NCBI GenBank assembly: GCA_002009975.1
Contig: MTLP01000031.1
Span: forward strand, 1-64,000
DNA: 64,000 nucleotides
DNA from: Thermococcus sp. JdFR-02
GTDB taxonomy: Archaea; Methanobacteriota_B; Thermococci; Thermococcales; Thermococcaceae
Direction: 5' to 3'
In this document: positions 1-64,000 of the stretch, in pieces
Layout: the number at the start of each line of letters is the position of its first letter
Position numbering within the stretch: the stretch's first letter is position 1
The notes under the pieces: generated by a model
The model's database searches: none
Seen by the model: only the letters and a program-made list of their open reading frames with translations
What the model was told of the DNA's origin: nothing
Position numbers and translations under genes: made by a program

Positions 1-179
1 CCTAGGCTGTCGACGAGCATCTTATCCATACCCTTAGGACCCAAAGTAGTCCTAACAGTCTCAGCAACAATCCTAGCAGCCAAAATATTCAACCTCTGTG
101 CATCTCTACCAACATACCTTTGAGTTCCTTCAGGCAAAATAATTACTGGTTGTCCGCCTTGTCCAACTAATTGTGCCAT
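1..179 (-). CDS. Thermosome subunit (group II chaperonin), N-terminal part only
   Basis: The reverse strand reads [12 protein letters not shown]... and continues into [19 protein letters not shown], the first equatorial-domain segment of the archaeal thermosome, which includes the TLGPKGMDK nucleotide-binding motif. The thermosome is an ATP-driven cytosolic double-ring chaperonin. Only about 59 codons are present because the gene runs off the left edge. Two ATGs are possible. The one ending at 179 is preferred because GGAGGT lies 7 bases before it, whereas the upstream ATG (183-185) directly abuts the same GGAGGT. The alpha or beta subunit type cannot be told from this fragment. Confidence 0.95.
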
Positions 180-224
180 TTTCATACCTCCAAATTTTTG
201 ATTCGAAGAACGTGCGTTAGCATT

Positions 225-235
225 CTATAAAAAGC
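225..235 (-). promoter_or_regulatory. TATA box of the thermosome gene
   Basis: The reverse strand reads GCTTTTTATAG about 46 bases before the start codon, so transcription would begin near 204 and leave a leader of about 25 bases carrying GGAGGT. Just downstream lies TAACGCACGTTC. This only partly resembles the Thermococcales heat-shock regulator Phr site (TAAC-N5-GTTA), so Phr control is a weak guess. Confidence 0.55.
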
Positions 236-291
236 TTTCGTTCAAAAAGTCATTTAAAACATGGTAATCCTGAATAAATGCCAAAAAATAG

Positions 292-1089
292 CTATTTTCT
301 TTTCAAAATGCTAAATTTAAAGATAAGTTCATAATAAAGATAGACAGCGAAAATCATAGATAGTATAAAAATCGCTTTTAGCTCAAAGAGAACCCCCAAA
401 TCCCTTTTGAGGACATGAAGACCTGTAGAAGCAACACCTTTTGCAAGCATTGAGAGGGAAAAGATTTCTAATTCCAATGCAAAGGTTGTGAGGATTCTAT
501 TTTTAAACAAAAGTAAAATTGCTCCAAGAGTTCCAGAACCAAAGGTCATGAGAGCAAAAAGTCCCCAGAGTTCATCTGGAGACTCACCAAAATAGGCATA
601 CTTAAGTTCTAAAAAGCCTCTACCAAAGGAGAACAAAATCACAAAAGTGGCAAAGGTTAAGAGAACATTAAACACCCTTTCATTTAAGCTCACACTCTGT
701 TTTTCTTTTGGAAAATTGACTATTGCAAACAAACCAGCGGACAACATTCCCAAAAATGCTAAGTCAACAATTACACAGCTTATATTTTTGCAAGAATCAA
801 TAAAGTGGGCATTTAACTTATCGATGGATAATGACATGAATGCTAACGCTACTCCAGCCCCCACAAAAAATCTAACTCTATCCTTAAACCCAAAGATAAA
901 AATCAAGCCAAGCAATAAAATTGGTAGCTCCGCTAAAATTAGTTTTGTTCCACTAACCTTAATGCCCCAAATCCAGCCTTCGGGATTTATTGCCAAGAAT
1001 ATTATTCCAAGAACGAAGAATATAATCGATTGAGGCAGAAAGCCTATATATAGGAGGGCTGAGAGTAAACTTTTAGACTTAACCTTCAT
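292..1089 (-). CDS. Hypothetical polytopic membrane protein
   Basis: This 265-residue protein is almost entirely hydrophobic, with about eight predicted transmembrane helices and a basic C-terminus (FKFSILKRK). No family motif is recognised. It ends about 110 bases from the thermosome start and is transcribed in the same direction, so it is not part of that transcription unit. The gene diverges from bud32, with only about 50 bases between the two starts. Residues 95-106 (SCKNISCV) hold a Cys pair in a short loop, which could form a disulfide. The function is unknown. Confidence 0.75.
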   Translation of the reverse strand: MKVKSKSLLSALLYIGFLPQSIIFFVLGIIFLAINPEGWIWGIKVSGTKLILAELPILLLGLIFIFGFKDRVRFFVGAGVALAFMSLSIDKLNAHFIDSCKNISCVIVDLAFLGMLSAGLFAIVNFPKEKQSVSLNERVFNVLLTFATFVILFSFGRGFLELKYAYFGESPDELWGLFALMTFGSGTLGAILLLFKNRILTTFALELEIFSLSMLAKGVASTGLHVLKRDLGVLFELKAIFILSMIFAVYLYYELIFKFSILKRK

Positions 1090-1142
1090 GCAACCACCAA
1101 TCTAAATTAATTAAATGAGATAAAAAGTTTAGGGTGAGGTTT

Positions 1143-1811
1143 ATGGAACTGATAAAACAAGGTGCAGAGGCTAAGATTTATCTAGCGAGATTTGAGGAGC
1201 TTTATTTTCCATTTAATGATGAAAAAGTTATTGTAAAATATAGGTTACCAAAGCGTTATAGAATAAAGGAAATTGATGAAAAGCTAAGAAAAGAAAGGAC
1301 AGTCAGAGAAGCGAGACTTTTGCACAGGGCTAAAGAATTCGGTGTGAATGTTCCTCACATTTATGAAGTTGATCTGAAAGATATGAAGATAGTTATGGAG
1401 TTTATAGAAGGAGAGAGATTAAAGGAGCTTTTAGAGAAAGTACCGATGGAAGAAAGACTAGAGCTTTGTAGAGAAATTGGGAGGCAATTGGGAAGGCTTC
1501 ACAATGCCGGCATAATTCATGGCGATTTAACGACTTCAAACATGATTTTAAGAGAGGGAAAAATTTACTTCATCGATTTTGGTCTTGGTGAGTTTGATGA
1601 CACTCTAGAAACCCAAGGCGTTGACTTGCACTTATTAAAGAGAGCAATGGAAAGCACACACTACAAGTGGTTTGAAAAAGGATTTGAAGCTGTTCTTGAA
1701 GGCTATGCAGAGGTTAGAGGAAAAGAAAAGGAAAAAGAGTTAAGAGAAAAAATTGACGAGATCGAGAGCAGGGGAAGATACGTGAAAGAAAGAAAGTGGA
1801 TGAAGGGTTAA
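1143..1811 (+). CDS. bud32: Bud32 (PRPK) atypical kinase/ATPase of the KEOPS complex
   Basis: This small RIO-like kinase fold (222 aa) shows the Bud32 signature: an N-terminal KQGAEAKIY glycine-poor loop, VKYRLPKRYR with the invariant Lys, HGDLTTSN as catalytic loop and DFGLG as metal-binding motif, ending in a basic tail (RYVKERKWMKG). In KEOPS it works with Kae1, Cgi121 and Pcc1 to make t6A37 in tRNAs that read ANN codons. Here it is a separate gene, not the Kae1-Bud32 fusion of some archaea. An in-frame GTG exists at 1134, but GGTGAGG overlaps it and sits correctly before the ATG at 1143. The 3' end overlaps the convergent MutS-like gene by 4 bases. Confidence 0.95.
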   Translation: MELIKQGAEAKIYLARFEELYFPFNDEKVIVKYRLPKRYRIKEIDEKLRKERTVREARLLHRAKEFGVNVPHIYEVDLKDMKIVMEFIEGERLKELLEKVPMEERLELCREIGRQLGRLHNAGIIHGDLTTSNMILREGKIYFIDFGLGEFDDTLETQGVDLHLLKRAMESTHYKWFEKGFEAVLEGYAEVRGKEKEKELREKIDEIESRGRYVKERKWMKG

Positions 1812-3508
1812 TCCTTAAATGCCCTAAACACTCTCTCAAAAATTTCTCTCTCCTTTCCTCTCTTTGAGCGATATAAACGCTCAACAATTAACTCTGGAGT
1901 ACTCTTACCCAAAACACCAAATTTTGGCTGTCTATCAACAATTAAGTTCAGCCTTTCATCCAATCCCTTGGCTTCAATTCCATCAACCCTTGCAAAAGGC
2001 AAGAGCTTTTTCAAATCTTCACCCAAATGAGATACAATCACTATGTAAAAGCCATTCTCATATGCAACTTTCAAAAGCTCAGCAATTATTTTTACTGCTG
2101 CACCTGGCTCTGTTATTGCTTCAAACTCATCAATGAGAAGTAACTTTTTCCCCTTTCGCGTTAAAGCCCTAACAAAGGATTTTAAAGCAGTTTCAAATGC
2201 TCCAGCCCCGTAAATACTCTTTTTTCTCCTAAAGAAGAACAGCTCATCCAAAACTTCAACATATGCTTTCTCAGCATTCACTGGAAATCCCATTTGAGTT
2301 AAGATTTGAATCTGAGTAATCAGCTCAAGTAGGGAGGTTTTTCCACCACTGTTAGCTCCAGTTAAAATTATCACTTTCTCACCGTTTGCTCCGTCAAAAG
2401 GAATTTGCGCATTTCCAATTACGTAGCTTATTGGCTGAGGATTCCTGATAAAAAGATGTCTTCCATTAATAAAAGCGATTCCCCCTTCAATAAGTTCTGG
2501 AAATGCGAAACCTTTTGTAAATTCTTTGAGTGCCCTTAAAAACTCAAGCTCATAAGCCCTACTTAACTCTTCCTTAAGCTTTGGTAGCAAATGCTTGATT
2601 TTTTCTAAAACTTCTCTACTCTTTAAATACAGCTCGATTTTAAGTTCTTTTTCAAGCCCTCCCCTCAAAAGCTCAATTTGTTCAGTAAAAACTTCAATTG
2701 GATACAGATTCTCTCTTGAAAAAAGCTCAACAATAATGCCAAGCTTTTCGCTAAGCCTTTTCTCACTTTCATTAATCTCCTTCAAAATTTCCTCTTCAAC
2801 TTCGCTGAAATGCTTAAATATTGCATCATAATTTCCATCCTTTAAATCCCTTAAAAATTCCAAAAGCTCTTCTCCACTCAAAGTTAGACTAAACTTCTTC
2901 AATTTCTCCCCAATTCGTTTATTAAGCTCTCTTTCCTCTTGAGAAATTAGTTCATCCAGATTTTCGAGAAGCTTTTGCCTTTCCATCGTTTCTTCAAGTT
3001 CTTTTAATTGGTTCAAGATTTCTTCAGCAACGCTATTCTCACTAATAATTTCACCAATCTTTGCTAAAGCTTTCAAAGTTTCCCTATTCTCCCAAAGGGG
3101 CATTACATAAAGCTCGGGAGCAACATCACTGACACTAAGCTCAACATCAATTCCATAACCAATTGTGCTTAAGATGATATCATAGCCATCCAGAGGTTCC
3201 GTTGAGACCTCACAAACCCCTAAAGATCGAGCTTCCTCTAATTCATCCTCACTTACCACCAAGAGCCTATCGTGAAGAAAATCTCTCCTAAACCTTATCG
3301 GTTTAATTTTTGCCAAAAGTTCTTTAAGCTCAGGCTTAATTCTTGGAAAATTCTCTTTTAAGTAGAATTGGCGCTTTAGAATTTCTTCTTTATTGTTGGT
3401 TAAGCTAAAGCGTTCAAGATAGGCTAAGCTTTCCTTAAGCTGTATTTCTCTCTTTATTTCACTCAAAATTTGCTTATAAATTTGTCTTGCTTCGCTGTTG
3501 AGTTTCAT
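1808..3508 (-). CDS. MutS-family ATPase (archaeal MutS2/MutS5-like)
   Basis: The C-terminal half is a MutS-type ABC ATPase. It has Walker A TGANSGGKTSL near residue 386, Walker B LLLIDEFEAI and the downstream SHLGEDL region. The middle (about residues 170-330) is a Glu/Lys-rich helical lever and clamp-like region. At 566 aa it lacks the N-terminal mismatch-recognition domain of MutS1 and shows no Smr nuclease domain at its C-terminus, unlike bacterial MutS2. Thermococcales carry such proteins without canonical MutL, and their role (recombination or branched DNA handling) is unsettled. The gene stands alone between convergent bud32 and a divergent small membrane protein. Confidence 0.88.
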   Translation of the reverse strand: MKLNSEARQIYKQILSEIKREIQLKESLAYLERFSLTNNKEEILKRQFYLKENFPRIKPELKELLAKIKPIRFRRDFLHDRLLVVSEDELEEARSLGVCEVSTEPLDGYDIILSTIGYGIDVELSVSDVAPELYVMPLWENRETLKALAKIGEIISENSVAEEILNQLKELEETMERQKLLENLDELISQEERELNKRIGEKLKKFSLTLSGEELLEFLRDLKDGNYDAIFKHFSEVEEEILKEINESEKRLSEKLGIIVELFSRENLYPIEVFTEQIELLRGGLEKELKIELYLKSREVLEKIKHLLPKLKEELSRAYELEFLRALKEFTKGFAFPELIEGGIAFINGRHLFIRNPQPISYVIGNAQIPFDGANGEKVIILTGANSGGKTSLLELITQIQILTQMGFPVNAEKAYVEVLDELFFFRRKKSIYGAGAFETALKSFVRALTRKGKKLLLIDEFEAITEPGAAVKIIAELLKVAYENGFYIVIVSHLGEDLKKLLPFARVDGIEAKGLDERLNLIVDRQPKFGVLGKSTPELIVERLYRSKRGKEREIFERVFRAFKD

Positions 3509-3646
3509 ACATACCTACTTCTCTCATCAGCCTTATAAAAATTAGGAATCCAATCTATTAAAGTGAAGGTAGTGAGCGCTGTTAGCAAAAACATTCTTCA
3601 CGATTAGGAGCATAAAGTTCAAAAATCTCATAACTAATCTTTAAAT

Positions 3647-4159
3647 ATGTTAGAGAGGCTTCTCAAACCAAAGTTTATAGTTTTCATGGTAAGATATCTC
3701 CCCAATCCAAAGACAGACGAATTGCTTTTAGAATTAAAGACTAGAGCTACTCGATTTGCTGAAGTAAAAGACAACTCTGAGCTAGAGACGAAGATTGAAC
3801 CTTTTATAGCATCTCTTCTTGAAGAAAAGTACATCTACATTGTAAAATTCTCGGAAAAAGTATTTATCTTTGCAGGCTATGAACCTCTGTTAAAATTCTC
3901 CTCTGGTGATAAAATTCTTGTCAAGCATGAAGAAGCACTTTTAAAAGTCGTCAAGGGCGAATTTGTTAGAAAAGAGAAAATCAGAAGAGTTCTTTTTTCA
4001 ATTTTGTTTGCCATGTTAATTAGCTTGATGCTTTCATATGGAACTCTTGACAAACCTTTTTCTTGGTCTCTCTACTTCATTTTAATTGTCATTGGTGATC
4101 TTATACTTCGTATTCTTGAGTATATACTCGTTGGTTATTGTACGGACTGGGCAATCTAA
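3647..4159 (+). CDS. Hypothetical protein with C-terminal membrane hairpin
   Basis: This 170-residue protein has a soluble N-terminal region (about 120 residues, mixed alpha/beta) followed by two transmembrane helices (about 122-142 and 145-165). No known family is recognised. The start is uncertain: the ATG at 3647 has no ribosome binding site and lies in TTTAAATATG, itself TATA-like. If that is the promoter, translation would begin at the ATG at 3686 (MVRYLPNPKTDELLLELK). The protein may be anchored with its N-terminal domain in the cytosol. Confidence 0.7.
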   Translation: MLERLLKPKFIVFMVRYLPNPKTDELLLELKTRATRFAEVKDNSELETKIEPFIASLLEEKYIYIVKFSEKVFIFAGYEPLLKFSSGDKILVKHEEALLKVVKGEFVRKEKIRRVLFSILFAMLISLMLSYGTLDKPFSWSLYFILIVIGDLILRILEYILVGYCTDWAI

Positions 4160-4161
4160 AC

Positions 4162-4626
4162 TCATGTACCTTTTACTTTTCCAACAACCCTAATATCATA
4201 AATCCTCGTAAATGGGTATTGTCCTTTCTCATCCTTTTCTACTGCCTTAACCATGTCCCAAATGGTCAGCAAGGCAACGCTTACACCTGTTAAAGCCTCC
4301 ATTTCAACTCCAGTTTTGTAATACGCTCTAACTTCGCACGTTGCTTCTATGTAATCCTCACCAAATTCAAAGTTTATGTCAACTCCTGTTAGAGGAATTG
4401 GATGACAAAGAGGAATTATCTCCCAAGTTCTCTTTACCGCCAAAATTCCAGCTATTTGTGCACTCGCAATAACGTTTCCTTTCTTTGTTTTTCCTTCTTG
4501 AATGAGCCTTATAGTTTCAGGTTTGAGCTTTATCTTTCCCTTCGCTACAGCTTTTCTAAAGATTACCTCTTTATGCCCAACTTCGACCATCTTAACACCT
4601 TTTTCATCTACATGTGTCAATTCCAT
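4162..4626 (-). CDS. moaC: Cyclic pyranopterin monophosphate synthase MoaC
   Basis: The protein (154 aa) has the MoaC hallmarks: LTHVDEKG at the N-terminus, [14 protein letters not shown], the active-site loop [10 protein letters not shown], the [25 protein letters not shown] block, and a C-terminal VKAVEKD carrying a catalytic Lys. MoaC converts the MoaA product to cyclic pyranopterin monophosphate in molybdenum/tungsten cofactor synthesis. This fits Thermococcales, whose aldehyde ferredoxin oxidoreductases use tungstopterin. The ATG follows AGGTGTGA. The gene diverges from the UPF0145 gene with a shared promoter region. Confidence 0.97.
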
Positions 4627-4655
4627 AGTTCACACCTAAAAACCACTAGAGTGGG

Positions 4656-4674
4656 AAAAGTATTTAAGTATTGA
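4656..4674. promoter_or_regulatory. Symmetrical TATA box shared by moaC and UPF0145 gene
   Basis: The plus strand reads AAGTATTTAAGTATT, which is almost the same on both strands (AATACTTAAATACTT). Placed about 45 bases from each start codon, it can serve as a TATA box for either gene. Predicted starts lie near 4690 (plus) and 4640 (minus). Confidence 0.5.
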
Positions 4675-4716
4675 AGTCCAAGAATACATCGAGGTCCGAG
4701 GTATGGAGGGATAACC

Positions 4717-5046
4717 ATGGAGAAATTTATTATTACAACAACTGAATCTGTTCCGGGATATAAGATTGTTAAGGTTCTTGGTGTCGCAAGAGGAGCAACT
4801 GTTAGGGCTAAGCATATCGGTAAGGACATTTTAGCTGGGCTTAGAAATATAGTGGGTGGAGAGGTTAAGGAGTATAGCGAAATGCTTGCAGAGGCAAGGG
4901 AAGTTGCTATACAAAGGATGATTGAACATGCAAAAAGCATGGGAGCCAATGCTGTTATTGGAGTTCGCTTCATGACTTCAAGCATAGCCGCTGGAGCTGC
5001 AGAGATCTTTGCTTATGGAACTGCTGTTATCATTGAAAAAGAGTGA
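4717..5046 (+). CDS. UPF0145 (YbjQ-like) putative heavy-metal-binding protein
   Basis: This compact 109-residue protein matches the YbjQ/UPF0145 fold: N-terminal ITTTESVPGYKIVKVLGVARGATVRA, a central helix LAEAREVAIQRMIEHAKSMGANAVIGVRF, and the C-terminal EIFAYGTAVII strand. The family forms pentamers. A metal-binding role has been proposed, but the biochemical role is unknown. GGAGG lies 7 bases before the ATG. A T-rich terminator follows directly. It is monocistronic. Confidence 0.9.
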   Translation: MEKFIITTTESVPGYKIVKVLGVARGATVRAKHIGKDILAGLRNIVGGEVKEYSEMLAEAREVAIQRMIEHAKSMGANAVIGVRFMTSSIAAGAAEIFAYGTAVIIEKE

Positions 5047-5064
5047 CCTTTTTTCTTAACTTTT
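5047..5064 (+). terminator. Oligo-T terminator after UPF0145 gene
   Basis: CCTTTTTTCTTAACTTTT directly follows the stop codon. Runs of T without a hairpin are the usual archaeal termination signal. Confidence 0.6.
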
Positions 5065-5072
5065 ATCGTAAG

Positions 5073-5116
5073 ATTTATAAGTTATAAAGTTTAATTGTTG
5101 TAAAGTTAACTTTACA
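5073..5116 (+). promoter_or_regulatory. TATA box plus 18-bp palindromic operator of the ABC permease gene
   Basis: Two overlapping TATA-like elements (TTTATAA, TTATAAA; 5073-5090) precede the perfect palindrome TGTAAAGTTAACTTTACA at 5099-5116. Counting about 25 bases from the TATA places the transcription start near 5100, inside the palindrome. A dimeric repressor bound there would block initiation. GAGGTGGG for the 5129 start follows immediately. Confidence 0.65.
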
Positions 5117-5128
5117 TGAGGTGGGAGC

Positions 5129-6079
5129 ATGAATCCCATTCTTAACATTGCAATGAAGGAGGTTTATATTCAACTGAAGACTAAGAGATTTTACATCATA
5201 ATCGGACTCTTTACTCTGCTTTCTCTTGGTTTTGTCTACTTAATAAAGAGCGTTGTTATGGGAAATCCAGAAACTATGAGATTTTATGAAGAACTTTATA
5301 AAGGTGCTTCACCTTTCCAGATGATATTCACATCCTCCTTCTCTGGTGCATTGAGTAATTTACTTCCATTTTTGGGTGGTTTACTTGGTTTTGACTTAAT
5401 AAACAGGGAAATTGAAAGAGGAACAATCAAAATAACCCTAAGCAAGCCTATATATAGAGATCAGTTTATAACTGGGAAGTTTTTGGGTTCAACCTTTACA
5501 ATTCTTGTCGGACTCGGAATATTCTACACCTTAACGATTGCATTTTCTCTTCTTTTAGGGATCCCCATAAGCGGAAAAGACCTAACAATGCTCCTTGCAA
5601 CATTCCCATTTTCTCTACTTTATACGCTTGTATTTTTAGCCCTCGGAACATTGTTCTCTATTATCGTGAAGAAGCCATCTACTGCTCTAATTGAACTAGT
5701 ACTTTCCATATTCTTCCTGCAGTTTATCTATCCGGTAATAGTTAGCATTGTTACAATGTTCTTAATGCGTGAACAAATTTTCCAAAACATGGCAACAAAC
5801 AATCAAGCAGTGATGCCAAATTTTGAAGAATATTACAAAATGGTAATGAGGTTAACATACATAGTTCCCTCAACTCACTATGGTGCAATAATGGGATCAA
5901 TCTTTGGTCAAAAAGTAGGAATGAGTGGTATTCAATTCTTTGGAGGGAGCTTATTCGAGGAGCGCTCACTTTTAGAGAGCTTAAGCTTAGTTTGGCAGAA
6001 TATTGTAACTTTAATAGTTATGCTGCTCCTGCCTTTCGCAATAGCCTATGCAAAGTTCATGAGAATGGATGTAAAGTGA
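5129..6079 (+). CDS. ABC-2 (NosY-like) transporter permease
   Basis: This 316-residue protein has the ABC-2/NosY topology: TM1 after a short amphipathic start (NIAMKEVYIQLKTKRF), an extracytoplasmic loop, TM2-TM5, a second loop and TM6 near the C-terminus. The cytoplasmic segment NREIERGTIKITLSKPIYRD with QFITGKFLG recurs in the other NosY-like permeases of this window and probably touches the ATPase. It is closest to the permease at 7865. No ATPase is adjacent, so it probably shares the one at 8842. It is separated from that operon by the minus-strand peptide block and has its own promoter with a palindromic operator. Confidence 0.88.
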   Translation: MNPILNIAMKEVYIQLKTKRFYIIIGLFTLLSLGFVYLIKSVVMGNPETMRFYEELYKGASPFQMIFTSSFSGALSNLLPFLGGLLGFDLINREIERGTIKITLSKPIYRDQFITGKFLGSTFTILVGLGIFYTLTIAFSLLLGIPISGKDLTMLLATFPFSLLYTLVFLALGTLFSIIVKKPSTALIELVLSIFFLQFIYPVIVSIVTMFLMREQIFQNMATNNQAVMPNFEEYYKMVMRLTYIVPSTHYGAIMGSIFGQKVGMSGIQFFGGSLFEERSLLESLSLVWQNIVTLIVMLLLPFAIAYAKFMRMDVK

Positions 6080-6081
6080 TT

Positions 6082-6642
6082 CTAAACTAAGCTCTCTGCA
6101 ATTTTTACAGTTATTTTTGCTTCAATTAAAGCGGCGATGAAAATTAAAACTATTGAAATTGCTACGAGCTTGAAGAATTCCTTAGCGTCTTCTTCACTAA
6201 TGATCTCTTCCTTTTTACCCAAGGCAAATCTTAAGGCTTCGTAAGGAATCTTGAAGCCAGCTGCTCCGGCTATAATTAAAGCAGGGATTTCGAAAACACC
6301 ATGAGGAAAAATGAGTAGAAAAAACGCTTTAAGCTCTCCCGAGAGTAGAGAGTCATAAAATAGTGTTCCTAGATTTATGCCATTGAAAATCAAGTTCAGG
6401 AGTGTTAAACCGCCAAAAGTCAAGGCACCACCAAATGAGAGAAGTAGAACAACCTTAAGGTTATTCGTAAAGATGCTATTAAAAGAAGGTAAATTTGTAT
6501 TGACTTCGTATTCTAACAAGGGGGCTAAGTCTACACCATGTGGAATCTTGTAGCGTTTTGAAAGGCTTAATCCGAGAAGGAAGCCTAAGAATAAAAGAAA
6601 AACTGGAAAGGTTGCAAATTTAACGTTTATTCTATTTCCCAT
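6082..6642 (-). CDS. SpoIIM / DUF95-family integral membrane protein
   Basis: This 186-residue protein with about five TM helices carries the family core: FGGALTFGGLTLLNLIFNGINLGTL and LLIFPHGVFEIPALIIAGAAGFKI with the conserved P-H-G-x-x-E-I/L-P signature. SpoIIM (DUF95) proteins occur in sporulation, but also as transport/immunity components next to circular bacteriocin genes (AS-48C, carnocyclin cclC) and elsewhere in archaea with unknown roles. Here it is last in a minus-strand block that starts with a small cationic secreted peptide. It overlaps the preceding gene by 11 bases and ends 2 bases from the convergent permease. Confidence 0.85.
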   Translation of the reverse strand: MGNRINVKFATFPVFLLFLGFLLGLSLSKRYKIPHGVDLAPLLEYEVNTNLPSFNSIFTNNLKVVLLLSFGGALTFGGLTLLNLIFNGINLGTLFYDSLLSGELKAFFLLIFPHGVFEIPALIIAGAAGFKIPYEALRFALGKKEEIISEEDAKEFFKLVAISIVLIFIAALIEAKITVKIAESLV

Positions 6643-6976
6643 GCTGTTCCACCATTGCTTTATCTTTTCCTTGTAACTCTTTCCTTACTTCTTCAATGGT
6701 TCCAAGGAAACCAGCAAACCCTATTATCAATAGTGCGAACCCTAATGAGGATCCTATGAAACTTTCCATCGAGTAAACTAGTGGTCTTTCAATCAGTCCA
6801 ACAAGCTGCCAAAGTAAGATTATTATGCTGATAAAAACCCCTGGCACAATGCTTAGCATGATATCCTTTAGCGTTATTTTGCATTTCCCTAGAGTTACAT
6901 AGAACTTCATTTTGCTGTCCCTTAAGGTATTCTGAAGTTTTTCTATCCTAACTATTTTTATAATTTCCTTTGGCAT
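6632..6976 (-). CDS. Small membrane protein of the peptide/SpoIIM block
   Basis: About 114 residues with two TM helices (IMLSIVPGVFISIIILLWQLV and SLGFALLIIGFAGFLG), a basic N-terminal tail and a charged C-terminal tail. No family is recognised. The start is uncertain. The ATG at 6976 overlaps the upstream gene by 29 bases and has only a weak site. A later ATG at 6910 (MKFYVTLGKCKIT) follows AAGGGA and would remove the overlap. A small two-helix protein in this position could be an immunity or export partner of the peptide; that is inference from context alone. Confidence 0.65.
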   Translation of the reverse strand: MPKEIIKIVRIEKLQNTLRDSKMKFYVTLGKCKITLKDIMLSIVPGVFISIIILLWQLVGLIERPLVYSMESFIGSSLGFALLIIGFAGFLGTIEEVRKELQGKDKAMVEQHGK

Positions 6977-7352
6977 TGTTCCACTTCCCAGAGTATAAGG
7001 TAAGCAATGTAAGCACAAGACATCCGACTATTAGGGTATAGGCATCTCTCACAGAAGTCTTCATAAGGTTCAAAACCCCTGCAATGACCGCCATACTTAA
7101 GAATACACAAAGCCCAATCCAGAGTAGAAGCGTGAAATGTTTTATCTCAATCTCATCTTTCTCGGCTTTAATGCCGATGTATGCGAGTATTATAACTACA
7201 TAAGACGTAATGAAAGCTAGGGAAAGGATTGGAAATTCCACTATACTGAGGGATTTTGAGATAACAATCTCAGCAAGCAAAGCAGAGAAAATAGCTGTCA
7301 AGAATATTCTTCCTAATAACTTTTCGAGATCTTTCAGTTTTACTCTGCTCAT
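6948..7352 (-). CDS. Four-helix small membrane protein of the peptide/SpoIIM block
   Basis: 134 residues with four predicted TM helices and short loops, ending in a polar tail (SGKWNNAKGNYKNS). No known family is recognised. The in-frame GTG at 7361 lies inside the GAGGTGAG ribosome binding site, so the ATG ending at 7352 (MSRVKLKDLEKLL) is chosen. It lies about 35 bases after the peptide gene and overlaps the next gene, indicating co-transcription. Circular bacteriocin operons usually contain one or two unrelated small multi-helix proteins of this size. Confidence 0.72.
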   Translation of the reverse strand: MSRVKLKDLEKLLGRIFLTAIFSALLAEIVISKSLSIVEFPILSLAFITSYVVIILAYIGIKAEKDEIEIKHFTLLLWIGLCVFLSMAVIAGVLNLMKTSVRDAYTLIVGCLVLTLLTLYSGKWNNAKGNYKNS

Positions 7353-7385
7353 TTTACTCACCTCGTTATAAATAAAAATTAAAAA

Positions 7386-7691
7386 TCAAGCAGTATCAAT
7401 AACAGCAAGAACCAAAAATCCTTTACCTGCGAATCTACAGAACTTTGTAAATTTTGATGCTCTTCTAAATACCTTTGAAGCTGCAAGAAATCCCCCTCCC
7501 ATTGTCACATGTTTGAGAGCTGCATCAGTCCAACCGAAATATCCTTTAACAAATTCACTAAACCTACCAGTTTTATGCCATCTGTATGCTCCATATGCAA
7601 TTCCTATCTCCGCCTTTTCTTCAACTGCTCCACTCACAACCATTCCTACAGCCATCAACACTAGCCCCAACACCAAAGCCTTCCTCCACAT
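7386..7691 (-). CDS. Small cationic peptide precursor with hydrophobic leader; candidate archaeocin
   Basis: The precursor has 101 residues. It starts with a leader MWRKALVLGLVLMAVGMVVSGA, with a signal-peptidase-like SGA, or alternatively longer up to about Gly30/Gly34. The rest (about 68-79 aa) is cationic and amphipathic, with Gly-, Ala- and aromatic-rich stretches (VKGYFGWTDAALKHVT, MGGGFLAASKVFRRASKFTKF, FAGKGFLVLAVIDTA) and a single Cys85. Precursor and core sizes match AS-48-type circular bacteriocins (105 aa precursor, 70 aa product), but no sequence match can be claimed. GGAGGTG is correctly placed before the ATG at 7691; the in-frame GTG at 7700 overlaps it. It is the first gene of a block with two membrane proteins and SpoIIM. 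A non-antimicrobial exported protein is the alternative. Confidence 0.68.
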   Translation of the reverse strand: MWRKALVLGLVLMAVGMVVSGAVEEKAEIGIAYGAYRWHKTGRFSEFVKGYFGWTDAALKHVTMGGGFLAASKVFRRASKFTKFCRFAGKGFLVLAVIDTA

Positions 7692-7737
7692 TTGAAACAC
7701 CTCCTAATTTCCCACTTGTAATTTGCTGTCCGAATAC

Positions 7738-7833
7738 TATTTAAAGTTTTCTTTATATTTCATAATTACTATTGACATTTTTATGATAATTAAACGAAAA
7801 ATATAATAATGATGAATAGTAATACTTTTAAGC
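7738..7833. promoter_or_regulatory. Divergent promoter region with paired AATAGTAAT boxes
   Basis: On the plus strand AATAGTAAT (7815-7823) directly abuts the TATA-like ACTTTTAAGC (7824-7833) for the permease at 7865. On the minus strand the same 9-mer (7773-7765) lies shortly upstream of TATA-like GAAATATAAAG and CTTTAAATAG (7757-7738) for the peptide gene. Each promoter therefore has the same box in the same orientation relative to its gene, which suggests one activator drives both. Confidence 0.5.
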
Positions 7834-7864
7834 AAATAAAACATTATTTAAAAAGGTGATGGAG

Positions 7865-8836
7865 ATGAAGGCTCTGAACATTGCCCTAAAGGATTTTGAA
7901 GTCAGCATAAAAACAAAGCGCTTTCAAATAATAATTGCACTTTTTGCACTTCTATCACTGGGGATGGTTTACTACTCAAAAAGACTCGGTGTGAGCCAGG
8001 AGCTTTACAAAACACCCTTTCAAATGCTTTTTCTTTCAAGCTTTTCGAATAGCTTTAACTATATTATAACATTGCTTGCAATAATCTTAGGCAGCACATT
8101 GATAAACAGCGAAATAGAAAAAGGAACATTAAGGGTTTTAGCCTCAAAACCTCTCTACAGAGACCAAATCGTCTTTGGCAAATTTCTTGGAGGAGCGATG
8201 ATATTAACCGTTGCATTAACATTGTTCTATCTTCTAACATTAGCATCCTCATTATTGCTTGGAATACCTATTACAGTCGCAGATTTAGAAAAACTTGCCG
8301 TCACTTTCCCATTTAGTCTCTTTTATGGATTAGTCTTTCTAAATCTTGGGCTCTTAATTTCGACATTTATCAAAAAGCCAAAAAATGCTTTAATCTTAGG
8401 GGTTTTTCTTTTCATATTCTTTTCTTTCATACTTCCGATAATAGCTGGAATAATAGGGTTTGCAGTTGCTGGTTTACCTCCAATTCCAAACATTCCAGAA
8501 AATACCACTGACTTAACAGAGGAGCAGCTTCAAGAATTTTTCATTAAAGACCCAACTTATCAAGAATGGCTAACTAAATTAACACAAACATCGGAAAAAG
8601 TTCTAATGATCTCCCCGAACTACCACTATCAAGAGATCCTAAGAATACTCTTTGGAGCAAAGCCCCAAATAAGCGAAATAGTTTCTGCCTTTGTTTATAA
8701 TCAGAATGTTGTTGAAGATCGTCCACTTAAAGAATCCCTTTCTTTAATTTGGCAAAACATAACAACTTTAATAGTAATGTTTTTATTATCCTTTATCCTA
8801 ACTTACACCAAATTTATGAAGATGAGCTTGAGGTGA
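7865..8836 (+). CDS. ABC-2 (NosY-like) transporter permease
   Basis: This 323-residue permease has about six TM helices and a long loop (about 205-260) before the last helix. It shares NSEIEKGTLRVLASKPLYRD and a GKFLG block with the other permeases here and is clearly paralogous to the one at 5129. An in-frame GTG at 7856 and an ATG at 7859 precede the chosen ATG at 7865. GGTGAT at 7855-7860 fits the last, and this start matches the paralogues (MKALNIALKDFE). It is first in an operon with the ATPase (5-base gap), the NEW3 protein and a third permease. Confidence 0.88.
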   Translation: MKALNIALKDFEVSIKTKRFQIIIALFALLSLGMVYYSKRLGVSQELYKTPFQMLFLSSFSNSFNYIITLLAIILGSTLINSEIEKGTLRVLASKPLYRDQIVFGKFLGGAMILTVALTLFYLLTLASSLLLGIPITVADLEKLAVTFPFSLFYGLVFLNLGLLISTFIKKPKNALILGVFLFIFFSFILPIIAGIIGFAVAGLPPIPNIPENTTDLTEEQLQEFFIKDPTYQEWLTKLTQTSEKVLMISPNYHYQEILRILFGAKPQISEIVSAFVYNQNVVEDRPLKESLSLIWQNITTLIVMFLLSFILTYTKFMKMSLR

Positions 8837-8841
8837 GAAAT

Positions 8842-9759
<918 letters not shown>

Positions 9760-9764
9760 TGAAG

Positions 9765-11975
9765 ATGAAAAAACAAACAATTCTGCTGGTTTTAGTTCTC
9801 CTACTTTCTTTAGTCCCCTTAAGTTATGGTGAACCATGGATAGAAGTTTACACGGGAAAAGTAAAGATTGGAGAAAGCTTAATCGTTGGAGAATACAAGA
9901 TAAAGATAACCCAAGAAGAGACAACCTTAAACCCCTATGCAATAATCTACAAGGGAGATAGCATTATCGCTGTTGGAAGTTTAACATTTGGAAATCAAGT
10001 TGAAGGGGAAAATGTAAGGATAACTGCCGGAAGATCTGATGGAAGGGAAGTTTTTGTTCTCATTCAATATAAGCCAGAGCTAATTAAAGAGATAAAACCT
10101 AAAGCTGGAGAATCCTTTAACATTGATGGTTATATTGTCGAAATACTCGATGCAACCAATGAGAGCGTTTCTCTTAAAATTAAAGGAATAGAGAATGCAG
10201 CACTAACCATAAAAGAAGGATATTCTGTAAACTATGATAAATTAGCCTTTGAATACACGGATGGAAGTTTAAAAGCTTATTTAGCAAAAGTTGATATAAA
10301 AAGAGAAGAAACAAAAGATTACCAAATTTATTATCCCTTTGAGTCTTTAAAAGTAGAGGCTGGAAAAAGCGTTCAGATACCAATAACTGTAATCAATGAA
10401 GGAAATCAAGATCTAATTCTTAGCCTAAAAATCCTTTCAATGCCAAATAACTGGGAAGCAAAGATATTAGATTCTCAAACAAGCTATGAGGTAAGCAAAG
10501 TAACTGTAAGAGCTGGAAGTAGTGTGAGCTTTATTTTGTTTGTTAAAATCCCCGAGAACGCAGAAGGAATAAACAAAGTCAAGTTTGCTATTGGAGAGGA
10601 GATAGGAGAAATCACATTCAACGTGTTCAAAAAGGAAGAAATTGATGTCAGAATTCCAGTTTTAGCTATCGAAAGTGAAGCAGGACAGGTTGTTAATTTT
10701 CCAATTACCCTCATAAACTTTGGAGAAGAAAAAAGTGTTGAAGTTAAGATACTTGAGAAACCAGAAAACTGGGAAGCTTATTTTGTACTTAATGGACAAA
10801 GAGTAAAATCGTTCTCCTTACTTACTCAAGAAACGCTGACACTTGTCATTGAAACTCCAAGAAATGCCGATCTGGGGGAACACAAGATAGAGTTTTCTGT
10901 TAATGGGATTAATTATTCTGTTAGCGTTTTCATCTACAAAACTCACAAGGGTGAAAAAGCCACTTTAACGCTTAGAATTGTTGATGATGAGTCAAAACCA
11001 GTTCCAAATGCTAAAGTAACTATTGGAAATGAAGAATATATAACAGATTCTCAAGGTAGTTTAGAGCTTAAACTAAATCCAGGAGATTACATTATCGAAG
11101 TTGAAAAAGAGGGCTATGAAAAAACCAAAGAGGAGATAAGCCTCTTAGATGGTGAAGAAAAGTCATTGACAATTAGGCTAAATAGGGCAGGCTATTATTT
11201 CAAAGCTGAGATTGAAAGTGATCACTTAACAATTCAGTTTGGATCCCAACTTTCCTATGAAGTGAGGATAGTGAATTTAGGCAAACTTGAAGACGGGTAT
11301 CAGCTCGAATTAAGTGGTTTACCTTCTGATTGGGCATACATGTTCCTAAGGGATCCTCAAAGTAACATCCAAGCTCAAAGTGTTAAGCTTGGTAGTGGTG
11401 AAACTAAGGCGGTGTATCTAAGGATAATACCCTCTTACAATGCACAGCCAGGAACCTACAATGCCACGCTTATAATAACGAGCGCCTCTGGATTGAAATA
11501 CGAGAAAAAGCTAGAGGTGGAACTAATAGGTAGCTACGAAATGGATATCATGCTCCAAAATTATTACGTTCCAGTTCAGGCGGGCAAAGAAATCTCAATT
11601 CCAGTGACACTTCGCAACCTTGGGAGTGCTCCTATAACTAACATAAACTTTGAGGTAAGTGCCCCAGAAGGATGGGAAGTTGAAGTTGTCCCTTCAAGAA
11701 TAGCAAAGCTTGAGCCAAGTTATTCTAGAGAAGGGAAGATGGTGGTGATTGGAAGTGGAGGAGAAAGAGTAACCCTTAACATAAAAGTCCCTGAAACCAC
11801 CCCCGCTGGAGAATACAAAGTCACAATAAGAGCAAAAGGTGATCAAGCAGAGAGAGAAACAGAGCTTAGGGTAAGGGTTAGACAAAGCTCAAGTTCTGCT
11901 TATCTTGGGATTTTAATTCTAATCCTTGCATTTGGAGGACTAATATTCATGATGAGGCGCATTGGGAGGCGTTGA
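9765..11975 (+). CDS. Large cell-surface protein with NEW3 domains and a PEGA-like domain
   Basis: About 736 residues: an N-terminal signal peptide (MKKQTILLVLVLLLSLVPLS), a beta-rich N-terminal region, repeated Ig-like NEW3 domains (e.g. about 190-285, 290-385, 480-580, 595-690), a carboxypeptidase-regulatory/PEGA-like insert (ATLTLRIVDDESKPVPNAKV...), and a C-terminal TM helix with a basic tail (MMRRIGRR). It is thus anchored in the membrane and exposed outside. Proteins of this kind are regularly paired with NosF/NosY-type ABC genes in archaea. They may act as an extracellular adaptor or substrate receptor. The ATG at 9765 gives the best signal peptide and spacing from GGGAG; GTG 9756 and ATG 9759 are alternatives. 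Confidence 0.88.
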   Translation: MKKQTILLVLVLLLSLVPLSYGEPWIEVYTGKVKIGESLIVGEYKIKITQEETTLNPYAIIYKGDSIIAVGSLTFGNQVEGENVRITAGRSDGREVFVLIQYKPELIKEIKPKAGESFNIDGYIVEILDATNESVSLKIKGIENAALTIKEGYSVNYDKLAFEYTDGSLKAYLAKVDIKREETKDYQIYYPFESLKVEAGKSVQIPITVINEGNQDLILSLKILSMPNNWEAKILDSQTSYEVSKVTVRAGSSVSFILFVKIPENAEGINKVKFAIGEEIGEITFNVFKKEEIDVRIPVLAIESEAGQVVNFPITLINFGEEKSVEVKILEKPENWEAYFVLNGQRVKSFSLLTQETLTLVIETPRNADLGEHKIEFSVNGINYSVSVFIYKTHKGEKATLTLRIVDDESKPVPNAKVTIGNEEYITDSQGSLELKLNPGDYIIEVEKEGYEKTKEEISLLDGEEKSLTIRLNRAGYYFKAEIESDHLTIQFGSQLSYEVRIVNLGKLEDGYQLELSGLPSDWAYMFLRDPQSNIQAQSVKLGSGETKAVYLRIIPSYNAQPGTYNATLIITSASGLKYEKKLEVELIGSYEMDIMLQNYYVPVQAGKEISIPVTLRNLGSAPITNINFEVSAPEGWEVEVVPSRIAKLEPSYSREGKMVVIGSGGERVTLNIKVPETTPAGEYKVTIRAKGDQAERETELRVRVRQSSSSAYLGILILILAFGGLIFMMRRIGRR

Positions 11976-11976
11976 G

Positions 11977-12960
11977 ATGAAGGAGCTAAACATAGCAATG
12001 AAAGAGTTTTACATAGCAGTGAGGAGCAAGAGATTCATTGGTCTTTTGCTTTTTTACATTATCTTGTTAGTTTTGATGAACTATGCTCAAAAAGATGAGA
12101 TAATAAACTTAGCTGGTCAAATAAGAGTTACACGTTTCGGTGCACTCGGAGGAGAAGGTACTGTTGTGTTTACTGCAGTTTCATTGTCAATATTCTCAAA
12201 TTTAATGAGTTTGTCAGTTTTTGGTGCTCTAATTGGAATAACCCTTGGTGCAGACGCTATAAATAGGGAAATTGAAGAAGGAACGGTAAAAGTTTTAATG
12301 AGCCATCCCATTTATAGGGATCAGGTGATTAATGGGAAGTTTTTAGGAAACGGTTTAGCTCTTTTGCTTATGATTATAATCGGATATACAATAACAATGT
12401 CATTCCTGCTTTTAATTGGAGTTCCATTGGATCAAGAATCTGTGATTAGGGCATTCTTGGCATCTTTTTACACGCTCATATATATGCTGACCTTTTTAAG
12501 TCTTGGAATAATGATCTCATCAATTATAAAGAAACCCGAAACTTCCATGCTTCTAGCAATAATACTCGCGATAATGCTCACAATAGTGTATCCAGTTATT
12601 TCTACAGTTATCTCTAATAAAATAGCAGGTGATGAGCCTTACTGCCCTCCAAAAATTGAAAGGATAGAGACACCTACAGGAATTCAAGAAGTTAGGATGA
12701 TGGACTATGAATGCCCAGCGTATGTAGAATGGAAAAATAAGAGAGAAATCTGGCAAAAAAGACTAAATCTTCTCACACCAACTTCTCATTATTCTCAACT
12801 CATAGCAAGTGCTTTTGCCGGAGATGAACTTGCACAGGATTATCTGCCAATAAGTGAAGCCATTCCTTTAGCATTTAACAACTTGGCGATACTATTAGTT
12901 CAGCTCTTACTTCCATTTAGCATAGCCTACATGAGATTTATGACAAGTGACTTAACTTGA
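11977..12960 (+). CDS. ABC-2 (NosY-like) transporter permease
   Basis: A 327-residue ABC-2 permease with about six TM helices and an extracytoplasmic loop before the last helix containing CPPKIERIE...YECPAY (a Cys pair). The coupling segment INREIEEGTVKVLMSHPIYR with DQVINGKFLG matches the cassette-B permease at 33728 more closely than its neighbours at 5129 and 7865. The ATG follows GGAGG and starts 1 base after the NEW3 gene's stop. Last gene of the operon. Confidence 0.88.
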   Translation: MKELNIAMKEFYIAVRSKRFIGLLLFYIILLVLMNYAQKDEIINLAGQIRVTRFGALGGEGTVVFTAVSLSIFSNLMSLSVFGALIGITLGADAINREIEEGTVKVLMSHPIYRDQVINGKFLGNGLALLLMIIIGYTITMSFLLLIGVPLDQESVIRAFLASFYTLIYMLTFLSLGIMISSIIKKPETSMLLAIILAIMLTIVYPVISTVISNKIAGDEPYCPPKIERIETPTGIQEVRMMDYECPAYVEWKNKREIWQKRLNLLTPTSHYSQLIASAFAGDELAQDYLPISEAIPLAFNNLAILLVQLLLPFSIAYMRFMTSDLT

Positions 12961-12988
12961 CCACTTAAATTTTTAAAAGAAAAGAAAG

Positions 12989-14428
12989 TCAGCCCTTTGC
13001 AACTCCCATTGGTCTCATTCTTGCAACAAGCTTTGCTATTCCGGCTTTTGCAACAGTTTGAACAACGTTGTCAACGCTCTTATATGCTCCTGGGGCTTCT
13101 TCAGCAATTACTCTCTTACTTGCTGCTCTAATGTAAATTCCCCTTTGTAATAACTCTCTTTGTACGTTATCTCCTCTATATTGCCTCGTTGCTGCATGTC
13201 TACTCAAAACTCTCCCAGCACCATGGCAAGTTGAACCAAATGCTTCCTTCATAGCTCCTTCTGTTCCAGCCAAAATATAGCTTGCAGTTCCCATTGAACC
13301 AGGTATTAGAACAGGCTGTCCAACATCTCTATAAATCTTCGGAACAGCTTCATGTCCTGGTGGGAATGCCCTTGTAGCACCTTTTCTATGAACAACAACC
13401 TTTACCTTTTTGCCGTTTATCTCATGCTCCTCCAGCTTAGCTATGTTATGAGCAACATCATAGACAATGTGCATTCCTAAATCTTCAGCCTTTTGCTTAA
13501 ATACTTCCTCAAAGCTTTCTCTAACCCAATGCGTTATCATCTGCCTATTAGCCCAAGCAAAGTTTGCAGCAGCTTTCATAGCACTGAAGTATCTTTGACC
13601 CTCTTCACTCTCAAATGGAACGCTAACCAATTCTCTGTCAGGCCAGGGGACATTGTACTTCCTAACAGCTCTTTCCATAATCTTTAGATAGTCACTACAA
13701 ACTTGATGACCTAATCCACGAGAGCCAGTGTGAATCATTACAACAACTTGTCCCTCAAAGAGACCATAAGCTTTTGCAACCTCCTCATCAAAGATCTTAT
13801 CAACAACCTGGACTTCTAAAAAGTGATTTCCACTTCCCAAAGAACCCAATTGAGGTGCTCCTCTTTGCTTTGCCCTTTCACTTACATAGCGGGGATTTGC
13901 GCCTTCCATCCTTCCTCCTTCTTCTAATCTCTCCAAGTCCTCTTTCCAACCATAACCATGATCAACTGCCCATTTTGCACCATTGACCAAAACCTCATCT
14001 AATTGGGTCCAGTAAAGCCTAATCTTTCCTCTACTACCAACCCCACTTGGAACGTTTTTGAAAAGAGTATCTACAATTTGTTTAATTTTTGGTCTAACTT
14101 CCTTTTCGGTTAAGTTAGTTCTAACTAACCTAACACCACAATTGATATCATAACCAACTCCCCCCGGGCTTATAACGCCTTCTTTTGCATCAAAAGCAGC
14201 TACACCACCAATTGGAAATCCATAACCTTGGTGACCGTCTGGCATTACAATAGAATACCTATAAATCCCAGGGAGCATTGCAACATTAGCGGCTTGCTCT
14301 AATGTCTTATCTTGTCTCATCTTTTGGATTAAGAGATCATCGGCATACACTCTACCTGGCACTCTCATCCTTCTATCAAACTTTGGTATTTCCCATCTTA
14401 TATTATCAATTCTTTTCAACGGTATCAT
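12989..14428 (-). CDS. rtcB: RNA-splicing ligase RtcB (3'-phosphate/5'-OH RNA ligase)
   Basis: This 479-residue RtcB joins tRNA halves after intron removal, and repairs RNA, using GTP and Mn2+. Visible motifs are [30 protein letters not shown] with the metal-ligand Cys97, [32 protein letters not shown] and STCHGAGR with the guanylylated His (about 403). No intein is present, unlike in some Pyrococcus homologues. GGTGAGGAAGG precedes the ATG. It follows archease in the same direction (about 49 bases apart), as is common. The 3' end faces the ABC island, with pyrimidine-rich terminator sequence between. Confidence 0.97.
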
Positions 14429-14477
14429 CCTTCCTCACCCATTATTAGATTTATCTAAAAACTTTAAAGGCTTGCGT

Positions 14478-14903
14478 TTAAATATCAGGAACAAGTTGAA
14501 CAATCCATGTTCCATCTTCAAGTTGCTTTATCTCCATCTCATGATAGGTTATTGCCTTTACTTCTTCCTTTGGCTCATGCTTCTCTAAATCAAGCTCCTC
14601 TCCATAGGCTTTTGCTTTAAGTTTGTAGCTTCTGTTTGTTTTTTCAATCTTAACTTCAAAATCTCTAAATACTAATCCCTCGATATCGTGAATAATTAAG
14701 AGCTGCTCAAGGAAATTATAGAGTAAAGATTGCAAATCTTCACCTTCAGCTTCAACTTCTTTAACCGTTTTCTTTTCAACTTTACTTGTATCCACCATAA
14801 CCTCAAAAAGGGCTATTGCAACGTTTTCAAATGCCTCTTCCAAAGTTTTTCCATAACCCCTAATGCCAATATCAGCAGTATGTTCAAAATGTTCCCACTT
14901 CAT
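14478..14903 (-). CDS. Archease (RtcB-activating protein)
   Basis: A 141-residue archease. The N-terminus [27 protein letters not shown] holds the conserved His and metal-binding Asp, and the C-terminus [22 protein letters not shown] is typical. Archease binds metal and speeds RtcB guanylylation, giving multiple-turnover ligation. It lies directly upstream of rtcB on the same strand, which supports both calls. TATCGGAGGTGGGAATATG provides a strong ribosome binding site. Confidence 0.96.
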
Positions 14904-14960
14904 ATTCCCACCTCCGATAGGTTAATATCCCACAACAGCTTATTAGCCTTGGGGATGCAA

Positions 14961-15827
14961 ATGAGGGAAATAACTCCAAAGAAAATCATTGAGATGAAGG
15001 GGAAAGAGAAGATAGTGATGGTAACTGCTTACGATTATCCCTCCGCTTTAATAGCAGATAAAGCTGGGATAGATATTATCTTTATTGGAGACTCCTTAGG
15101 TATGGTAGTTTATGGGGAAAAGAGCACTTTGAATGTTTCCATGGATCAAATGGTTTATCATACACGGGCAGTTGCAAAAGCAGTGAAAAGAGGATTGGTT
15201 TTAGCAGACATGCCCTTCATGAGCTATGAAGTTAGTGTTGAAGAAGGAATGAGAAATGCAGCAAGACTAATCCAAGCTGGAGCAGATGCAATCAAGATTG
15301 AGGGTGGATACGATTATAGAAAATTGGTTAAAAAGCTTGTTAGGGCTGGAATTCCAGTTATGGGACATACAGGTTTAACTCCCCAACGATATTTAAGATT
15401 AGGTGGTTACCGTTTAATGGGTGAAACTGAAGAGGAAATAGAAGAAATTTTGAGAGATGCTAAAGCTTTGGAAAAAGCTGGTGCTTTTGCCCTTGTTTTA
15501 GAGTTTACATTATCTGATGTTGCAAAATTGGTGACTGAAGAAGTAAAAATCCCAACAATAGGAATTGGAAGCGGTCCTTATTGTGATGGACAAGTCTTGG
15601 TTTGGCATGACCTTTTAGGAATTTATGAGCAAGTTCCACCTTTTGTAAAGAGATATGCAGATTTAAGGAGCATAATCCAATTAGCCTTAGAAAATTATAA
15701 AAGTGATGTAAAAGAAGGCAAATTCCCAGAAAAGCAACACTATTGGGAGTTTTTAGATAAAGATGACTTTGAAAAGAAGAGAAAGAAAGCAATAGAAAAG
15801 CTTTTAGAAGAGCCTGTTGAAGATTAA
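14961..15827 (+). CDS. panB: 3-methyl-2-oxobutanoate hydroxymethyltransferase (ketopantoate hydroxymethyltransferase)
   Basis: A 288-residue TIM-barrel enzyme of coenzyme A synthesis that transfers a hydroxymethyl group from methylene-tetrahydro(methano)pterin to 2-oxoisovalerate. It has [26 protein letters not shown] with a metal-binding Asp, [25 protein letters not shown] and the catalytic Glu of [11 protein letters not shown]. The ATG at 14961 is chosen over 14955 and over far upstream in-frame codons that lie inside archease. The last 4 bases overlap the convergent EamA gene. Confidence 0.95.
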
Positions 15828-16666
15828 CTCCTCCTTTCGCTCTTTACTTTTGTTATCTTCAATGTTCCAACGGTTATCAAGATAAAGCCAACTGCATGAT
15901 ACAAAGTGAATTCCTCACCTAAAGCCAAAGAAATTGCTATAGCTACAGCTGGAGCAGGGGTTATTATTGCAGTTGCCTTTGAAAGGTTAATTAGCTTTAT
16001 TGACAGATACCATACAACTTGACCAAACGCCAATATTATCGCTTCAACTATTGAGAGTTTAGAAAACTCTAAACCGTGAGATAAAGCCAACATTAAAAGT
16101 ATTAAACCTCCAAAGGTATTCCTAAGTGTTGCTATTAAATAAGGATTGTACGGAAGGGTCTTTGCAATTACATGTCCAATTTGCCAGAAAAGAGGGACTA
16201 ATAAGAGCAACACATCCCCCCTCTGTGGAGTTATTAGCCTTCCGTGTGTTATCACCAACGCCAAACCAAAAAGCACAAGAAAAGATGCATAGAGCTGGCT
16301 TTTTGTTATTTTTTCTCTTAAGAAGATATAGGCAAGAAGAAATGAAAACAGAACCTCTGCTCTTGTTAATAGAGAAGCATTTATAGCAGAGCTAAGCCTT
16401 GCCCCGTAGGAATAGCTGATATAAGCCAAAGCCGTTGAGGAGAGACCAATTAAAAAAGCCTTTGGAAGATATTGAGGATTTTCTTTAATGTCTTGCCAGC
16501 TTTTAGTTGAAATGACAAATATCCAAAGCATTAAAGACGCTAATAAAGCTGAAAAAGCTGCAAAGCTTAAGGGATTGACGGGGTTTGATTTAATAACAAC
16601 TGGCTCCAGTCCATATAGAAACATTCCAACCAATGCTAACAGTGTCCCTTTAATTTCGCTGTTCAT
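15824..16666 (-). CDS. EamA (DMT superfamily) transporter
   Basis: A 280-residue protein with ten predicted TM helices in two EamA repeats. The first contains [21 protein letters not shown], and the second ends with [19 protein letters not shown] before a basic C-terminus. DMT transporters export metabolites or amino acids; the substrate here cannot be told. It starts 6 bases after the PqqD-like gene stop with GGTGAG placed across the junction, so the two are probably co-transcribed. Confidence 0.88.
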
Positions 16667-16672
16667 TATTTC

Positions 16673-16990
16673 TCACCAAAATACTATGAGGTTTCTTTTA
16701 TGAAGCTCAAAAAGAAATGTTATTAAACGTTCGTATAAAGGTTCCACAGAATCTCCAAACTTTTCTTTTAGTTTTTTGCCAATGTGTTCTACGTCTTTAG
16801 TCCCATCACACAAATTCCACACAAAAACTCCATATTCATCAAGCTCTATTCTCCTATATTTTCCATGAATTTTTTTAGCTAAAATATCAAGAGGAGACTT
16901 CATAGGGATCAGAAGATATTGTTTTCCGTCAATTTCTCTCAATTCAATTTTTTCATTTCTCTTGGGAATTAACCTTAAATAATCCCGCAT
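16673..16990 (-). CDS. PqqD-like small protein
   Basis: 105 residues with the PqqD fold pattern: a strand region IDGKQYLLIPM, then YRRIELDEYGVFVWNLCDGTKDVEHIGKKLKEKFGD and a C-terminal helix LITFLFELHKRNLIVFW. PqqD-type domains are peptide-recognition modules (RRE-like) that deliver precursor peptides to modifying enzymes, but no radical SAM or other modifying enzyme lies nearby. Codons further upstream (to 17080) would run through the tRNA-Ser gene and were rejected. The ribosome binding site (GGTG) is weak. Confidence 0.75.
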   Translation of the reverse strand: MRDYLRLIPKRNEKIELREIDGKQYLLIPMKSPLDILAKKIHGKYRRIELDEYGVFVWNLCDGTKDVEHIGKKLKEKFGDSVEPLYERLITFLFELHKRNLIVFW

Positions 16991-17036
16991 TTTAGACACC
17001 AAAAGCAAAGTTGTAAGAAAAAGCTTAAAGGGTTTG

Positions 17037-17123
17037 TGGCGCCGGGGAGGGGATTTGAACCCCTGAGGGCTTACGCCCACGGACTCTCCAGGCCCGCGCC
17101 TTCCCGGGCTAGGCTACCCCGGC
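17037..17123 (-). tRNA. tRNA-Ser (anticodon GGA)
   Basis: A class II tRNA. The 7-bp acceptor stem is GCCGGGG/CCCCGGC, with discriminator G and an encoded CCA (complement of 17037-17039). The anticodon stem is CGGGC/GTCCG with loop CTGGAGA (anticodon GGA). The long variable arm (GTGGGCGTAAGCCCTC) and the T-arm GGGGTTCAAATCCCC are typical of serine tRNA. It lies 18 bases after the S10 stop, the Thermococcales order EF-1A - S10 - tRNA-Ser, so it may be processed from the mRNA. Confidence 0.96.
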
Positions 17124-17141
17124 GTATAAAAAGGAGGAAAG

Positions 17142-17450
17142 TCATGAGATGAGCTCAATTTCAATAGTAACGTCTTCTGGGACCCTAATACGCATGATTT
17201 GTCTCATAGCTCTCTCATCAGCCTCAATATCTATAAGTCTCTTGTGGACCCTAAGCTCCCACCTATCAAAAGTAGCTGTACCCTCTCCATCCGGGCTTTT
17301 TCTTGTTGTGATCCTTATCCTTTTAGTTGGTAATGGGATTGGACCGCTCATTCTAACTCCTGTTCTCTCTGCAATTTGCTTGACCTGATTACAAACCTCT
17401 TCCAAAGACCTAACATTAGTGCTAGCAAGCTTTATTCTTGCCTTTTGCAT
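17142..17450 (-). CDS. rpsJ: 30S ribosomal protein S10 (uS10)
   Basis: 102 residues with the S10 signature [54 protein letters not shown] and [21 protein letters not shown]10 binds the 16S rRNA 3' domain in the head of the 30S subunit. The in-frame GTG at 17459 sits inside the GAGGTG binding site, so the ATG ending at 17450 is used. It lies downstream of EF-1A and upstream of tRNA-Ser. Confidence 0.97.
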
Positions 17451-17494
17451 GCTTGACACCTCTTAAAAATTGTTTAAAGTGTTTAAAGAAGATT

Positions 17495-17523
17495 TAAGAA
17501 AAAAGGGCTTCACTCGCCCTTTT
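17495..17523 (-). terminator. Hairpin plus U-run at the EF-1A stop codon
   Basis: Read on the minus strand, AAAAGGGC-GAGTGAA-GCCCTTTT forms an 8-bp stem whose loop holds the EF-1A stop codon, followed by TTCTTAA. It looks like an intrinsic terminator placed between tuf and rpsJ and may lower read-through into S10. Confidence 0.6.
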
Positions 17524-18796
17524 GGATTGAAATAACCATACCAGCTGCGACTGTTTGACCCATGTCTCTAATAGCGAATCTACCGAGTTGTGGAATCTCC
17601 TTAACTGGCTCAATGACCATTGGCTTGGTTGGTCTTAAGATAACTATGGCTGAATCACCTGTCTTTATGAATTGTGGGTTCTCTTCAACGATGTTACCCG
17701 TTCTTGGGTCAAGTTTTGCAAGAATTTGCTCGAATCTAACGGCAACTTGGGTTGTGTGAGCGTGCAAGACTGGGGTGTAACCAATTGTAATTGCTGTTGG
17801 GTGGTTCAATACGATAATTTGAGCCTTAAAGGTGTCTCTTGTTCTAACAACTGTTGGTGGGTTGGTTGTGTGACCAGCAACGTCACCTCTCTTTATGTCG
17901 TTCTTTCCAACACCTCTAACGTTGAAACCAATGTTGTCACCTGGTAGAGCCTCTGGCATGGACTCGTGGTGCATTTCGATAGACTTAACTTCACCTTGTA
18001 TTGGTTTGTGGAAAATTGTTGATGCTGGCTCAAATATAACGACGTCACCAACTTTTAACTTACCGGTTTCTACTCTACCAACTGGAACTGTACCTACACC
18101 CTTAATTGAGTAAACGTCTTGGATTGGGATTCTCAATGGCTTGTCAACTGGCTTTGGTGGCTCTGGAACTTGATCCAATGCTTCAATTAATGTTGGACCG
18201 GTGTACCATGGCATCTTGTCGCTCTTCTTAACGACGTTGTCACCTTCCCAAGCACTAATTGGGATAACTGGGAAGTTCTTGTAACCAAGCATTTGTAAGA
18301 GCTTTGTAACTTGATTTTTAACCTCATTGAATCTCTTCTCGTCATAGTTGACTGTATCCATCTTGTTTATACCAACAATTATGTAGTTGATACCGAGTGT
18401 TCTAGCCAAGAAGGCGTGCTCCTTTGTTTGTGGCATGACACCATCTTTTGCATCAACGATCAAAATTGCAGCATCAGCTTGTGAAGCACCGGTAATCATG
18501 TTCTTAACGAAGTCTCTGTGACCTGGAGCATCGATAATTGTGATGTATCTGTGTGGAGTCTCGAACTTAGTGTGAGCAACGTCAATTGTAATACCTCTTT
18601 CTCTCTCTTCCTTAAGCCTGTCCATAACCCAAGCGAACTTGAATGACTTACCCTTTTCACCCATCTCTTCGAACTTCTTGATGATTTGCTCTGGTATGTT
18701 GGCTGTGTCGAAGAGTAATCTACCGATTGTTGTACTCTTTCCGTGGTCTACGTGTCCGATAAATACTATATTAACGTGTGGCTTCTCCTTAGCCAT
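17510..18796 (-). CDS. tuf: Translation elongation factor 1A (EF-1alpha)
   Basis: 428 residues. GTPase motifs: G1 [10 protein letters not shown]2 with ITIDVAH, G3 [13 protein letters not shown]4 NKMD and G5 SAWEGDN, followed by the two beta-barrel domains ([48 protein letters not shown]). It delivers aminoacyl-tRNA to the ribosome as a GTP complex. GGAGGTG precedes the ATG, and a strong TATA box (TTTAAAAA) lies about 50 bases upstream. Third-position choices lean to C/T in two-fold codons, as expected for a highly expressed gene. Confidence 0.99.
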
Positions 18797-18841
18797 ATTC
18801 TACACCTCCAAATTTTGGTCTAACCCTTATTGATTAGGATT

Positions 18842-18857
18842 GGTTTTTAAATCTTTC
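18842..18857 (-). promoter_or_regulatory. TATA box of tuf
   Basis: The minus strand reads AAAGATTTAAAAACC. A start about 25 bases downstream (near 18820) gives a 24-base leader containing GGAGGTG. A long inverted repeat lies about 10-16 bases further upstream. Confidence 0.6.
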
Positions 18858-18866
18858 TATAACCTC

Positions 18867-18906
18867 GGCTCTCTTGAGCGGGAAATCCGCTTTTTTCAAG
18901 AGAGCC
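18867..18906. repeat. Perfect 11-bp inverted repeat (hairpin) upstream of tuf
   Basis: GGCTCTCTTGA and TCAAGAGAGCC bracket a second small dyad GCGG-GAAAT-CCGC, with a four-base bulge (TTTT on the plus strand) on one side. It lies between the stop of the 280-aa gene and the tuf TATA box. Neither strand has a following T-run, so it is not a standard terminator. An operator or RNA processing element is possible. Confidence 0.65.
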
Positions 18907-18976
18907 TCATAAGTTCAAAGGGAAATACGAAGTGGGGTTTAAAAACTTAACTAATGGAATTTTTGTAAAAGTATCG

Positions 18977-19819
18977 TTAGAGCAGAGAATAGATTTTGTA
19001 TGCCTTAATGTGCTTTGTATAGAATTCTTTGATGTAGATTGTATTGTTTGTTACCACAGCGTCTTTAGGAGTGTAGTCAAGCCTTTTACATGCAAGCTTT
19101 ATTAGACTTCTTGTATAAACACAGAAACCCCTCTTCTCGTCTCCTTGAGGTCTTACAAAAGAATAAACAGCTACCACGTATTTCTCTCCAACTCCGATCC
19201 TCACAAGCATTCTTAAATTTTCCCCTTTCCAGGGTTTTGCGACTCTGACTCTCTTCTTGAGTTTGTAATTCTCTAACAGATACAAATAGCCTTCAGTAGT
19301 GGTTACGTAGGTGAAATGATCATACTCTTCAACGTCAGTCACTATACCCTTTCCAGGACAGAAAAATTTAAAGCTTCCATCCATAACATTAACCAAATAA
19401 ACACAGCTATTCAAAAGAATGATTTTGTCATCTTGATAGGAATTAAACCAGACAGCTTTTGCTATGTATAACTCCCAGCGTTTATTTAATGAATAATTAA
19501 GAAACAGCAACTCAGTCCCCGAAGCATAGGGATCCCCCGGATAACCTGCAATTAAGAGAATACCCTCTGGAATGCATATATACTTTCCAAAGAAACCGTA
19601 AAGTGTATAAGTTTTGTCCTTTATCGTGAAATTAACATAATTCTCATACACTCCGCTGTATTCCTTTACACTAATTTTGAAAGGACATTCGAGAAAACTG
19701 CTCTTCTCAAATACAGGTACAATATCAGTTCTGGTTTCAATGATAACCGCTCTCATGAAGAAAAATACTATAATAACCAAGATAATGATCACATTAACTG
19801 TTCCTCTCGAGATTTTCAA
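18977..19819 (-). CDS. Hypothetical membrane-anchored extracytoplasmic protein
   Basis: 280 residues. One N-terminal TM helix (VNVIIILVIIVFFFMRAVII) is followed by a beta-rich outer domain with repeated strand patterns (KTYTLYGFFGKYI, KIILLNSCVYLVNVMDGSFKF, DHFTYVTTTEGYLYLLENYKLK, AVVTNNTIYIKEFYTKH), resembling a beta-propeller of the PQQ/WD type. No family is recognised. It uses TTG as start, with GGAGGTG 5 bases before it and a TATA box (TTTATATTTAAT) further upstream. It sits between EF-2 and EF-1A, unrelated to translation, and looks like a later insertion. Confidence 0.75.
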   Translation of the reverse strand: MKISRGTVNVIIILVIIVFFFMRAVIIETRTDIVPVFEKSSFLECPFKISVKEYSGVYENYVNFTIKDKTYTLYGFFGKYICIPEGILLIAGYPGDPYASGTELLFLNYSLNKRWELYIAKAVWFNSYQDDKIILLNSCVYLVNVMDGSFKFFCPGKGIVTDVEEYDHFTYVTTTEGYLYLLENYKLKKRVRVAKPWKGENLRMLVRIGVGEKYVVAVYSFVRPQGDEKRGFCVYTRSLIKLACKRLDYTPKDAVVTNNTIYIKEFYTKHIKAYKIYSLL

Positions 19820-19954
19820 CTTTGCACCTCCTTAACTCCAAACAAGTCATTACTACCAAGAAAAGTTTTATTCTTTATTAAATATAAATCTTATTCTAAT
19901 AAAGCTGAGAAAAATTATCCCACAATGTAACAATAAAAGAGCAAAATATACAGA

Positions 19955-19973
19955 AAGTCAAAGAAAAAAGGAA
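19955..19973 (-). terminator. Oligo-T terminator after fusA
   Basis: The minus strand reads CCTTTTTTCTTTGAC within a few bases of the EF-2 stop codon. Confidence 0.6.
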
Positions 19974-22172
19974 TCAGAATTGTGGACAAACATCCTTTTC
20001 AGTTGGTGGGGTTGGATCTAAGCCTTTTCTTTGTCTAATCTGCCTAATGATATTTACAGCTAGCTCGTTTGGAACTTTTTCGAATCCTGCATGTTCTGTA
20101 CTCCATAATGCTCTACCACTTGTTGCACCTCTAATTGCACCAGCAAATCCAAACATTTCTGCAACTGGTGCCTTTGAGATAATCGTCATTACTTCTCCTT
20201 CTTGCTTCATGTCCAATAGTTGTCCTCTTCTTTGGCTCATCTCTCTGCTAACTGAACCCATGTAGTCGTATGGAACGTTGATGATAACCTTTTGATATGG
20301 TTCATAAAGAACTGGCCCTGCTTTCATCATTGCACAGTGAATTGCTGTTCTAATGGCTGGGTAAATTTGAGCTGGACCTCTGTGAACGTTATCTTCGTGA
20401 ATCTTTGCATCAACTAATCTAACTATAACCTTCATAACTGGCTCTTTTGCCAATGGTCCCTCATCCATTGCTTGGTGGAAACCATCAATAAGCAAGTCCA
20501 TAACTTCATTGAGGTATTGTATACCCTTTGTATTGTCTAGGAACATGTTTCCTCTGTAAACATCAACTATACCTCTTGCAATGTCGTAATTCATTCCTAA
20601 CTCAGCCAACTTCTTAGCAACTTCTTTTGAGTTCTTAGGTCTCCCTTCTGGAATCTCTCCCTCTCTAATTGCTTGATAAATATTGTCGGGCATTGGTTCA
20701 ACAACAACGTAGAATCTGTTGTGTTTGTTTGGTGACTTACCCTCAACAATTGGGCTAACTTTTGTTATGCTCTCTCTGTAAACAACGATTGGCTCTGAAA
20801 CATCAACATCAATTCCCCAGTCTTCTTTAAGCTTGTAGAGCTTAACTTCAAGATGAAGCTCACCCATACCGCTTAAGAGGTGTTGTCCTGTCTCTTCGTC
20901 AATTTTAACATTTAATGTTGGGTCTTCTTTAGCAAGCTGTCTCAAAGCTTCAATTAATCTTGGTAAGTCCTTAACGCTCTTAGCTTCAATAGCAACTGTA
21001 ACTACTGGTTCACTTGTATAGTGAAGGGCTTCGAATGGTTCAATTGGTTCCTCAGCAACGGTTTCACCTGCAATTGCATCCCTTAAACCTGTAACTGCAA
21101 CGATGTTACCAGCTGGTACGGCTTCCATATTAACTCTCTCTGGACCCATATATATACCGACTTGTTGGATTCTTGCCTTTCTCTTAGCGCTTATAATGTG
21201 AACTTCTTGACCTGTTTTAACGGTACCACTCCATACTCTACCTGTTGCAACTTCTCCAGCATGTCTATCAATGATGATCTTTGTAACCACCATCACCATC
21301 TTACCATTTGGATCACAGTTAATCATCGCTTTACCGACTTCACTTTCTATTTCTCCTCTCCAAAGGTGTGGAATTCTGTACTTTTGAGCTTCAATTGGAT
21401 TTGGTAAGTGCTTAACAACCATATCCAATACAACAACGTGAAGTGGAGCTTTCTTTCTGAGAGTCTTTAAATCACCAGCATTTGTTAGGTCGATAATGTC
21501 CTTGAATGAAACACCTGTCTTTTTCATGTATGGAACACTTAAAGCCCAGTTATAGTAAGCGCTTCCAAATGCAACGCTGCCATCTGTAACGCTAACCACC
21601 CACTTGTCTTTGAATTCCTCTGGTGCGAACTTCCTAATCAATCTGTTAACGTCAGTGATTATTTTAACAAATCTTTCTTGCATTTGTTGAGGAGTAAGCT
21701 TTAACTCCTTAATTAGTCTGTCAACTTTGTTAATGAACAAAACTGGCTTGACGTATTCTCTCAAAGCTTGTCTCAAAACCGTCTCTGTTTGCGGCATTAC
21801 TCCCTCTACCGCATCAACTACGATAATTGCACCGTCAATTGCTCTCATTGCTCTTGTAACGTCACCACCAAAGTCAACGTGACCTGGAGTATCAATTAAG
21901 TTGATCAAGTATTCCCTACCCTCATAATTGTGGACCATTGAAACGTTAGCTGAGTTAATTGTAATACCTCTTGCTTGCTCTTGCTCGTCAAAATCAAGGA
22001 CTAACTGCTTCCCAGCCAATTCTTCACTAATCATTCCCGCTCCTGCCAACAGGTTGTCACTTAAAGTTGTCTTACCGTGGTCAATGTGAGCGGCAATACC
22101 CATATTTCTTATTCTCTCAGGTTGAAGCATTAACTCCTTAATTTTTGCAACCAATTCTTCTCTACGTCCCAT
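19974..22172 (-). CDS. fusA: Translation elongation factor 2 (EF-2)
   Basis: 732 residues. GTPase motifs [21 protein letters not shown] and NKVDR are present. The C-terminal domain includes [12 protein letters not shown], whose His is the diphthamide site modified by Dph enzymes and ADP-ribosylated by diphtheria toxin. EF-2 drives translocation on the ribosome. GAGGTGATATAA precedes the ATG. A TATA box lies about 65 bases upstream, so fusA has its own promoter and is followed by a T-run terminator. Confidence 0.99.
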
Positions 22173-22231
22173 TTATATCACCTCAAATTCTACTCTCCTT
22201 ATGAGCTTGTCATTTTTCAATCTAAAAGTTT

Positions 22232-22242
22232 GGTTATAAATC
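22232..22242 (-). promoter_or_regulatory. TATA box of fusA
   Basis: The minus strand reads GATTTATAACC, about 60-70 bases before the EF-2 ATG. The predicted transcription start is near 22212. Confidence 0.55.
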
Positions 22243-22370
22243 TTTCCCTTAGCTTTTACAAAGATTAGCAAAGAGATATGCGACTTTTACTAACATCCGT
22301 CTAATAATTAAACAGCAATTTAAGTTAATGTTAAATGATTTGCAAAATACTGCAAATACAAAAGAGACAA

Positions 22371-22388
22371 ACAGAAAAGAAAAAATGC
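22371..22388 (-). terminator. Oligo-T terminator after rpsG
   Basis: The minus strand reads CATTTTTTCTTTTCTG just after the S7 stop codon. It ends the long RNA polymerase/ribosomal protein transcription unit. Confidence 0.6.
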
Positions 22389-22389
22389 T

Positions 22390-23037
22390 TCATCTTGAAG
22401 CTTGAGCAATCCTTTCGATTTCTTCCTTCTTGCTGTAAGCAAAGCTCTTTGTGTCTTTGTTTGCAGCGGCGATTATTTCTTCAGCTAAAGCCTCTGCATA
22501 GCTTGTCTTATTTCTATAACACTTAGCGCTTGCACCAAGAGCAATGTTTCTCAAAGCAACATCCAATCTCCTTGAAGGTGAAATATCAACAGCTAAGTGG
22601 TACCTAATACCACCGAACATAACTGTAGTTGTGTCTTCTCTTGGAGCTGAGTTCTCAATAGCTCTAATTAAAACTTGAATTGGATTTTGCTTTGTTCTCT
22701 TCTCAATGATCTCGAATGCTTGCTTAACAACCTCATAAGCCTTAATCTTCTTGCTCATTAAGGATCTGTGCTCTCTTCTCATGAAGTGACCAGCCACTTT
22801 GTAACTTGAAGCACCACTTCTCATTACCTTGTTAATTAGTCTCTCAACTATGTGCATGTTAATTTTCCCAAAGCTTTTCTTTGCATACCTTCCATGTGTG
22901 TGAGGTAAAAGCCTTGGTTCTAAGTTAATGTAAGGTCTCAATGAAGGATCATTGACAACAACATCTTCAACGCTCCATCTACCAAAGACCTTAAGCTCCT
23001 TTGGTTGGAAAAATCTCTCTTGTAAGCTCTTTGCCAT
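22390..23037 (-). CDS. rpsG: 30S ribosomal protein S7 (uS7)
   Basis: 215 residues, with the archaeal S7 core [72 protein letters not shown] and [14 protein letters not shown]7 nucleates assembly of the 30S head. The in-frame GTG at 23046 lies in the ribosome binding site AAGGTGATGATT, so the ATG ending at 23037 is used. It follows S12 by 5 bases and is last in the operon. Confidence 0.98.
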
Positions 23038-23042
23038 AATCA

Positions 23043-23486
23043 TCACCTTCTCGGCTTTTCTTTTCTACCCTTAACCAATTCTTTAAGTGAAACTCTGTTA
23101 ACCTTGACTACCTTATACCTAATTCCTGGAATATCACCCATTGAACCACCCATTGCACCGCCTATTCCCTCAATGATAACTTCATCGTGTTCATCAATGT
23201 GATTAATTGCACCGTCACCTGGAGTAAATGCAGTAACCACTCTACCATTCTTAATTAATTGAACTCTAACTGCTTTTCTCATACCGGAGTTTGGTTGCTT
23301 AGCTTCAACAGCAATCTTCTCTAAAACTATTCCTCTTGCTTGGGGTGCTCCTTCTAGTGGATCGCTCTTTTCCTTGAGTCTTAGCACTCTTCTCTTGAAT
23401 GTAATATCACTCCATCTGAACTTTTTTCTCTTGAGCTTAAGCTTTCTTCCAGCAAATTCTCCATATGGGGCTTTTTTACCAGGCAT
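23043..23486 (-). CDS. rpsL: 30S ribosomal protein S12 (uS12)
   Basis: 147 residues, containing the decoding-centre loops [15 protein letters not shown] and [17 protein letters not shown]12 monitors codon-anticodon pairing on the 30S subunit. The ATG at 23486 follows GAGGTGATGATC; the in-frame GTG at 23495 is part of that site. It lies between NusA and S7, the conserved archaeal order. Confidence 0.98.
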
Positions 23487-23496
23487 GATCATCACC

Positions 23497-23934
23497 TCAA
23501 ATTATTACCACATCCTCAATCCCATGATGTCTCTCCATCAATTCTTTTACTAAATTTATAGTTTGCCCCCCTCTACCAATCGCCCTTGGTTTATCCCTTG
23601 GACTTATATCCAAGAGGGCAACTTTCTTACCATTCTTCTTTTCGGTGATATGAACTTTTTTAACCTTTACGCCTACACTCCTATAAATGTTTCTGAGGAA
23701 TTCCTCGGGATTCTCTGAATGCTCTATCAAGTCAATGCCTTTTCCAAGCATCTCTTGGACTCTTCTAACGTTCATACCTCTCTTACCTAATGCTAAGCCC
23801 ATCTCACCCTTCTTTATGACATAGATTAAGCGATTCTTGTTCCTGTCTATGATACAGTCAAGCACTGTGGCTCCTGTGAAGCTTTCAAAGAGGGCAATAT
23901 ATTTTATTTGATCTGTGTTTAGTTTTAGGGGCAC
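23497..23934 (-). CDS. nusA: NusA-like transcription factor (KH-domain protein)
   Basis: 145 residues with two KH domains only ([23 protein letters not shown] and [29 protein letters not shown]). The S1 and N-terminal polymerase-binding domains of bacterial NusA are missing, as is normal in archaea. It binds RNA and probably acts in elongation/termination. Translation starts with GTG that shares a base with the TAG stop of L30e (coupled translation). Confidence 0.96.
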
Positions 23935-24239
23935 TATTCTCTACCCCCAGCTAAGGCTAAAATGTTGCTCTCTCCAGGTTCTATTATTGCCAAGGAGGCA
24001 ACTACATATGGTTTACCGCACATCATTCCAAGCTCAATGCTGGTACCCTCGAACTCATAAACGGGAATATTACTGAGCTTTGAATAATAGTAGATATCCT
24101 CCTTGAGTTCCTTTGGTGCATTCTTAGCAACTATGATAAGCTTAGCACCACCCGTCTTTGCAAGCTTAACTGTTTTATTTGAACCTATGATAACCTTACC
24201 AGTTTCCATCGCTTTCCTAAGTTCAAAAGCTAAATCCAT
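23934..24239 (-). CDS. rpl30e: 50S ribosomal protein L30e (eL30)
   Basis: 101 residues of the L7Ae/L30e fold: [48 protein letters not shown] and the C-terminal [23 protein letters not shown]. It binds kink-turn RNA. It is placed between RNAP A'' and NusA, as in other euryarchaea. Confidence 0.97.
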
Positions 24240-24251
24240 AACTACACCCCC

Positions 24252-25430
24252 TTACTCCTTTGGTTTTATTGGTAATTTCATCGTTAATCTAACTATACCC
24301 GTTCCCACGGGTACGGGCTGACCTATTAGGACATTTTCAACGACACCATTTAGGGGATCACTTTCTCCCCTTTCAGCTGCTTCAAATAGATGTTGAACAG
24401 TAATTTCGAAAGCAGCCCTAGCCAATACACTCGCTTTTTCACCAACTATACCGTGTCTACCTATTGGTTTAACTTCCCCATCAAGGGTCATCATATCAGC
24501 GACGAGCATGATATGTCTAACATCAACTTCCAAACCTTGCTCTTGCATTGTTTTAGTAATCTCTTCAATTATAGCATTTCTCGCAGCTTCAATTCCAAGC
24601 ACATCAGCTATTTCACGAATATTGTTTGTTCTTGTCCTCTTTGGGTCAATACCAGGTACTTTGAGTACTTGTTTAAAGTTCGAACCCTCAGTATAGATGA
24701 CGTATTCGTCGCCTTCCTTTCTTATAACCGTTTTTCCTACGCCTGAGAGACCTTTAAGTCTGTGACTTTTAACTTTTTCGGCAATTCTTCTTAGGTCAGA
24801 GATTTTCTCAACCTTCTTTGGTCTCACCCTAAGAGTATAACCTTCAACCTCAAATGCTGCAGTTTTAAACGAAGTTTCAAGTTTCTTTTTGATTTTTTCC
24901 ATAGTTAAACCACTCTTTTCTAAACGCTCTGGATCAATTTCCACAACAAATTCCATATTTATAATGTCCATCGTCATTGATTGGGCTAAATTCACAAGAG
25001 TTGTTCCCTCAATCCTTCTTGCAACCTCTAACGCCTTTTCTCTATCATATTTATGTTCTTCATCAAGGTAAACAGTCATGATTGGAGTTGAAGGATTTTT
25101 CCTTGCATCAACAATTTCTATAATTCTTGGCAAACCTAAGGTTACGTTAATCTCAGCAACACCAGCGTAGTGGAAAGTGTTAAGGGTCATCTGTGTTGAA
25201 GGCTCTCCTATGGACTGAGCAGCAACAGTTCCAATAGCCTCGCCCGGTTCAACAATAGACTTTTCATACTCTTGGACAATTTCCTGTATAATAGCCTCAA
25301 TTTCAGCTTTTTTTAGCTTATATTTTTCATTAAATTTAATGAGCCTTTCATAAAGTTCTTGTTTTGTTTTTTCTGGTAAGGATGAGGCTTTCTTTTCAAC
25401 TAAAGATTTAATGGTAGAAGCAGAAACCAT
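24252..25430 (-). CDS. rpoA2: DNA-directed RNA polymerase subunit A''
   Basis: 392 residues, the C-terminal part of the beta' homologue. It contains the trigger-loop/bridge-proximal block EPGEAIGTVAAQSIGEPSTQMTLNTFHYAGVAEINVTLGLPRIIEI and the C-terminal clamp parts PIGRHGIVGEKASVLARAAFE. It assembles with A' into the largest subunit. It follows A' by 5 bases. Confidence 0.99.
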   Translation of the reverse strand: MVSASTIKSLVEKKASSLPEKTKQELYERLIKFNEKYKLKKAEIEAIIQEIVQEYEKSIVEPGEAIGTVAAQSIGEPSTQMTLNTFHYAGVAEINVTLGLPRIIEIVDARKNPSTPIMTVYLDEEHKYDREKALEVARRIEGTTLVNLAQSMTMDIINMEFVVEIDPERLEKSGLTMEKIKKKLETSFKTAAFEVEGYTLRVRPKKVEKISDLRRIAEKVKSHRLKGLSGVGKTVIRKEGDEYVIYTEGSNFKQVLKVPGIDPKRTRTNNIREIADVLGIEAARNAIIEEITKTMQEQGLEVDVRHIMLVADMMTLDGEVKPIGRHGIVGEKASVLARAAFEITVQHLFEAAERGESDPLNGVVENVLIGQPVPVGTGIVRLTMKLPIKPKE

Positions 25431-25435
25431 CTAAA

Positions 25436-28138
25436 TCACCCCTTCTCCCTAAGTTTTAATAATGTTCTCACAATGATCCTATCAACATCAACAGTTTTAC
25501 CTTGCCAGCTCCTCATTGGATCTATACCATCTTCACCGTACTTAAACTGCACAATGATTCCGCTTGGGTCTCTAACTGTTCCATCGTAATCCACTTTCAA
25601 ATCTTGGAGAGCATTGATTAATCTTCTTTGCATGTAACCACTTTGTGCCGTTCTAACTGCTGTATCAACCAATCCCTCTCTACCACCCATTGCGTGGAAG
25701 AAGTACTCTGCTGGAGTTAGTCCGCTCTTATAAGAGTTAATGATAAACCCTTTCGCCCTTGCACCCAAGTCTCTTCTCTTAAAGTGAGCCAAAACCCTAT
25801 CCCTATAACCTCTGTACAAACGCTTACCTCTAATGGATTGCTGACCCAATAAAGCTGACATCTGTGTAATGTTAAGTATCTTACCTCTCGCACCTGTCTT
25901 AGCCATGATAACCGCGTGATTATTCATACCTAAATATTGAGAAGCAACTTCACCAGCTTGATCTCTTGACTCTGCTAATACTGCCATTATCTTGCTCTCC
26001 AAGGTCTCCTCTAGCGTCTTACCAGGCAAAGGCTCTAATTCCTCATTTTCATAGGCTTCAATTAATCTTTGAACTTTTTGCTCTGCTTCCCTAATTATCT
26101 CCCTAATTCTCTCAATTGCCTCTTGTGGCAAGTCTTCATCATCTATTGCTGTTGTAAATCCTCTGTGGGTAATTACCCAAATTGCTAGTTTTGTCACTTG
26201 ATCAAGGAATTGTCTTGCCCTTTCAACCCCGTATTCTCTCACTATAATGTCAAGGATTTTGCCATCTTCCCTGCCATAGGCTTTCTTGTCAATAGCACCG
26301 CTCAAAAGCTTTCCGTTTCTAATATAAACAAATCCATCTGTTGCAACTTTCCTTATCTCCTCTTTACTTGGAATGAGCTTCTCTTCAATTAACTTTTCAA
26401 TAGCCTCACATTCCTTTGGGTCCTCACACAACTTATTGCGATACCAAATCGTCAAATCCTTTGGTAGCAACAATGAGAATATGGTCTTCCCACTCCAAAG
26501 CTCAATCCCATTCTCCACCTTATCAGGCTTTGGCAGTTCCTCAACCTCAACTCCTGCAAACATTAACATTTGTTCAACTTCAAGCCTTGTGAAGTACGCT
26601 CCTTCCCTAGTCAAGAGATAACCGCCAGAGATGTGGTCTTGAATTCCACCAATAATAGGACCACCATACCTTGGTGAAATAATGTGATTTTGGACTTCCA
26701 TCAAGATTCTCGCTTCAGCTTGGGCTTCTTCAGTCTGTGGGACGTGAAGGTTCATCTCATCTCCATCAAAATCAGCGTTGTATGGAGGACATACTGCTAA
26801 GTTTAGTCTAAAAGTCTTATAGGGCATGACTCTAACACGGTGCGCCATGATGCTCATACGGTGAAGTGAAGGTTGTCTGTTAAAGAGAACTATATCCCCA
26901 TCCATTAAGTGCCTCTCCACTGTCCACCCAATGTCAATCATCTCAACTAAGGTTTCTCTGTTAGTTTCCATTATCCTAATCCTTCTCCCCTCTGGGTCAA
27001 TTACATAATTTGCCCCCGGGTATTTCTCAGGACCATTGAGGATTAATTTTTTAAGCTTTTCAATGTTGAACTCAGTAACCTTTTCTGGAACAGTCAACTC
27101 CATTGCAACATCCATTGGAACTCCAACTTCGTTAATACTAATCATTGGATCAGGGCTAATAACGGTTCTTGCAGAGAAGTTAACTCTCTTACCGCTTAAG
27201 TTTCCTCTAAATCTACCTTCCTTACCCTTGAGTCTCTGGGCTAATGTTTTTAGAGGTCTTCCGCTCTTATGCTTAGCAGCTGGAACTCCAGAGGTCTCGT
27301 TGTTTATATAAGTGGTGACGTGATACTGCAATAAATCCCACAAGTCCTCGATAATTAGTTGAGGAGCACCTGCCTCAATGTTCGTTTTAAGACGGTTGTT
27401 AATCCTAATGATGTCAACAAGCTTGTGAGTTAGATCATCTTCAGCCCTTATACCGCTCTCCAATGTGATTGAAGGTCTAACAGTAACTGGTGGAACTGGT
27501 AAAACAGTGAGAACCATCCATTCTGGTCTTGACTTTTCTCTGTCAAGCCCAAGTAAGGGCAAGTCTTTATCTGGAATTCTCTCCAATCTATCTCTTACCT
27601 CGCTCGGCATCATTCTGTGCTTCTCTTCTCCTCTAATTTCCCAGTAGATGGTTGGTCTTTCAAACTTTAGCTCATATTGTGGAGCACCACAGTGAGGACA
27701 AACTTTTCTTTCCTTGGCTTTCTTGTGAATCTCTTTAATGAGTTTCTCCCTTACTTTTCTCCTGTTCTCTATAAGCTCAAATTTCTTCATGTAGCCTTCA
27801 ATTTCTTCATCAGTTAACTTTATCCTTCCACATTCCCTACACGTGCTTTCTAAAACTCTGTAGATTGTCTTTGCAAATCCAACATGAATTACTGGTCTAG
27901 CGAGCTCTATATGACCAAAATGTCCCGGACATTCACCGTATCTTGCTCCACAAGTTTCACACCTCAATCCAGGGTCAATGACGCCCAAGCGCTTATCCAT
28001 TAATCCTCCTTCTATTGGGTAACCATCGTCATCATAAGTGTCTGGAACAGTGACTTCTACTGCACTCATCTTACGAATTTCCTGAGGGGAAAGAATACCA
28101 AACTCAATACTACCAATAACCCTTTTTATTGACTGCAT
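25436..28138 (-). CDS. rpoA1: DNA-directed RNA polymerase subunit A'
   Basis: About 900 residues. Zinc site CETCGARYGECPGHFGHI near the N-terminus, a second CPHCG, and the catalytic metal loop NADFDGDEMN. Intein-free. The bridge-helix region (PAEYFFHAMGGREGLVDTAVRTAQSGYMQRRLI) is near the C-terminus. The ATG at 28138 follows GGGTGTGATGATC; the GTG at 28147 is part of that site and of the end of rpoB. The rpoB stop lies 5 bases upstream. Confidence 0.99.
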   Translation of the reverse strand: MQSIKRVIGSIEFGILSPQEIRKMSAVEVTVPDTYDDDGYPIEGGLMDKRLGVIDPGLRCETCGARYGECPGHFGHIELARPVIHVGFAKTIYRVLESTCRECGRIKLTDEEIEGYMKKFELIENRRKVREKLIKEIHKKAKERKVCPHCGAPQYELKFERPTIYWEIRGEEKHRMMPSEVRDRLERIPDKDLPLLGLDREKSRPEWMVLTVLPVPPVTVRPSITLESGIRAEDDLTHKLVDIIRINNRLKTNIEAGAPQLIIEDLWDLLQYHVTTYINNETSGVPAAKHKSGRPLKTLAQRLKGKEGRFRGNLSGKRVNFSARTVISPDPMISINEVGVPMDVAMELTVPEKVTEFNIEKLKKLILNGPEKYPGANYVIDPEGRRIRIMETNRETLVEMIDIGWTVERHLMDGDIVLFNRQPSLHRMSIMAHRVRVMPYKTFRLNLAVCPPYNADFDGDEMNLHVPQTEEAQAEARILMEVQNHIISPRYGGPIIGGIQDHISGGYLLTREGAYFTRLEVEQMLMFAGVEVEELPKPDKVENGIELWSGKTIFSLLLPKDLTIWYRNKLCEDPKECEAIEKLIEEKLIPSKEEIRKVATDGFVYIRNGKLLSGAIDKKAYGREDGKILDIIVREYGVERARQFLDQVTKLAIWVITHRGFTTAIDDEDLPQEAIERIREIIREAEQKVQRLIEAYENEELEPLPGKTLEETLESKIMAVLAESRDQAGEVASQYLGMNNHAVIMAKTGARGKILNITQMSALLGQQSIRGKRLYRGYRDRVLAHFKRRDLGARAKGFIINSYKSGLTPAEYFFHAMGGREGLVDTAVRTAQSGYMQRRLINALQDLKVDYDGTVRDPSGIIVQFKYGEDGIDPMRSWQGKTVDVDRIIVRTLLKLREKG

Positions 28139-28143
28139 GATCA

Positions 28144-31100
28144 TCACACCCTATCCTTTAACTTTAGAGATGGTCTTATTACCAAAGCCTTCAACTCATC
28201 TAACAACAGCTTGAAGGCATAACTCATCTCTACTTTACCTATCCTCTCTGTTTCTCCACATACTGGGCAGTAAACTTGTCCTTTACGCTTGTCTTCCAGT
28301 GCTAAATGTCCACAGTTTTCACATACCCATACCTCTGTCTTGTCACTTTCTTCAAGTAATCTTTCTATGAGAAGCATTGCTGCACCATGCCCAACTAAGA
28401 CGTCTCTTTCCATCTCACCAAACCTAAGACCACCTTCTCTTGCTCTACCTTCGGTTGGTTGCTTTGTAAGCACTTGAACAGGACCTCTTGAACGAGCGTG
28501 CATCTTGTCGGCAACCATATGGTGAAGTCTTTGGTAGTAGATGACACCAATAAATATGTCCGCTTCTAACCTTCTTCCAGTTATTCCGTCGTACATTACT
28601 TCTCTTCCGCTGTGCTTAAATCCAAGCTCCTCCAACTCTTTCCTTAATTTTTCTTCTGGCTCTCCAATAAATGCTGTTCCATCAACCCTTCTTCCCTTTA
28701 AAGCAGCAACCTTTCCACCAATAGCTTCAATTAATTGACCAACGGTCATTCTTGATGGAATACCGTGTGGGTTGACTATTATATCTGGAATGATTCCATT
28801 TTCAGTCCAAGGCATATCTTCTTGGGGAACTATCAAACCAATGACACCTTTTTGTCCATGTCTTGAAGCAAATTTATCACCGAGTTCTGGGATTCTAAGG
28901 TCTCTAACAGTCACTTTTACCAACTTAGTGCCATCTCCAGTCTCTGTGATAATAACCTTATCCACAACACCCGTCTCACTTGGTCTTACACCAATACTGG
29001 TTTCTCTCCTTTCTTGAAGTATTATACCACCTAAACCCGTTTGCTCTTCAAGGAATCTTGGTGGTGAAGTCCTACCCACTAAAACATCTTTACCGTTAAC
29101 CTTTGATTCTGGGAATATTATACCATCTTCATCTAAGTTTCTGTAGTATTTTTCTCCTCTAAAGCCCTTAACCGTTGGATCTGGAATTTCGAACTTGTCT
29201 GTTTGACCACCCAAGTACTTCTTCTCCTCGGCTTCATAAGTTCTGAAGAAAGTGCTCCTTGCTAATCCCCTCTCAATCGAAGCCTTGTTGATAATTACAG
29301 CATCTTCCATGTTGTAACCTTGATAGGCTAAAACTGCTACAACGAAGTTTTGTCCAGCAGGTCTCTCTTCAAAACCAACGGCTTTCATTATCCTTGAGTT
29401 AACCAATGGAACTTGTGGATAGTGCATTAAATGACCTCTTGTATCAACCCTAATTCTAAAGTTAGCCCATCCCAAACCTAGGCTTTGCTTTGCCATACCT
29501 GCTCCATAGGTGTTTCTTGGAGCAGCATTGTGCTCTGGGTAAGGAACTAAAGAAGCAGGGATTCCTAATATTGCAGCGGGCATTAACTCAAGGTGAGTGT
29601 GTTCTTCTGTAACTTCCCATGGCCACATGGCAACATAAGCGTTTTCCTCTTCCTCTGCATCTAAGTATTCAATAACCCCCATCCTAACCAAATCACTCCA
29701 AGTTAGCTTACCGCTCTTTATCCCCTCTACATGCTCTCTGGTAAGCTTTGGTTCTCCGTTCTCTACAATAACCAGAGGTCTTCTAACTCTACCATCATCA
29801 CTGTTAACGTAGATTTCCTTAACCTCATCATAATAGGCGATGTTTATTATATCACTAATCTTTCCACTTCTCCTATCGCTCTTAACCTTGTTCACCAAAG
29901 CTAAGCCATCTTCAACTGTTCCAATTAAGACACCATTAAGGTAAACTCTCCAAATGTTTGGATTTGGTCTCCTCTCCTCAACACTAACTACCCCGAGCTT
30001 TCTTAGATATTTAAGAACTTCCTCTTCAGAGATTGCAGTTGTAATTTGAGACATTAAAGCCAAGTTTTTAACTAAACCACAGTTTGGACCTTCTGGAGTT
30101 TCTGTTGGACAAATTCTACCCCAATGGGTACCGTGCAGATCTCTTGCCTCGAAATGAGGTTGATCTCTACTTAAAGGTGAAGTTACTCTTCTTAAGTGAG
30201 ATAGTGTTGACATATAGTTCGTTCTATCTAACAGTTGACTAACACCTGTTCTTCCACCTGGCCAAGCACCTGTTGCTAAAGCATGCTCTATCCTCTCACT
30301 CAATACATCTGGTCTTACAGAGTTTTTAACGAACCTCTGCACATTCTCAAAGACGTATTTTTCTCCTTTTCTTTGATAGGTCTTAGTTAGTTGATATTGC
30401 ATGTCTTTGATCAATTGACCAAAAGCAACTCTAAATAGATCCTTAAGCAAATCTCCCGCTAGCCTTAATCTCTTATTTGCGTAATGATCTTTATCATCCT
30501 CTTTTCTCAAACCGAGAGAAAGTTCCAGAACCTTTAGAGCCATCATTCCCAGATAGTATGCTTTCTTAATCCTATCTTCAGGCTTAACTCCCATATGAGG
30601 CAATAAGTTGTTGTCAATTACATACTCTGCTCTTCTAATCCTATACTCCTTTGGTTGCCCGGGTAGTACTCTCTTTCCAATATATTCCAAAGCCTCTTGC
30701 TGGGTTTGTATATCTGCAGCATCATCAAGATTGTCAAACAATTCCTTCTGAATTTCTGGATCATCAGAAACGGCTTCCACAATCTCTCTATCACTCTCAA
30801 GACCCAAAGCACGCATGACAGCAACAAACTTCACAACACCGGGGACGTTTGGTATAGAAACGTATAAAAGCCCATCTTTACGCTTTTCAACTGCAATTAA
30901 AGCCCTATAGCCATGTCTATACGAGAAACACTTTGCTATGTACTTATCCGCACGCTCATCTCTCTCAACTAATGTTCTATTTGGAGCTAAATCTTCAATA
31001 GAAACAATAACCCTCTCAGAACCGTTAATTATAAAGTATCCTCCTGGATCCTTTGGATCCTCACCATGCTTTATCAGTTCCTCATCGGACATTCCATACA

Positions 31101-31500
31101 AACGGCAGACCTTTGACTTTAGCATTATTGGTAGTTCCCCAATCCTAACTTCCACTGGCTCTTGCTCTATGCCGTTAATAACTGGTATCATCTCCAAGTA
31201 AATTGGGGCTGCATAAGTTAAGTTTCTAATTCTAGCTTCCATTGGATACAGAGGTTTTCTTTGACCTTGAGCTTCTTGGAATTCTGGCTCCCCAACTCTA
31301 ATCCTTCCAAACTTCACCTCAAAGTTCGGTATATCTGGCTTTATAACTCTAAACTCATTAACGACTTCCTGCATTCCATAGTCTATGAAAGCATTGTAAG
31401 AGTCAAGATGCTGCCTTACAAGACCTTTTTCGTTCCAATAACTCTCCATAACATGCCAAAGGTCATCTGGATTAATATCTATAACCGTAGGACCTCTCAT
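28144..31500 (-). CDS. rpoB: DNA-directed RNA polymerase subunit B (unsplit)
   Basis: 1118 residues. B is one chain, not B''/B' as in methanogens and halophiles, which supports Thermococcales. Motifs include [57 protein letters not shown] and the C-terminal zinc ribbon CENCG...CPVCGE. Intein-free. GAGGTGAGATT precedes the ATG. Confidence 0.99.
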
Positions 31501-31517
31501 AATCTCACCTCAAAAAT

Positions 31518-31766
31518 TCAATCTCCAACAACTATTCTATAATAATAATAGACTCCAGCAGTTGGACTTTTTCTTTTAATCTCTATAACATCTCCTGGCT
31601 TGGCATCTAATGCCTGAACAGCCGGGTCATCAGCCTTTATCTGCGGTAGCTGAGAAAGCTTGATTTTGTACTTTTTAACTAATTCAGCCTTCTCTTCTTC
31701 GCTTAATACCCTATGCTCAGGAACTAACTCATGATCAAATATAGCAAACTCTTTTTTCGCCGTCAC
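31518..31766 (-). CDS. rpoH: DNA-directed RNA polymerase subunit H
   Basis: 82 residues, the homologue of the C-terminal domain of eukaryotic Rpb5: [62 protein letters not shown]. It begins with GTG (31766), with GGGGG about 9 bases upstream. In-frame codons up to 31820 lie upstream of this start without homology. First gene of the polymerase operon. Confidence 0.96.
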
Positions 31767-31831
31767 GTAGAATTGCCCCCTTAGAATTTTTAAAAGATGG
31801 AATGAACATGCTAACCTCAAGCTTTAGGTTT

Positions 31832-31843
31832 GGGTATATAAGC
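31832..31843 (-). promoter_or_regulatory. TATA box of the RNA polymerase operon
   Basis: The minus strand reads GCTTATATACCC about 70 bases before the rpoH GTG. It is a near-consensus archaeal TATA and should drive the rpoH-B-A'-A''-L30e-NusA-S12-S7 run. About 190 bases between it and the tRNA gene show no other gene. Confidence 0.6.
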
Positions 31844-32031
31844 TTTTCGCGAATCATCTCAACTAACACGCTACATACATCGAAATGAAGGTTTATATTT
31901 ATTGCGCAAAGTTTAAGAAGGGACTTCAAAAGGAAAAAGGCTAAAATAATTGCATTTATGTATATTAATGTTCATTTTACGTAGCTTTATAGTGCTTAGT
32001 TAAAATGGATTTTCTAGAATTAAGGCTGTAA

Positions 32032-32109
32032 TGGTGGGCCCGGGGGGCTTTGAACCCCCGACCACGCGGTTATGAGCCGCGCGCTCTGACCAGGCTGAGC
32101 TACGGGCCC
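32032..32109 (-). tRNA. tRNA with anticodon CAT, probably tRNA-Ile2 (otherwise tRNA-Met)
   Basis: Acceptor GGGCCCG/CGGGCCC, discriminator A, encoded CCA. The anticodon stem is GCGGC with loop TCATAAC (anticodon CAT), and the T-arm is GGGGGTTCAAAGCCCCC. The GGGCCC acceptor resembles isoleucine tRNAs, where the C is changed to agmatidine to read AUA. Initiator tRNA in archaea begins AGCGGG, and elongator Met usually begins GCCGGGG. The TFam call is inference. Confidence 0.9.
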
Positions 32110-32118
32110 ATGCAGTGT

Positions 32119-32194
32119 TGGCGCCGCCGCCCCGGCTCGAACGGGGGACCACGCGGTTAACAGCCGCGCGCTCTACCGACTAAGCTACGGCGGC
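32119..32194 (-). tRNA. tRNA-Asn (anticodon GTT)
   Basis: Acceptor GCCGCCG/CGGCGGC, discriminator G and encoded CCA. The anticodon loop is CTGTTAA in stem GCGG/CCGC, and the T-loop is TTCGAGC. It lies 9 bases upstream of the CAT tRNA on the same strand, so the pair is probably one transcript. Confidence 0.95.
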
Positions 32195-32220
32195 ACAGCC
32201 CAATGATAGCAAATAGAACT

Positions 32221-32233
32221 TGTGTTTATAAAG
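32221..32233 (-). promoter_or_regulatory. TATA box of the Asn/CAT tRNA pair
   Basis: The minus strand reads GCTTTATAAACAC, about 27 bases before the tRNA-Asn 5' end. Confidence 0.6.
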
Positions 32234-32270
32234 CTTGCGGTGTTTAAAGCCTGTTAAACCTTAGCGAAAA

Positions 32271-32281
32271 CTTTATATATT
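32271..32281 (+). promoter_or_regulatory. TATA box of the Thr/Pro/Thr tRNA cluster
   Basis: CTTTATATATT lies about 25-35 bases before the tRNA-Thr(TGT) 5' end, the normal archaeal spacing. Confidence 0.65.
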
Positions 32282-32305
32282 AACCCAGACTTTTCTTCAA
32301 TCGGT

Positions 32306-32382
32306 GCCCCGGTGGCTCAGCCTGGTAGAGCGGCGGACTTGTAATCCGCAGGTCCCGGGTTCAAACCCCGGCCGGGGCTCCA
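32306..32382 (+). tRNA. tRNA-Thr (anticodon TGT)
   Basis: Acceptor GCCCCGG/CCGGGGC, discriminator T, encoded CCA. Anticodon stem GCGGA/TCCGC with loop CTTGTAA. T-arm CCGGGTTCAAACCCCGG. First of three tandem tRNAs. Confidence 0.96.
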
Positions 32383-32407
32383 TTATCTGGGCTGTTCAGT
32401 GGGACAT

Positions 32408-32485
32408 GGGGCCGTGGGGTAGCTTGGTCTATCCTGCGGGCTTTGGGAGCCCGTGACCCGAGTTCAAATCTCGGCGGCCCCACCA
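32408..32485 (+). tRNA. tRNA-Pro (anticodon TGG)
   Basis: Acceptor GGGGCCG/CGGCCCC, discriminator A, encoded CCA. Anticodon stem CGGGC/GCCCG with loop TTTGGGA (anticodon TGG). T-arm CCGAGTTCAAATCTCGG. Confidence 0.95.
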
Positions 32486-32498
32486 TAACGTTTTTCAT

Positions 32499-32575
32499 GC
32501 CCCGGTGGCTCAGCCTGGTAGAGCGCTCGCTTGGTAAGCGAGAGGTCGCGGGTTCAAACCCCGCCCGGGGCTCCA
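32499..32575 (+). tRNA. tRNA-Thr (anticodon GGT)
   Basis: Acceptor GCCCCGG/CCGGGGC and D-arm identical to the TGT isoacceptor 190 bases upstream, discriminator T, encoded CCA. Anticodon stem CTCGC/GCGAG with loop TTGGTAA. The shared body suggests duplication. Confidence 0.96.
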
Positions 32576-32783
32576 TTCTGTTTACTTAATCTGCATAATT
32601 TTCCATTTAGATGACTTTTTATTACCCTTAAATAAGCATTTCTATAGGAATCAACAAAATTTGTGTCCTAATTTCTCCCTTTTGGACAATTGAAACGATC
32701 TGAAACATTCGTTCCATGATGTTCCTTATTTAGGTCTAAACGCTTAGATAGCAATCGAGAATATAGTAACGGAGGCATTTGTA

Positions 32784-33728
32784 ATGTACGTCATTGAAAC
32801 TGATAAACTTACAAAGGTTTATGGAGATATTATTGCAGTCGATCATATTGATCTAAAAGTCAAGAAAAATAGAATATTTGGGTTTTTAGGACCTAACGGA
32901 GCAGGAAAAACAACGACAGTATTGATGCTCTTAGGTTTGATACAGCCCACGGAAGGTAGAGCCTATGTAAATAACATAGATGTTCAAGAAAAACCTATTG
33001 AGGTTAAGAAAATAAGTGGCTATTTACCTTCAGAGAATGGGCTATATCCAAACATGAGCGCTTTAGACAATCTGCTCTTTTTTGCAAAATTCTATAAGAT
33101 CCCAAGGAATGAAGCAAAGAAGATAGCTTTAGATTTGCTTGATCTTGTAGGACTTAAAGAAGTCGCAAAAAAGAAAGTGGGAGAGTTTTCTACAGGAATG
33201 AAGCAACGGTTAGCTTTAGCTCAAGCCCTTATCAACGATCCAGAAATTCTTTTCTTAGATGAACCTACAAGCGGTTTAGACCCAAAAGGGGCAGTTGAAA
33301 TAAGACAACTCATAAAGGACCTTAGAAAAGAAGGCAAAACAATATTTTTAACCTCACATATATTGCCTGAGGTAGATGAAGTATGCGACTCAATAGGGAT
33401 AATAGTTAACGGTAAGCTGGTTGCTATGGGAAGTAAAGAGGAGTTAAAAAGGGCATTTTTGAACGAGAAAGTCAGGATTCTTGTTGAAATTGAGGAATCT
33501 CTACCAGACCTTTCAGAATTTGCAACTGATATTAAACTTTTTACAAAAAACAAGGCAATGATTTATGCTAAGGCTGATATAAGAAAGGAGCTTTTTGAGT
33601 ATCTTAACTCAAATGGATACACGGTTCTTGATCTCCATCTAATGGAACCTACCTTAGAGGAGATCTTTTTGAAAATGGCTTATGGAGAGGAACCTGTATT
33701 AGAAAAAATTACTGAAGGTGAAAGATAA
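32784..33728 (+). CDS. ABC transporter ATP-binding protein (cassette B, NosF type)
   Basis: 314 residues with Walker A GPNGAGKTTT, signature FSTGMKQRL, Walker B ILFLDEPTSGLDP and H-loop TSHIL, and a C-terminal domain ending MEPTLEEIFLKMAYGEEP. It is similar throughout to the ATPase at 8842. Cassette order here is ATPase - permease - NEW3 protein, while cassette A is permease - ATPase - NEW3 - permease. GGAGG lies 9 bases before the ATG. Its TAA overlaps the permease start. Confidence 0.93.
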   Translation: MYVIETDKLTKVYGDIIAVDHIDLKVKKNRIFGFLGPNGAGKTTTVLMLLGLIQPTEGRAYVNNIDVQEKPIEVKKISGYLPSENGLYPNMSALDNLLFFAKFYKIPRNEAKKIALDLLDLVGLKEVAKKKVGEFSTGMKQRLALAQALINDPEILFLDEPTSGLDPKGAVEIRQLIKDLRKEGKTIFLTSHILPEVDEVCDSIGIIVNGKLVAMGSKEELKRAFLNEKVRILVEIEESLPDLSEFATDIKLFTKNKAMIYAKADIRKELFEYLNSNGYTVLDLHLMEPTLEEIFLKMAYGEEPVLEKITEGER

Positions 33729-34750
33729 TGCTAATGATCATAGCTGAGAAGGAATTTAAGGATTACATAACAAGTAAACGCTTTCTATTAATTTTCGGCT
33801 TTCTTTTGCTAATAAGTATAGTCTCAATATGGCAGGGATATAATATATATCAAGCAAGACTCGAGAATTATGTTGCAGGCAAAACCAAATTCCAACCAAG
33901 CATATTTGACATATTCACACAAGTTAGAAATTACTTAGGGCTGATTGGAGCAATATTTGCCCTTTCCCTTGGATTTGATGCTATCACAAAAGAACGCGAG
34001 ATGGGAACACTCAAAGTTTTAATGAGCCATCCAGTTTATAAAGATCAAGTAATCTTAGGGAAGTTCCTTGGAGGAGCTTTGACCCTTGGTCTTTCAATTC
34101 TCATAATGACACTAACATCTCTCGGAGCACTCTTAATCTTAGGAGTCCAAATTGACGGCGAATCGCTTATGAGAATAATTCTTTTCATGCTTTTTGCTTA
34201 TCTATATCTCCTACTTTTCCTTGGTGTTGGAATGGCTTTCTCAGCACTTTCAAAAAACAGCAGCAATGCCTTGATGTATTCCCTTGTTTTGTTTCTTATT
34301 CTAATGATAATCTTCCCTACAATAGCTCCGATGATAGGAGAACACTATGCTGGAGATGCACCACAACAACCTCAAGTTTCAAGAAAAGAAGATCCTCATG
34401 CATGGGAACTCTACATAAAGAACTATATGAAATGGCAACAGAAGCGTTATGGAATTGAAAACAAGATAAATAGCTTTTCCCCTTATTACAACTTCCAGCA
34501 GCTCGGTAGTTATATCTTAAATCCTTACAAGTCCACACAATCTAATCTTCCAATAATACAAAGAGTGATAAGCAATCCTCAGCTTGCACAGGTTCTTAGA
34601 AAAAGCGGTATTGTAAAGATAGAACTTGAAAAATATTCACTAAGCCAAAGTCTTTCATTTGCAACATCGCATATAGTTCTCTTAATAGCTCCCCTAATAA
34701 TGAGCTTTATAGTGGCATATGTAGCGTTTATGAGAAGTGATATGAGGTGA
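33728..34750 (+). CDS. ABC-2 (NosY-like) transporter permease (cassette B)
   Basis: 340 residues with about six TM helices. The coupling region TKEREMGTLKVLMSHPVYKD with QVILGKFLG matches the permease at 11977. A large outer loop (about 205-300) includes HYAGDAPQQPQVSRKEDPHAWE. Start overlaps the ATPase stop (TAATG); a second ATG at 33734 is also possible. It forms the membrane part of the exporter-like complex with the ATPase upstream. Confidence 0.9.
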   Translation: MLMIIAEKEFKDYITSKRFLLIFGFLLLISIVSIWQGYNIYQARLENYVAGKTKFQPSIFDIFTQVRNYLGLIGAIFALSLGFDAITKEREMGTLKVLMSHPVYKDQVILGKFLGGALTLGLSILIMTLTSLGALLILGVQIDGESLMRIILFMLFAYLYLLLFLGVGMAFSALSKNSSNALMYSLVLFLILMIIFPTIAPMIGEHYAGDAPQQPQVSRKEDPHAWELYIKNYMKWQQKRYGIENKINSFSPYYNFQQLGSYILNPYKSTQSNLPIIQRVISNPQLAQVLRKSGIVKIELEKYSLSQSLSFATSHIVLLIAPLIMSFIVAYVAFMRSDMR

Positions 34751-34754
34751 GAAA

Positions 34755-36686
34755 ATGAAGAAGTTCGCCTTATTCTTATTTTTTCTCTTACCATTTGCTA
34801 CAGCGGGTCAAGCTGTTGATGTCTATCTCTATTTAGGACAGCTTATAGAAGTAAACGATGTTCCAATAGAGCTCTTGGATATTTCAAAAACTGGTGACAA
34901 AGCTGCTATAAAAGTAGGTAATGATACTTACGTCTTGAGTTTCGGAGAAAGTATTATCTACGAGAACTGGACAATTCACATGGGGAGCATAGAGCTTTCC
35001 AAGAAGAGAGTTCGTCTAATTCTTGAAGGAGTCGAGAGCATAAAAGGCTCAAGCAGACTGAACATAGAGATTCCCTATCCGAGTAAAGTAGCGTCTCTAA
35101 GAGACGAAGTAAGCTTTACTCTTCAAATTACAAACGAAGGAGATGATGCTCTGTTCCCCCTAAGCTACGCTCTTCCAAAGGACTTTGAGGCTTATTTCTA
35201 CGCTGAGAACAGCAAAGTGAATGAAGTTTACATAAAGCATGGAGAAACGAAAACCATAACCTTTGTTGTTAAAGTCTCAAATGTTGAAGGTGAGTTTGAC
35301 ATCTATGCCTTTGTTGGAAACTCTTCAGCAAAAATGCACTTAAGTGTAGAGAGCAAAGAGGAATATGAAGTTCACGCGGAGTATTTAGGAAAAGCTGTTG
35401 AAGCTGGTCAGGAAGTAACTTTTCCTATAACAATCAAAGCATATAGTGATACATTAGTTTCACTAAATGCATCTGCTCCAGAAGGATGGAAAGTTTACTT
35501 CAAATCTGGGAGTGAGAAGGTTACAAAGCTCTATTTATTTAAGGGAAGCAATATACCTCTAACTTTAGTCATCAGCATTCCAAGTGACACTCTAATTGGG
35601 ACATATAATGTAAGCGCAAATATTGGGAGTGAAGTGCTTGTCTTCGAGGTATATGTGGAAGAAACACACGCTGGCGAAAATGGTATAATAACTTTAAGGG
35701 TCACTGATTCCTCAAATGGCGCTTACATTTCTAGTGCTCTTGTGGAAGTTCTGAATGAAAATGAAACACTTGATCAAGTTTATACAACGCCTGATGGGAG
35801 AGCTCAACTTGAAGTGCCTGAGGGAAGCTATACATTGAGAGTAAGCAAAGAAGGATATGAAAGTTATGAGAAAGAATTTGAAGTTGAAGCAGGAAAAAAT
35901 ATCGATCTTGGAATAATAAGCCTCGATAAAATACCTTACTATTATACTCTTGAGTGCAACGAGCCCTCCAAAAGTGCTGTTCTGGGAGAAAGCCTGCAGT
36001 ATAAGATAATTATAGAGAATCTAGGTTTACAAGATGATTCATACAAGCTGACACTAAGAGACTTGCCTGATAACTGGGCTTACCGCATAGTAGAAAGCCT
36101 TAACTCAAAAGTAGGGATAAGCGAGACATTCGTAAAGGCTGATTCTCAAAAGACTATCTACCTAATAATTATTCCTCCCAATAATGCTGAGCTCAAAAAG
36201 TACAACTTCATTATTGAAGTGCAATCAAGAGGAAACAAAGAAGTGAAAGAGCTTGAATTAGAAGCAAACCTTATAGGGAGCTACGACATGAATATAAACC
36301 TCGAGCGTTATAGTTTCGAAATGAAAACAGGGGAAACAAAAGAGATAAGCGTTTGGATTTACAATAGTGGCTCAAGTCCACTAACGAATGTTCAGCTTAA
36401 TGTAGAAGTACCTGAAGGATGGCTCGTCACTATAGAGCCAGATGGTGTTGCTTCAATAGAAGCAAATAAATATGCCGAGTTTAAAGTTTCTATAACAAGT
36501 CCTCAAAATCTTGAAGCCGGTGATTATAAAATTACAATAAAAGCCAGCAGTGATCAACTTAGCAAAGAAGAAAATGTTAGAATAACAATAAAGAAAAGCA
36601 GTACACAGACCTATTTGGGCATTGGGATAATACTCATCTCCATGTTATTACTAGGTGCATTGCTTAAGAAATATGGAAGAAAGTGA
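34755..36686 (+). CDS. Cell-surface NEW3/PEGA-domain protein (cassette B)
   Basis: 643 residues. Signal peptide (MKKFALFLFFLLPFATAG), beta-rich N-terminus, NEW3-type Ig domains (about 105-200, 210-300, 395-500, 520-610), a PEGA/carboxypeptidase-regulatory-like domain (about 305-385), and a C-terminal TM helix with LLKKYGRK. Same architecture as the protein at 9765, sharing the final NEW3 block (EVPEGWLVTIEPDGVASIEA versus EGWEVEVVPSRIAKLEP). GAGGTGAGAAA precedes the ATG. Probably the outer component of the cassette-B ABC complex. Confidence 0.88.
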   Translation: MKKFALFLFFLLPFATAGQAVDVYLYLGQLIEVNDVPIELLDISKTGDKAAIKVGNDTYVLSFGESIIYENWTIHMGSIELSKKRVRLILEGVESIKGSSRLNIEIPYPSKVASLRDEVSFTLQITNEGDDALFPLSYALPKDFEAYFYAENSKVNEVYIKHGETKTITFVVKVSNVEGEFDIYAFVGNSSAKMHLSVESKEEYEVHAEYLGKAVEAGQEVTFPITIKAYSDTLVSLNASAPEGWKVYFKSGSEKVTKLYLFKGSNIPLTLVISIPSDTLIGTYNVSANIGSEVLVFEVYVEETHAGENGIITLRVTDSSNGAYISSALVEVLNENETLDQVYTTPDGRAQLEVPEGSYTLRVSKEGYESYEKEFEVEAGKNIDLGIISLDKIPYYYTLECNEPSKSAVLGESLQYKIIIENLGLQDDSYKLTLRDLPDNWAYRIVESLNSKVGISETFVKADSQKTIYLIIIPPNNAELKKYNFIIEVQSRGNKEVKELELEANLIGSYDMNINLERYSFEMKTGETKEISVWIYNSGSSPLTNVQLNVEVPEGWLVTIEPDGVASIEANKYAEFKVSITSPQNLEAGDYKITIKASSDQLSKEENVRITIKKSSTQTYLGIGIILISMLLLGALLKKYGRK

Positions 36687-36718
36687 GCCTTTTCATCTTT
36701 TTTGAATATCTTTTTTCA
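36687..36718 (+). terminator. Oligo-T terminator after cassette B
   Basis: Two T-runs (CATCTTTTTTG and ATCTTTTTTC) follow the NEW3 stop. The sequence faces the convergent gcvPB gene. Confidence 0.55.
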
Positions 36719-36747
36719 TTAAATAAAGTTTAGAAAAAAGAAAAAGC

Positions 36748-38253
36748 TCAAATATCAACCTCCCCCTTTTCCTTCAACTCCTTGTACATCTTCCAGGTTA
36801 TTATTGGTCTCTTTGCCGCTAAAACGTCGTCAACCCTTCTTACAGCCGTGTTATGTGGAGCGCTCTTTACCATTTCGGGATTATTGTATGCTTCTTCACT
36901 TATCTTCTTCAATGCATTGACGTAAGCATCAAGCTCTTCCTTTGTAACGGTTTCAGTTGGTTCAATCATTAAAGCTTCATGTACAATTAATGGGAAGTAG
37001 ATTGTTGGAGCGTGTAAACCAAAGTCAAGCAGTCTTTTAGCTACATCTAAGGTCTTAACTCCAGTTTCCTTCTTCATTGGCTCTGCACTAAAGACAACTT
37101 CATGTTTTCTAAGCTCTTTATGAGGTAATTCATAACCTTTTGTTCCTTTGAGCTTTTGCGTTAAGTAGTTTGCATTGAGAACAGCCATTTCTCCTGCTTC
37201 TTTTAATCCGCTCTTGCCCATTATCTTGAGATAAGTTAAAGCCCTAACTAAGACTGCAAAGTTTCCATAAAATTCTTTAACCTTCCCAATACTCTTTGGC
37301 AGGTTATAGTTAAGATAATACCTGCCCTCCTCTTCATCGTAATCCACTATTGGGACTGGAAGGTACTTAATGAGGTGCTTTTTAACTCCAACTGGACCAG
37401 CCCCAGGACCTCCACCACCGTGGGGTGTTGAGAAAGTCTTATGCAAATTAATGTGGACAACATCAAATCCCATATCCCCTGGTCTAACTTTGCCAAGAAT
37501 TCCATTTAAGTTTGCACCATCGTAATAAAGCAATCCACCAGCTTTGTGCACAATCTTGGCTATCTCCAAAATGTCTTCCTCAAAGATGCCCAGCGTGTTT
37601 GGATTGGTTAGCATCAATCCAGCTGTTTTCTCACTTACTGCATTTTCTAAAGCCTCTAAATCCACCATGCCTTGTTCATTTGAAGGAATTTCAATAACTT
37701 TAAAGCCTGCCACTGCAGCACTTGCTGGATTAGTACCATGTGCCGAATCTGGAACTATAATCTCATTTCTTTGCGTTTCACCCTTATCCAGATGGTAAGC
37801 CCTAATTATCATGACCCCAGTGAATTCACCATTTGCACCTGCTGCTGGTTGCAGAGTGAAGCGATCCATACCAGTTATTTCCTTTAACCATTGTTCGAGC
37901 TCATACATTATTTGCAAAGCACCTTGTACTGTTCTTTCATCTTGATAGGGATGAATAAATGTAACCTTTGGATGAAAAGCCATCTCTTCATTAATCTTTG
38001 GATTATATTTCATTGTACAAGAGCCGAGAGGATAAAATCCGCTATCTACACCAAAGTTCATCTCACTAAGCCTTGTGTAGTGCTTAACAATCTCAGGCTC
38101 GCTGACTTCTGGTAAGTCAACTTCCTTTCTCCTTAGTTTCTCAGGAATCTGGATCTCAATATCTTCAATTGGCTCTGGAAGTGAAAACCCAATCCTTCCA
38201 GGTTTGGAGAGTTCAAATATCAAAGGTTCATCCCATTTAGCCTGTCTGAACAT
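36748..38253 (-). CDS. gcvPB: Glycine decarboxylase (P protein) subunit 2
   Basis: 501 residues with the PLP-lysine motif [21 protein letters not shown]. It is the C-terminal half of the P protein, which with GcvPA decarboxylates glycine and passes the aminomethyl group to lipoyl-GcvH. The ATG at 38253 follows GAGGTGGTAAAA; the GTG at 38262 is part of that site. It follows gcvPA by about 10 bases in one operon. gcvT and gcvH are not in this window. Confidence 0.97.
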
Positions 38254-38263
38254 TTTTACCACC

Positions 38264-39619
38264 TCACAGTCCAGCCTCCGCTATTATCTCCTTCAATGAT
38301 TCAACTAACGCATTAATCCATTCTTTTCTTGTTGTTTCAGTTACTGCAAATAAAGCACTCTCTCCAAGCTCTGGAAAGTGCTGTTTTAAGTAAAATCCAC
38401 CGTGAATGTTCCTCTCTAAAAGCCTTTCATGAATTGCATCGTATGGAACATCAAACCTCACCAAGACATCTTTGAAGTTTATCCCATCAAAAGGAATCTC
38501 AGCAACTTCGCTTATACGTTTCTTAAAGTAAGCGGTGTTTTTGAGAATTATTTCACCCAATTTTTGAAGCCCTTTTGGTCCAAGTGAAGCTATGTGAATT
38601 GCAGCAGCTACAGCTACTAAAGCCTCATTTGAACAAATATTTGAAGTTGCTTTAGCTCTCCTAATATGCTGCTCTCTCGTTTGCAAAGTCATTACAAAAG
38701 CTCTCTTTCCTTCAGCATCTTTTGTCATTCCAATTATCCTTCCAGGCATTTGTCTAATTAGTTTTTTATCATTTCTAACAGCAAAAATTCCCGCTCTCGG
38801 ACCACCAAAATTCATTGGATTTCCAAAGAAAGCCGCTTCACCTATTACAACATCTGCCCCATAATTCCCTGGTGCCTCAAAAATTCCTAAGCTGGTTGGA
38901 TCAACGCCGACTATAAATAGAGCATCGTTTTCATGAGCTATCTTTCCAATTTCTTCAACATTTTCTTCAATTAGCCCAAAGAAGTTCGGCATTTCAACAT
39001 AAACTCCAGCTGCACCTTTTACTTTCTTCTCTAGCTCTTCTAAGTTTATCTGTCCTTTTTCATCCCAATTAATGTACTCAATTTGCATGTTAGCCCCAGC
39101 AACATAAGTGTGAAGAACTTTTTTCTTTTCTGGGCTTAAGTGTTTTGGAACAATAAATTTAGCTCTCTTCTTAACTCTATAGCTCATTAAAGCTGCTTCG
39201 CCTAAAGCAGTTCCCCAATCATACATTGATGCATTTACAATCTCCAGTCCAACTAGTTCAGCAATTAGACTTTGGTATTCAAAGAGAGCTTGGAGCATTC
39301 CTTGACTAATCTCTGCTTGGTACGGAGTATAAGCTGTTAAAAATTCGCTTCTTGATATTAGATACTTCACGTGAGCTGGTACATAGTGATTGTAAGTTCC
39401 TGCACCTAAGAAAATGGGAATCTCCAGAGCTGTTTTGTTTTTGCTTAAAATCTCGTTCATTTCAAGGAATACTTCATATTCGCTTTTACCCTCTGGTAAG
39501 TTAAATTCATGCATCACTTCCTTTGGAACATCAGAAAAAAGCTCATCAATGGAAGTAAAGCCAATCTCTCTGAGCATCTCTTCTTTATGCGCTAAATTTG
39601 GTAAATATTGCTTCGCCAT
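38264..39619 (-). CDS. gcvPA: Glycine decarboxylase (P protein) subunit 1
   Basis: 451 residues with the N-terminal P-protein pattern: [66 protein letters not shown] and [22 protein letters not shown]. It lacks the PLP lysine, as normal for this subunit. The ATG at 39619 (MAKQYLPN) is preferred, following AAGGTGATGCCT; the ATG at 39625 is also possible. Upstream in-frame codons to 39691 overlap the promoter. Confidence 0.96.
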
Positions 39620-39657
39620 AGGCATCACCTTAAAACAATCATCATAATATTTTGCAC

Positions 39658-39712
39658 ATCTAAAATATATGTCTTGTGATTGACTAAACATTAGGTGATG
39701 GATATATAACTT
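39658..39712 (-). promoter_or_regulatory. Promoter region of gcvPA-gcvPB
   Basis: Two TATA-like elements on the minus strand: AGTTATATATCC (39712-39701) and CATATATTTTAG (nearer the gene). The nearer would give a leader of about 20 bases. The divergent NifS-like gene has GCTTAAAAG at 39741-39749. Confidence 0.45.
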
Positions 39713-39780
39713 ATGGTGTGAAACACATTTGACCAGAAATGCTTAAAAGTGATGAGTATCTACATTGACTCGGTGAAAAA

Positions 39781-40929
39781 ATGATCATCTATTTAGATAA
39801 TGCAAACACAACTAAACCTGACCCAGAGGTTATTAAGATCATGCTTGAGTACTTAGAAGAGAAATACGGAGCTCCAGGAGGGGAATTTGGGCACATATTT
39901 GATGAAGATGCAAGGGAAGCAGTGGAGATAGCAAGGGAAAAGATAGCGAGAGAGATAAATGCATCCCCAGAGGAGATTATTTTTGTCTCAGATGAGATAG
40001 AAGCGGATAATATAGCAATAAAGGGAGTAGCATTCCAAAAGGGCAAGGGGAAAGTGCTGACAAGTAAAATTGAAAGAAAAGCAATCATAAACACGGTGAA
40101 GCGATTGAAAGAATTTGACTTCGAAGCTCATGAAATCAGTGTTGATAGAGAAGGCTTCATTAAAATCGATGAACTGCAGAATAACTTAAATGATGCAATC
40201 CTCTTTGCGACTCATCATGGAAATTTTGAAATTGGTACTATCCAGAATGTAAGAGCTATAAGCGACTTAGTTCATGAGAAAGGTGCGTTGCTCTACTTGG
40301 ATGCAACTCAAAGCTTCGGAAAAGTTAAAATCGATGTCAAAAAACTTGATGTTGATTTAATGAGCATTACAGCCCATCTAATTCATGGACCTAAAGGGAT
40401 AGCCGCCCTCTATATAAGAGATGGAATCAAAATAAAGCCTATTTTAGATGGAGATGTAAGGGAAAGAGGTATTAGACCTGGAATGATAAACGTTCCAGCT
40501 ATTGCTGGTTTTGGAAAAGCTGTTGAGTTAATTAATTATGAAGATGCAAAGAGAATGGCAAAACTGAGGGATAAACTTATTGATTTATTGCTCACGATCC
40601 CAGATACAAAGTTAAATGGTCCAAAAGGGGATAAGAGGCTTCCACATAACGTTAATGTTTCATTTGCTTATGTTGAAGGTGAAAGTGTATTATTGCACTG
40701 CGACATGAGGGGATTAGTATTCTCAACTGGTTCAGCTTGTTATTCCCAAGAACTCCTGCCAAGCCATGTTATCAGAGGTATAGGGGGCTCATTTGAAGAC
40801 GCTCACGGCTCAGTAAGGCTTAGTCTAAGCAAGTGGACAACAGAAGAAGAGATAATTAAGGCTTATGAGATATTAAAAGATGTTGTAACTAAGCTGAGGG
40901 AAATAAGCATTTATGGTGGGAAGAAATGA
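39781..40929 (+). CDS. NifS/cysteine desulfurase-like protein lacking the PLP lysine
   Basis: 382 residues with the fold of class V aminotransferases: YLDNANTTKPDPEV, NFEIGTIQNV, LDATQSFGKVKIDV, MSITAHLIHGPKGIAALYI, TGSACYSQELLPSHVIRGIG with the mobile-loop Cys320, and GSVRLSLSKWTTEEEI. At the position where cysteine desulfurases have the His-Lys pair that binds PLP, this protein has His199-Leu200 (codon CTA, 40378-40380). The usual Glu-His before the cofactor ring is Glu98-Arg99. The persulfide Cys and Asp/Gln remain. It is first in a three-gene operon with TusA- and IscU-like proteins and overlaps the next gene by 4 bases. It may be a non-catalytic sulfur carrier or scaffold partner. Confidence 0.9.
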   Translation: MIIYLDNANTTKPDPEVIKIMLEYLEEKYGAPGGEFGHIFDEDAREAVEIAREKIAREINASPEEIIFVSDEIEADNIAIKGVAFQKGKGKVLTSKIERKAIINTVKRLKEFDFEAHEISVDREGFIKIDELQNNLNDAILFATHHGNFEIGTIQNVRAISDLVHEKGALLYLDATQSFGKVKIDVKKLDVDLMSITAHLIHGPKGIAALYIRDGIKIKPILDGDVRERGIRPGMINVPAIAGFGKAVELINYEDAKRMAKLRDKLIDLLLTIPDTKLNGPKGDKRLPHNVNVSFAYVEGESVLLHCDMRGLVFSTGSACYSQELLPSHVIRGIGGSFEDAHGSVRLSLSKWTTEEEIIKAYEILKDVVTKLREISIYGGKK

Positions 40930-41147
40930 TTAAAATCAATGTTGTTGGAAAACCTTGTCCAGTCCCACTCAATGAGTTTAGAAAAGCGATTAGAAGAGCC
41001 CCAGTTGGCGAAATTATTGAAATAATCGGAACGCATGAGCTTAGTAAAGGAGAAATAGCCCTAGCCGCTGAAGAAACTGGGCAGGAAATTCTGGAAATCG
41101 ATGAAAAAGATGGAGTATGGAGGATAGTTGTAAAAAAGGTGAGGTAA
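40926..41147 (+). CDS. TusA-like sulfur carrier protein
   Basis: 73 residues with the CPxP motif near the N-terminus (VVGKPCPVPLNEFRKAI, Cys11), then IIEIIGTHELSKGEIALAAEETG. TusA proteins carry persulfide sulfur from a desulfurase to tRNA thiolation, molybdopterin or cluster assembly. It overlaps the NifS-like gene by 4 bases and abuts the IscU-like gene with no gap, so the three are translated together. Confidence 0.92.
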   Translation: MIKINVVGKPCPVPLNEFRKAIRRAPVGEIIEIIGTHELSKGEIALAAEETGQEILEIDEKDGVWRIVVKKVR

Positions 41148-41795
41148 ATGGAGAGATTCGATGCAAGAAAGTGGGATGAGAAGAAACGTATAGGCTACTC
41201 AAGAAAGGTCTTGCAGTTATTCTTAAATCCAAAAAACGTTGGAGAAATTGAAAATCCGTCAGTCACGGCAAAAGCAGGAAGTCCAGCCTGTGGTGACATG
41301 ATAAAGCTTTATTTAAAGATTGAGGATGATAGAATAGTTGATGCAAAGTTTAGGACATATGGGTGTGCCGCTAACATAGCCACAGCTTCTATGCTAACCG
41401 AGATGATAATTGGAAAACCTGTTGAAGAAGCTAAAAAGATTAAATTTAAAGACCTCGTAGAAGCTCTTGGTGGTTTGCCTCAAATCAAATATCACTGTGC
41501 TGTTTTAGCTGCTGAAGGTTTGAGACAAGCTTTAGCAAAGTGGGATGTCATTCAAGGAAAAAGAAAAATTGATGAGAGCTTTGTTAAACTGATATTGGCT
41601 GCTGTTATTGATCCTCTCACAGGTGAGAGCGTTCTTCACGGACATAAATATCTCGGCTGTGAAATAGAAGGTAAAAAAGTCAAGATAAAGCTCGCCATTC
41701 CCAAGGATAGTGAAGAGGCAATTGTGTTTGAAGAGCAAATTAGAGAATCTTTTGAAGGTTTAGATGTTGATTTAGAGATCGAGTTCTTGGGGTAA
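41148..41795 (+). CDS. IscU/NifU-like Fe-S scaffold with C-terminal MIP18-like extension
   Basis: 215 residues. The N-terminal 135 residues hold all IscU cluster ligands: SPACGD (Cys48, Asp50), YGCAANIATASMLTE (Cys73) and KYHCAVLAAEGLR (His116, Cys117). The remaining about 75 residues (ILAAVIDPLTGESVLHGHKYL...VKIKLAIPKDSEEAIVFEEQIRESFEGLDVDLEIEF) resemble a DUF59/MIP18 domain, which in other proteins targets or assembles Fe-S clusters. It ends the NifS-like/TusA operon, and GGTGAGGTAA precedes the ATG. The extension assignment is from pattern only. Confidence 0.88.
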   Translation: MERFDARKWDEKKRIGYSRKVLQLFLNPKNVGEIENPSVTAKAGSPACGDMIKLYLKIEDDRIVDAKFRTYGCAANIATASMLTEMIIGKPVEEAKKIKFKDLVEALGGLPQIKYHCAVLAAEGLRQALAKWDVIQGKRKIDESFVKLILAAVIDPLTGESVLHGHKYLGCEIEGKKVKIKLAIPKDSEEAIVFEEQIRESFEGLDVDLEIEFLG

Positions 41796-41851
41796 ACTTT
41801 TTATTTTCATTCTTTTAAAAAAGAGCAACTTATTATGAGGAGGAGCAACTG

Positions 41852-42526
41852 ATGATAGTAGCCTTTGATTTTGATGGCACTTTAGTAGACAGCTATACAG
41901 TAATAGAGGAAGCTTTTAGAAGAGCTTTAGAAAAACACTTTCCTTGGCTCCCCCTCAAGGGTTTCTGGGCTAAGATACTAACTAAAATAGAGCTTTACTT
42001 TGAAAGACCTCGCTTTGGAAAGCATAGAGGAAAAGTAAAACAACCTTTTTTCTTCAGATGGAAGTTTTTTAAAAGCTGGTTTGAAGAGAGAGCAAAGTTA
42101 AGTAAGCCTATAGATGACTCTAAGGAAGTTTTAAAGAAGCTTAGGGAAGAAGGACACAAGGTTATTTCCTTCTCAGCTGAGGATTTTGTAAATGGCATGA
42201 AGGAGTATCGTCTAAAAATTAGCGGTTTTTATGAACTTTTTGATGATGTAATAGTATTTGGCACTGAAATAAGCCCATGCGAGGCTATTCAGATAGTTAG
42301 AGAGAGATACGGTGATGATGTTTTTATTTGGGTAGATGACAAGCCCTGGCGCTTTATTGGAAGAGGGGATGAGAATACAGAATATGTCTGGTATTATTTC
42401 CCGCCAACAGCAAAATTTGTAAATGAAAAAATTTTGGAACAAATTCATCATTTACATGTAATCCAAGACTTGTGGAGCATTTTTGATGTTATTGAAAGGA
42501 TAAAGAAGGAAAGAAAGTCAAAATAA
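41852..42526 (+). CDS. HAD-superfamily hydrolase
   Basis: 224 residues. Motif I VAFDFDGTLVDS with the Asp nucleophile, motif II-like VISFSAED, a Lys in the ISP region, and the acidic motif WVDDKPWRF. The basic helical insert (FERPRFGKHRGKVKQPFFFRWKFF) is a cap region. Substrate unknown. GGAGGAGCAACTG precedes the ATG. It is a single gene after the IscU-like gene, separated by a T-rich stretch. Confidence 0.85.
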   Translation: MIVAFDFDGTLVDSYTVIEEAFRRALEKHFPWLPLKGFWAKILTKIELYFERPRFGKHRGKVKQPFFFRWKFFKSWFEERAKLSKPIDDSKEVLKKLREEGHKVISFSAEDFVNGMKEYRLKISGFYELFDDVIVFGTEISPCEAIQIVRERYGDDVFIWVDDKPWRFIGRGDENTEYVWYYFPPTAKFVNEKILEQIHHLHVIQDLWSIFDVIERIKKERKSK

Positions 42527-42545
42527 AGGATTAGCCTAACCAGAG

Positions 42546-42557
42546 AACTTTTAAAAA
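42546..42557 (+). promoter_or_regulatory. TATA box of the phosphoesterase gene; transcript may be leaderless
   Basis: GAACTTTTAAAAACC lies about 25 bases before the ATG at 42578 and there is no ribosome binding site between, so transcription and translation would start at nearly the same base. Confidence 0.5.
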
Positions 42558-42577
42558 CCAAAATTTTAATTTAATTT

Positions 42578-43258
42578 ATGAGCTTACAGCTGCTACCACA
42601 AAAAGCCATCAAGCTTGGAAATGTTCTTATCATTGCTGACCTTCACTTAGGTTTTGAGGAAAGCTTAGCAAGAGAAGGAGCCTATTTGCCCAAAGCATTT
42701 GATGAGATGGTTTCTTCACTAAAAGGACTTCTCATAAAAGAAAAACCCAAAACCCTAATCATAAACGGAGATTTAAAACACTCTTTTATTCCATTTAAGA
42801 GAGAACGGCTCGAACTTAGAGCCTTTCTTGAAGAGATTCTTCCTTTAGTAAGCGAAATAATCGTTGTTAAAGGAAATCATGATGTTGGGATTTCTTGGAT
42901 AAAAGAGTTTGGCGTTGAGATTGTTGAAAAGCTTGAAATTAAAGGCTACACAATAACTCATGGACATCAACTCATTGAAGGGGAGAAATTTATCATAGGG
43001 CATGAGCATCCAGCCATAAAACTTAGAGATGAAGTTGGAGCTTTAATAAAGGTTCCAATCTTTTTGATTAGTGAAGATTTAATTGTTCTACCTGCTTTCA
43101 CCCCTTGGGCTTATGGAAACGATATTTTAAGGGAAATAATTTCTCCATATCTAGAAAAATTTGATATTAAAACATCTAAAATCCTAGTTTCCCTCGAAGA
43201 TGAAATCTTAGATTTTGGAACACTTGAAAAATTGATAGAGGCTCTGAGGAAGATTTAA
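42578..43258 (+). CDS. Calcineurin-like metallophosphoesterase
   Basis: 226 residues with the metallophosphoesterase motifs in order: IADLHLGFEES (D-x-H), INGDLKH (GDxx), VKGNHDVG (GNHD), THGHQL and IGHEHPA (GH-x-H). The two-metal site is complete. The family (archaeal ICC/YfcE-like) hydrolyses phosphodiesters; the substrate is unknown. The start has no ribosome binding site and appears leaderless. Confidence 0.92.
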   Translation: MSLQLLPQKAIKLGNVLIIADLHLGFEESLAREGAYLPKAFDEMVSSLKGLLIKEKPKTLIINGDLKHSFIPFKRERLELRAFLEEILPLVSEIIVVKGNHDVGISWIKEFGVEIVEKLEIKGYTITHGHQLIEGEKFIIGHEHPAIKLRDEVGALIKVPIFLISEDLIVLPAFTPWAYGNDILREIISPYLEKFDIKTSKILVSLEDEILDFGTLEKLIEALRKI

Positions 43259-43292
43259 ATTTCTTAAACTCCAAATTTAATTTGGTGATCAC

Positions 43293-43988
43293 ATGGATGT
43301 TTTAAGTGCTATTGTATTCTTTGCATATGCCCCTGCTCTGGCGTTACTTTGGTACTTCTATCACGAAGATAAGCTCGAACCAGAGCCCAAAAAATATGTT
43401 ATTGGGACGTTCTTTTTAGGAGCAACCCTGTCAGTTTTAATAGCAATGCTTGTTGAAAAAATTCTAGTTCCAAATATTCTGCCTCCAACGGTTTTCTTTT
43501 TAGCTCTAACAGCTGGAATTGTTGAAGAACCAGCGAAAGCATTGGCAATTAAACTACCTTATAGAGCCGGGCAAATGGACGGTATTATGGACGGGGTTGT
43601 ATATGGTGTAGCTGCAGGCTTAGGATTTGCCGCAACTGAGAATTTGCTCTATGGTTTGGGTTACGGAATTGGGGCTACCATAGTAAGAGGATTTTTAACG
43701 CCTTTTGCCCACGCTACATGGAGTTCAATCATTGGTATAGGGTATGGCTTAAAGGCTGAAGGAAAAATACATAGCTTAACAAACTATTTTGCATTAGCAA
43801 TTCTGTTGCACTTCATTTGGGATTACTACGCATTCTTAAGCGTCAACATTCCAGCATACTATGTGGTGATATTCTTGTTAATATTCGTTAACATGGCACT
43901 TACAAGATACTTTATAATGCTTGGACAGAGAGAAGATTTGGAAAAAATGTGGTGGTATTGGTTTGTGGGAGGTAGAAGATATGAGTAA
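43293..43988 (+). CDS. PrsW-family intramembrane protease
   Basis: 231 residues with about seven TM helices. Catalytic motifs of PrsW: GIVEEPAKALA (EExxK), MDGIMDGVVYGVAAGLGFAATENLLY (E with N), PFAHATWSSIIGIGYG (H), and LHFIWDYYA (H). In bacteria, PrsW cleaves anti-sigma factors; archaeal targets are unknown. GGTGATC precedes the ATG. The small gene that follows starts inside its last codons, suggesting they work together. Confidence 0.9.
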   Translation: MDVLSAIVFFAYAPALALLWYFYHEDKLEPEPKKYVIGTFFLGATLSVLIAMLVEKILVPNILPPTVFFLALTAGIVEEPAKALAIKLPYRAGQMDGIMDGVVYGVAAGLGFAATENLLYGLGYGIGATIVRGFLTPFAHATWSSIIGIGYGLKAEGKIHSLTNYFALAILLHFIWDYYAFLSVNIPAYYVVIFLLIFVNMALTRYFIMLGQREDLEKMWWYWFVGGRRYE

Positions 43989-44184
43989 AATTGAGGATGC
44001 ACTGTTTGAGGCTCGCCCTTATGTTGAGTATTTCGATGAGCTGAAAAAAACTGTTAAAAAGATAAATGAGATAGCTAAGAGTGAAGAAGAATTTAAAAGA
44101 CTCATTGAAGAGGAAATTCAAAAAGCTCAGGAACCATTTAAAACTGATTTACGGATTTTTCTCCAGAAATTTGAAGCTCTTTGA
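43981..44184 (+). CDS. Small coiled-coil protein overlapping PrsW
   Basis: 67 residues, highly charged and helical (DALFEARPYVEYFDELKKTVKKINEIAKSEEEFKRLIEEEIQKAQ), suited to a coiled coil. The start overlaps the prsW stop by 8 bases, with GGGAGGTAGAAGAT as binding site. No family is recognised. It may be a cytosolic partner of PrsW. A T-run terminator follows. Confidence 0.75.
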   Translation: MSKIEDALFEARPYVEYFDELKKTVKKINEIAKSEEEFKRLIEEEIQKAQEPFKTDLRIFLQKFEAL

Positions 44185-44202
44185 TTTTTTCTTTTATCGA
44201 AA
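44185..44202 (+). terminator. Oligo-T terminator after the PrsW pair
   Basis: TTTTTTCTTTTATCG follows the stop codon of the small coiled-coil gene. Confidence 0.5.
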
Positions 44203-44242
44203 AATTTATTAACTTTCAGATTAAGTAAATATTGGTGAAACT

Positions 44243-45067
44243 ATGGAAAAATTTGTAACTTTTGGTATTATTTTCTTAATCATAATTTCATTTTCTGCCT
44301 GCATTTCTCAAGAAAAAGAACTCACAAAAGAGAGCATCTTAAAAGCAATCGATGGGATTAATGCCTACACTTATGAGGTAAATAGAGTCGAGAGAAGAGC
44401 AGGCAGAGAATATGAAATATATCTCCATGAAGGGATAGATCGAGAAAGAAAAATATTTTTTGCATTTATAAACATTAGAGTGAAATTTGAAGAAACATCT
44501 GGAAGAACCAGGACATGGGAATATTTTGATGGCTCTAAGCTCTATGCAAGAATTGAGCAAAAAGAAAATGGAAGAATGAAGAATGTGACATTTTCCTATA
44601 CTATTGACGAACTTTACAATCTCACACATAAATATCTAAAAAATGTGAGCAGAGAAGAGTATCTTAAACGCGTGATGAATAGAAGAGACTTTTTAATCAG
44701 CAAACTGAAAGTCTTGCTGTCCAAGGCAGAAATCAAGTCTATAGAAAGGGATGGAAAACAGTACAAGGTAACATTTGAGGTTCATAACGAGTATGAGAGT
44801 GTCCCAAATATAACAATCTCCAATGCTAATCCAACCGTTATAGAAGACTACAAAGAAAGCATGAGAAGCTGGATCATTGAAGAGATGCAAGGCAAACTCT
44901 GGGTCGATAATAAAGGAAGACCTACAAAACTTGAAGTTGAAAACAGAAGACGTATAACATTTAAATTGGCGAACAAAACTTATGAGGAATTCATCCAATA
45001 TAACATTACTTTCACTTACATGTTTGAGCTTCCAAAATGGGTCAATGGAATAAAAGAAAAAAGCTGA
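44243..45067 (+). CDS. Putative lipoprotein (outer-surface, unknown function)
   Basis: 274 residues with a signal peptide and lipobox SFSAC (Cys20), then a beta-rich domain (YTYEVNRVERRAGREYEIYLHEG, WEYFDGSKLYARIE, GKLWVDNKGRPTKLEVENRRRI), reminiscent of LolA/LppX-like folds. Three N-x-S/T sequons are visible late in the chain. GGTGAAACT precedes the ATG. It is convergent with the GpsA-like gene, 2 bases apart. Function unknown. Confidence 0.82.
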   Translation: MEKFVTFGIIFLIIISFSACISQEKELTKESILKAIDGINAYTYEVNRVERRAGREYEIYLHEGIDRERKIFFAFINIRVKFEETSGRTRTWEYFDGSKLYARIEQKENGRMKNVTFSYTIDELYNLTHKYLKNVSREEYLKRVMNRRDFLISKLKVLLSKAEIKSIERDGKQYKVTFEVHNEYESVPNITISNANPTVIEDYKESMRSWIIEEMQGKLWVDNKGRPTKLEVENRRRITFKLANKTYEEFIQYNITFTYMFELPKWVNGIKEKS

Positions 45068-45069
45068 AT

Positions 45070-46131
45070 CTAATCACTTGTCAAATTTAAGACCAGCTCT
45101 TGCAACACTTCTCTAGTGAAGGGTTTATTTCCCTTTAAAATCAGGTATAGCTCCCTAAGAAGTGGAACATCTTTAGCTATTTGAAGCTTACCTTCTCTCT
45201 CTAAGTTTAACACTAATTTATATGCAGATGGGAGTGTGCCGTATCCTTCAACAGTCCCCTTCCCTCTACGCCTCATCTCTTCAAGTGCCTCTTCAACAGT
45301 AAGCCCGCTTCCCAAAAGCTCACCAAACATAACGTTTCTTCCACCCCTCGCTGTTGTCTCCAAATCTCCTATTCCTGCTAGTCCATATGCACTCTCACTC
45401 TTTCCTCCAAGCGCTTCAGCTATTTTACCCATCTCTTTAACTGCTTGTGTAAAAAGCAACCCTCTCGTATTGTCTATTGTCTCCACATCTAATTGTCCCT
45501 TCATACCCTCACACATTCCTATGGAAATAGCATAAACATTTTTCAATGCTGAGCATATCTCAACTCCAATTACGTCATCACTAAGAATGGGTCTGTAATA
45601 ATCTGTTTCAAACGCTTCTTTACATTTCTTTGCAGCTTTCAGATCTTTTGAGGCAAATACAACACTTGTAGGAACTTTTTTAGCCAATTCTAAAGCCAAA
45701 GAAGGACCAGCTATTGCAAGTAATGAGATGCTATCCCTTTTCTCTTCAGGTAACTCAGATTTAACGACTTCCAACATAGTATATATTTTTCCTTCAAAAT
45801 CCTCAAGCCCCTTTGCGATAGTAATGACCACAGTCCCCTCCTCAAGATATGGCATAATCCTTCTCGCTATACTTCTAACGCCTGCTGATAAAACACCTAT
45901 AACGACGATTTCACTGCCTTTTACTGCCTCTCCTATCTCCTCAGGCGAAAATAGTTCAACTTCCTTTGGTATTTCAACTTTAAGCCTTGGATGTATCCCT
46001 GTTCTTGCTATCTCCTCCAAAATTCTCCTATCAAATTCTGTGCCCCAAAGCTTTACTCTATTCCCATTTTCTGCTAGAGGTATTGTCAAAGCACTTCCCA
46101 TCACACCCGCACCAAGAACTACCACCTCCAT
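45070..46131 (-). CDS. gpsA: NAD(P)-dependent glycerol-3-phosphate dehydrogenase, GpsA-like
   Basis: 353 residues. Rossmann motif VVLGAGVMGSALTIPLAENG, VIGVLSAGVRSIARRI, AGPSLALELAKKVPTSVVFA, catalytic Lys in EICSALKNVYAI, and AGIGDLETTARGGRN. Archaeal lipids are made from glycerol-1-phosphate by an unrelated enzyme, so this one most likely serves glycerol use (G3P to dihydroxyacetone phosphate). That fits the nearby glpK and glpQ. The ATG at 46131 follows GGAGGCG. It is last in a run that begins with the ABC importer. Confidence 0.9.
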   Translation of the reverse strand: MEVVVLGAGVMGSALTIPLAENGNRVKLWGTEFDRRILEEIARTGIHPRLKVEIPKEVELFSPEEIGEAVKGSEIVVIGVLSAGVRSIARRIMPYLEEGTVVITIAKGLEDFEGKIYTMLEVVKSELPEEKRDSISLLAIAGPSLALELAKKVPTSVVFASKDLKAAKKCKEAFETDYYRPILSDDVIGVEICSALKNVYAISIGMCEGMKGQLDVETIDNTRGLLFTQAVKEMGKIAEALGGKSESAYGLAGIGDLETTARGGRNVMFGELLGSGLTVEEALEEMRRRGKGTVEGYGTLPSAYKLVLNLEREGKLQIAKDVPLLRELYLILKGNKPFTREVLQELVLNLTSD

Positions 46132-46182
46132 AAAACTACGCCTCCTAAAAATTTTAAAAATAGCTAACAAGGAGCATGATGT

Positions 46183-47394
46183 TCAATTCCTAACCTTCTC
46201 ATCCACAAGCTTATTGAGTTCTTCTATCAATCTCTCTTCTTTTCCTACATCGACTGTAGTTGCAGCGGCATAATCATGACATGCATCAATGTCTCCTCCA
46301 ACACGCTTTGCTGCCTCCGGAAGTAACCATGCCAAACCAGGCATCTCTTTTGATAATATCCTCTCCTCCAGAGAAGGTGGGACTCTCATTGAAAGCTTTG
46401 CAATATTCCAATCAAACTTACCAAGCTTTGGAACACGTGGGGGCATGTTCTGGAAACCTGCTATGTATTTGTTTGGGTCTATAAATTCCCTAGTGCGGAT
46501 TTCCATACAAAATTCACCAATCACTTTTACCCCCATTGGTTCAAAATCATCATGAACATGGAACCACTGAACATATTTAGTTTGGATTAATCCACCACTG
46601 CTAAGCTTTTCAAGAGCTTTTTCAAATTTCTCCCTCTTTATTCTGTTAAGCTCCTCAAGCTTTTTCTCTGATTTTTCATTTGGTCCTTTAAGGCACATCT
46701 CAATTCCTATTTCTGGTCCGTCTAGATAATAACCCACTGCTCCAAGAACAGTTAAATTCTTTGCAAACTTGGATATAGGTAGTCTTTCACCAAAAACTGT
46801 TAAAAAGTACTCCTCTTTTCCATCTTTCTTTAAGACTTCTACTTGTCCTGCCTTAACTGCTTCTTCTAAGACTTCTCTATTCACGCTCACAAGAGAACCA
46901 AATCTGTGGTGGCTATCTCCAATTGCACCAATAACTCCTAGGTATGCCAAGTCCCTATTGTCTCCTAAAAGGTTTGCAAAAAGATAGGCTGCTGAAGCTG
47001 CCGAAATATCTTTTTCTCCACTCACACCATAAAACTCTGTTGAAAAGTTGAACACTTTTGGATCATCAACCTTAGATGGTAAATGGTGATCTATTATCAC
47101 AACATAGTTCTTTCCGTTATTTATTCTTGCAATTTCTGGGGCTGCTCTACTACCAAGGTCACAAAACAGTATTAGATTGTCATAAAGCTCAAATATCCTT
47201 TTCACGATTAGTGGATGAACCCTTTCTATTGGCACGTTTTCAACTTCATGCCCAGCTCTTTCAAGAGCTGCTTTTAAAATTGCACCCGAAGAAAGACCAT
47301 CAGCATCGTTGTGGTGCACGAGGGTTATTTTTTCGCTTTTTTCTATTAAAGGAAGGACTTTCTTTAAGTCCTCCAAAAATTCTTCTTTTGACAT
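46183..47394 (-). CDS. DHH-family phosphoesterase (RecJ-like)
   Basis: 403 residues. Motifs LVHHNDADGLSSGAIL (DHH-type N-x-D-A-D), FCDLGS, VIIDHHLP, and a C-terminal DHHA1-type region (RVPPSLEERILSKEMPGLAWLLPEAAKRVGGDIDACHDYAAATTV). The family includes archaeal RecJ homologues with 5'-3' or 3'-5' exonuclease on DNA or RNA and c-di-nucleotide hydrolases. Which one cannot be told. It follows the HAD phosphatase by about 11 bases. Confidence 0.88.
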   Translation of the reverse strand: MSKEEFLEDLKKVLPLIEKSEKITLVHHNDADGLSSGAILKAALERAGHEVENVPIERVHPLIVKRIFELYDNLILFCDLGSRAAPEIARINNGKNYVVIIDHHLPSKVDDPKVFNFSTEFYGVSGEKDISAASAAYLFANLLGDNRDLAYLGVIGAIGDSHHRFGSLVSVNREVLEEAVKAGQVEVLKKDGKEEYFLTVFGERLPISKFAKNLTVLGAVGYYLDGPEIGIEMCLKGPNEKSEKKLEELNRIKREKFEKALEKLSSGGLIQTKYVQWFHVHDDFEPMGVKVIGEFCMEIRTREFIDPNKYIAGFQNMPPRVPKLGKFDWNIAKLSMRVPPSLEERILSKEMPGLAWLLPEAAKRVGGDIDACHDYAAATTVDVGKEERLIEELNKLVDEKVRN

Positions 47395-47405
47395 AAAAAC
47401 GCCCC

Positions 47406-48215
47406 CTATATCAATTTCAAAACATCGTTTACGCTGTCAAAAACATAATCAACCAATTCTAATTTAGATTTGTCAACTTTTTCCAAATCCTCACGGCTTG
47501 TTACACCTGTAAGAACCAACACCGTTGTTAAACCGGCTGATTTTCCAGCCTTCATATCTGTATCTATTTGATCACCAACCATTACACACTCATCTGGCTT
47601 GAGTCCAAGTTTTTCAAGCGCCATTTGAACTATTACGGGAGAAGGTTTTCCTACTATAACAGGCTCTACCCCCGTCATAGCCTTAACTGCACCAATGAAT
47701 GCCCCGGTTCCTGGCAACAGTTTTCCATCCTTTCCCGGAAAAGTTGGATCTGGATTAACAGCTACAAACTTTGCTCCTGCTTTAATAGCCCTTAAAGCTC
47801 CCGTAAACTTCCATCTATTTTCCTCCGTTACATAGCCTTTTTCATCAAAAGGTGAACCTGCAACCACGAACTCAGCTTCTTCCGGTTCTTCAACCACTAT
47901 TAAACCTGCCTTTTCAAGTTCTTTCCTAAGACCTCTTGCACCAACCCAGTAGACTTTTTTGCTCTTGCAGTGTTTTGCAACATAATCTGCAATAGCACTT
48001 GTTGCAAGAACTAAATCTTCAGGCTCAGCTGGTATTCCAAGCCTATGCAGCTTTTCAACATACTCTTCACGGGATTTCGTGGAAAGATTTGACAAAAAAA
48101 CTATCTTAATTCCGGCTTCTCTTAACTTTGCTATAGTCTCCTTAGCTCCAGGAATTGGTTTATCTCCTCTACATAAAACCCCATCTATATCAAAGATGAA
48201 TCCCTTGTATCCCAT
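47406..48215 (-). CDS. HAD-IIA phosphatase (NagD / 4-nitrophenylphosphatase-like)
   Basis: 269 residues. FDIDGVLCRGDKPIPGA, FLSNLSTKSREEY, a C2 cap, and GKPSPVIVQMALEKLGLKPDECVMVGDQIDTDMKAGKSAGL. NagD-type enzymes dephosphorylate small phosphates, including glycerol-3-phosphate and phosphoglycolate. It starts 5 bases after the importer ATPase gene, so a role in releasing glycerol or phosphate from an imported compound is plausible. GAGGAGGTAGCTGAT precedes the ATG. Confidence 0.92.
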   Translation of the reverse strand: MGYKGFIFDIDGVLCRGDKPIPGAKETIAKLREAGIKIVFLSNLSTKSREEYVEKLHRLGIPAEPEDLVLATSAIADYVAKHCKSKKVYWVGARGLRKELEKAGLIVVEEPEEAEFVVAGSPFDEKGYVTEENRWKFTGALRAIKAGAKFVAVNPDPTFPGKDGKLLPGTGAFIGAVKAMTGVEPVIVGKPSPVIVQMALEKLGLKPDECVMVGDQIDTDMKAGKSAGLTTVLVLTGVTSREDLEKVDKSKLELVDYVFDSVNDVLKLI

Positions 48216-48220
48216 ATCAG

Positions 48221-49282
48221 CTACCTCCTCTCTTTAGGGAACACTATACATTCTTTCAGCTCAACTTTCACAATTTGTCCAACTTCAAGCTCCACTTCAG
48301 GTCCAGTCTTCATTCTAAGTTCTATATCTCCTAAAACAAGCCTATAATCATAGGAATCTCCAAGAAATGTCTTCTTCACAACCTTTGACTCAACAACATT
48401 TACTCCTTCTTTCTGAGCAAGCCTTATATTTTCTGGTCTTATGCTAATGATAGCTTTGGAACCTTTGTGGACATTTCTCGACAGAAATCCTTCTAAAGAA
48501 ATCCCCTCTTTGATTTCTACAGTTGCAATGCCCTTTTCATTATCCACCCCTACAACCCTTCCTTCCAAGAAATTTGAAATTCCTATGAAATCAGCCACAA
48601 AAGGTGTCTTTGGTCTTTTATATATCTCATATGGCGTTCCAATTTGCTCAATCCTTCCTCTATTCATAACCGCAATTCTATCACTGATAACTAACGCTTC
48701 TGCCTGATCGTGAGTGACATAAATTGCTGGTATTTTAAGCTTCTTTTGAAGTTCTACTAATTCAAAACGAACTCTTTCTCTAAGTTTTGCATCCAAGTTT
48801 GAGAGAGGTTCATCAAAGAGCAACATCTTAGGATGAACCGCTATTGCCCTTGCAATTGCAACTCTCTGCTGCTGTCCACCGCTAAGCTGTCTTGGATATC
48901 TATCTTCAAGTCCCTGCAAACCTACAAGCTCTAAAGCTTCTTTAACTCTCTTTCTAATTTCTTCTTCTGGAAGTTTCTTTAACTTTAATCCAAAAGCAAC
49001 ATTTTCAAAGACCGTCATGTGCGGGAAAAGGGCATAACTTTGAAAAACAAAGCCAACTTCTCTCTTCTCTACTGGAACGTCTGTTATATCCTCATTTCCA
49101 AAGTAAACTCTACCCTCATCAGGCTTTATCAATCCAGCGATTATTCTTAGCGTTGTTGTTTTTCCACAGCCACTTGGACCTAGGAGGGAAAAGAACTCAT
49201 CTTTCCTTTTTAGCTCAAAGGTTACCCCATCAACAGCGCGGGTTTTACCATAATACTTCTTTAAGTTAACAACTTTTAGCAT
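48221..49282 (-). CDS. ABC importer ATP-binding protein (MalK/UgpC-like, with TOBE domain)
   Basis: 353 residues. Walker A GPSGCGKTTT, Q-loop, signature LSGGQQQRVAIARA, Walker B LLFDEPLSNLDAKLRE, H-loop THDQAEAL, and a C-terminal TOBE domain (ISIRPENIRLAQKEGVNVVESKVVKKTFLGDSYDYRLVLGD). The ATG at 49282 follows GAGGTGGGTGAA; earlier in-frame codons lie inside the permease gene. It energises the two permeases and binding protein upstream. Confidence 0.95.
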   Translation of the reverse strand: MLKVVNLKKYYGKTRAVDGVTFELKRKDEFFSLLGPSGCGKTTTLRIIAGLIKPDEGRVYFGNEDITDVPVEKREVGFVFQSYALFPHMTVFENVAFGLKLKKLPEEEIRKRVKEALELVGLQGLEDRYPRQLSGGQQQRVAIARAIAVHPKMLLFDEPLSNLDAKLRERVRFELVELQKKLKIPAIYVTHDQAEALVISDRIAVMNRGRIEQIGTPYEIYKRPKTPFVADFIGISNFLEGRVVGVDNEKGIATVEIKEGISLEGFLSRNVHKGSKAIISIRPENIRLAQKEGVNVVESKVVKKTFLGDSYDYRLVLGDIELRMKTGPEVELEVGQIVKVELKECIVFPKERR

Positions 49283-49292
49283 TTCACCCACC

Positions 49293-50096
49293 TCAGACTC
49301 TTTGGAGAGATATTCCCGTGTATTTCTCAAGCAGGAATATCAATATCAATGAAGGAACTACTAACAAAGTGCTCAAAGCACCAGCCAAGTGAGGTGCCCA
49401 GTAATAACCTCCAGCGTTTTGATAAACTTTAACAGCAATGGTGGCTATTGTTGGATATCCCAGTAGCATTGTCAGAACGAATTCATTTATTGACCACGCA
49501 AAAGCCAAAACACCTGCAGCTGCCAAATATGGCTTTAACAATGGAAGATAAACCTTCCTAATTATTGTTAATCCTTTTGCACCAAAGACTTTTGCCGCCT
49601 CCTCTAACTCAGGATCAATTGATGCAAAACCGTTAGTTAAGTTACGGAAAACATAAGGAACTGCACCAACTGAGTGTGCTAGCACTATACCATGGAAAGT
49701 ATAGAGCCATCCTAACCTTGAATAAACTGGAAGCATTCCAACTCCCAAAGCAACTGCTGGAACTGTTTGTGGTATGCTTCCAAAGGTCTCAAAAAAGTCT
49801 CTCCCAAATTTTATTTTACCTGTTCCAATAACGTAAGCTGGTAGGAGGTTTAAGAGAATAACAAATACTGCAACTGTTATTGCTATAACGAATGTCATCC
49901 ATATTGCTTTGAATATCTCTGGTGTTTGAAAGACTTGGACGTACCATTTAATCCCTACCTTCTCTGGAGCCCACCATTTTTGGATTCTGTACCATTGAGT
50001 TGCCAATGATTCAAGTATCATAACCCCAAGGGGAAAGAAGATGTAGAAGGCAAGTAATGAAGCCAAAATAATTCCGACTTTATCTCCTCTTTTCAT
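49293..50096 (-). CDS. ABC importer permease 2
   Basis: 267 residues with about six TM helices and the cytoplasmic EAA loop EEAAKVFGAKGLTIIRKVYLPLLKP. Belongs to the binding-protein-dependent permeases (UgpE/PotC/ThiP type). Its ATG overlaps the stop of permease 1 (ATGA), and it precedes the ATPase gene. Confidence 0.93.
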   Translation of the reverse strand: MKRGDKVGIILASLLAFYIFFPLGVMILESLATQWYRIQKWWAPEKVGIKWYVQVFQTPEIFKAIWMTFVIAITVAVFVILLNLLPAYVIGTGKIKFGRDFFETFGSIPQTVPAVALGVGMLPVYSRLGWLYTFHGIVLAHSVGAVPYVFRNLTNGFASIDPELEEAAKVFGAKGLTIIRKVYLPLLKPYLAAAGVLAFAWSINEFVLTMLLGYPTIATIAVKVYQNAGGYYWAPHLAGALSTLLVVPSLILIFLLEKYTGISLQRV

Positions 50097-50926
50097 TGAT
50101 ATCCACCTCTCCTAAGCCTAATTGAAAGCGTGAAGTATATATATCCTAGAAACATTGAAATTGCGACAAAAACCATTGACATTGCAGAGGCTTTTGCAAT
50201 ATCAAACTCCTGGTTTAGAATGTAATATATGTAGACTGGGAAGTAAGTTGGTTCACTACCTAAAATTAAGGGTATTGAAACTCCTACAAATGCTGCAAGA
50301 AACACTATTGATGTTCCTGTAATTAGTGCACGCCATGTTAAAGGAAGGTAAATTTTTTTGATTATCACCCATCCACTTGCTCCCAATGATCTTGCGGCTT
50401 CAATTATCTCTGGATTAATCTTGACCAATGCCGCATAGGAAATTATGAAAATCATTGGAATATAGAGCCATATGTGGGCAATATTTATTGAAATTCCTTT
50501 ACCCATGAAGTTTATTGGTTCAAAGCCAAGCTTTGTTAGCAGTATGTTAAGGATCATTGTAACGTATCCCTTCGGTGCAAGAAGAGCCCTCCAGATGAAA
50601 CCTATAACTATATAGGGGACAAAAAGAGGAACTCTAAGAACTTGGATTATAACATTTTCATAGGATTTCCTCATGACCAAAATTAGCGCGATTGAGTAGC
50701 CAAAAAACGCTGAGAGCAGTGTTGATACAAAGGCTACTCTTATTGTAAATATCAAGGATTTCCAAGCATATTTGTCTGGTTTAAACAGTGCTAATGCATT
50801 TGCAAGCCCAAATTCTTTGCTGCTAGTGTAAAACACATTAAACAAGGGCCAAAATAAAACCACTGCAAAAAATATTAAAAGAGGTGAAAAATAAAGAAAG
50901 TTCTTTAAGCGCTCATCCATAGACAT
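50093..50926 (-). CDS. ABC importer permease 1
   Basis: 277 residues, about six TM helices, EAA loop IEAARSLGASGWVIIKKIYLPLTW. UgpA/PotB type. GGTGA lies about 7 bases before the ATG at 50926; GTG 50929 and ATG 50920 are alternatives. It follows the binding-protein gene by a few bases. Confidence 0.92.
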   Translation of the reverse strand: MSMDERLKNFLYFSPLLIFFAVVLFWPLFNVFYTSSKEFGLANALALFKPDKYAWKSLIFTIRVAFVSTLLSAFFGYSIALILVMRKSYENVIIQVLRVPLFVPYIVIGFIWRALLAPKGYVTMILNILLTKLGFEPINFMGKGISINIAHIWLYIPMIFIISYAALVKINPEIIEAARSLGASGWVIIKKIYLPLTWRALITGTSIVFLAAFVGVSIPLILGSEPTYFPVYIYYILNQEFDIAKASAMSMVFVAISMFLGYIYFTLSIRLRRGGYQ

Positions 50927-50933
50927 CACGCTT

Positions 50934-52223
50934 TCACCTTTCTTTAACTTCCTCTGTCCACTTCTTCATCATGTAGAACATGTACTCAGCATGTCTGTAC
51001 CTAAGCTCTGGTTTTCTTAATGGGTCTCTCCATGCTTTGAAGTCAATTCCTTCTGGTAACCAAACTCCTATTCCGTTAATTCCATTGAAGGTTGGTGTGT
51101 CTGGCATAGCGTCGGTTTTTATTGGGTAAGCACCAATTTCTTGTGGAATTCTTCTTTGAACTTCATCTGAAAGCATGAAGTTAATCCATACTAATGCAGC
51201 GTACTTGTGAGGTGCGTTGTAAGGAATAGCGTAACCATCAAATCCACCAGAGGCAATTGGTGGATCAATCATGTACATTCCAATCATGTTTGGATCTAAC
51301 CTTCCAGCTTGTATTTCTTGGAGAGTAATTGATGTCCACATTGGGATTAGACCAACTTCACCTTGCTCTAAAAGTTCAATCGTAGCTTTATTCCCTTCAG
51401 GATACGGATTGTTTTTGTACAAGTAAGGTTCAAGTTGGTTTAGATAATCAAATACACGCTTTGAAAGTTCTTCTGCTCTATTTTCATCAAAGGGCTTGAA
51501 AGCATAGGCATCGTAACCGTTAATGTAGTAAGCGACTGAAATTAACCAAGTGTGTCCAGAACCACCTTTATTTGGATCACAGTATGCGAACATTCCGGGG
51601 TTTCTCTTAACCCAGTCTAAAAGTTCATCCATTGTCTTTGGAGGAGCCTCCATCTTTCCTTCTTCAACCCACTTCTTATTGTAGAGCATTGCAACTTGCC
51701 ATTGGAGAATTGGAACGTGTCTTCCATAGGATGGATAGAAGTCGTGGAAGTACTTAGGAATGTATGGGATGTCTTTAGCATTTGGAACAAGATCAACTAT
51801 TGGAACGTCCCACCAAATGCCGGCTTTGTAACCTTCAGCAAATGGTGCTGACCATATCATAACAACGTCAATGTCTCCTACCTCTACCCCTCTCTTCTTT
51901 TCGTCTTTAAGTTTTTCAACCGCTTTAAACCATCCAACGTCTTGATATTCAAACTTTATACCATATTTCTGTTCAAATTCTTTTCCAAGCTTTCTGTAGA
52001 AGTCATGCTCTGCAACACTTCCAAAACCAACCACTACAACTTTTCCTTCTTGCTGTGCACGCTTTACTATTTCTTCCCACGGAACTTCATATGCAAGCTT
52101 GTACTCCACGGCACCAGTAACAGTCTCAGTTACGGTTGCTTGTTCTTTTGAAACACACCCTGCTGCACTTAGCACTATCACTCCAATAAACAAAGCAGCC
52201 AAAAAGCCAAATTTTCTATTCAT
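50934..52223 (-). CDS. ABC importer substrate-binding lipoprotein
   Basis: 429 residues with a lipobox SAAGC (Cys23) after a hydrophobic signal. A bilobed periplasmic-binding-protein domain (PotD/UgpB-like family) follows: VVVVGFGSVAEHDFYRKLGKEFEQKYGIKFEYQDVGW, GDIDVVMIWSAPFAEGY, LLEQGEVGLIPMWTSITLQEIQAG, and ASGGFDGYAIPYNAPHK. Neighbours (GlpQ, GlpK, GpsA, phosphatase) suggest it binds glycerol, glycerol phosphate or a glycerophosphodiester; this is inference. GGTGGGGAAGTT precedes the ATG. Confidence 0.92.
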   Translation of the reverse strand: MNRKFGFLAALFIGVIVLSAAGCVSKEQATVTETVTGAVEYKLAYEVPWEEIVKRAQQEGKVVVVGFGSVAEHDFYRKLGKEFEQKYGIKFEYQDVGWFKAVEKLKDEKKRGVEVGDIDVVMIWSAPFAEGYKAGIWWDVPIVDLVPNAKDIPYIPKYFHDFYPSYGRHVPILQWQVAMLYNKKWVEEGKMEAPPKTMDELLDWVKRNPGMFAYCDPNKGGSGHTWLISVAYYINGYDAYAFKPFDENRAEELSKRVFDYLNQLEPYLYKNNPYPEGNKATIELLEQGEVGLIPMWTSITLQEIQAGRLDPNMIGMYMIDPPIASGGFDGYAIPYNAPHKYAALVWINFMLSDEVQRRIPQEIGAYPIKTDAMPDTPTFNGINGIGVWLPEGIDFKAWRDPLRKPELRYRHAEYMFYMMKKWTEEVKER

Positions 52224-52260
52224 AACTTCCCCACCTACTTCCGCTGTTCAACTATTACGC

Positions 52261-52310
52261 GGATTTAAAACAGCCCAAGATTTTAGCTATATTGACCATA
52301 TACCAATATA
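52261..52310 (-). promoter_or_regulatory. Promoter of the ABC importer operon with upstream dyad
   Basis: The minus strand TATA-like TGTTTTAAATCC (52272-52261) lies about 40 bases before the ATG. About 20 bases further upstream is the dyad TATATTG-N9-CAATATA (52288-52310), placed where activators bind. No TATCAC-N5-GTGATA sugar-regulator motif is seen. The stretch from 52311 to 52469 is AT-rich and holds nothing else I can identify. Confidence 0.5.
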
Positions 52311-52469
52311 TAATATATATAGTTTACGCCGAAAATGTTGTCTAAAATTCGTTTATGTTTGTACCGAAATTGTAACAAATTCATTTTTCTCTTCAAACTC
52401 TTAGATAGCTGTAAGGGTTTTATGAATACATTAGCATCATCACATTAAAACGAAGCTTATAATTGAGAT

Positions 52470-53951
52470 TTAAAATGAGCTAACATTCCTTGTCCAGCCT
52501 AAAGCCCTCTTTACAGCCTCTTTCCATGCCCTATAGAGCTTTTCCCTCTCCTCTTCACTCATCTTTGGTTCAAATTCTCTATCAAGTTTCCAGAGATCTT
52601 TCACTTCCTTTAAACTCTCCCAGTAATTTATTGCCAATCCAGCCATATAAGCTACGCCTAAAGCTGTAGTTTCCTGAATTACTGGGCGAGCAAGCTTTTT
52701 ACCTAAAATATCTGCCTGAAACTGCATTAGAAAGTTATTCTTTGCTACTCCACCATCAACCCTAAGTTCTTTAATTGAGATTCCCTTCTCCATCTCTTCA
52801 ATAACATCCCTTGTTAAGTAAGCAATTGCCTCAAGCACCGCTCTAATTATATGTTCCCTCTTTGTCCCCCTCGTAATTCCGATGAACAAACCCCTTGCAA
52901 ATGAATCCCAATAGGGTGCACCAAGCCCTACAAAGGCTGGAACAAAATAAACACCATAATTTGATGCTAATTTTGAGGCAATCTCTTCTGTCTCAGCTGC
53001 ATTTTTTATTATCTTCAAATCTTCCTTAAGCCACTGTATTGCTGCACCAGCGACAAAAACACTTCCTTCTAATGCATAAACTGTCTTTCCTAACTTCCAA
53101 GCAATAGTTGTTGAAAGATTTTTTAAAGAGCGGAATTCTGTTCCTATATTCGCTAAGATATAATTACCAGTCCCATAGGTTGCCTTTGCCATCCCCTCTT
53201 CAAAACATGCTTGCCCAAACAAAGCTGCTTGCTGATCTCCTAAATCTCCACTAACAGGTATTTCCTTCCCAAACAGCGTTTTCTTTGTGTATCCATACAC
53301 TTCGCTTGATCCTCTTACTTCAGGGAGAATCTCCTCTGGAATTTCAAAGATTTCTAAAAGTTCATCATCCCATTTAAGCTTCCTAATGTCAAAAAGCATG
53401 GTTCTTGATGCATTTGAGTAATCTATAACATGCTTTCCCGTGAGTTTATATATTAAAAAGCTATCGACAGTTCCAAACATCACTTCTCCTTTATGTGCTT
53501 TCTTTTTTAACTCAGGAACATTATCCAAAAGCCACTTTATCTTGCTAGCCGAAAAGCATGCATCTGGGACTAGTCCAGTTTTTTCTTTAATGAGCTCTCC
53601 ATACTCCCTTTTAATCTCCTCCATCATTTCAGCCGTTCTTCTGCATTGCCAAACAATTGCATTGTAAACTGGTTCTCCTTTTTTATCCCAAATTATTACC
53701 GTTCCTCTTTGATTTGCAATCCCAATAGCGGCTATCTGCTCAAAAGAAATTTTAGCATTGTATAATGCATTCCTTATAGCTTTGAGCTGAGCATTCCAAA
53801 GTTCATATGGGTTTTGTTCAATCCAACCGGGCTTTGGATAATACTGGGGGAACTCGCATTGCTCCAAACCTAAAACTTCACTATTTCTATTAAAAACAAC
53901 AGCTTTTGCACTCGTGGTGCCCTCATCAAGTGAAAGTATAAATTTATCCAT
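52470..53951 (-). CDS. glpK: Glycerol kinase
   Basis: 493 residues of the FGGY family. N-terminal [23 protein letters not shown], catalytic Asp in [25 protein letters not shown], and the C-terminal [21 protein letters not shown]. It phosphorylates glycerol at the sn-3 position with ATP, yielding the substrate of the GpsA-like enzyme. AAGGTGGTAAGGTT precedes the ATG. It has its own TATA box although glpQ ends 51 bases upstream. Confidence 0.97.
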
Positions 53952-53986
53952 AACCTTACCACCTTAAAAAAGAAAAAACCAAAGAG

Positions 53987-53996
53987 ATATAAACCT
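53987..53996 (-). promoter_or_regulatory. TATA box of glpK
   Basis: The minus strand reads GGTTTATATC in the 51-base gap between glpQ and glpK, about 40 bases before the ATG. Confidence 0.5.
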
Positions 53997-54002
53997 TTTA
54001 CG

Positions 54003-54758
54003 TCATCTAAGACCCATTTCTCTCAAAAGGTTGAACATTTTCTCTATGTCATCGGTTATTACAACATCAAAAAGCCCTTTAAGTCTCTTTAAATGATCAT
54101 TTTGATAGTAAAGCTCATCAATTTCAGTCCAGAGGATCATTTTAAAGCCCAGTTTTTTAGCCCAAGCAACTGCTTGATAAAATCTCTCAAAACCTATAAT
54201 AGGGATGCCTTCCATTGGGGCATTGGCAGAGTAAAGTTTAAGCTCTTCTTTTAATTTAGGGAGCATTCCCACTATCTCCTCATTACCTATTAAAACACCA
54301 AGCTTAATTTTATTGTCAAGCTCTCTTGCTTTATGAAGGGCTTCTATGTTAAAGGAAGAAATCAAAGTTCTATTAACAGCATTATACTCTTTAATTATAT
54401 CATAAGTTGCTTCAACAGCATCAACATCCTTAATTTCAATGTTTATCAGCGAATCTTTCGGCAGAATTTCTAAAATTTCCCTGAGGGTTGGAATTTTCTC
54501 ACCCATCCCAACATCCGCTTTTTTAAGTTCTTTTAATGTCATATCTTTGATATTTGCCCTAATTTTTGCTGTCCTTTCTAAAGTTTCATCATGAAGTGCT
54601 ATAACATTTCCATCCTTAGTGAGCCAAACATCAACCTCAACACCATCTGCCCCAGCTTCAATGGCTTTTTTATAGGCTAAAAGGGTATTTTCAGGAAACT
54701 TTGCCATGTACCCTCTATGTCCCAGGACTAGTATTCTATCCTCCTCCCAGCTTGGCAT
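54003..54758 (-). CDS. glpQ: Glycerophosphodiester phosphodiesterase
   Basis: A 251-residue GDPD TIM-barrel: VLGHRGYMAKFPENT, GADGVEVDVWLTKDGNVIALHDETLERT with the catalytic His and metal-binding Glu/Asp, NIEIKD, and FDVVITDDIE near the C-terminus. It splits glycerophosphodiesters to glycerol-3-phosphate and an alcohol. No signal peptide, so it acts in the cytosol on imported substrate. Start: an upstream ATG at 54821 has GAGGT only 3 bases away and adds 21 residues with no family similarity. The ATG at 54758 has GGCGGT at good spacing and fits the family start. Confidence 0.93.
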   Translation of the reverse strand: MPSWEEDRILVLGHRGYMAKFPENTLLAYKKAIEAGADGVEVDVWLTKDGNVIALHDETLERTAKIRANIKDMTLKELKKADVGMGEKIPTLREILEILPKDSLINIEIKDVDAVEATYDIIKEYNAVNRTLISSFNIEALHKARELDNKIKLGVLIGNEEIVGMLPKLKEELKLYSANAPMEGIPIIGFERFYQAVAWAKKLGFKMILWTEIDELYYQNDHLKRLKGLFDVVITDDIEKMFNLLREMGLR

Positions 54759-54990
54759 GGTTACCGCCTTCAGAAATGTTAAATTTTTAGGTAAAAAACT
54801 TTGCTGCATGTTTATGTTCATTTAACCTCAAGTTCGCTTTTAAGACTCTTAAAAAGTCAAGATAATTAATATTCTCCTTAGAATGCATGGATTTTTCACT
54901 CATCGCTTACGCTTAAAAATGAAGCTCAATGCTAAAAATTATAAGAGAGCATGACAAAAATCTAAGATTAGCTTTAAAACAGGGAAAGGG

Positions 54991-55863
54991 ATGATAAAGA
55001 TGATAGCTCAAGCTATTTTGATCTTGGTTGTGGTTTTTATAGCATTTGTTGCTTTTGTATCCTATAGATTAATAAAACCTCCAAGAGAAATCAGCACATG
55101 GACACCAAAGGATTTAGGTTTTGATTACAAAGAGTTTTGGCTCAAAACACGAGATAACTTAAAACTCCATGCTTGGTGGATTGATCAAGGAAATGAAAAA
55201 ACTATTATCCCTCTGCATGGTTACACTGCAAGTAAGTGGAATGAAACATATATGAAACCAATTATTGAGATTTTGCTCAAAGCGGGCTATAATCTTTTAG
55301 TCTTTGATTTTAGAACACATGGAAGAAGTGAAGGAAAATATACAACCATAGGAGACAAAGAGCTAATTGATTTAATTTCAGCAGTAGAGTGGCTTAAGGA
55401 AAATTATCCCAAGAAAGCCAAAAGAATTGGGTTAATTGGTTACTCAATGGGTGGAATTGTGACTATTAGGGCTTTGGCTGAAGATAAGAGAATCAATGTG
55501 GGAATTGCTGACAGTCCACCAGTATATATCGATAAAACTGGAGCTAGAGGGATAAAATATTTTGCAGGTCTTCCAACGTGGTTCTATCTCTTTATTAAGC
55601 CCCTTAGCAGGATTATAAGCAGAGGAAAAGAGATAGATATGATGGAATATGCAAACAAAATTAAAAAGCCCTTGCTTTTGATAGCTGGAGAAAAAGACCC
55701 CTTGGTATTGCAAGAGGAAATTAGGGAGTTTTACGAGCAGAACAAAAAGATAAACCCCAACATAGAGTTATGGATCACCAACGCGAATCATGTGAGGACT
55801 ATACAAATAGCAAAAGAAGAATATGAAAAGAGAATTTTAGAGTTCTTTGAGAGATGGCTTTGA
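54991..55863 (+). CDS. Membrane-anchored alpha/beta hydrolase
   Basis: 290 residues. One N-terminal TM helix (about 5-25), then an alpha/beta hydrolase domain: oxyanion strand IIPLHGYTASKW, FDFRTHGRSEGK, nucleophile elbow GYSMGG (Ser152), acid in AGEKDPLV, and catalytic His in ITNANHVRT. Likely an esterase or lipase-like enzyme held at the membrane. A second ATG at 55000 is possible. It is convergent with the ABC-2 permease gene. Confidence 0.88.
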   Translation: MIKMIAQAILILVVVFIAFVAFVSYRLIKPPREISTWTPKDLGFDYKEFWLKTRDNLKLHAWWIDQGNEKTIIPLHGYTASKWNETYMKPIIEILLKAGYNLLVFDFRTHGRSEGKYTTIGDKELIDLISAVEWLKENYPKKAKRIGLIGYSMGGIVTIRALAEDKRINVGIADSPPVYIDKTGARGIKYFAGLPTWFYLFIKPLSRIISRGKEIDMMEYANKIKKPLLLIAGEKDPLVLQEEIREFYEQNKKINPNIELWITNANHVRTIQIAKEEYEKRILEFFERWL

Positions 55864-55872
55864 GTTCTCTTT

Positions 55873-57108
55873 TTACTCCAATCTCTTTACAACCCAATTA
55901 TAGAGCAATACAGCAATGGTCAAAGCCCCTAACGTTATTAAAGAAAGCCAAATTAGGTCTGGGATTATTTCACTCGCTGGTCTATTGTATAGCTCAAGCA
56001 GTCTTAAATCCTTTAAAGCTCTACCAAGAGGGAAATAATTAACGATCGGTTTTGCCCAAGAAGGGAGAACGCTCTCTGGTAAGACTATTCCAGCCAAAAA
56101 TAGAAGAGGCATTGATATAAAGTTCACTATAGCTGTAGTTGACTTTATGCTCCTTGTGAGCATTGCGATGCTCAATCCAAGACTCATTGAAAAGAGCGAT
56201 GCTATAAAGATTAAACTCCATCCCAAGAAACTTGGATAAATTGTTTCGCCAAAGACTAACCTTGAATAGAAAATACCTATCACTATGCTGATCATTATGA
56301 TAAAAAATGTGGAGAGCATTTTTCCAAGAAGAAAATCCCAAGCGGTTGCAGGAGATGCTGCAATTCTCCTCAAAGTCCCCTTTTCTATTTCCTCAAGTGT
56401 TCCATTTCCTATAGTGAGCATCGTCGCAAATAAGAATTGAATTCCAATGAAGCTTGTGACATAAAATTGTATTGGAGTTGCAGTTTCACCTTCTACTGTT
56501 TTCTCTTCAATCACAAGAGGCTCAGCACTTGCAAGCATATATTCCCTAATCTGCTCAACTGTGAGATTATGCCTCTCAATAATTTCCTTTGGAATGTAAG
56601 CTTCCATGTACTTAAACTGCATCTCCAAGCTTCTCTTTTTCATCTCCTTCTCAAACTCTGAGAAAAATCCTTTGACAATACCGCTTGTTATTTGATAATC
56701 CTGGGGATCTGTTTTATCAAAATACATGTAAATCTTTGCCTGTCTTCCGCCTGAGACATTTGCACCAAATCCCTTGGAAAAAACTACTACAGCATCTACT
56801 CGCCCACTTTTCAATGATTCAATTGCCCCGCTCTCGTTTTTAAACTCGCTAACTTTGAAAAGAGGCACTCCTTCAAGAGTTACATTTTTCATTATCCCAA
56901 CCACATCATAGGCTGTAAAAGGAGAACTCTCATTGTAATAAACAACTCCAACTTTGAGAGTTATGGGCGGACTCTCACCTCCCCATATGCTTCCAAAAAG
57001 TGTGATCCACATAATTGGAAATATGAAAATCCAGAATAAAGCCATTTTCTCTCTTCTAATCTCACGCAAGTCTTTAAGAATAATTCCTTTAATCACCCGA
57101 AGCTTCAT
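55873..57108 (-). CDS. ABC-2 type exporter permease (YhgE/DrrB-like)
   Basis: 411 residues. TM1 near the N-terminus (KMALFWIFIFPIMWITLFGSI), a large outer domain (about 45-225), then five TM helices, including EEIEKGTLRRIAASPATAWDFLLGK. This topology is typical of ABC-2 exporters of drugs or lipids. It overlaps the ATPase gene stop by 4 bases. Confidence 0.92.
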   Translation of the reverse strand: MKLRVIKGIILKDLREIRREKMALFWIFIFPIMWITLFGSIWGGESPPITLKVGVVYYNESSPFTAYDVVGIMKNVTLEGVPLFKVSEFKNESGAIESLKSGRVDAVVVFSKGFGANVSGGRQAKIYMYFDKTDPQDYQITSGIVKGFFSEFEKEMKKRSLEMQFKYMEAYIPKEIIERHNLTVEQIREYMLASAEPLVIEEKTVEGETATPIQFYVTSFIGIQFLFATMLTIGNGTLEEIEKGTLRRIAASPATAWDFLLGKMLSTFFIIMISIVIGIFYSRLVFGETIYPSFLGWSLIFIASLFSMSLGLSIAMLTRSIKSTTAIVNFISMPLLFLAGIVLPESVLPSWAKPIVNYFPLGRALKDLRLLELYNRPASEIIPDLIWLSLITLGALTIAVLLYNWVVKRLE

Positions 57109-57995
57109 TCCAATCCCCTCCCTGTAAGCTCTAAGAATACGTCTTCTAAAGTTGGCTCTTCAACTTTTACTGCTTTAATCTGCGAGCCTTCTTTAATGAG
57201 AATTTCAATTATCTTGGGCAAAGCTTGTCTCGGCTCTTTAACATGAATCCTTATGGAATTTTCTTTCTCTAAAACTCTTGGAAAGTTGTTTTTTAGCTTT
57301 TCAGCTCCTTTTAAAAGTCCTTCAACTTGAACTATACTCTCTTCCCCAAGCATTTCTTTAAGCTCTTTTGGAGTTCCGACTGCTATTATCTTTCCTTCAT
57401 TTATTATCGCAATCCTGTCAGCTAAAATCTCAGCCTCCTCCATGTAATGAGTGGCAAGTAAAATTGTCTTTCCTTCCTCTTTAAACTGCTTTATCTCCTC
57501 CCAAAGCTTCCTCCTTGATGGAACGTCTAATCCTGTCGAAGGTTCATCCAAAATCAGGATTTTTGGATCATACAAAAGTGAAATCGCCAAATTAAGTCTT
57601 CTTTTAAATCCTCCACTCAATTCTTTCGCCTTCTTCTTTGGAGGTAAATTAAAGCGTTTTATTAACTCACTAACCTTTTTCTTTGGAGCATCATATAAGT
57701 CAGCATAGAAGTTTAAATTCTCCTCAACCGTCAAGAGATTGTAAGCTATACTCTCTTGGGAAACATAACCAATCAATCTCCGCGTTCTCTTTGATATGGA
57801 CTCTCCAAAAATTCTTATCTCACCTTCGTCATATTTCAAACCTTCTGCAAGAATTCTCATTAAAGTGGTTTTTCCAGCACCATTAGGACCTAAAAGTCCA
57901 AATATTTCCCCTTCTTCAACTTCAAGATCAATTCCTTTCAAAGCTTGAAAATCACCATAGCTTTTCTTTAGATTTTTAATTTCAACCGCATACAT
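57105..57995 (-). CDS. ABC-2 type exporter ATP-binding protein
   Basis: 296 residues. Walker A GPNGAGKTTL, signature LSGGFKRRL, Walker B ILILDEPSTGLDV, H-loop ATHYMEEAE, and the C-terminal domain ending EEPTLEDVFLELTGRGLE. Partner of the downstream permease. GGTGAGTAC precedes the ATG. It is more distant from the NosF-type ATPases at 8842 and 32784 than these are from each other. Confidence 0.94.
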   Translation of the reverse strand: MYAVEIKNLKKSYGDFQALKGIDLEVEEGEIFGLLGPNGAGKTTLMRILAEGLKYDEGEIRIFGESISKRTRRLIGYVSQESIAYNLLTVEENLNFYADLYDAPKKKVSELIKRFNLPPKKKAKELSGGFKRRLNLAISLLYDPKILILDEPSTGLDVPSRRKLWEEIKQFKEEGKTILLATHYMEEAEILADRIAIINEGKIIAVGTPKELKEMLGEESIVQVEGLLKGAEKLKNNFPRVLEKENSIRIHVKEPRQALPKIIEILIKEGSQIKAVKVEEPTLEDVFLELTGRGLE

Positions 57996-58057
57996 GTACT
58001 CACCAAAAGGATTTTAACACCTCAAATTATTAAAAGGATGTAGTCTTTCTGAAATTC

Positions 58058-58119
58058 AGAAGGGATGATGATCGTTAGCCACTCTGAGGGATGAAGAAAA
58101 GAGGGTTAACTGACCTTCT
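58058..58119 (+). ncRNA. C/D-box sRNA (predicted 2'-O-methylation guide)
   Basis: All archaeal C/D elements are present at exact spacing. Terminal stem AGAAGG (58058-58063) / CCTTCT (58114-58119). C box ATGATGA (58065-58071), 12-nt guide TCGTTAGCCACT, D' box CTGA (58084-58087), 3-nt spacer, C' box ATGAAGA (58091-58097, one change from consensus), 12-nt guide AAAGAGGGTTAA, D box CTGA (58110-58113). It should bind L7Ae, Nop5 and fibrillarin and direct methylation in RNAs complementary to the guides. It overlaps the last codons of tmk on the opposite strand. Confidence 0.8.
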
Positions 58120-58744
58120 CAGCTCTTCCTAAAAGCTCATGTTCTACCAAAGCAACTATGTCGTTATGGATATCCTCTACAGGTGCGAGAGCATTTACGA
58201 TCCTGATCTCTTTAAATTTCTCGGCTAATTTCAAATAATTCTGTCTGACTCTCTTTTGAAGCTCTGTTATTTTGTCAAACTCGCTCTTAATTTTCCTACC
58301 ATCTATTCTTTTCATACTCTCTTTTACAGGTAAATCCAACAATATAGTTAAATCGGGACGAATAGCGAAAGAATTAATGTTAATAAGCCATTCTAAATCG
58401 AGACCACGTGCCCATTGATAAGCCAGAGACGAATAGAAATACCTATCAGAAATGACAACTTTTCCTTGCTTTAGAGCTGGTTCAATCAATTTTTTAACAT
58501 GTTCAGCCCTATCTGCGGCAAAGAGCAAAGCTTCAGCCTCATGACTAATTTTCGCACCATCAATAATACCCTCTCTTCCACCAGTTAAGACTAATCTTCT
58601 AATTAACTTTCCAAAATCAGTATCTGTTGGCTCTTTTGTCAAGACAACTTCGTATCCAATGTTCTCAAACCATTTAGCCAATAATTTAGCTTGAGTTGAT
58701 TTTCCTGCACCATCAATGCCTTCTATGACTATGAACATGCCCAT
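58106..58744 (-). CDS. tmk: Thymidylate kinase
   Basis: 212 residues. P-loop [12 protein letters not shown], the DR-x motif [23 protein letters not shown], and [13 protein letters not shown]. Phosphorylates dTMP to dTDP with ATP. Several ATG/GTG codons lie together at the start (58750, 58744, 58738); GGAGGTG fits 58744 best. Its 3' end overlaps the C/D-box sRNA on the other strand. Confidence 0.95.
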
Positions 58745-58842
58745 CCCCACACCTCCACAAATAAGAAGGACCGCTGTTAAATGATAGAGGATACAGTATT
58801 TAATTCTTTTTCGTCAAAATTTTGCTAAAACCGGGAAGAGGT

Positions 58843-59544
58843 TTAAAGGGAGCGCAGATAATCTAAGAGCTTCCACATACTCTTGAAACTCTTTTCCTCT
58901 TCCCCATAAAATTCCACTACCCCTTCTGGCTTGAAGCGTAAGCCAAATATGTAGTTCCCTTTCTTAAGTTTTTGAAGAAATACTTCTTTGGGCTTTGGTG
59001 GAACATAACTCGTCATCATATCGTTTATTAATTCTGCTTCAAAACCAAAGTGCTCGTTAAATCTTGGGAAGAGCAAAACGGCTGGAGTGTTCATACAATC
59101 AACAAGAACTTTTCCTTCAAGCTTGATGTTGTAGTGCTTAAAGACTTCATGGAGAAAGTCCTCAAGGGCATTTGGATAATAAACCGTTGCGCCTATGTCA
59201 TTTGGAGGAGCTTCGATAAAATTCTTGCTTTCTATTATAGCATCTATTTCATCCACATCAATTCCTCCAACTTCAACTCTAACCCCTTTGTGATAGTAGA
59301 TGTAAGCCAGGGGAAGTCCCTTTTTGTGGGCAAAATCTCTGAGAACTATAAGTGGAATTAATCGCACATCCATTATAGCAGAGCCAGTGCTAACAACACC
59401 AACAACTAGTGCTCTCTTACCATATCGTGAAATTGCCCTTCCATCTCTTCCAACAATTATTGTCCCTTGAGTCACTGTTCCAACTGCCCTTCCTAATAGA
59501 GCCAACTCTTCTGGATTAAACTTTTCGGAATGGTAAATTTCCAT
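58843..59544 (-). CDS. Truncated, probably inactive phosphohexomutase-like protein
   Basis: 233 residues that follow phosphomannomutase/phosphoglucomutase domains I and part of II: PEELALLGRAVGTVTQGTIIVGRDGRAIS, VVSTGSAIMDVRLIPLIVL, then EGKVLVDCMNTPAVLLFPRFNEHFGFEAELIND. The catalytic T-A-S-H-N-P loop is replaced by YIYYHKG, the metal-binding D-G-D-A-D-R motif by YIFGLRFKPEG, and domains III-IV are missing (family length about 450). There is no frameshift, so it is a stable short form. It follows the nucleotidyltransferase gene by about 11 bases with GAGGTGATAAAAA before the ATG. Possibly a structural or regulatory partner of that enzyme. Confidence 0.75.
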   Translation of the reverse strand: MEIYHSEKFNPEELALLGRAVGTVTQGTIIVGRDGRAISRYGKRALVVGVVSTGSAIMDVRLIPLIVLRDFAHKKGLPLAYIYYHKGVRVEVGGIDVDEIDAIIESKNFIEAPPNDIGATVYYPNALEDFLHEVFKHYNIKLEGKVLVDCMNTPAVLLFPRFNEHFGFEAELINDMMTSYVPPKPKEVFLQKLKKGNYIFGLRFKPEGVVEFYGEEEKSFKSMWKLLDYLRSL

Positions 59545-59555
59545 TTTTTATCACC

Positions 59556-60641
59556 TCAATCTGGCAATATTATGCTTTCTTTCCCAATTCTTGATTCAAC
59601 CCAAATCTTGATATTAGCGCCAATTTTCGTGAACTCTTCAATAACACTGTTATCCCCAATAACGCTACCTTCTTCAATTACAGCACCTTTACCTATATAG
59701 ACATTCTCTCCAATTATTGCTTCCCTTATTTCAGCCCCTTCTTCAATTACAGTATTTGAAAATATTACAGAGCGTTCTATTTTAACATTTCTCCCAATTT
59801 CAACATTATCACCTATCACAGCAAATCCTCTCACATTAAAGCGTCTAAGTCTACATCTCTTTCCTGTAAATATCGCTCCTCCATATTCAATGTTCCCTTT
59901 TAAGGTGTCTACTCTAATCTCTCTAAGCCTTAACTTTCCAAAGAAGGCATCTTCAGTTGCCTGCAAATAGCTCGAAGGTCTCCCAACATCATTCCAATAT
60001 TCTTTAAATGGAAACCCATATAATGGTAAATTTTCCTCGAGCATCTTTGGGAATAGGTTTAGAGAATAATCAAAATTTTCCCCCTTAGGAACTAAGTCAA
60101 AAACCTCTGGTTCAAAAACATAAATTCCAGCATTGACGAGATTGCTAAAGGCTTCTTCAGGTTTTGGCTTTTCTTTAAACCTCAATATTCTATTATCGCT
60201 ATCTACGATTGCAACACCGTATTGTGTAGGATCTTCAACTTGAGAAAGGGCAATTGTAGCTAAGGCTTTTTTCTTTTTATGGAACTCAAAAAGCTCTATT
60301 AAGGTAAGATTTGTCAAAACATCACTTGAAGCCACTATAAAAGTATCATCTATTTTATCCACAACCTTTTTAGTCGCACCAGCTGTTCCAAGATTTATAT
60401 TTTCTCCATTAGAATAATGTATCTCTATTCCATACTCACTACCATCCCCAAAATAATTCATAATCCTCTCTTTTAGATATCCAACTAAGACAAATACCTC
60501 ATCAACCCCAGCTTCAATTAGGTTCCTAAGAATATATTCCATCATAGGCTTATTAAAAAATGGTATCATGGGTTTAGGTCTGTAAACTGTTAAAGGAAGC
60601 AATCTTGTTCCTTTTCCACCTGCCATAAGGACTGCTTGCAT
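59556..60641 (-). CDS. Sugar-phosphate nucleotidyltransferase with left-handed beta-helix
   Basis: 361 residues. Nucleotidyltransferase signature VLMAGGKGTRLLPLTVYRPKPMIPFFNKPMMEYIL, the Asp of IVASSDVL, and NAGIYVFEPEVFDLVP, then hexapeptide repeats (about 245-355: GDNVEIGRNVKIERSVIF, ENVYIGKGAVIEEG, GDNSVIEEF). Makes an NDP-sugar, most likely GDP-mannose or a glucose derivative, for glycans. In some bacteria the same domains are fused to a phosphomannomutase-like domain, which here appears as the separate, degenerate next gene. Confidence 0.9.
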   Translation of the reverse strand: MQAVLMAGGKGTRLLPLTVYRPKPMIPFFNKPMMEYILRNLIEAGVDEVFVLVGYLKERIMNYFGDGSEYGIEIHYSNGENINLGTAGATKKVVDKIDDTFIVASSDVLTNLTLIELFEFHKKKKALATIALSQVEDPTQYGVAIVDSDNRILRFKEKPKPEEAFSNLVNAGIYVFEPEVFDLVPKGENFDYSLNLFPKMLEENLPLYGFPFKEYWNDVGRPSSYLQATEDAFFGKLRLREIRVDTLKGNIEYGGAIFTGKRCRLRRFNVRGFAVIGDNVEIGRNVKIERSVIFSNTVIEEGAEIREAIIGENVYIGKGAVIEEGSVIGDNSVIEEFTKIGANIKIWVESRIGKESIILPD

Positions 60642-60817
60642 AATTACACCACATAAAGTCTATCCTCTCGATAGGTTAAATATTTAGTGGTTTGATGGAT
60701 GATAAACGACTAAAAACAACAAAGATACCAATATAACTTTCTGAAAGAATGCCAATGTCAAATAGGAAAGACTAATAAATGGAAGGCATAATAAGATTTG
60801 AGTGGTGAATAGGAACA

Positions 60818-61435
60818 ATGGAGGATATAGAGGAGTTTGAGTATGAGCCGAGAAGTGTTAAAGAGTTATTTATTGAGATGAAAAACATCGTTGAGTTGAT
60901 GGTTGACCTTGCGTATTCATCAATTCTCTTTGGAGATAAGGAAATAGCTGAAGAAGTTCTTGATTTGGAAGAACGGATGGATTTGCTTAATTATCAAATG
61001 ATGGTTCATGCTGTTCTCGCTGCAAGGAATGTAAAAGAAGCAGAAAAAGTAACGTCTATACTCCAAATGGCAAACGCAATAGAAGACATTTCAAATGCAG
61101 CTGGAGATTTAGCTAAAATGGTTCTTGAGGGATTGGAACCTCATCCAGTTATAAAGGAGGCAATATTGGAGAGTGAAGAAATCATTGCAAAGATAACTGT
61201 GACTCCCAATTCAATTTTAGCCGGGAAAACCCTTGGTGAATTAAAATTAGCAAGCAATACTGGGGTTTGGATAATAGCTGTAAGGAGAGGCAAAAGGTGG
61301 ATATTTGCACCTGACAAAGACTTTAGGATAAAACCTTTGGATGTATTAATTGGAAGAGGCACCCACACATCAATAGAGCACTTAAAGGAGATAGCGAGAG
61401 GAGTTATAAGGGTGGTTGGTCATGAAAGAGCTTGA
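60818..61435 (+). CDS. PhoU-like / TrkA_C regulatory protein (first of a tandem pair)
   Basis: 205 residues. The N-terminal about 115 residues form a PhoU-like helical bundle (ELFIEMKNIVELMVDLAYSSILFGDKEIAEEVLDLEERMD, AIEDISNAAGDLAKMVLEG). The C-terminal RCK_C/TrkA_C domain (NSILAGKTLGELKLASNTGVWIIAVRRGKRWIFAPDKDFRIKPLDVLIGRG) usually binds small ligands or ions. Such proteins control K+ or divalent cation transport. GGTGAATAGGAACA precedes the ATG. Confidence 0.88.
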   Translation: MEDIEEFEYEPRSVKELFIEMKNIVELMVDLAYSSILFGDKEIAEEVLDLEERMDLLNYQMMVHAVLAARNVKEAEKVTSILQMANAIEDISNAAGDLAKMVLEGLEPHPVIKEAILESEEIIAKITVTPNSILAGKTLGELKLASNTGVWIIAVRRGKRWIFAPDKDFRIKPLDVLIGRGTHTSIEHLKEIARGVIRVVGHERA

Positions 61436-62024
61436 AGAGATAAAGGATATTTTAATTGAGATGAAAAATCTCTCATCTCTAATGATAGATTTGGCTTTTT
61501 CATCTGTCATGTATAACAGTGAGGACATTGCTGATGAGGTTTATATTTTAGAGGATAAAGTAGATGATCTAACCTTAAAAGTTAAGAAACTTGCATTGAA
61601 TGCTGCAAAATATGAAGAAAATCCAGATAAGCTTCTAAGCATAATAGAAATGGCTACAATAAATGAGCAAATTTCGGATTCTGCCTACGAAATAGCAGAT
61701 TTGGTTTTAAGAGATGTTGAACCTCACCCAATAATAAGAAAGATCATGCACGATGTTGAAGAGGAGATTGGTAGAGTTAAGGTAAATGAAGGCTCCATCC
61801 TCATAGGACAAACACTAAAACAGCTCAAGTTACCAACAAAGATAGGAGTTAAGATTTTGGCGATAAAAAGAGGAACCCGCTACATATATAACCCAAGCAA
61901 AGATGAGGAGATAAAAGAGGGAGATATTTTAATCGCTGTAGGTTCTGGGATTGATAGACTTAGAGAGCTCTCAAATGAGGTAGAAGAAGAGGGAGAGATG
62001 TTTGAAGAGGAAGAAGAGGAGTGA
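61422..62024 (+). CDS. PhoU-like / TrkA_C regulatory protein (second of a tandem pair)
   Basis: 200 residues, same two-domain layout as the gene before it (ILIEMKNLSSLMIDLAFSSVMYNSEDIADEVYILEDKVDDL; GSILIGQTLKQLKLPTKIGVKILAIKRGTRYIYNPSKDEEIKEGDILIAVG), with a very acidic tail (EEEGEMFEEEEEE). It starts inside the end of the first gene (14-base overlap; GGTGG at 61411-61415), so the two are translationally coupled and probably form a heterodimer. A TTG at 61416 is less likely. Confidence 0.88.
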   Translation: MKELEEIKDILIEMKNLSSLMIDLAFSSVMYNSEDIADEVYILEDKVDDLTLKVKKLALNAAKYEENPDKLLSIIEMATINEQISDSAYEIADLVLRDVEPHPIIRKIMHDVEEEIGRVKVNEGSILIGQTLKQLKLPTKIGVKILAIKRGTRYIYNPSKDEEIKEGDILIAVGSGIDRLRELSNEVEEEGEMFEEEEEE

Positions 62025-62064
62025 TTTTAATTTGCAGCATAGTGCTCAACTCTAGAACACCTTA

Positions 62065-62619
62065 TCACCGATAGTCTAATGAGATTTCTACGCTATAATT
62101 GGCTTCACCCCAGATATTTACTACTAACGTCTTAATTTTAACCTTTGGATTAATTTCAAGAACAGGCTGTGCAAGGATATCGAAACATCCTGCTTCAGAC
62201 CTACATTCCTTATCGTCGCAAATCTTCCAACTTGGTCTTGGATCACATTTGTAAAAGTAAAACTTCAGGAAGAGGGTCTCATTTTCATAAGCACAAGTCG
62301 TTAGGTTGAAAAAGGGATTTCCAGCACCATAGAATCCAAAAATTATGGTAATTTTATTATCCTTAATTAGCACACTACTATTATTAACTCTTGTCCTATT
62401 TCCTTTGGGAATTTCTTCAAAGAAGGGCAATATCCTTCTGTATTCAACAAAATTAGAGCAGTTAGATTGCCAAATGGAGGGCTTTCTCACGACTTTAAAA
62501 TGTTCATTCATGCTTATGTTGTTTGGGGTGGTTTCATTAATACTTATTTCCCGATTGTGATAAAAGAAAACAGCAACAAGCAAAAGCAGAAAAAGGGATA
62601 TTAAAGCTTTCTTGAACAT
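62065..62619 (-). CDS. Hypothetical membrane-anchored protein, family A member 1
   Basis: 184 residues. An N-terminal TM helix (FKKALISLFLLLLVAVFFY) anchors an outer domain with six Cys and several N-x-S/T sequons (NCS, NRT, NSS, NLT, NET, NYS). It shares with the protein at 63394 the blocks IWQSNCSNFVEY, IPKGNRTRVNNSSVLIK, FNLTTCAYENETLFLKF and EINPKVKIKTLVVNIWG. Function unknown. GAGGTGTCTCAAG precedes the ATG. Its 3' end faces the PhoU/TrkA_C pair. Confidence 0.75.
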   Translation of the reverse strand: MFKKALISLFLLLLVAVFFYHNREISINETTPNNISMNEHFKVVRKPSIWQSNCSNFVEYRRILPFFEEIPKGNRTRVNNSSVLIKDNKITIIFGFYGAGNPFFNLTTCAYENETLFLKFYFYKCDPRPSWKICDDKECRSEAGCFDILAQPVLEINPKVKIKTLVVNIWGEANYSVEISLDYR

Positions 62620-62731
62620 CTTGAGACACCTCAGGTATTACTTTCAAATCTTATCTAGTGTTAACCTTCATATTTTCATTTTTCGATAATTAAGTTATTG
62701 TTAAAATCTATGTAAACTTCTTTTTAAGACA

Positions 62732-63154
62732 TTAATCCTTAAAGACAAAAATTTCTGTTTTTGTAACCTTCTTCAAAAACTCAACTTTTAAGCCGCCATA
62801 ACCAACAAATTCACACCCCACCATTGTATCATTAGTTAAATTATATCTGTTCCTAGTTAAATTGAACACTTCCTCACATCTGTCATTAAGCCAAATTTTT
62901 ACCTCTACAGTTTCATTTCCCTTTTTGCATTCTATCGCAGTTATCTTATCAATCAAAAAATTCTCCTCAAATAAAACTGCCCCAACAATGGAGCCTACGG
63001 AAATTGTCCTATTGTCAACAATTTTTGTTTCACTCCAATTTGGAATTATCTCCACTAGGATATATTTCTCACAGGATAAGGGCGAATATTGAGGTTTATG
63101 CATTATCAACAAGAAAATAATGAGAAAAAGAAGGATTAACACTTTCCTAAACAT
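62732..63154 (-). CDS. Hypothetical membrane-anchored glycoprotein-like protein
   Basis: 140 residues with a single N-terminal TM helix (VLILLFLIIFLLIM) and an outer domain rich in sequons (NWS, NRT, NET, NLT, NDT) with four Cys. It is not clearly homologous to its neighbours but has the same build and lies between two family A genes on the same strand. The ATG at 63154 is chosen, following GGGGTGTATCATA. The 63155-63393 gap is AT-rich, with no gene seen. Confidence 0.65.
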   Translation of the reverse strand: MFRKVLILLFLIIFLLIMHKPQYSPLSCEKYILVEIIPNWSETKIVDNRTISVGSIVGAVLFEENFLIDKITAIECKKGNETVEVKIWLNDRCEEVFNLTRNRYNLTNDTMVGCEFVGYGGLKVEFLKKVTKTEIFVFKD

Positions 63155-63393
63155 TATGATACACCCCATGTTACATCACTCATTACTACTTCATTTAGTT
63201 CAGTCACACAGGAACTAGGAATCATTTACTATACTGTTATGACAAATTTTCCTTATATTTCTCTTTGTTATTTGTTCTAAGAGATTTCAATACTACAATT
63301 AGTATCATTATACATACAAACAGTCAACTTCTTAAGTTTGATTTTTAGTGTAATCTCAAGAATTGAGGATGCCAAGTCTCACAATTGTTGCGG

Positions 63394-63933
63394 TTATTTT
63401 TCACCTTCATGCCATTCCAGCGGATATCTCAGTGGAATTTCGAGTGTATAACGAAGCTTTCCCCAAGTTTGTATTACAAGCTTTTTGGCTTTTACTTTAG
63501 GAGTTATCTCAAGGATTGGAGGCTCTTTAATATCCAAGCATGTCCAAGTCACAGAAGAGACTTTGTTGTGATAGTAACAATCACCAAACTGAAACTTTAA
63601 AAAGAGTGTTTCATTCTCATAAGCACAAGAAGTCAAGTTAAAGTAATGGGGTATTGCTCCATAAAATCTCTCTTTTCTGAAAATTACTATAATTGTGCCA
63701 TTTTTGATTAATACCTCGCTATCCTCAACTTCTGTCCAATTTCCCTTAGGAACCCCTTCAACCGGTCTAAAAATCACCTTATAATCCACAAAGTCAGAGC
63801 AGTTAGGTTGCCAAGCAGGAAATTCTCTGGTTTTTGGGGAAATGTCAGTGTTGTGTTTTCCAACATTCCAAGTAACTATGATGATAACAAAAAGAAAAAG
63901 GAAAGTTAAAAATATTTGAACATTTCTTCGCAT
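63394..63933 (-). CDS. Hypothetical membrane-anchored protein, family A member 2
   Basis: 179 residues. N-terminal TM helix (NVQIFLTFLFLFVIIIVTW), outer domain with AWQPNCSDFVDY, VPKGNWTEVEDSEVLIK, FNLTSCAYENETLFLKF and ITPKVKAKKLVIQTWG, matching the protein at 62065 block for block. Four Cys and several N-x-S/T sequons. The ATG at 63933 follows GAAGGTG; the in-frame TTG at 63948 is part of the upstream gene's stop region. Function unknown. Confidence 0.75.
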   Translation of the reverse strand: MRRNVQIFLTFLFLFVIIIVTWNVGKHNTDISPKTREFPAWQPNCSDFVDYKVIFRPVEGVPKGNWTEVEDSEVLIKNGTIIVIFRKERFYGAIPHYFNLTSCAYENETLFLKFQFGDCYYHNKVSSVTWTCLDIKEPPILEITPKVKAKKLVIQTWGKLRYTLEIPLRYPLEWHEGEK

Positions 63934-63944
63934 TTTAAACACCT

Positions 63945-64000
63945 TCAACTAATATCAAGCACTATTCCCAAATCCTCTTCAATTCCATCAATAGGGCTAT
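63945..64000 (-). CDS. C-terminal end of an unknown gene (partial)
   Basis: The minus strand frame ends ...SPIDGIEEDLGIVLDIS followed by TGA at 63947-63945, which overlaps the ribosome binding site of the next gene, as in coupled genes. Only 17 codons are visible, so the frame is plausible but unproven. Confidence 0.35.
   Translation of the reverse strand, partial: SPIDGIEEDLGIVLDIS

Follow-up and report, generated by a model that had tools for sequence, protein, structure and literature searches.

Circular bacteriocins have a hydrophobic mature core of about 58-70 aa with a saposin-like helical fold, and their decisive feature is the head-to-tail peptide bond. The pneumococcal blp locus encodes variable bacteriocins together with matched small membrane immunity proteins, and orphan immunity genes are retained there. 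To our knowledge, peptide warfare is hardly known in hyperthermophilic archaea.

SpoIIM, a DUF95 membrane protein, has been called class-defining for circular bacteriocins (PMC13289728). Its loss in the leucocyclicin Q system leaves the mature peptide inside the cell (PMC7132975), and the role of SpoIIM/DUF95 in bacteriocin maturation has been called unsettled (PMC6131525). Published screens for circular bacteriocins also require a gene for an ATP-binding protein (PMC8534725). It has been known since 2014-2015 that dark-matter islands of Pyrococci, Archaeoglobi and Methanococcales pair archaeal DUF95 proteins (arCOG01996) with small membrane proteins of high variability (PMC4158269, PMC5898192). 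These gene sets were taken for a possible membrane-associated defence system (PMC4158269), while the linkage of archaeal DUF95 with small diverged membrane proteins and YIP1, Thermococci included, led to a proposal of membrane remodelling (PMC5898192). The arCOG01996 cassettes probably overlap with the Thermococcaceae loci described here. The text of those two studies describes no leader-peptide family, core-partner matching or immunity-only arrays, and reads the genes as unspecified defence or remodelling. We likewise found no mention of the leader-peptide family, the matched partners or the immunity-only arrays in the accessible literature.

A four-gene cassette in Thermococcus sp. JdFR-02

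The window analysed here is the first 64,000 nucleotides of contig MTLP01000031.1 from Thermococcus sp. JdFR-02. The original prediction described a minus-strand block of four overlapping or closely spaced genes, and all four are present within 6082-7691 as open reading frames, SpoIIM being recognised by PF01944. The cassette and its surroundings are organised as follows.

7386-7691, minus strand: precursor peptide, 101 aa, with an ATG start and a GGAGG ribosome-binding site
7626-7691, minus strand: peptide leader, residues 1-22, signal-peptide-like, with residues conserved in 25 aligned peptides
7386-7625, minus strand: variable peptide core of the RWHKTG subfamily, 79 aa followed by the stop, net charge +7
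6948-7352, minus strand: 4-TM protein, 134 aa, with four hydrophobic segments
6632-6976, minus strand: 2-TM protein, 114 aa, candidate immunity protein for the window's core type, judged by the distribution of its homologues
6082-6642, minus strand: cassette-type SpoIIM/DUF95 membrane protein, 186 aa (PF01944, E 1.1e-29, Pfam)
7698-7861, no strand assigned: shared divergent regulatory region with a ribosome-binding site, a BRE/TATA-like element and a candidate dyad, from an alignment of the upstream regions of all copies
about 7734-7750, serving the minus strand: BRE/TATA-like element AAAACTTTAAATAGTAT, from the upstream alignment
7815-7823 and 7765-7773: computed candidate 9-bp perfect dyad, ATTACTATT / AATAGTAAT
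7862-8836, plus strand: divergent ABC-2 permease of the cassette-linked type (clade support 100/97)
5129-6079 and 8842-12960: resident permease-ATPase-NEW3/Ig-permease operon, kept beside moaC in several genera

With stops counted, the 4-TM and 2-TM genes overlap by 29 nt and the 2-TM and SpoIIM genes by 11 nt, and relatives of the 2-TM protein favour a start at 6911 (92 aa) over the 114-aa version. Across 94 Thermococcaceae genomes, homologues of the 2-TM protein were found only beside RWHKTG cores (G075, G077), in a remnant in G078 and as one orphan at the G077 moaC site. For the 4-TM protein, no strong relative was found in the same 94 genomes and none was clear in other cassettes; it is possibly a second immunity gene. 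The 101-aa peptide is no chance reading frame, because leader-bearing homologues occur in 17 genomes, the promoter region is conserved across copies and dN/dS lies well below 1 in the cores of related members. Alignment of the copies shows that an archaeal promoter-like element is kept upstream of peptide-first cassettes, and in some cassettes the start of a second peptide coincides with the stop codon of the SpoIIM gene before it.

A peptide family with a constant leader and a hypervariable core

Among 94 Thermococcaceae genomes, the peptide has a family of ~35 copies, spread over 17 of them. Besides the window's copy, the genome analysed here holds three more: a pair on contig C7 and a single one on C15. 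The second of the C7 peptides (L006 7726-8082) is apparently split over two frames, through either a broken gene or an assembly error.

The family has in common the leader consensus MW[RK]KAL.LGLVL..G.VVGG, which ends in VVGG or a similar sequence. M1, W2, K4, L6 and L12 are invariant in all 25 aligned full peptides, and G9, L10, V11, G16 and G21 are nearly so. The cores of these peptides, in contrast, have almost no residues in common from one core type to another. The RWHKTG subfamily comprises the window peptide and peptides from G000 (C7), G075, G077 and G080, and other cores are unrelated. Among related members, dN/dS in the cores is mostly ~0.07-0.25, one near-identical pair being uninformative, and the cores are under purifying selection within core types. 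If the precursor is cut after residue 22, the core has a median length of 73 aa (range 51-98) and a hydropathy of -0.27 to 1.16. The cationic core with one Cys that had been described earlier is accurate for the window copy (+7) but does not extend to the family, where charge runs from -3 to +9 and the majority of peptides are Cys-free.

The window peptide matches no Pfam or NCBIfam entry. Comparison of 25 family peptides with Pfam and NCBIfam gave no convincing match and no circular-bacteriocin profile among the matches, so that membership in the AS-48/circularin families fails at the level of sequence. A profile of the family matched no PDB chain, and PHROGs and PADLOC returned nothing convincing for the peptide. 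In 115 genomes of the phylum we found no further peptide outside the family, the weak matches being signal peptides of long proteins, and viral contigs and plasmids yielded no relative. Single-sequence structure models, made with no alignment, are helical at low confidence (pLDDT 61 and 67), and a Foldseek comparison of these models with the PDB returned no match and is uninformative.

Cassette architecture and a separate SpoIIM clade

The usual gene order, seen at 21 loci, is peptide, small membrane protein and SpoIIM on one strand, and in G085 this unit is repeated up to five times in tandem. A same-strand SpoIIM/DUF95 gene adjoins nearly every peptide. Orthologues lacking a SpoIIM neighbour, which would have spoken against the original prediction, were not seen at intact loci. 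Most cassettes have no dedicated ATPase, peptidase or modification enzyme. Many cassette copies are broken, as in fast-turnover conflict loci.

All 74 near-complete genomes carry SpoIIM, usually one copy. Extra copies lie at peptide loci, in remnants or at contig ends, the exception being one within a much longer open reading frame in G020. In a tree of SpoIIM, 26 cassette copies and 19 sampled housekeeping copies form two clades (100/100). The widely conserved SpoIIM, present in nearly all genomes, is a different gene and the likely housekeeping copy; the possibility that the window SpoIIM is this housekeeping protein was rejected, as it falls in the separate cassette clade. Within the cassette SpoIIM, the 3' part is far more conserved than the first 60 residues.

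Other genes were noticed as well. AAA_14/DUF4143 ATPase genes (PADLOC candidate PDC-S01), each a possible defence gene or passenger, lie directly downstream of genus g5 cassettes at the following positions. Separately, a ribonucleotide reductase reading frame at L007 11574-13982 contains a stretch identified as intein-like on visual inspection alone.

L036 4744-6033: AAA_14/DUF4143 gene
L040 12311-13600: AAA_14/DUF4143 gene
L048 10457-11746: AAA_14/DUF4143 gene
L050 11850-13139: AAA_14/DUF4143 gene
L051 13934-15223: AAA_14/DUF4143 gene
L052 10363-11652: AAA_14/DUF4143 gene

Partners follow the core type and also occur alone

Among 31 cassettes, 15 of the 17 pairs with similar cores (E < 1e-12) had similar partners, as against 11 of 448 other pairs, some cassette pairs coming from closely related genomes and so not being independent. 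For this association, label permutation at a looser cut gave p ~0.0002. Both non-matching pairs involve RWHKTG cores, whose two partner types may be distant relatives of each other. In one core type (L007, L037 and L050), the partner repeats 31-33 aa of the core at 62-69% identity. That a partner carries part of its own core may tentatively point to protection by direct pairing. In the following small membrane partners, it is the hydrophilic segment of the cognate core that is repeated.

L007 7540-7740: partner with core segment
L037 7653-7871: partner with core segment
L050 11010-11207: partner with core segment

Partner-type genes are also encoded without a peptide of their own. Five g3 loci (L042, L044, L046, L047 and L049) hold ~22 such genes, and G074 has one orphan partner at its moaC site. 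At the G077 moaC site (L141 2894-6892), at least nine orphan partner-type genes stand between moaC and the ABC operon, with a transposase among them and neither peptide nor SpoIIM; most resemble the partner of another core type. One gene of this array, at 6713-6892, begins MGRKTLVLGLVLITLG, a leader-like N-terminus, as though a peptide leader and an immunity gene had been fused. Orphan arrays fit best with resistance to peptides made by others, and the covariation together with the orphans suggests that the partner acts as an immunity protein. A variable core, a matched partner and orphan partners together give the pattern of a polymorphic toxin plus immunity: a constant delivery part with a variable effector part, a covarying neighbour, and orphan immunity-type genes.

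Most of the adjoining ABC genes are resident

The original prediction noted ABC permeases and an ATPase flanking the block and likened the set to circular bacteriocin clusters with their ABC transporter. They do adjoin it, but the permease, ATPase, Ig/NEW3 protein and permease also adjoin moaC in genomes that have no cassette. Because the same set stands at moaC without a cassette, most transporter genes in the window are resident. The window cassette and the divergent permease lie between the permease at 5129-6079, which has 66% identity to the permease of an empty site, and the ATPase. This moaC-linked operon is weakly related to gliding-type ABC transporters, and beside most cassettes there is no homologue of the window ATPase.

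Of the predicted transporter, only the divergent permease at 7862-8836 goes with the cassette. It groups (100/97) with cassette-adjoining permeases of seven other genomes; in three of these, all g3 genomes, the permease stands alone and apart from the ABC operon. The clade also takes in two permeases of cassette-less moaC sites, one of them with an orphan partner.

A proposed bacteriocin-like system for conflict between related archaea

We propose, with a probability of about 0.7 and judging function from sequence comparison, that the cassettes form a polymorphic system resembling bacteriocins and used in conflict among related archaea. Comparative evidence strongly supports the idea of a bacteriocin-like precursor accompanied by DUF95 and small membrane proteins: the leader is fixed and the core variable, the partner matches the core, there are orphan arrays, and the SpoIIM clade is restricted to these loci. 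The ABC ATPase and outer permeases as cassette parts, a family-wide cationic core and AS-48/circularin membership are not supported. The precursor, with its constant hydrophobic leader, would be expressed from its own promoter and taken to the membrane by the leader, where the cassette SpoIIM may join in export, maturation or both. The freed core, predicted to be mostly helical, often glycine-rich and hydrophobic, and ~50-100 aa long, could then harm the membranes of competing Thermococcaceae that have no matching immunity protein, while the small membrane protein encoded directly downstream would shield the producer. Other strains would hoard immunity genes but not produce the peptide. A variable middle lies between the constant leader and the constant SpoIIM 3' part, an arrangement that would let recombination swap core-immunity pairs. 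We infer secretion, killing, immunity, the SpoIIM role and recombination alike.

The cassettes are best read as working like SpoIIM-dependent bacteriocins. As in gassericin A, plantaricyclin A, AS-48 and leucocyclicin Q, there is a leader-bearing precursor with a hydrophobic helical core (here predicted), a SpoIIM gene directly adjoining it, and a small protein of immunity type. In the gassericin A locus the genes run precursor-SpoIIM-ATPase-permease. Most cassettes have no ATP-binding gene, the window ATPase belonging to the resident operon; they differ further in having no peptide sequence match to circular bacteriocins and in joining a constant leader to a hypervariable core. SpoIIM (PF01944) is present in the cluster, but membership in circular bacteriocins is unsupported, because two further defining features, an ATP-binding gene beside most cassettes and a profile match, were looked for and are missing. 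Scores of the gassericin A and plantaricyclin A SpoIIMs are low against either SpoIIM group of Thermococcaceae, and these proteins are too distant to place. A more specific form of the proposal, which we regard as tentative and rather doubtful, is an archaeal circular-bacteriocin system that makes do with precursor, immunity protein and SpoIIM and lacks an ATPase of its own, in which SpoIIM and general cell enzymes would carry out maturation and export and cores would be exchanged between the constant leader and the SpoIIM end. Blp-type arrays resemble the cassettes in their variable peptide, matched membrane partner and retained orphans, but have double-glycine leaders and a dedicated peptidase-transporter, of which the Thermococcaceae cassettes have none.

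Against the bacteriocin reading, no peptide matches a known bacteriocin profile or solved structure in Pfam, NCBIfam or the PDB, a dedicated ATPase, peptidase or modification enzyme is missing from most cassettes, and an intracellular toxin-antitoxin pair or a polymorphic signal-receptor pair would show the same pattern. In a membrane toxin-antitoxin or abortive-infection cassette, the peptide would stay in its own cell, the partner would neutralise it and SpoIIM would sense or anchor. A polymorphic toxin with a cognate partner, orphan partners and mobility suit antitoxin biology too, as do the AAA_14/DUF4143 genes (PDC-S01) after several g5 cassettes. We nevertheless hold this to be unlikely: the strict conservation of the signal-peptide-like leader speaks for export, loci for bacteriocin export are known to contain SpoIIM, and the cassette genes have no PADLOC match.

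Still less probable is a role in kin recognition or quorum sensing, with a polymorphic peptide secreted as a signal and a matched receptor in the membrane. The variable peptide with a signal-like leader, its matched membrane protein and the divergent promoter region with a candidate dyad would all suit such a role, yet the partners are tiny membrane proteins with no recognisable signalling domain, and hoarding of partners without peptide or output genes fits resistance better. We give the lowest probability, a very small one, to a complex that remodels membranes or forms vesicles, the role suggested earlier for archaeal DUF95 clusters, although that work ties archaeal DUF95 to small diverged membrane proteins and YIP1 in Thermococci as well (PMC5898192). 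Occurrence is patchy (17/94 genomes), partners covary with cores, some arrays hold immunity-type genes alone and decay is frequent, all of which is unlike a housekeeping machine, and the likely housekeeping SpoIIM is a separate gene in nearly all genomes.

Under the bacteriocin-like proposal, the family supplies defined peptide-immunity pairs in many natural variants, along with resistance arrays already in place, which makes it testable in genetically tractable Thermococcus or Pyrococcus. The cassettes would also be a small setting for the question of how SpoIIM/DUF95 acts in bacteriocin maturation, and peptides stable near 90 C would be of practical interest.

A candidate locus in a methanogen

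In plasmids, a gassericin A query gave a match and a lactocyclicin Q query gave none. Plasmid pMETHO01 of Methanomethylovorans hollandica (NC_019972.1, L127) encodes a SpoIIM that falls in the cassette clade (119.5 vs 62.3 bits; 97/97). At this locus, two peptides annotated as hypothetical are followed by a small TM protein and the cassette-clade SpoIIM, with YIP1 and ABC genes alongside.

L127 3589-3789: hydrophobic peptide, 66 aa
L127 4187-4387: hydrophobic peptide, 66 aa, near-identical to the first

These peptides differ from the Thermococcaceae family, being another peptide without the Thermococcaceae leader, and we regard the locus as a candidate methanogen bacteriocin locus. Given this plasmid, the link between the SpoIIM clade and small hydrophobic peptides may reach beyond Thermococcaceae.
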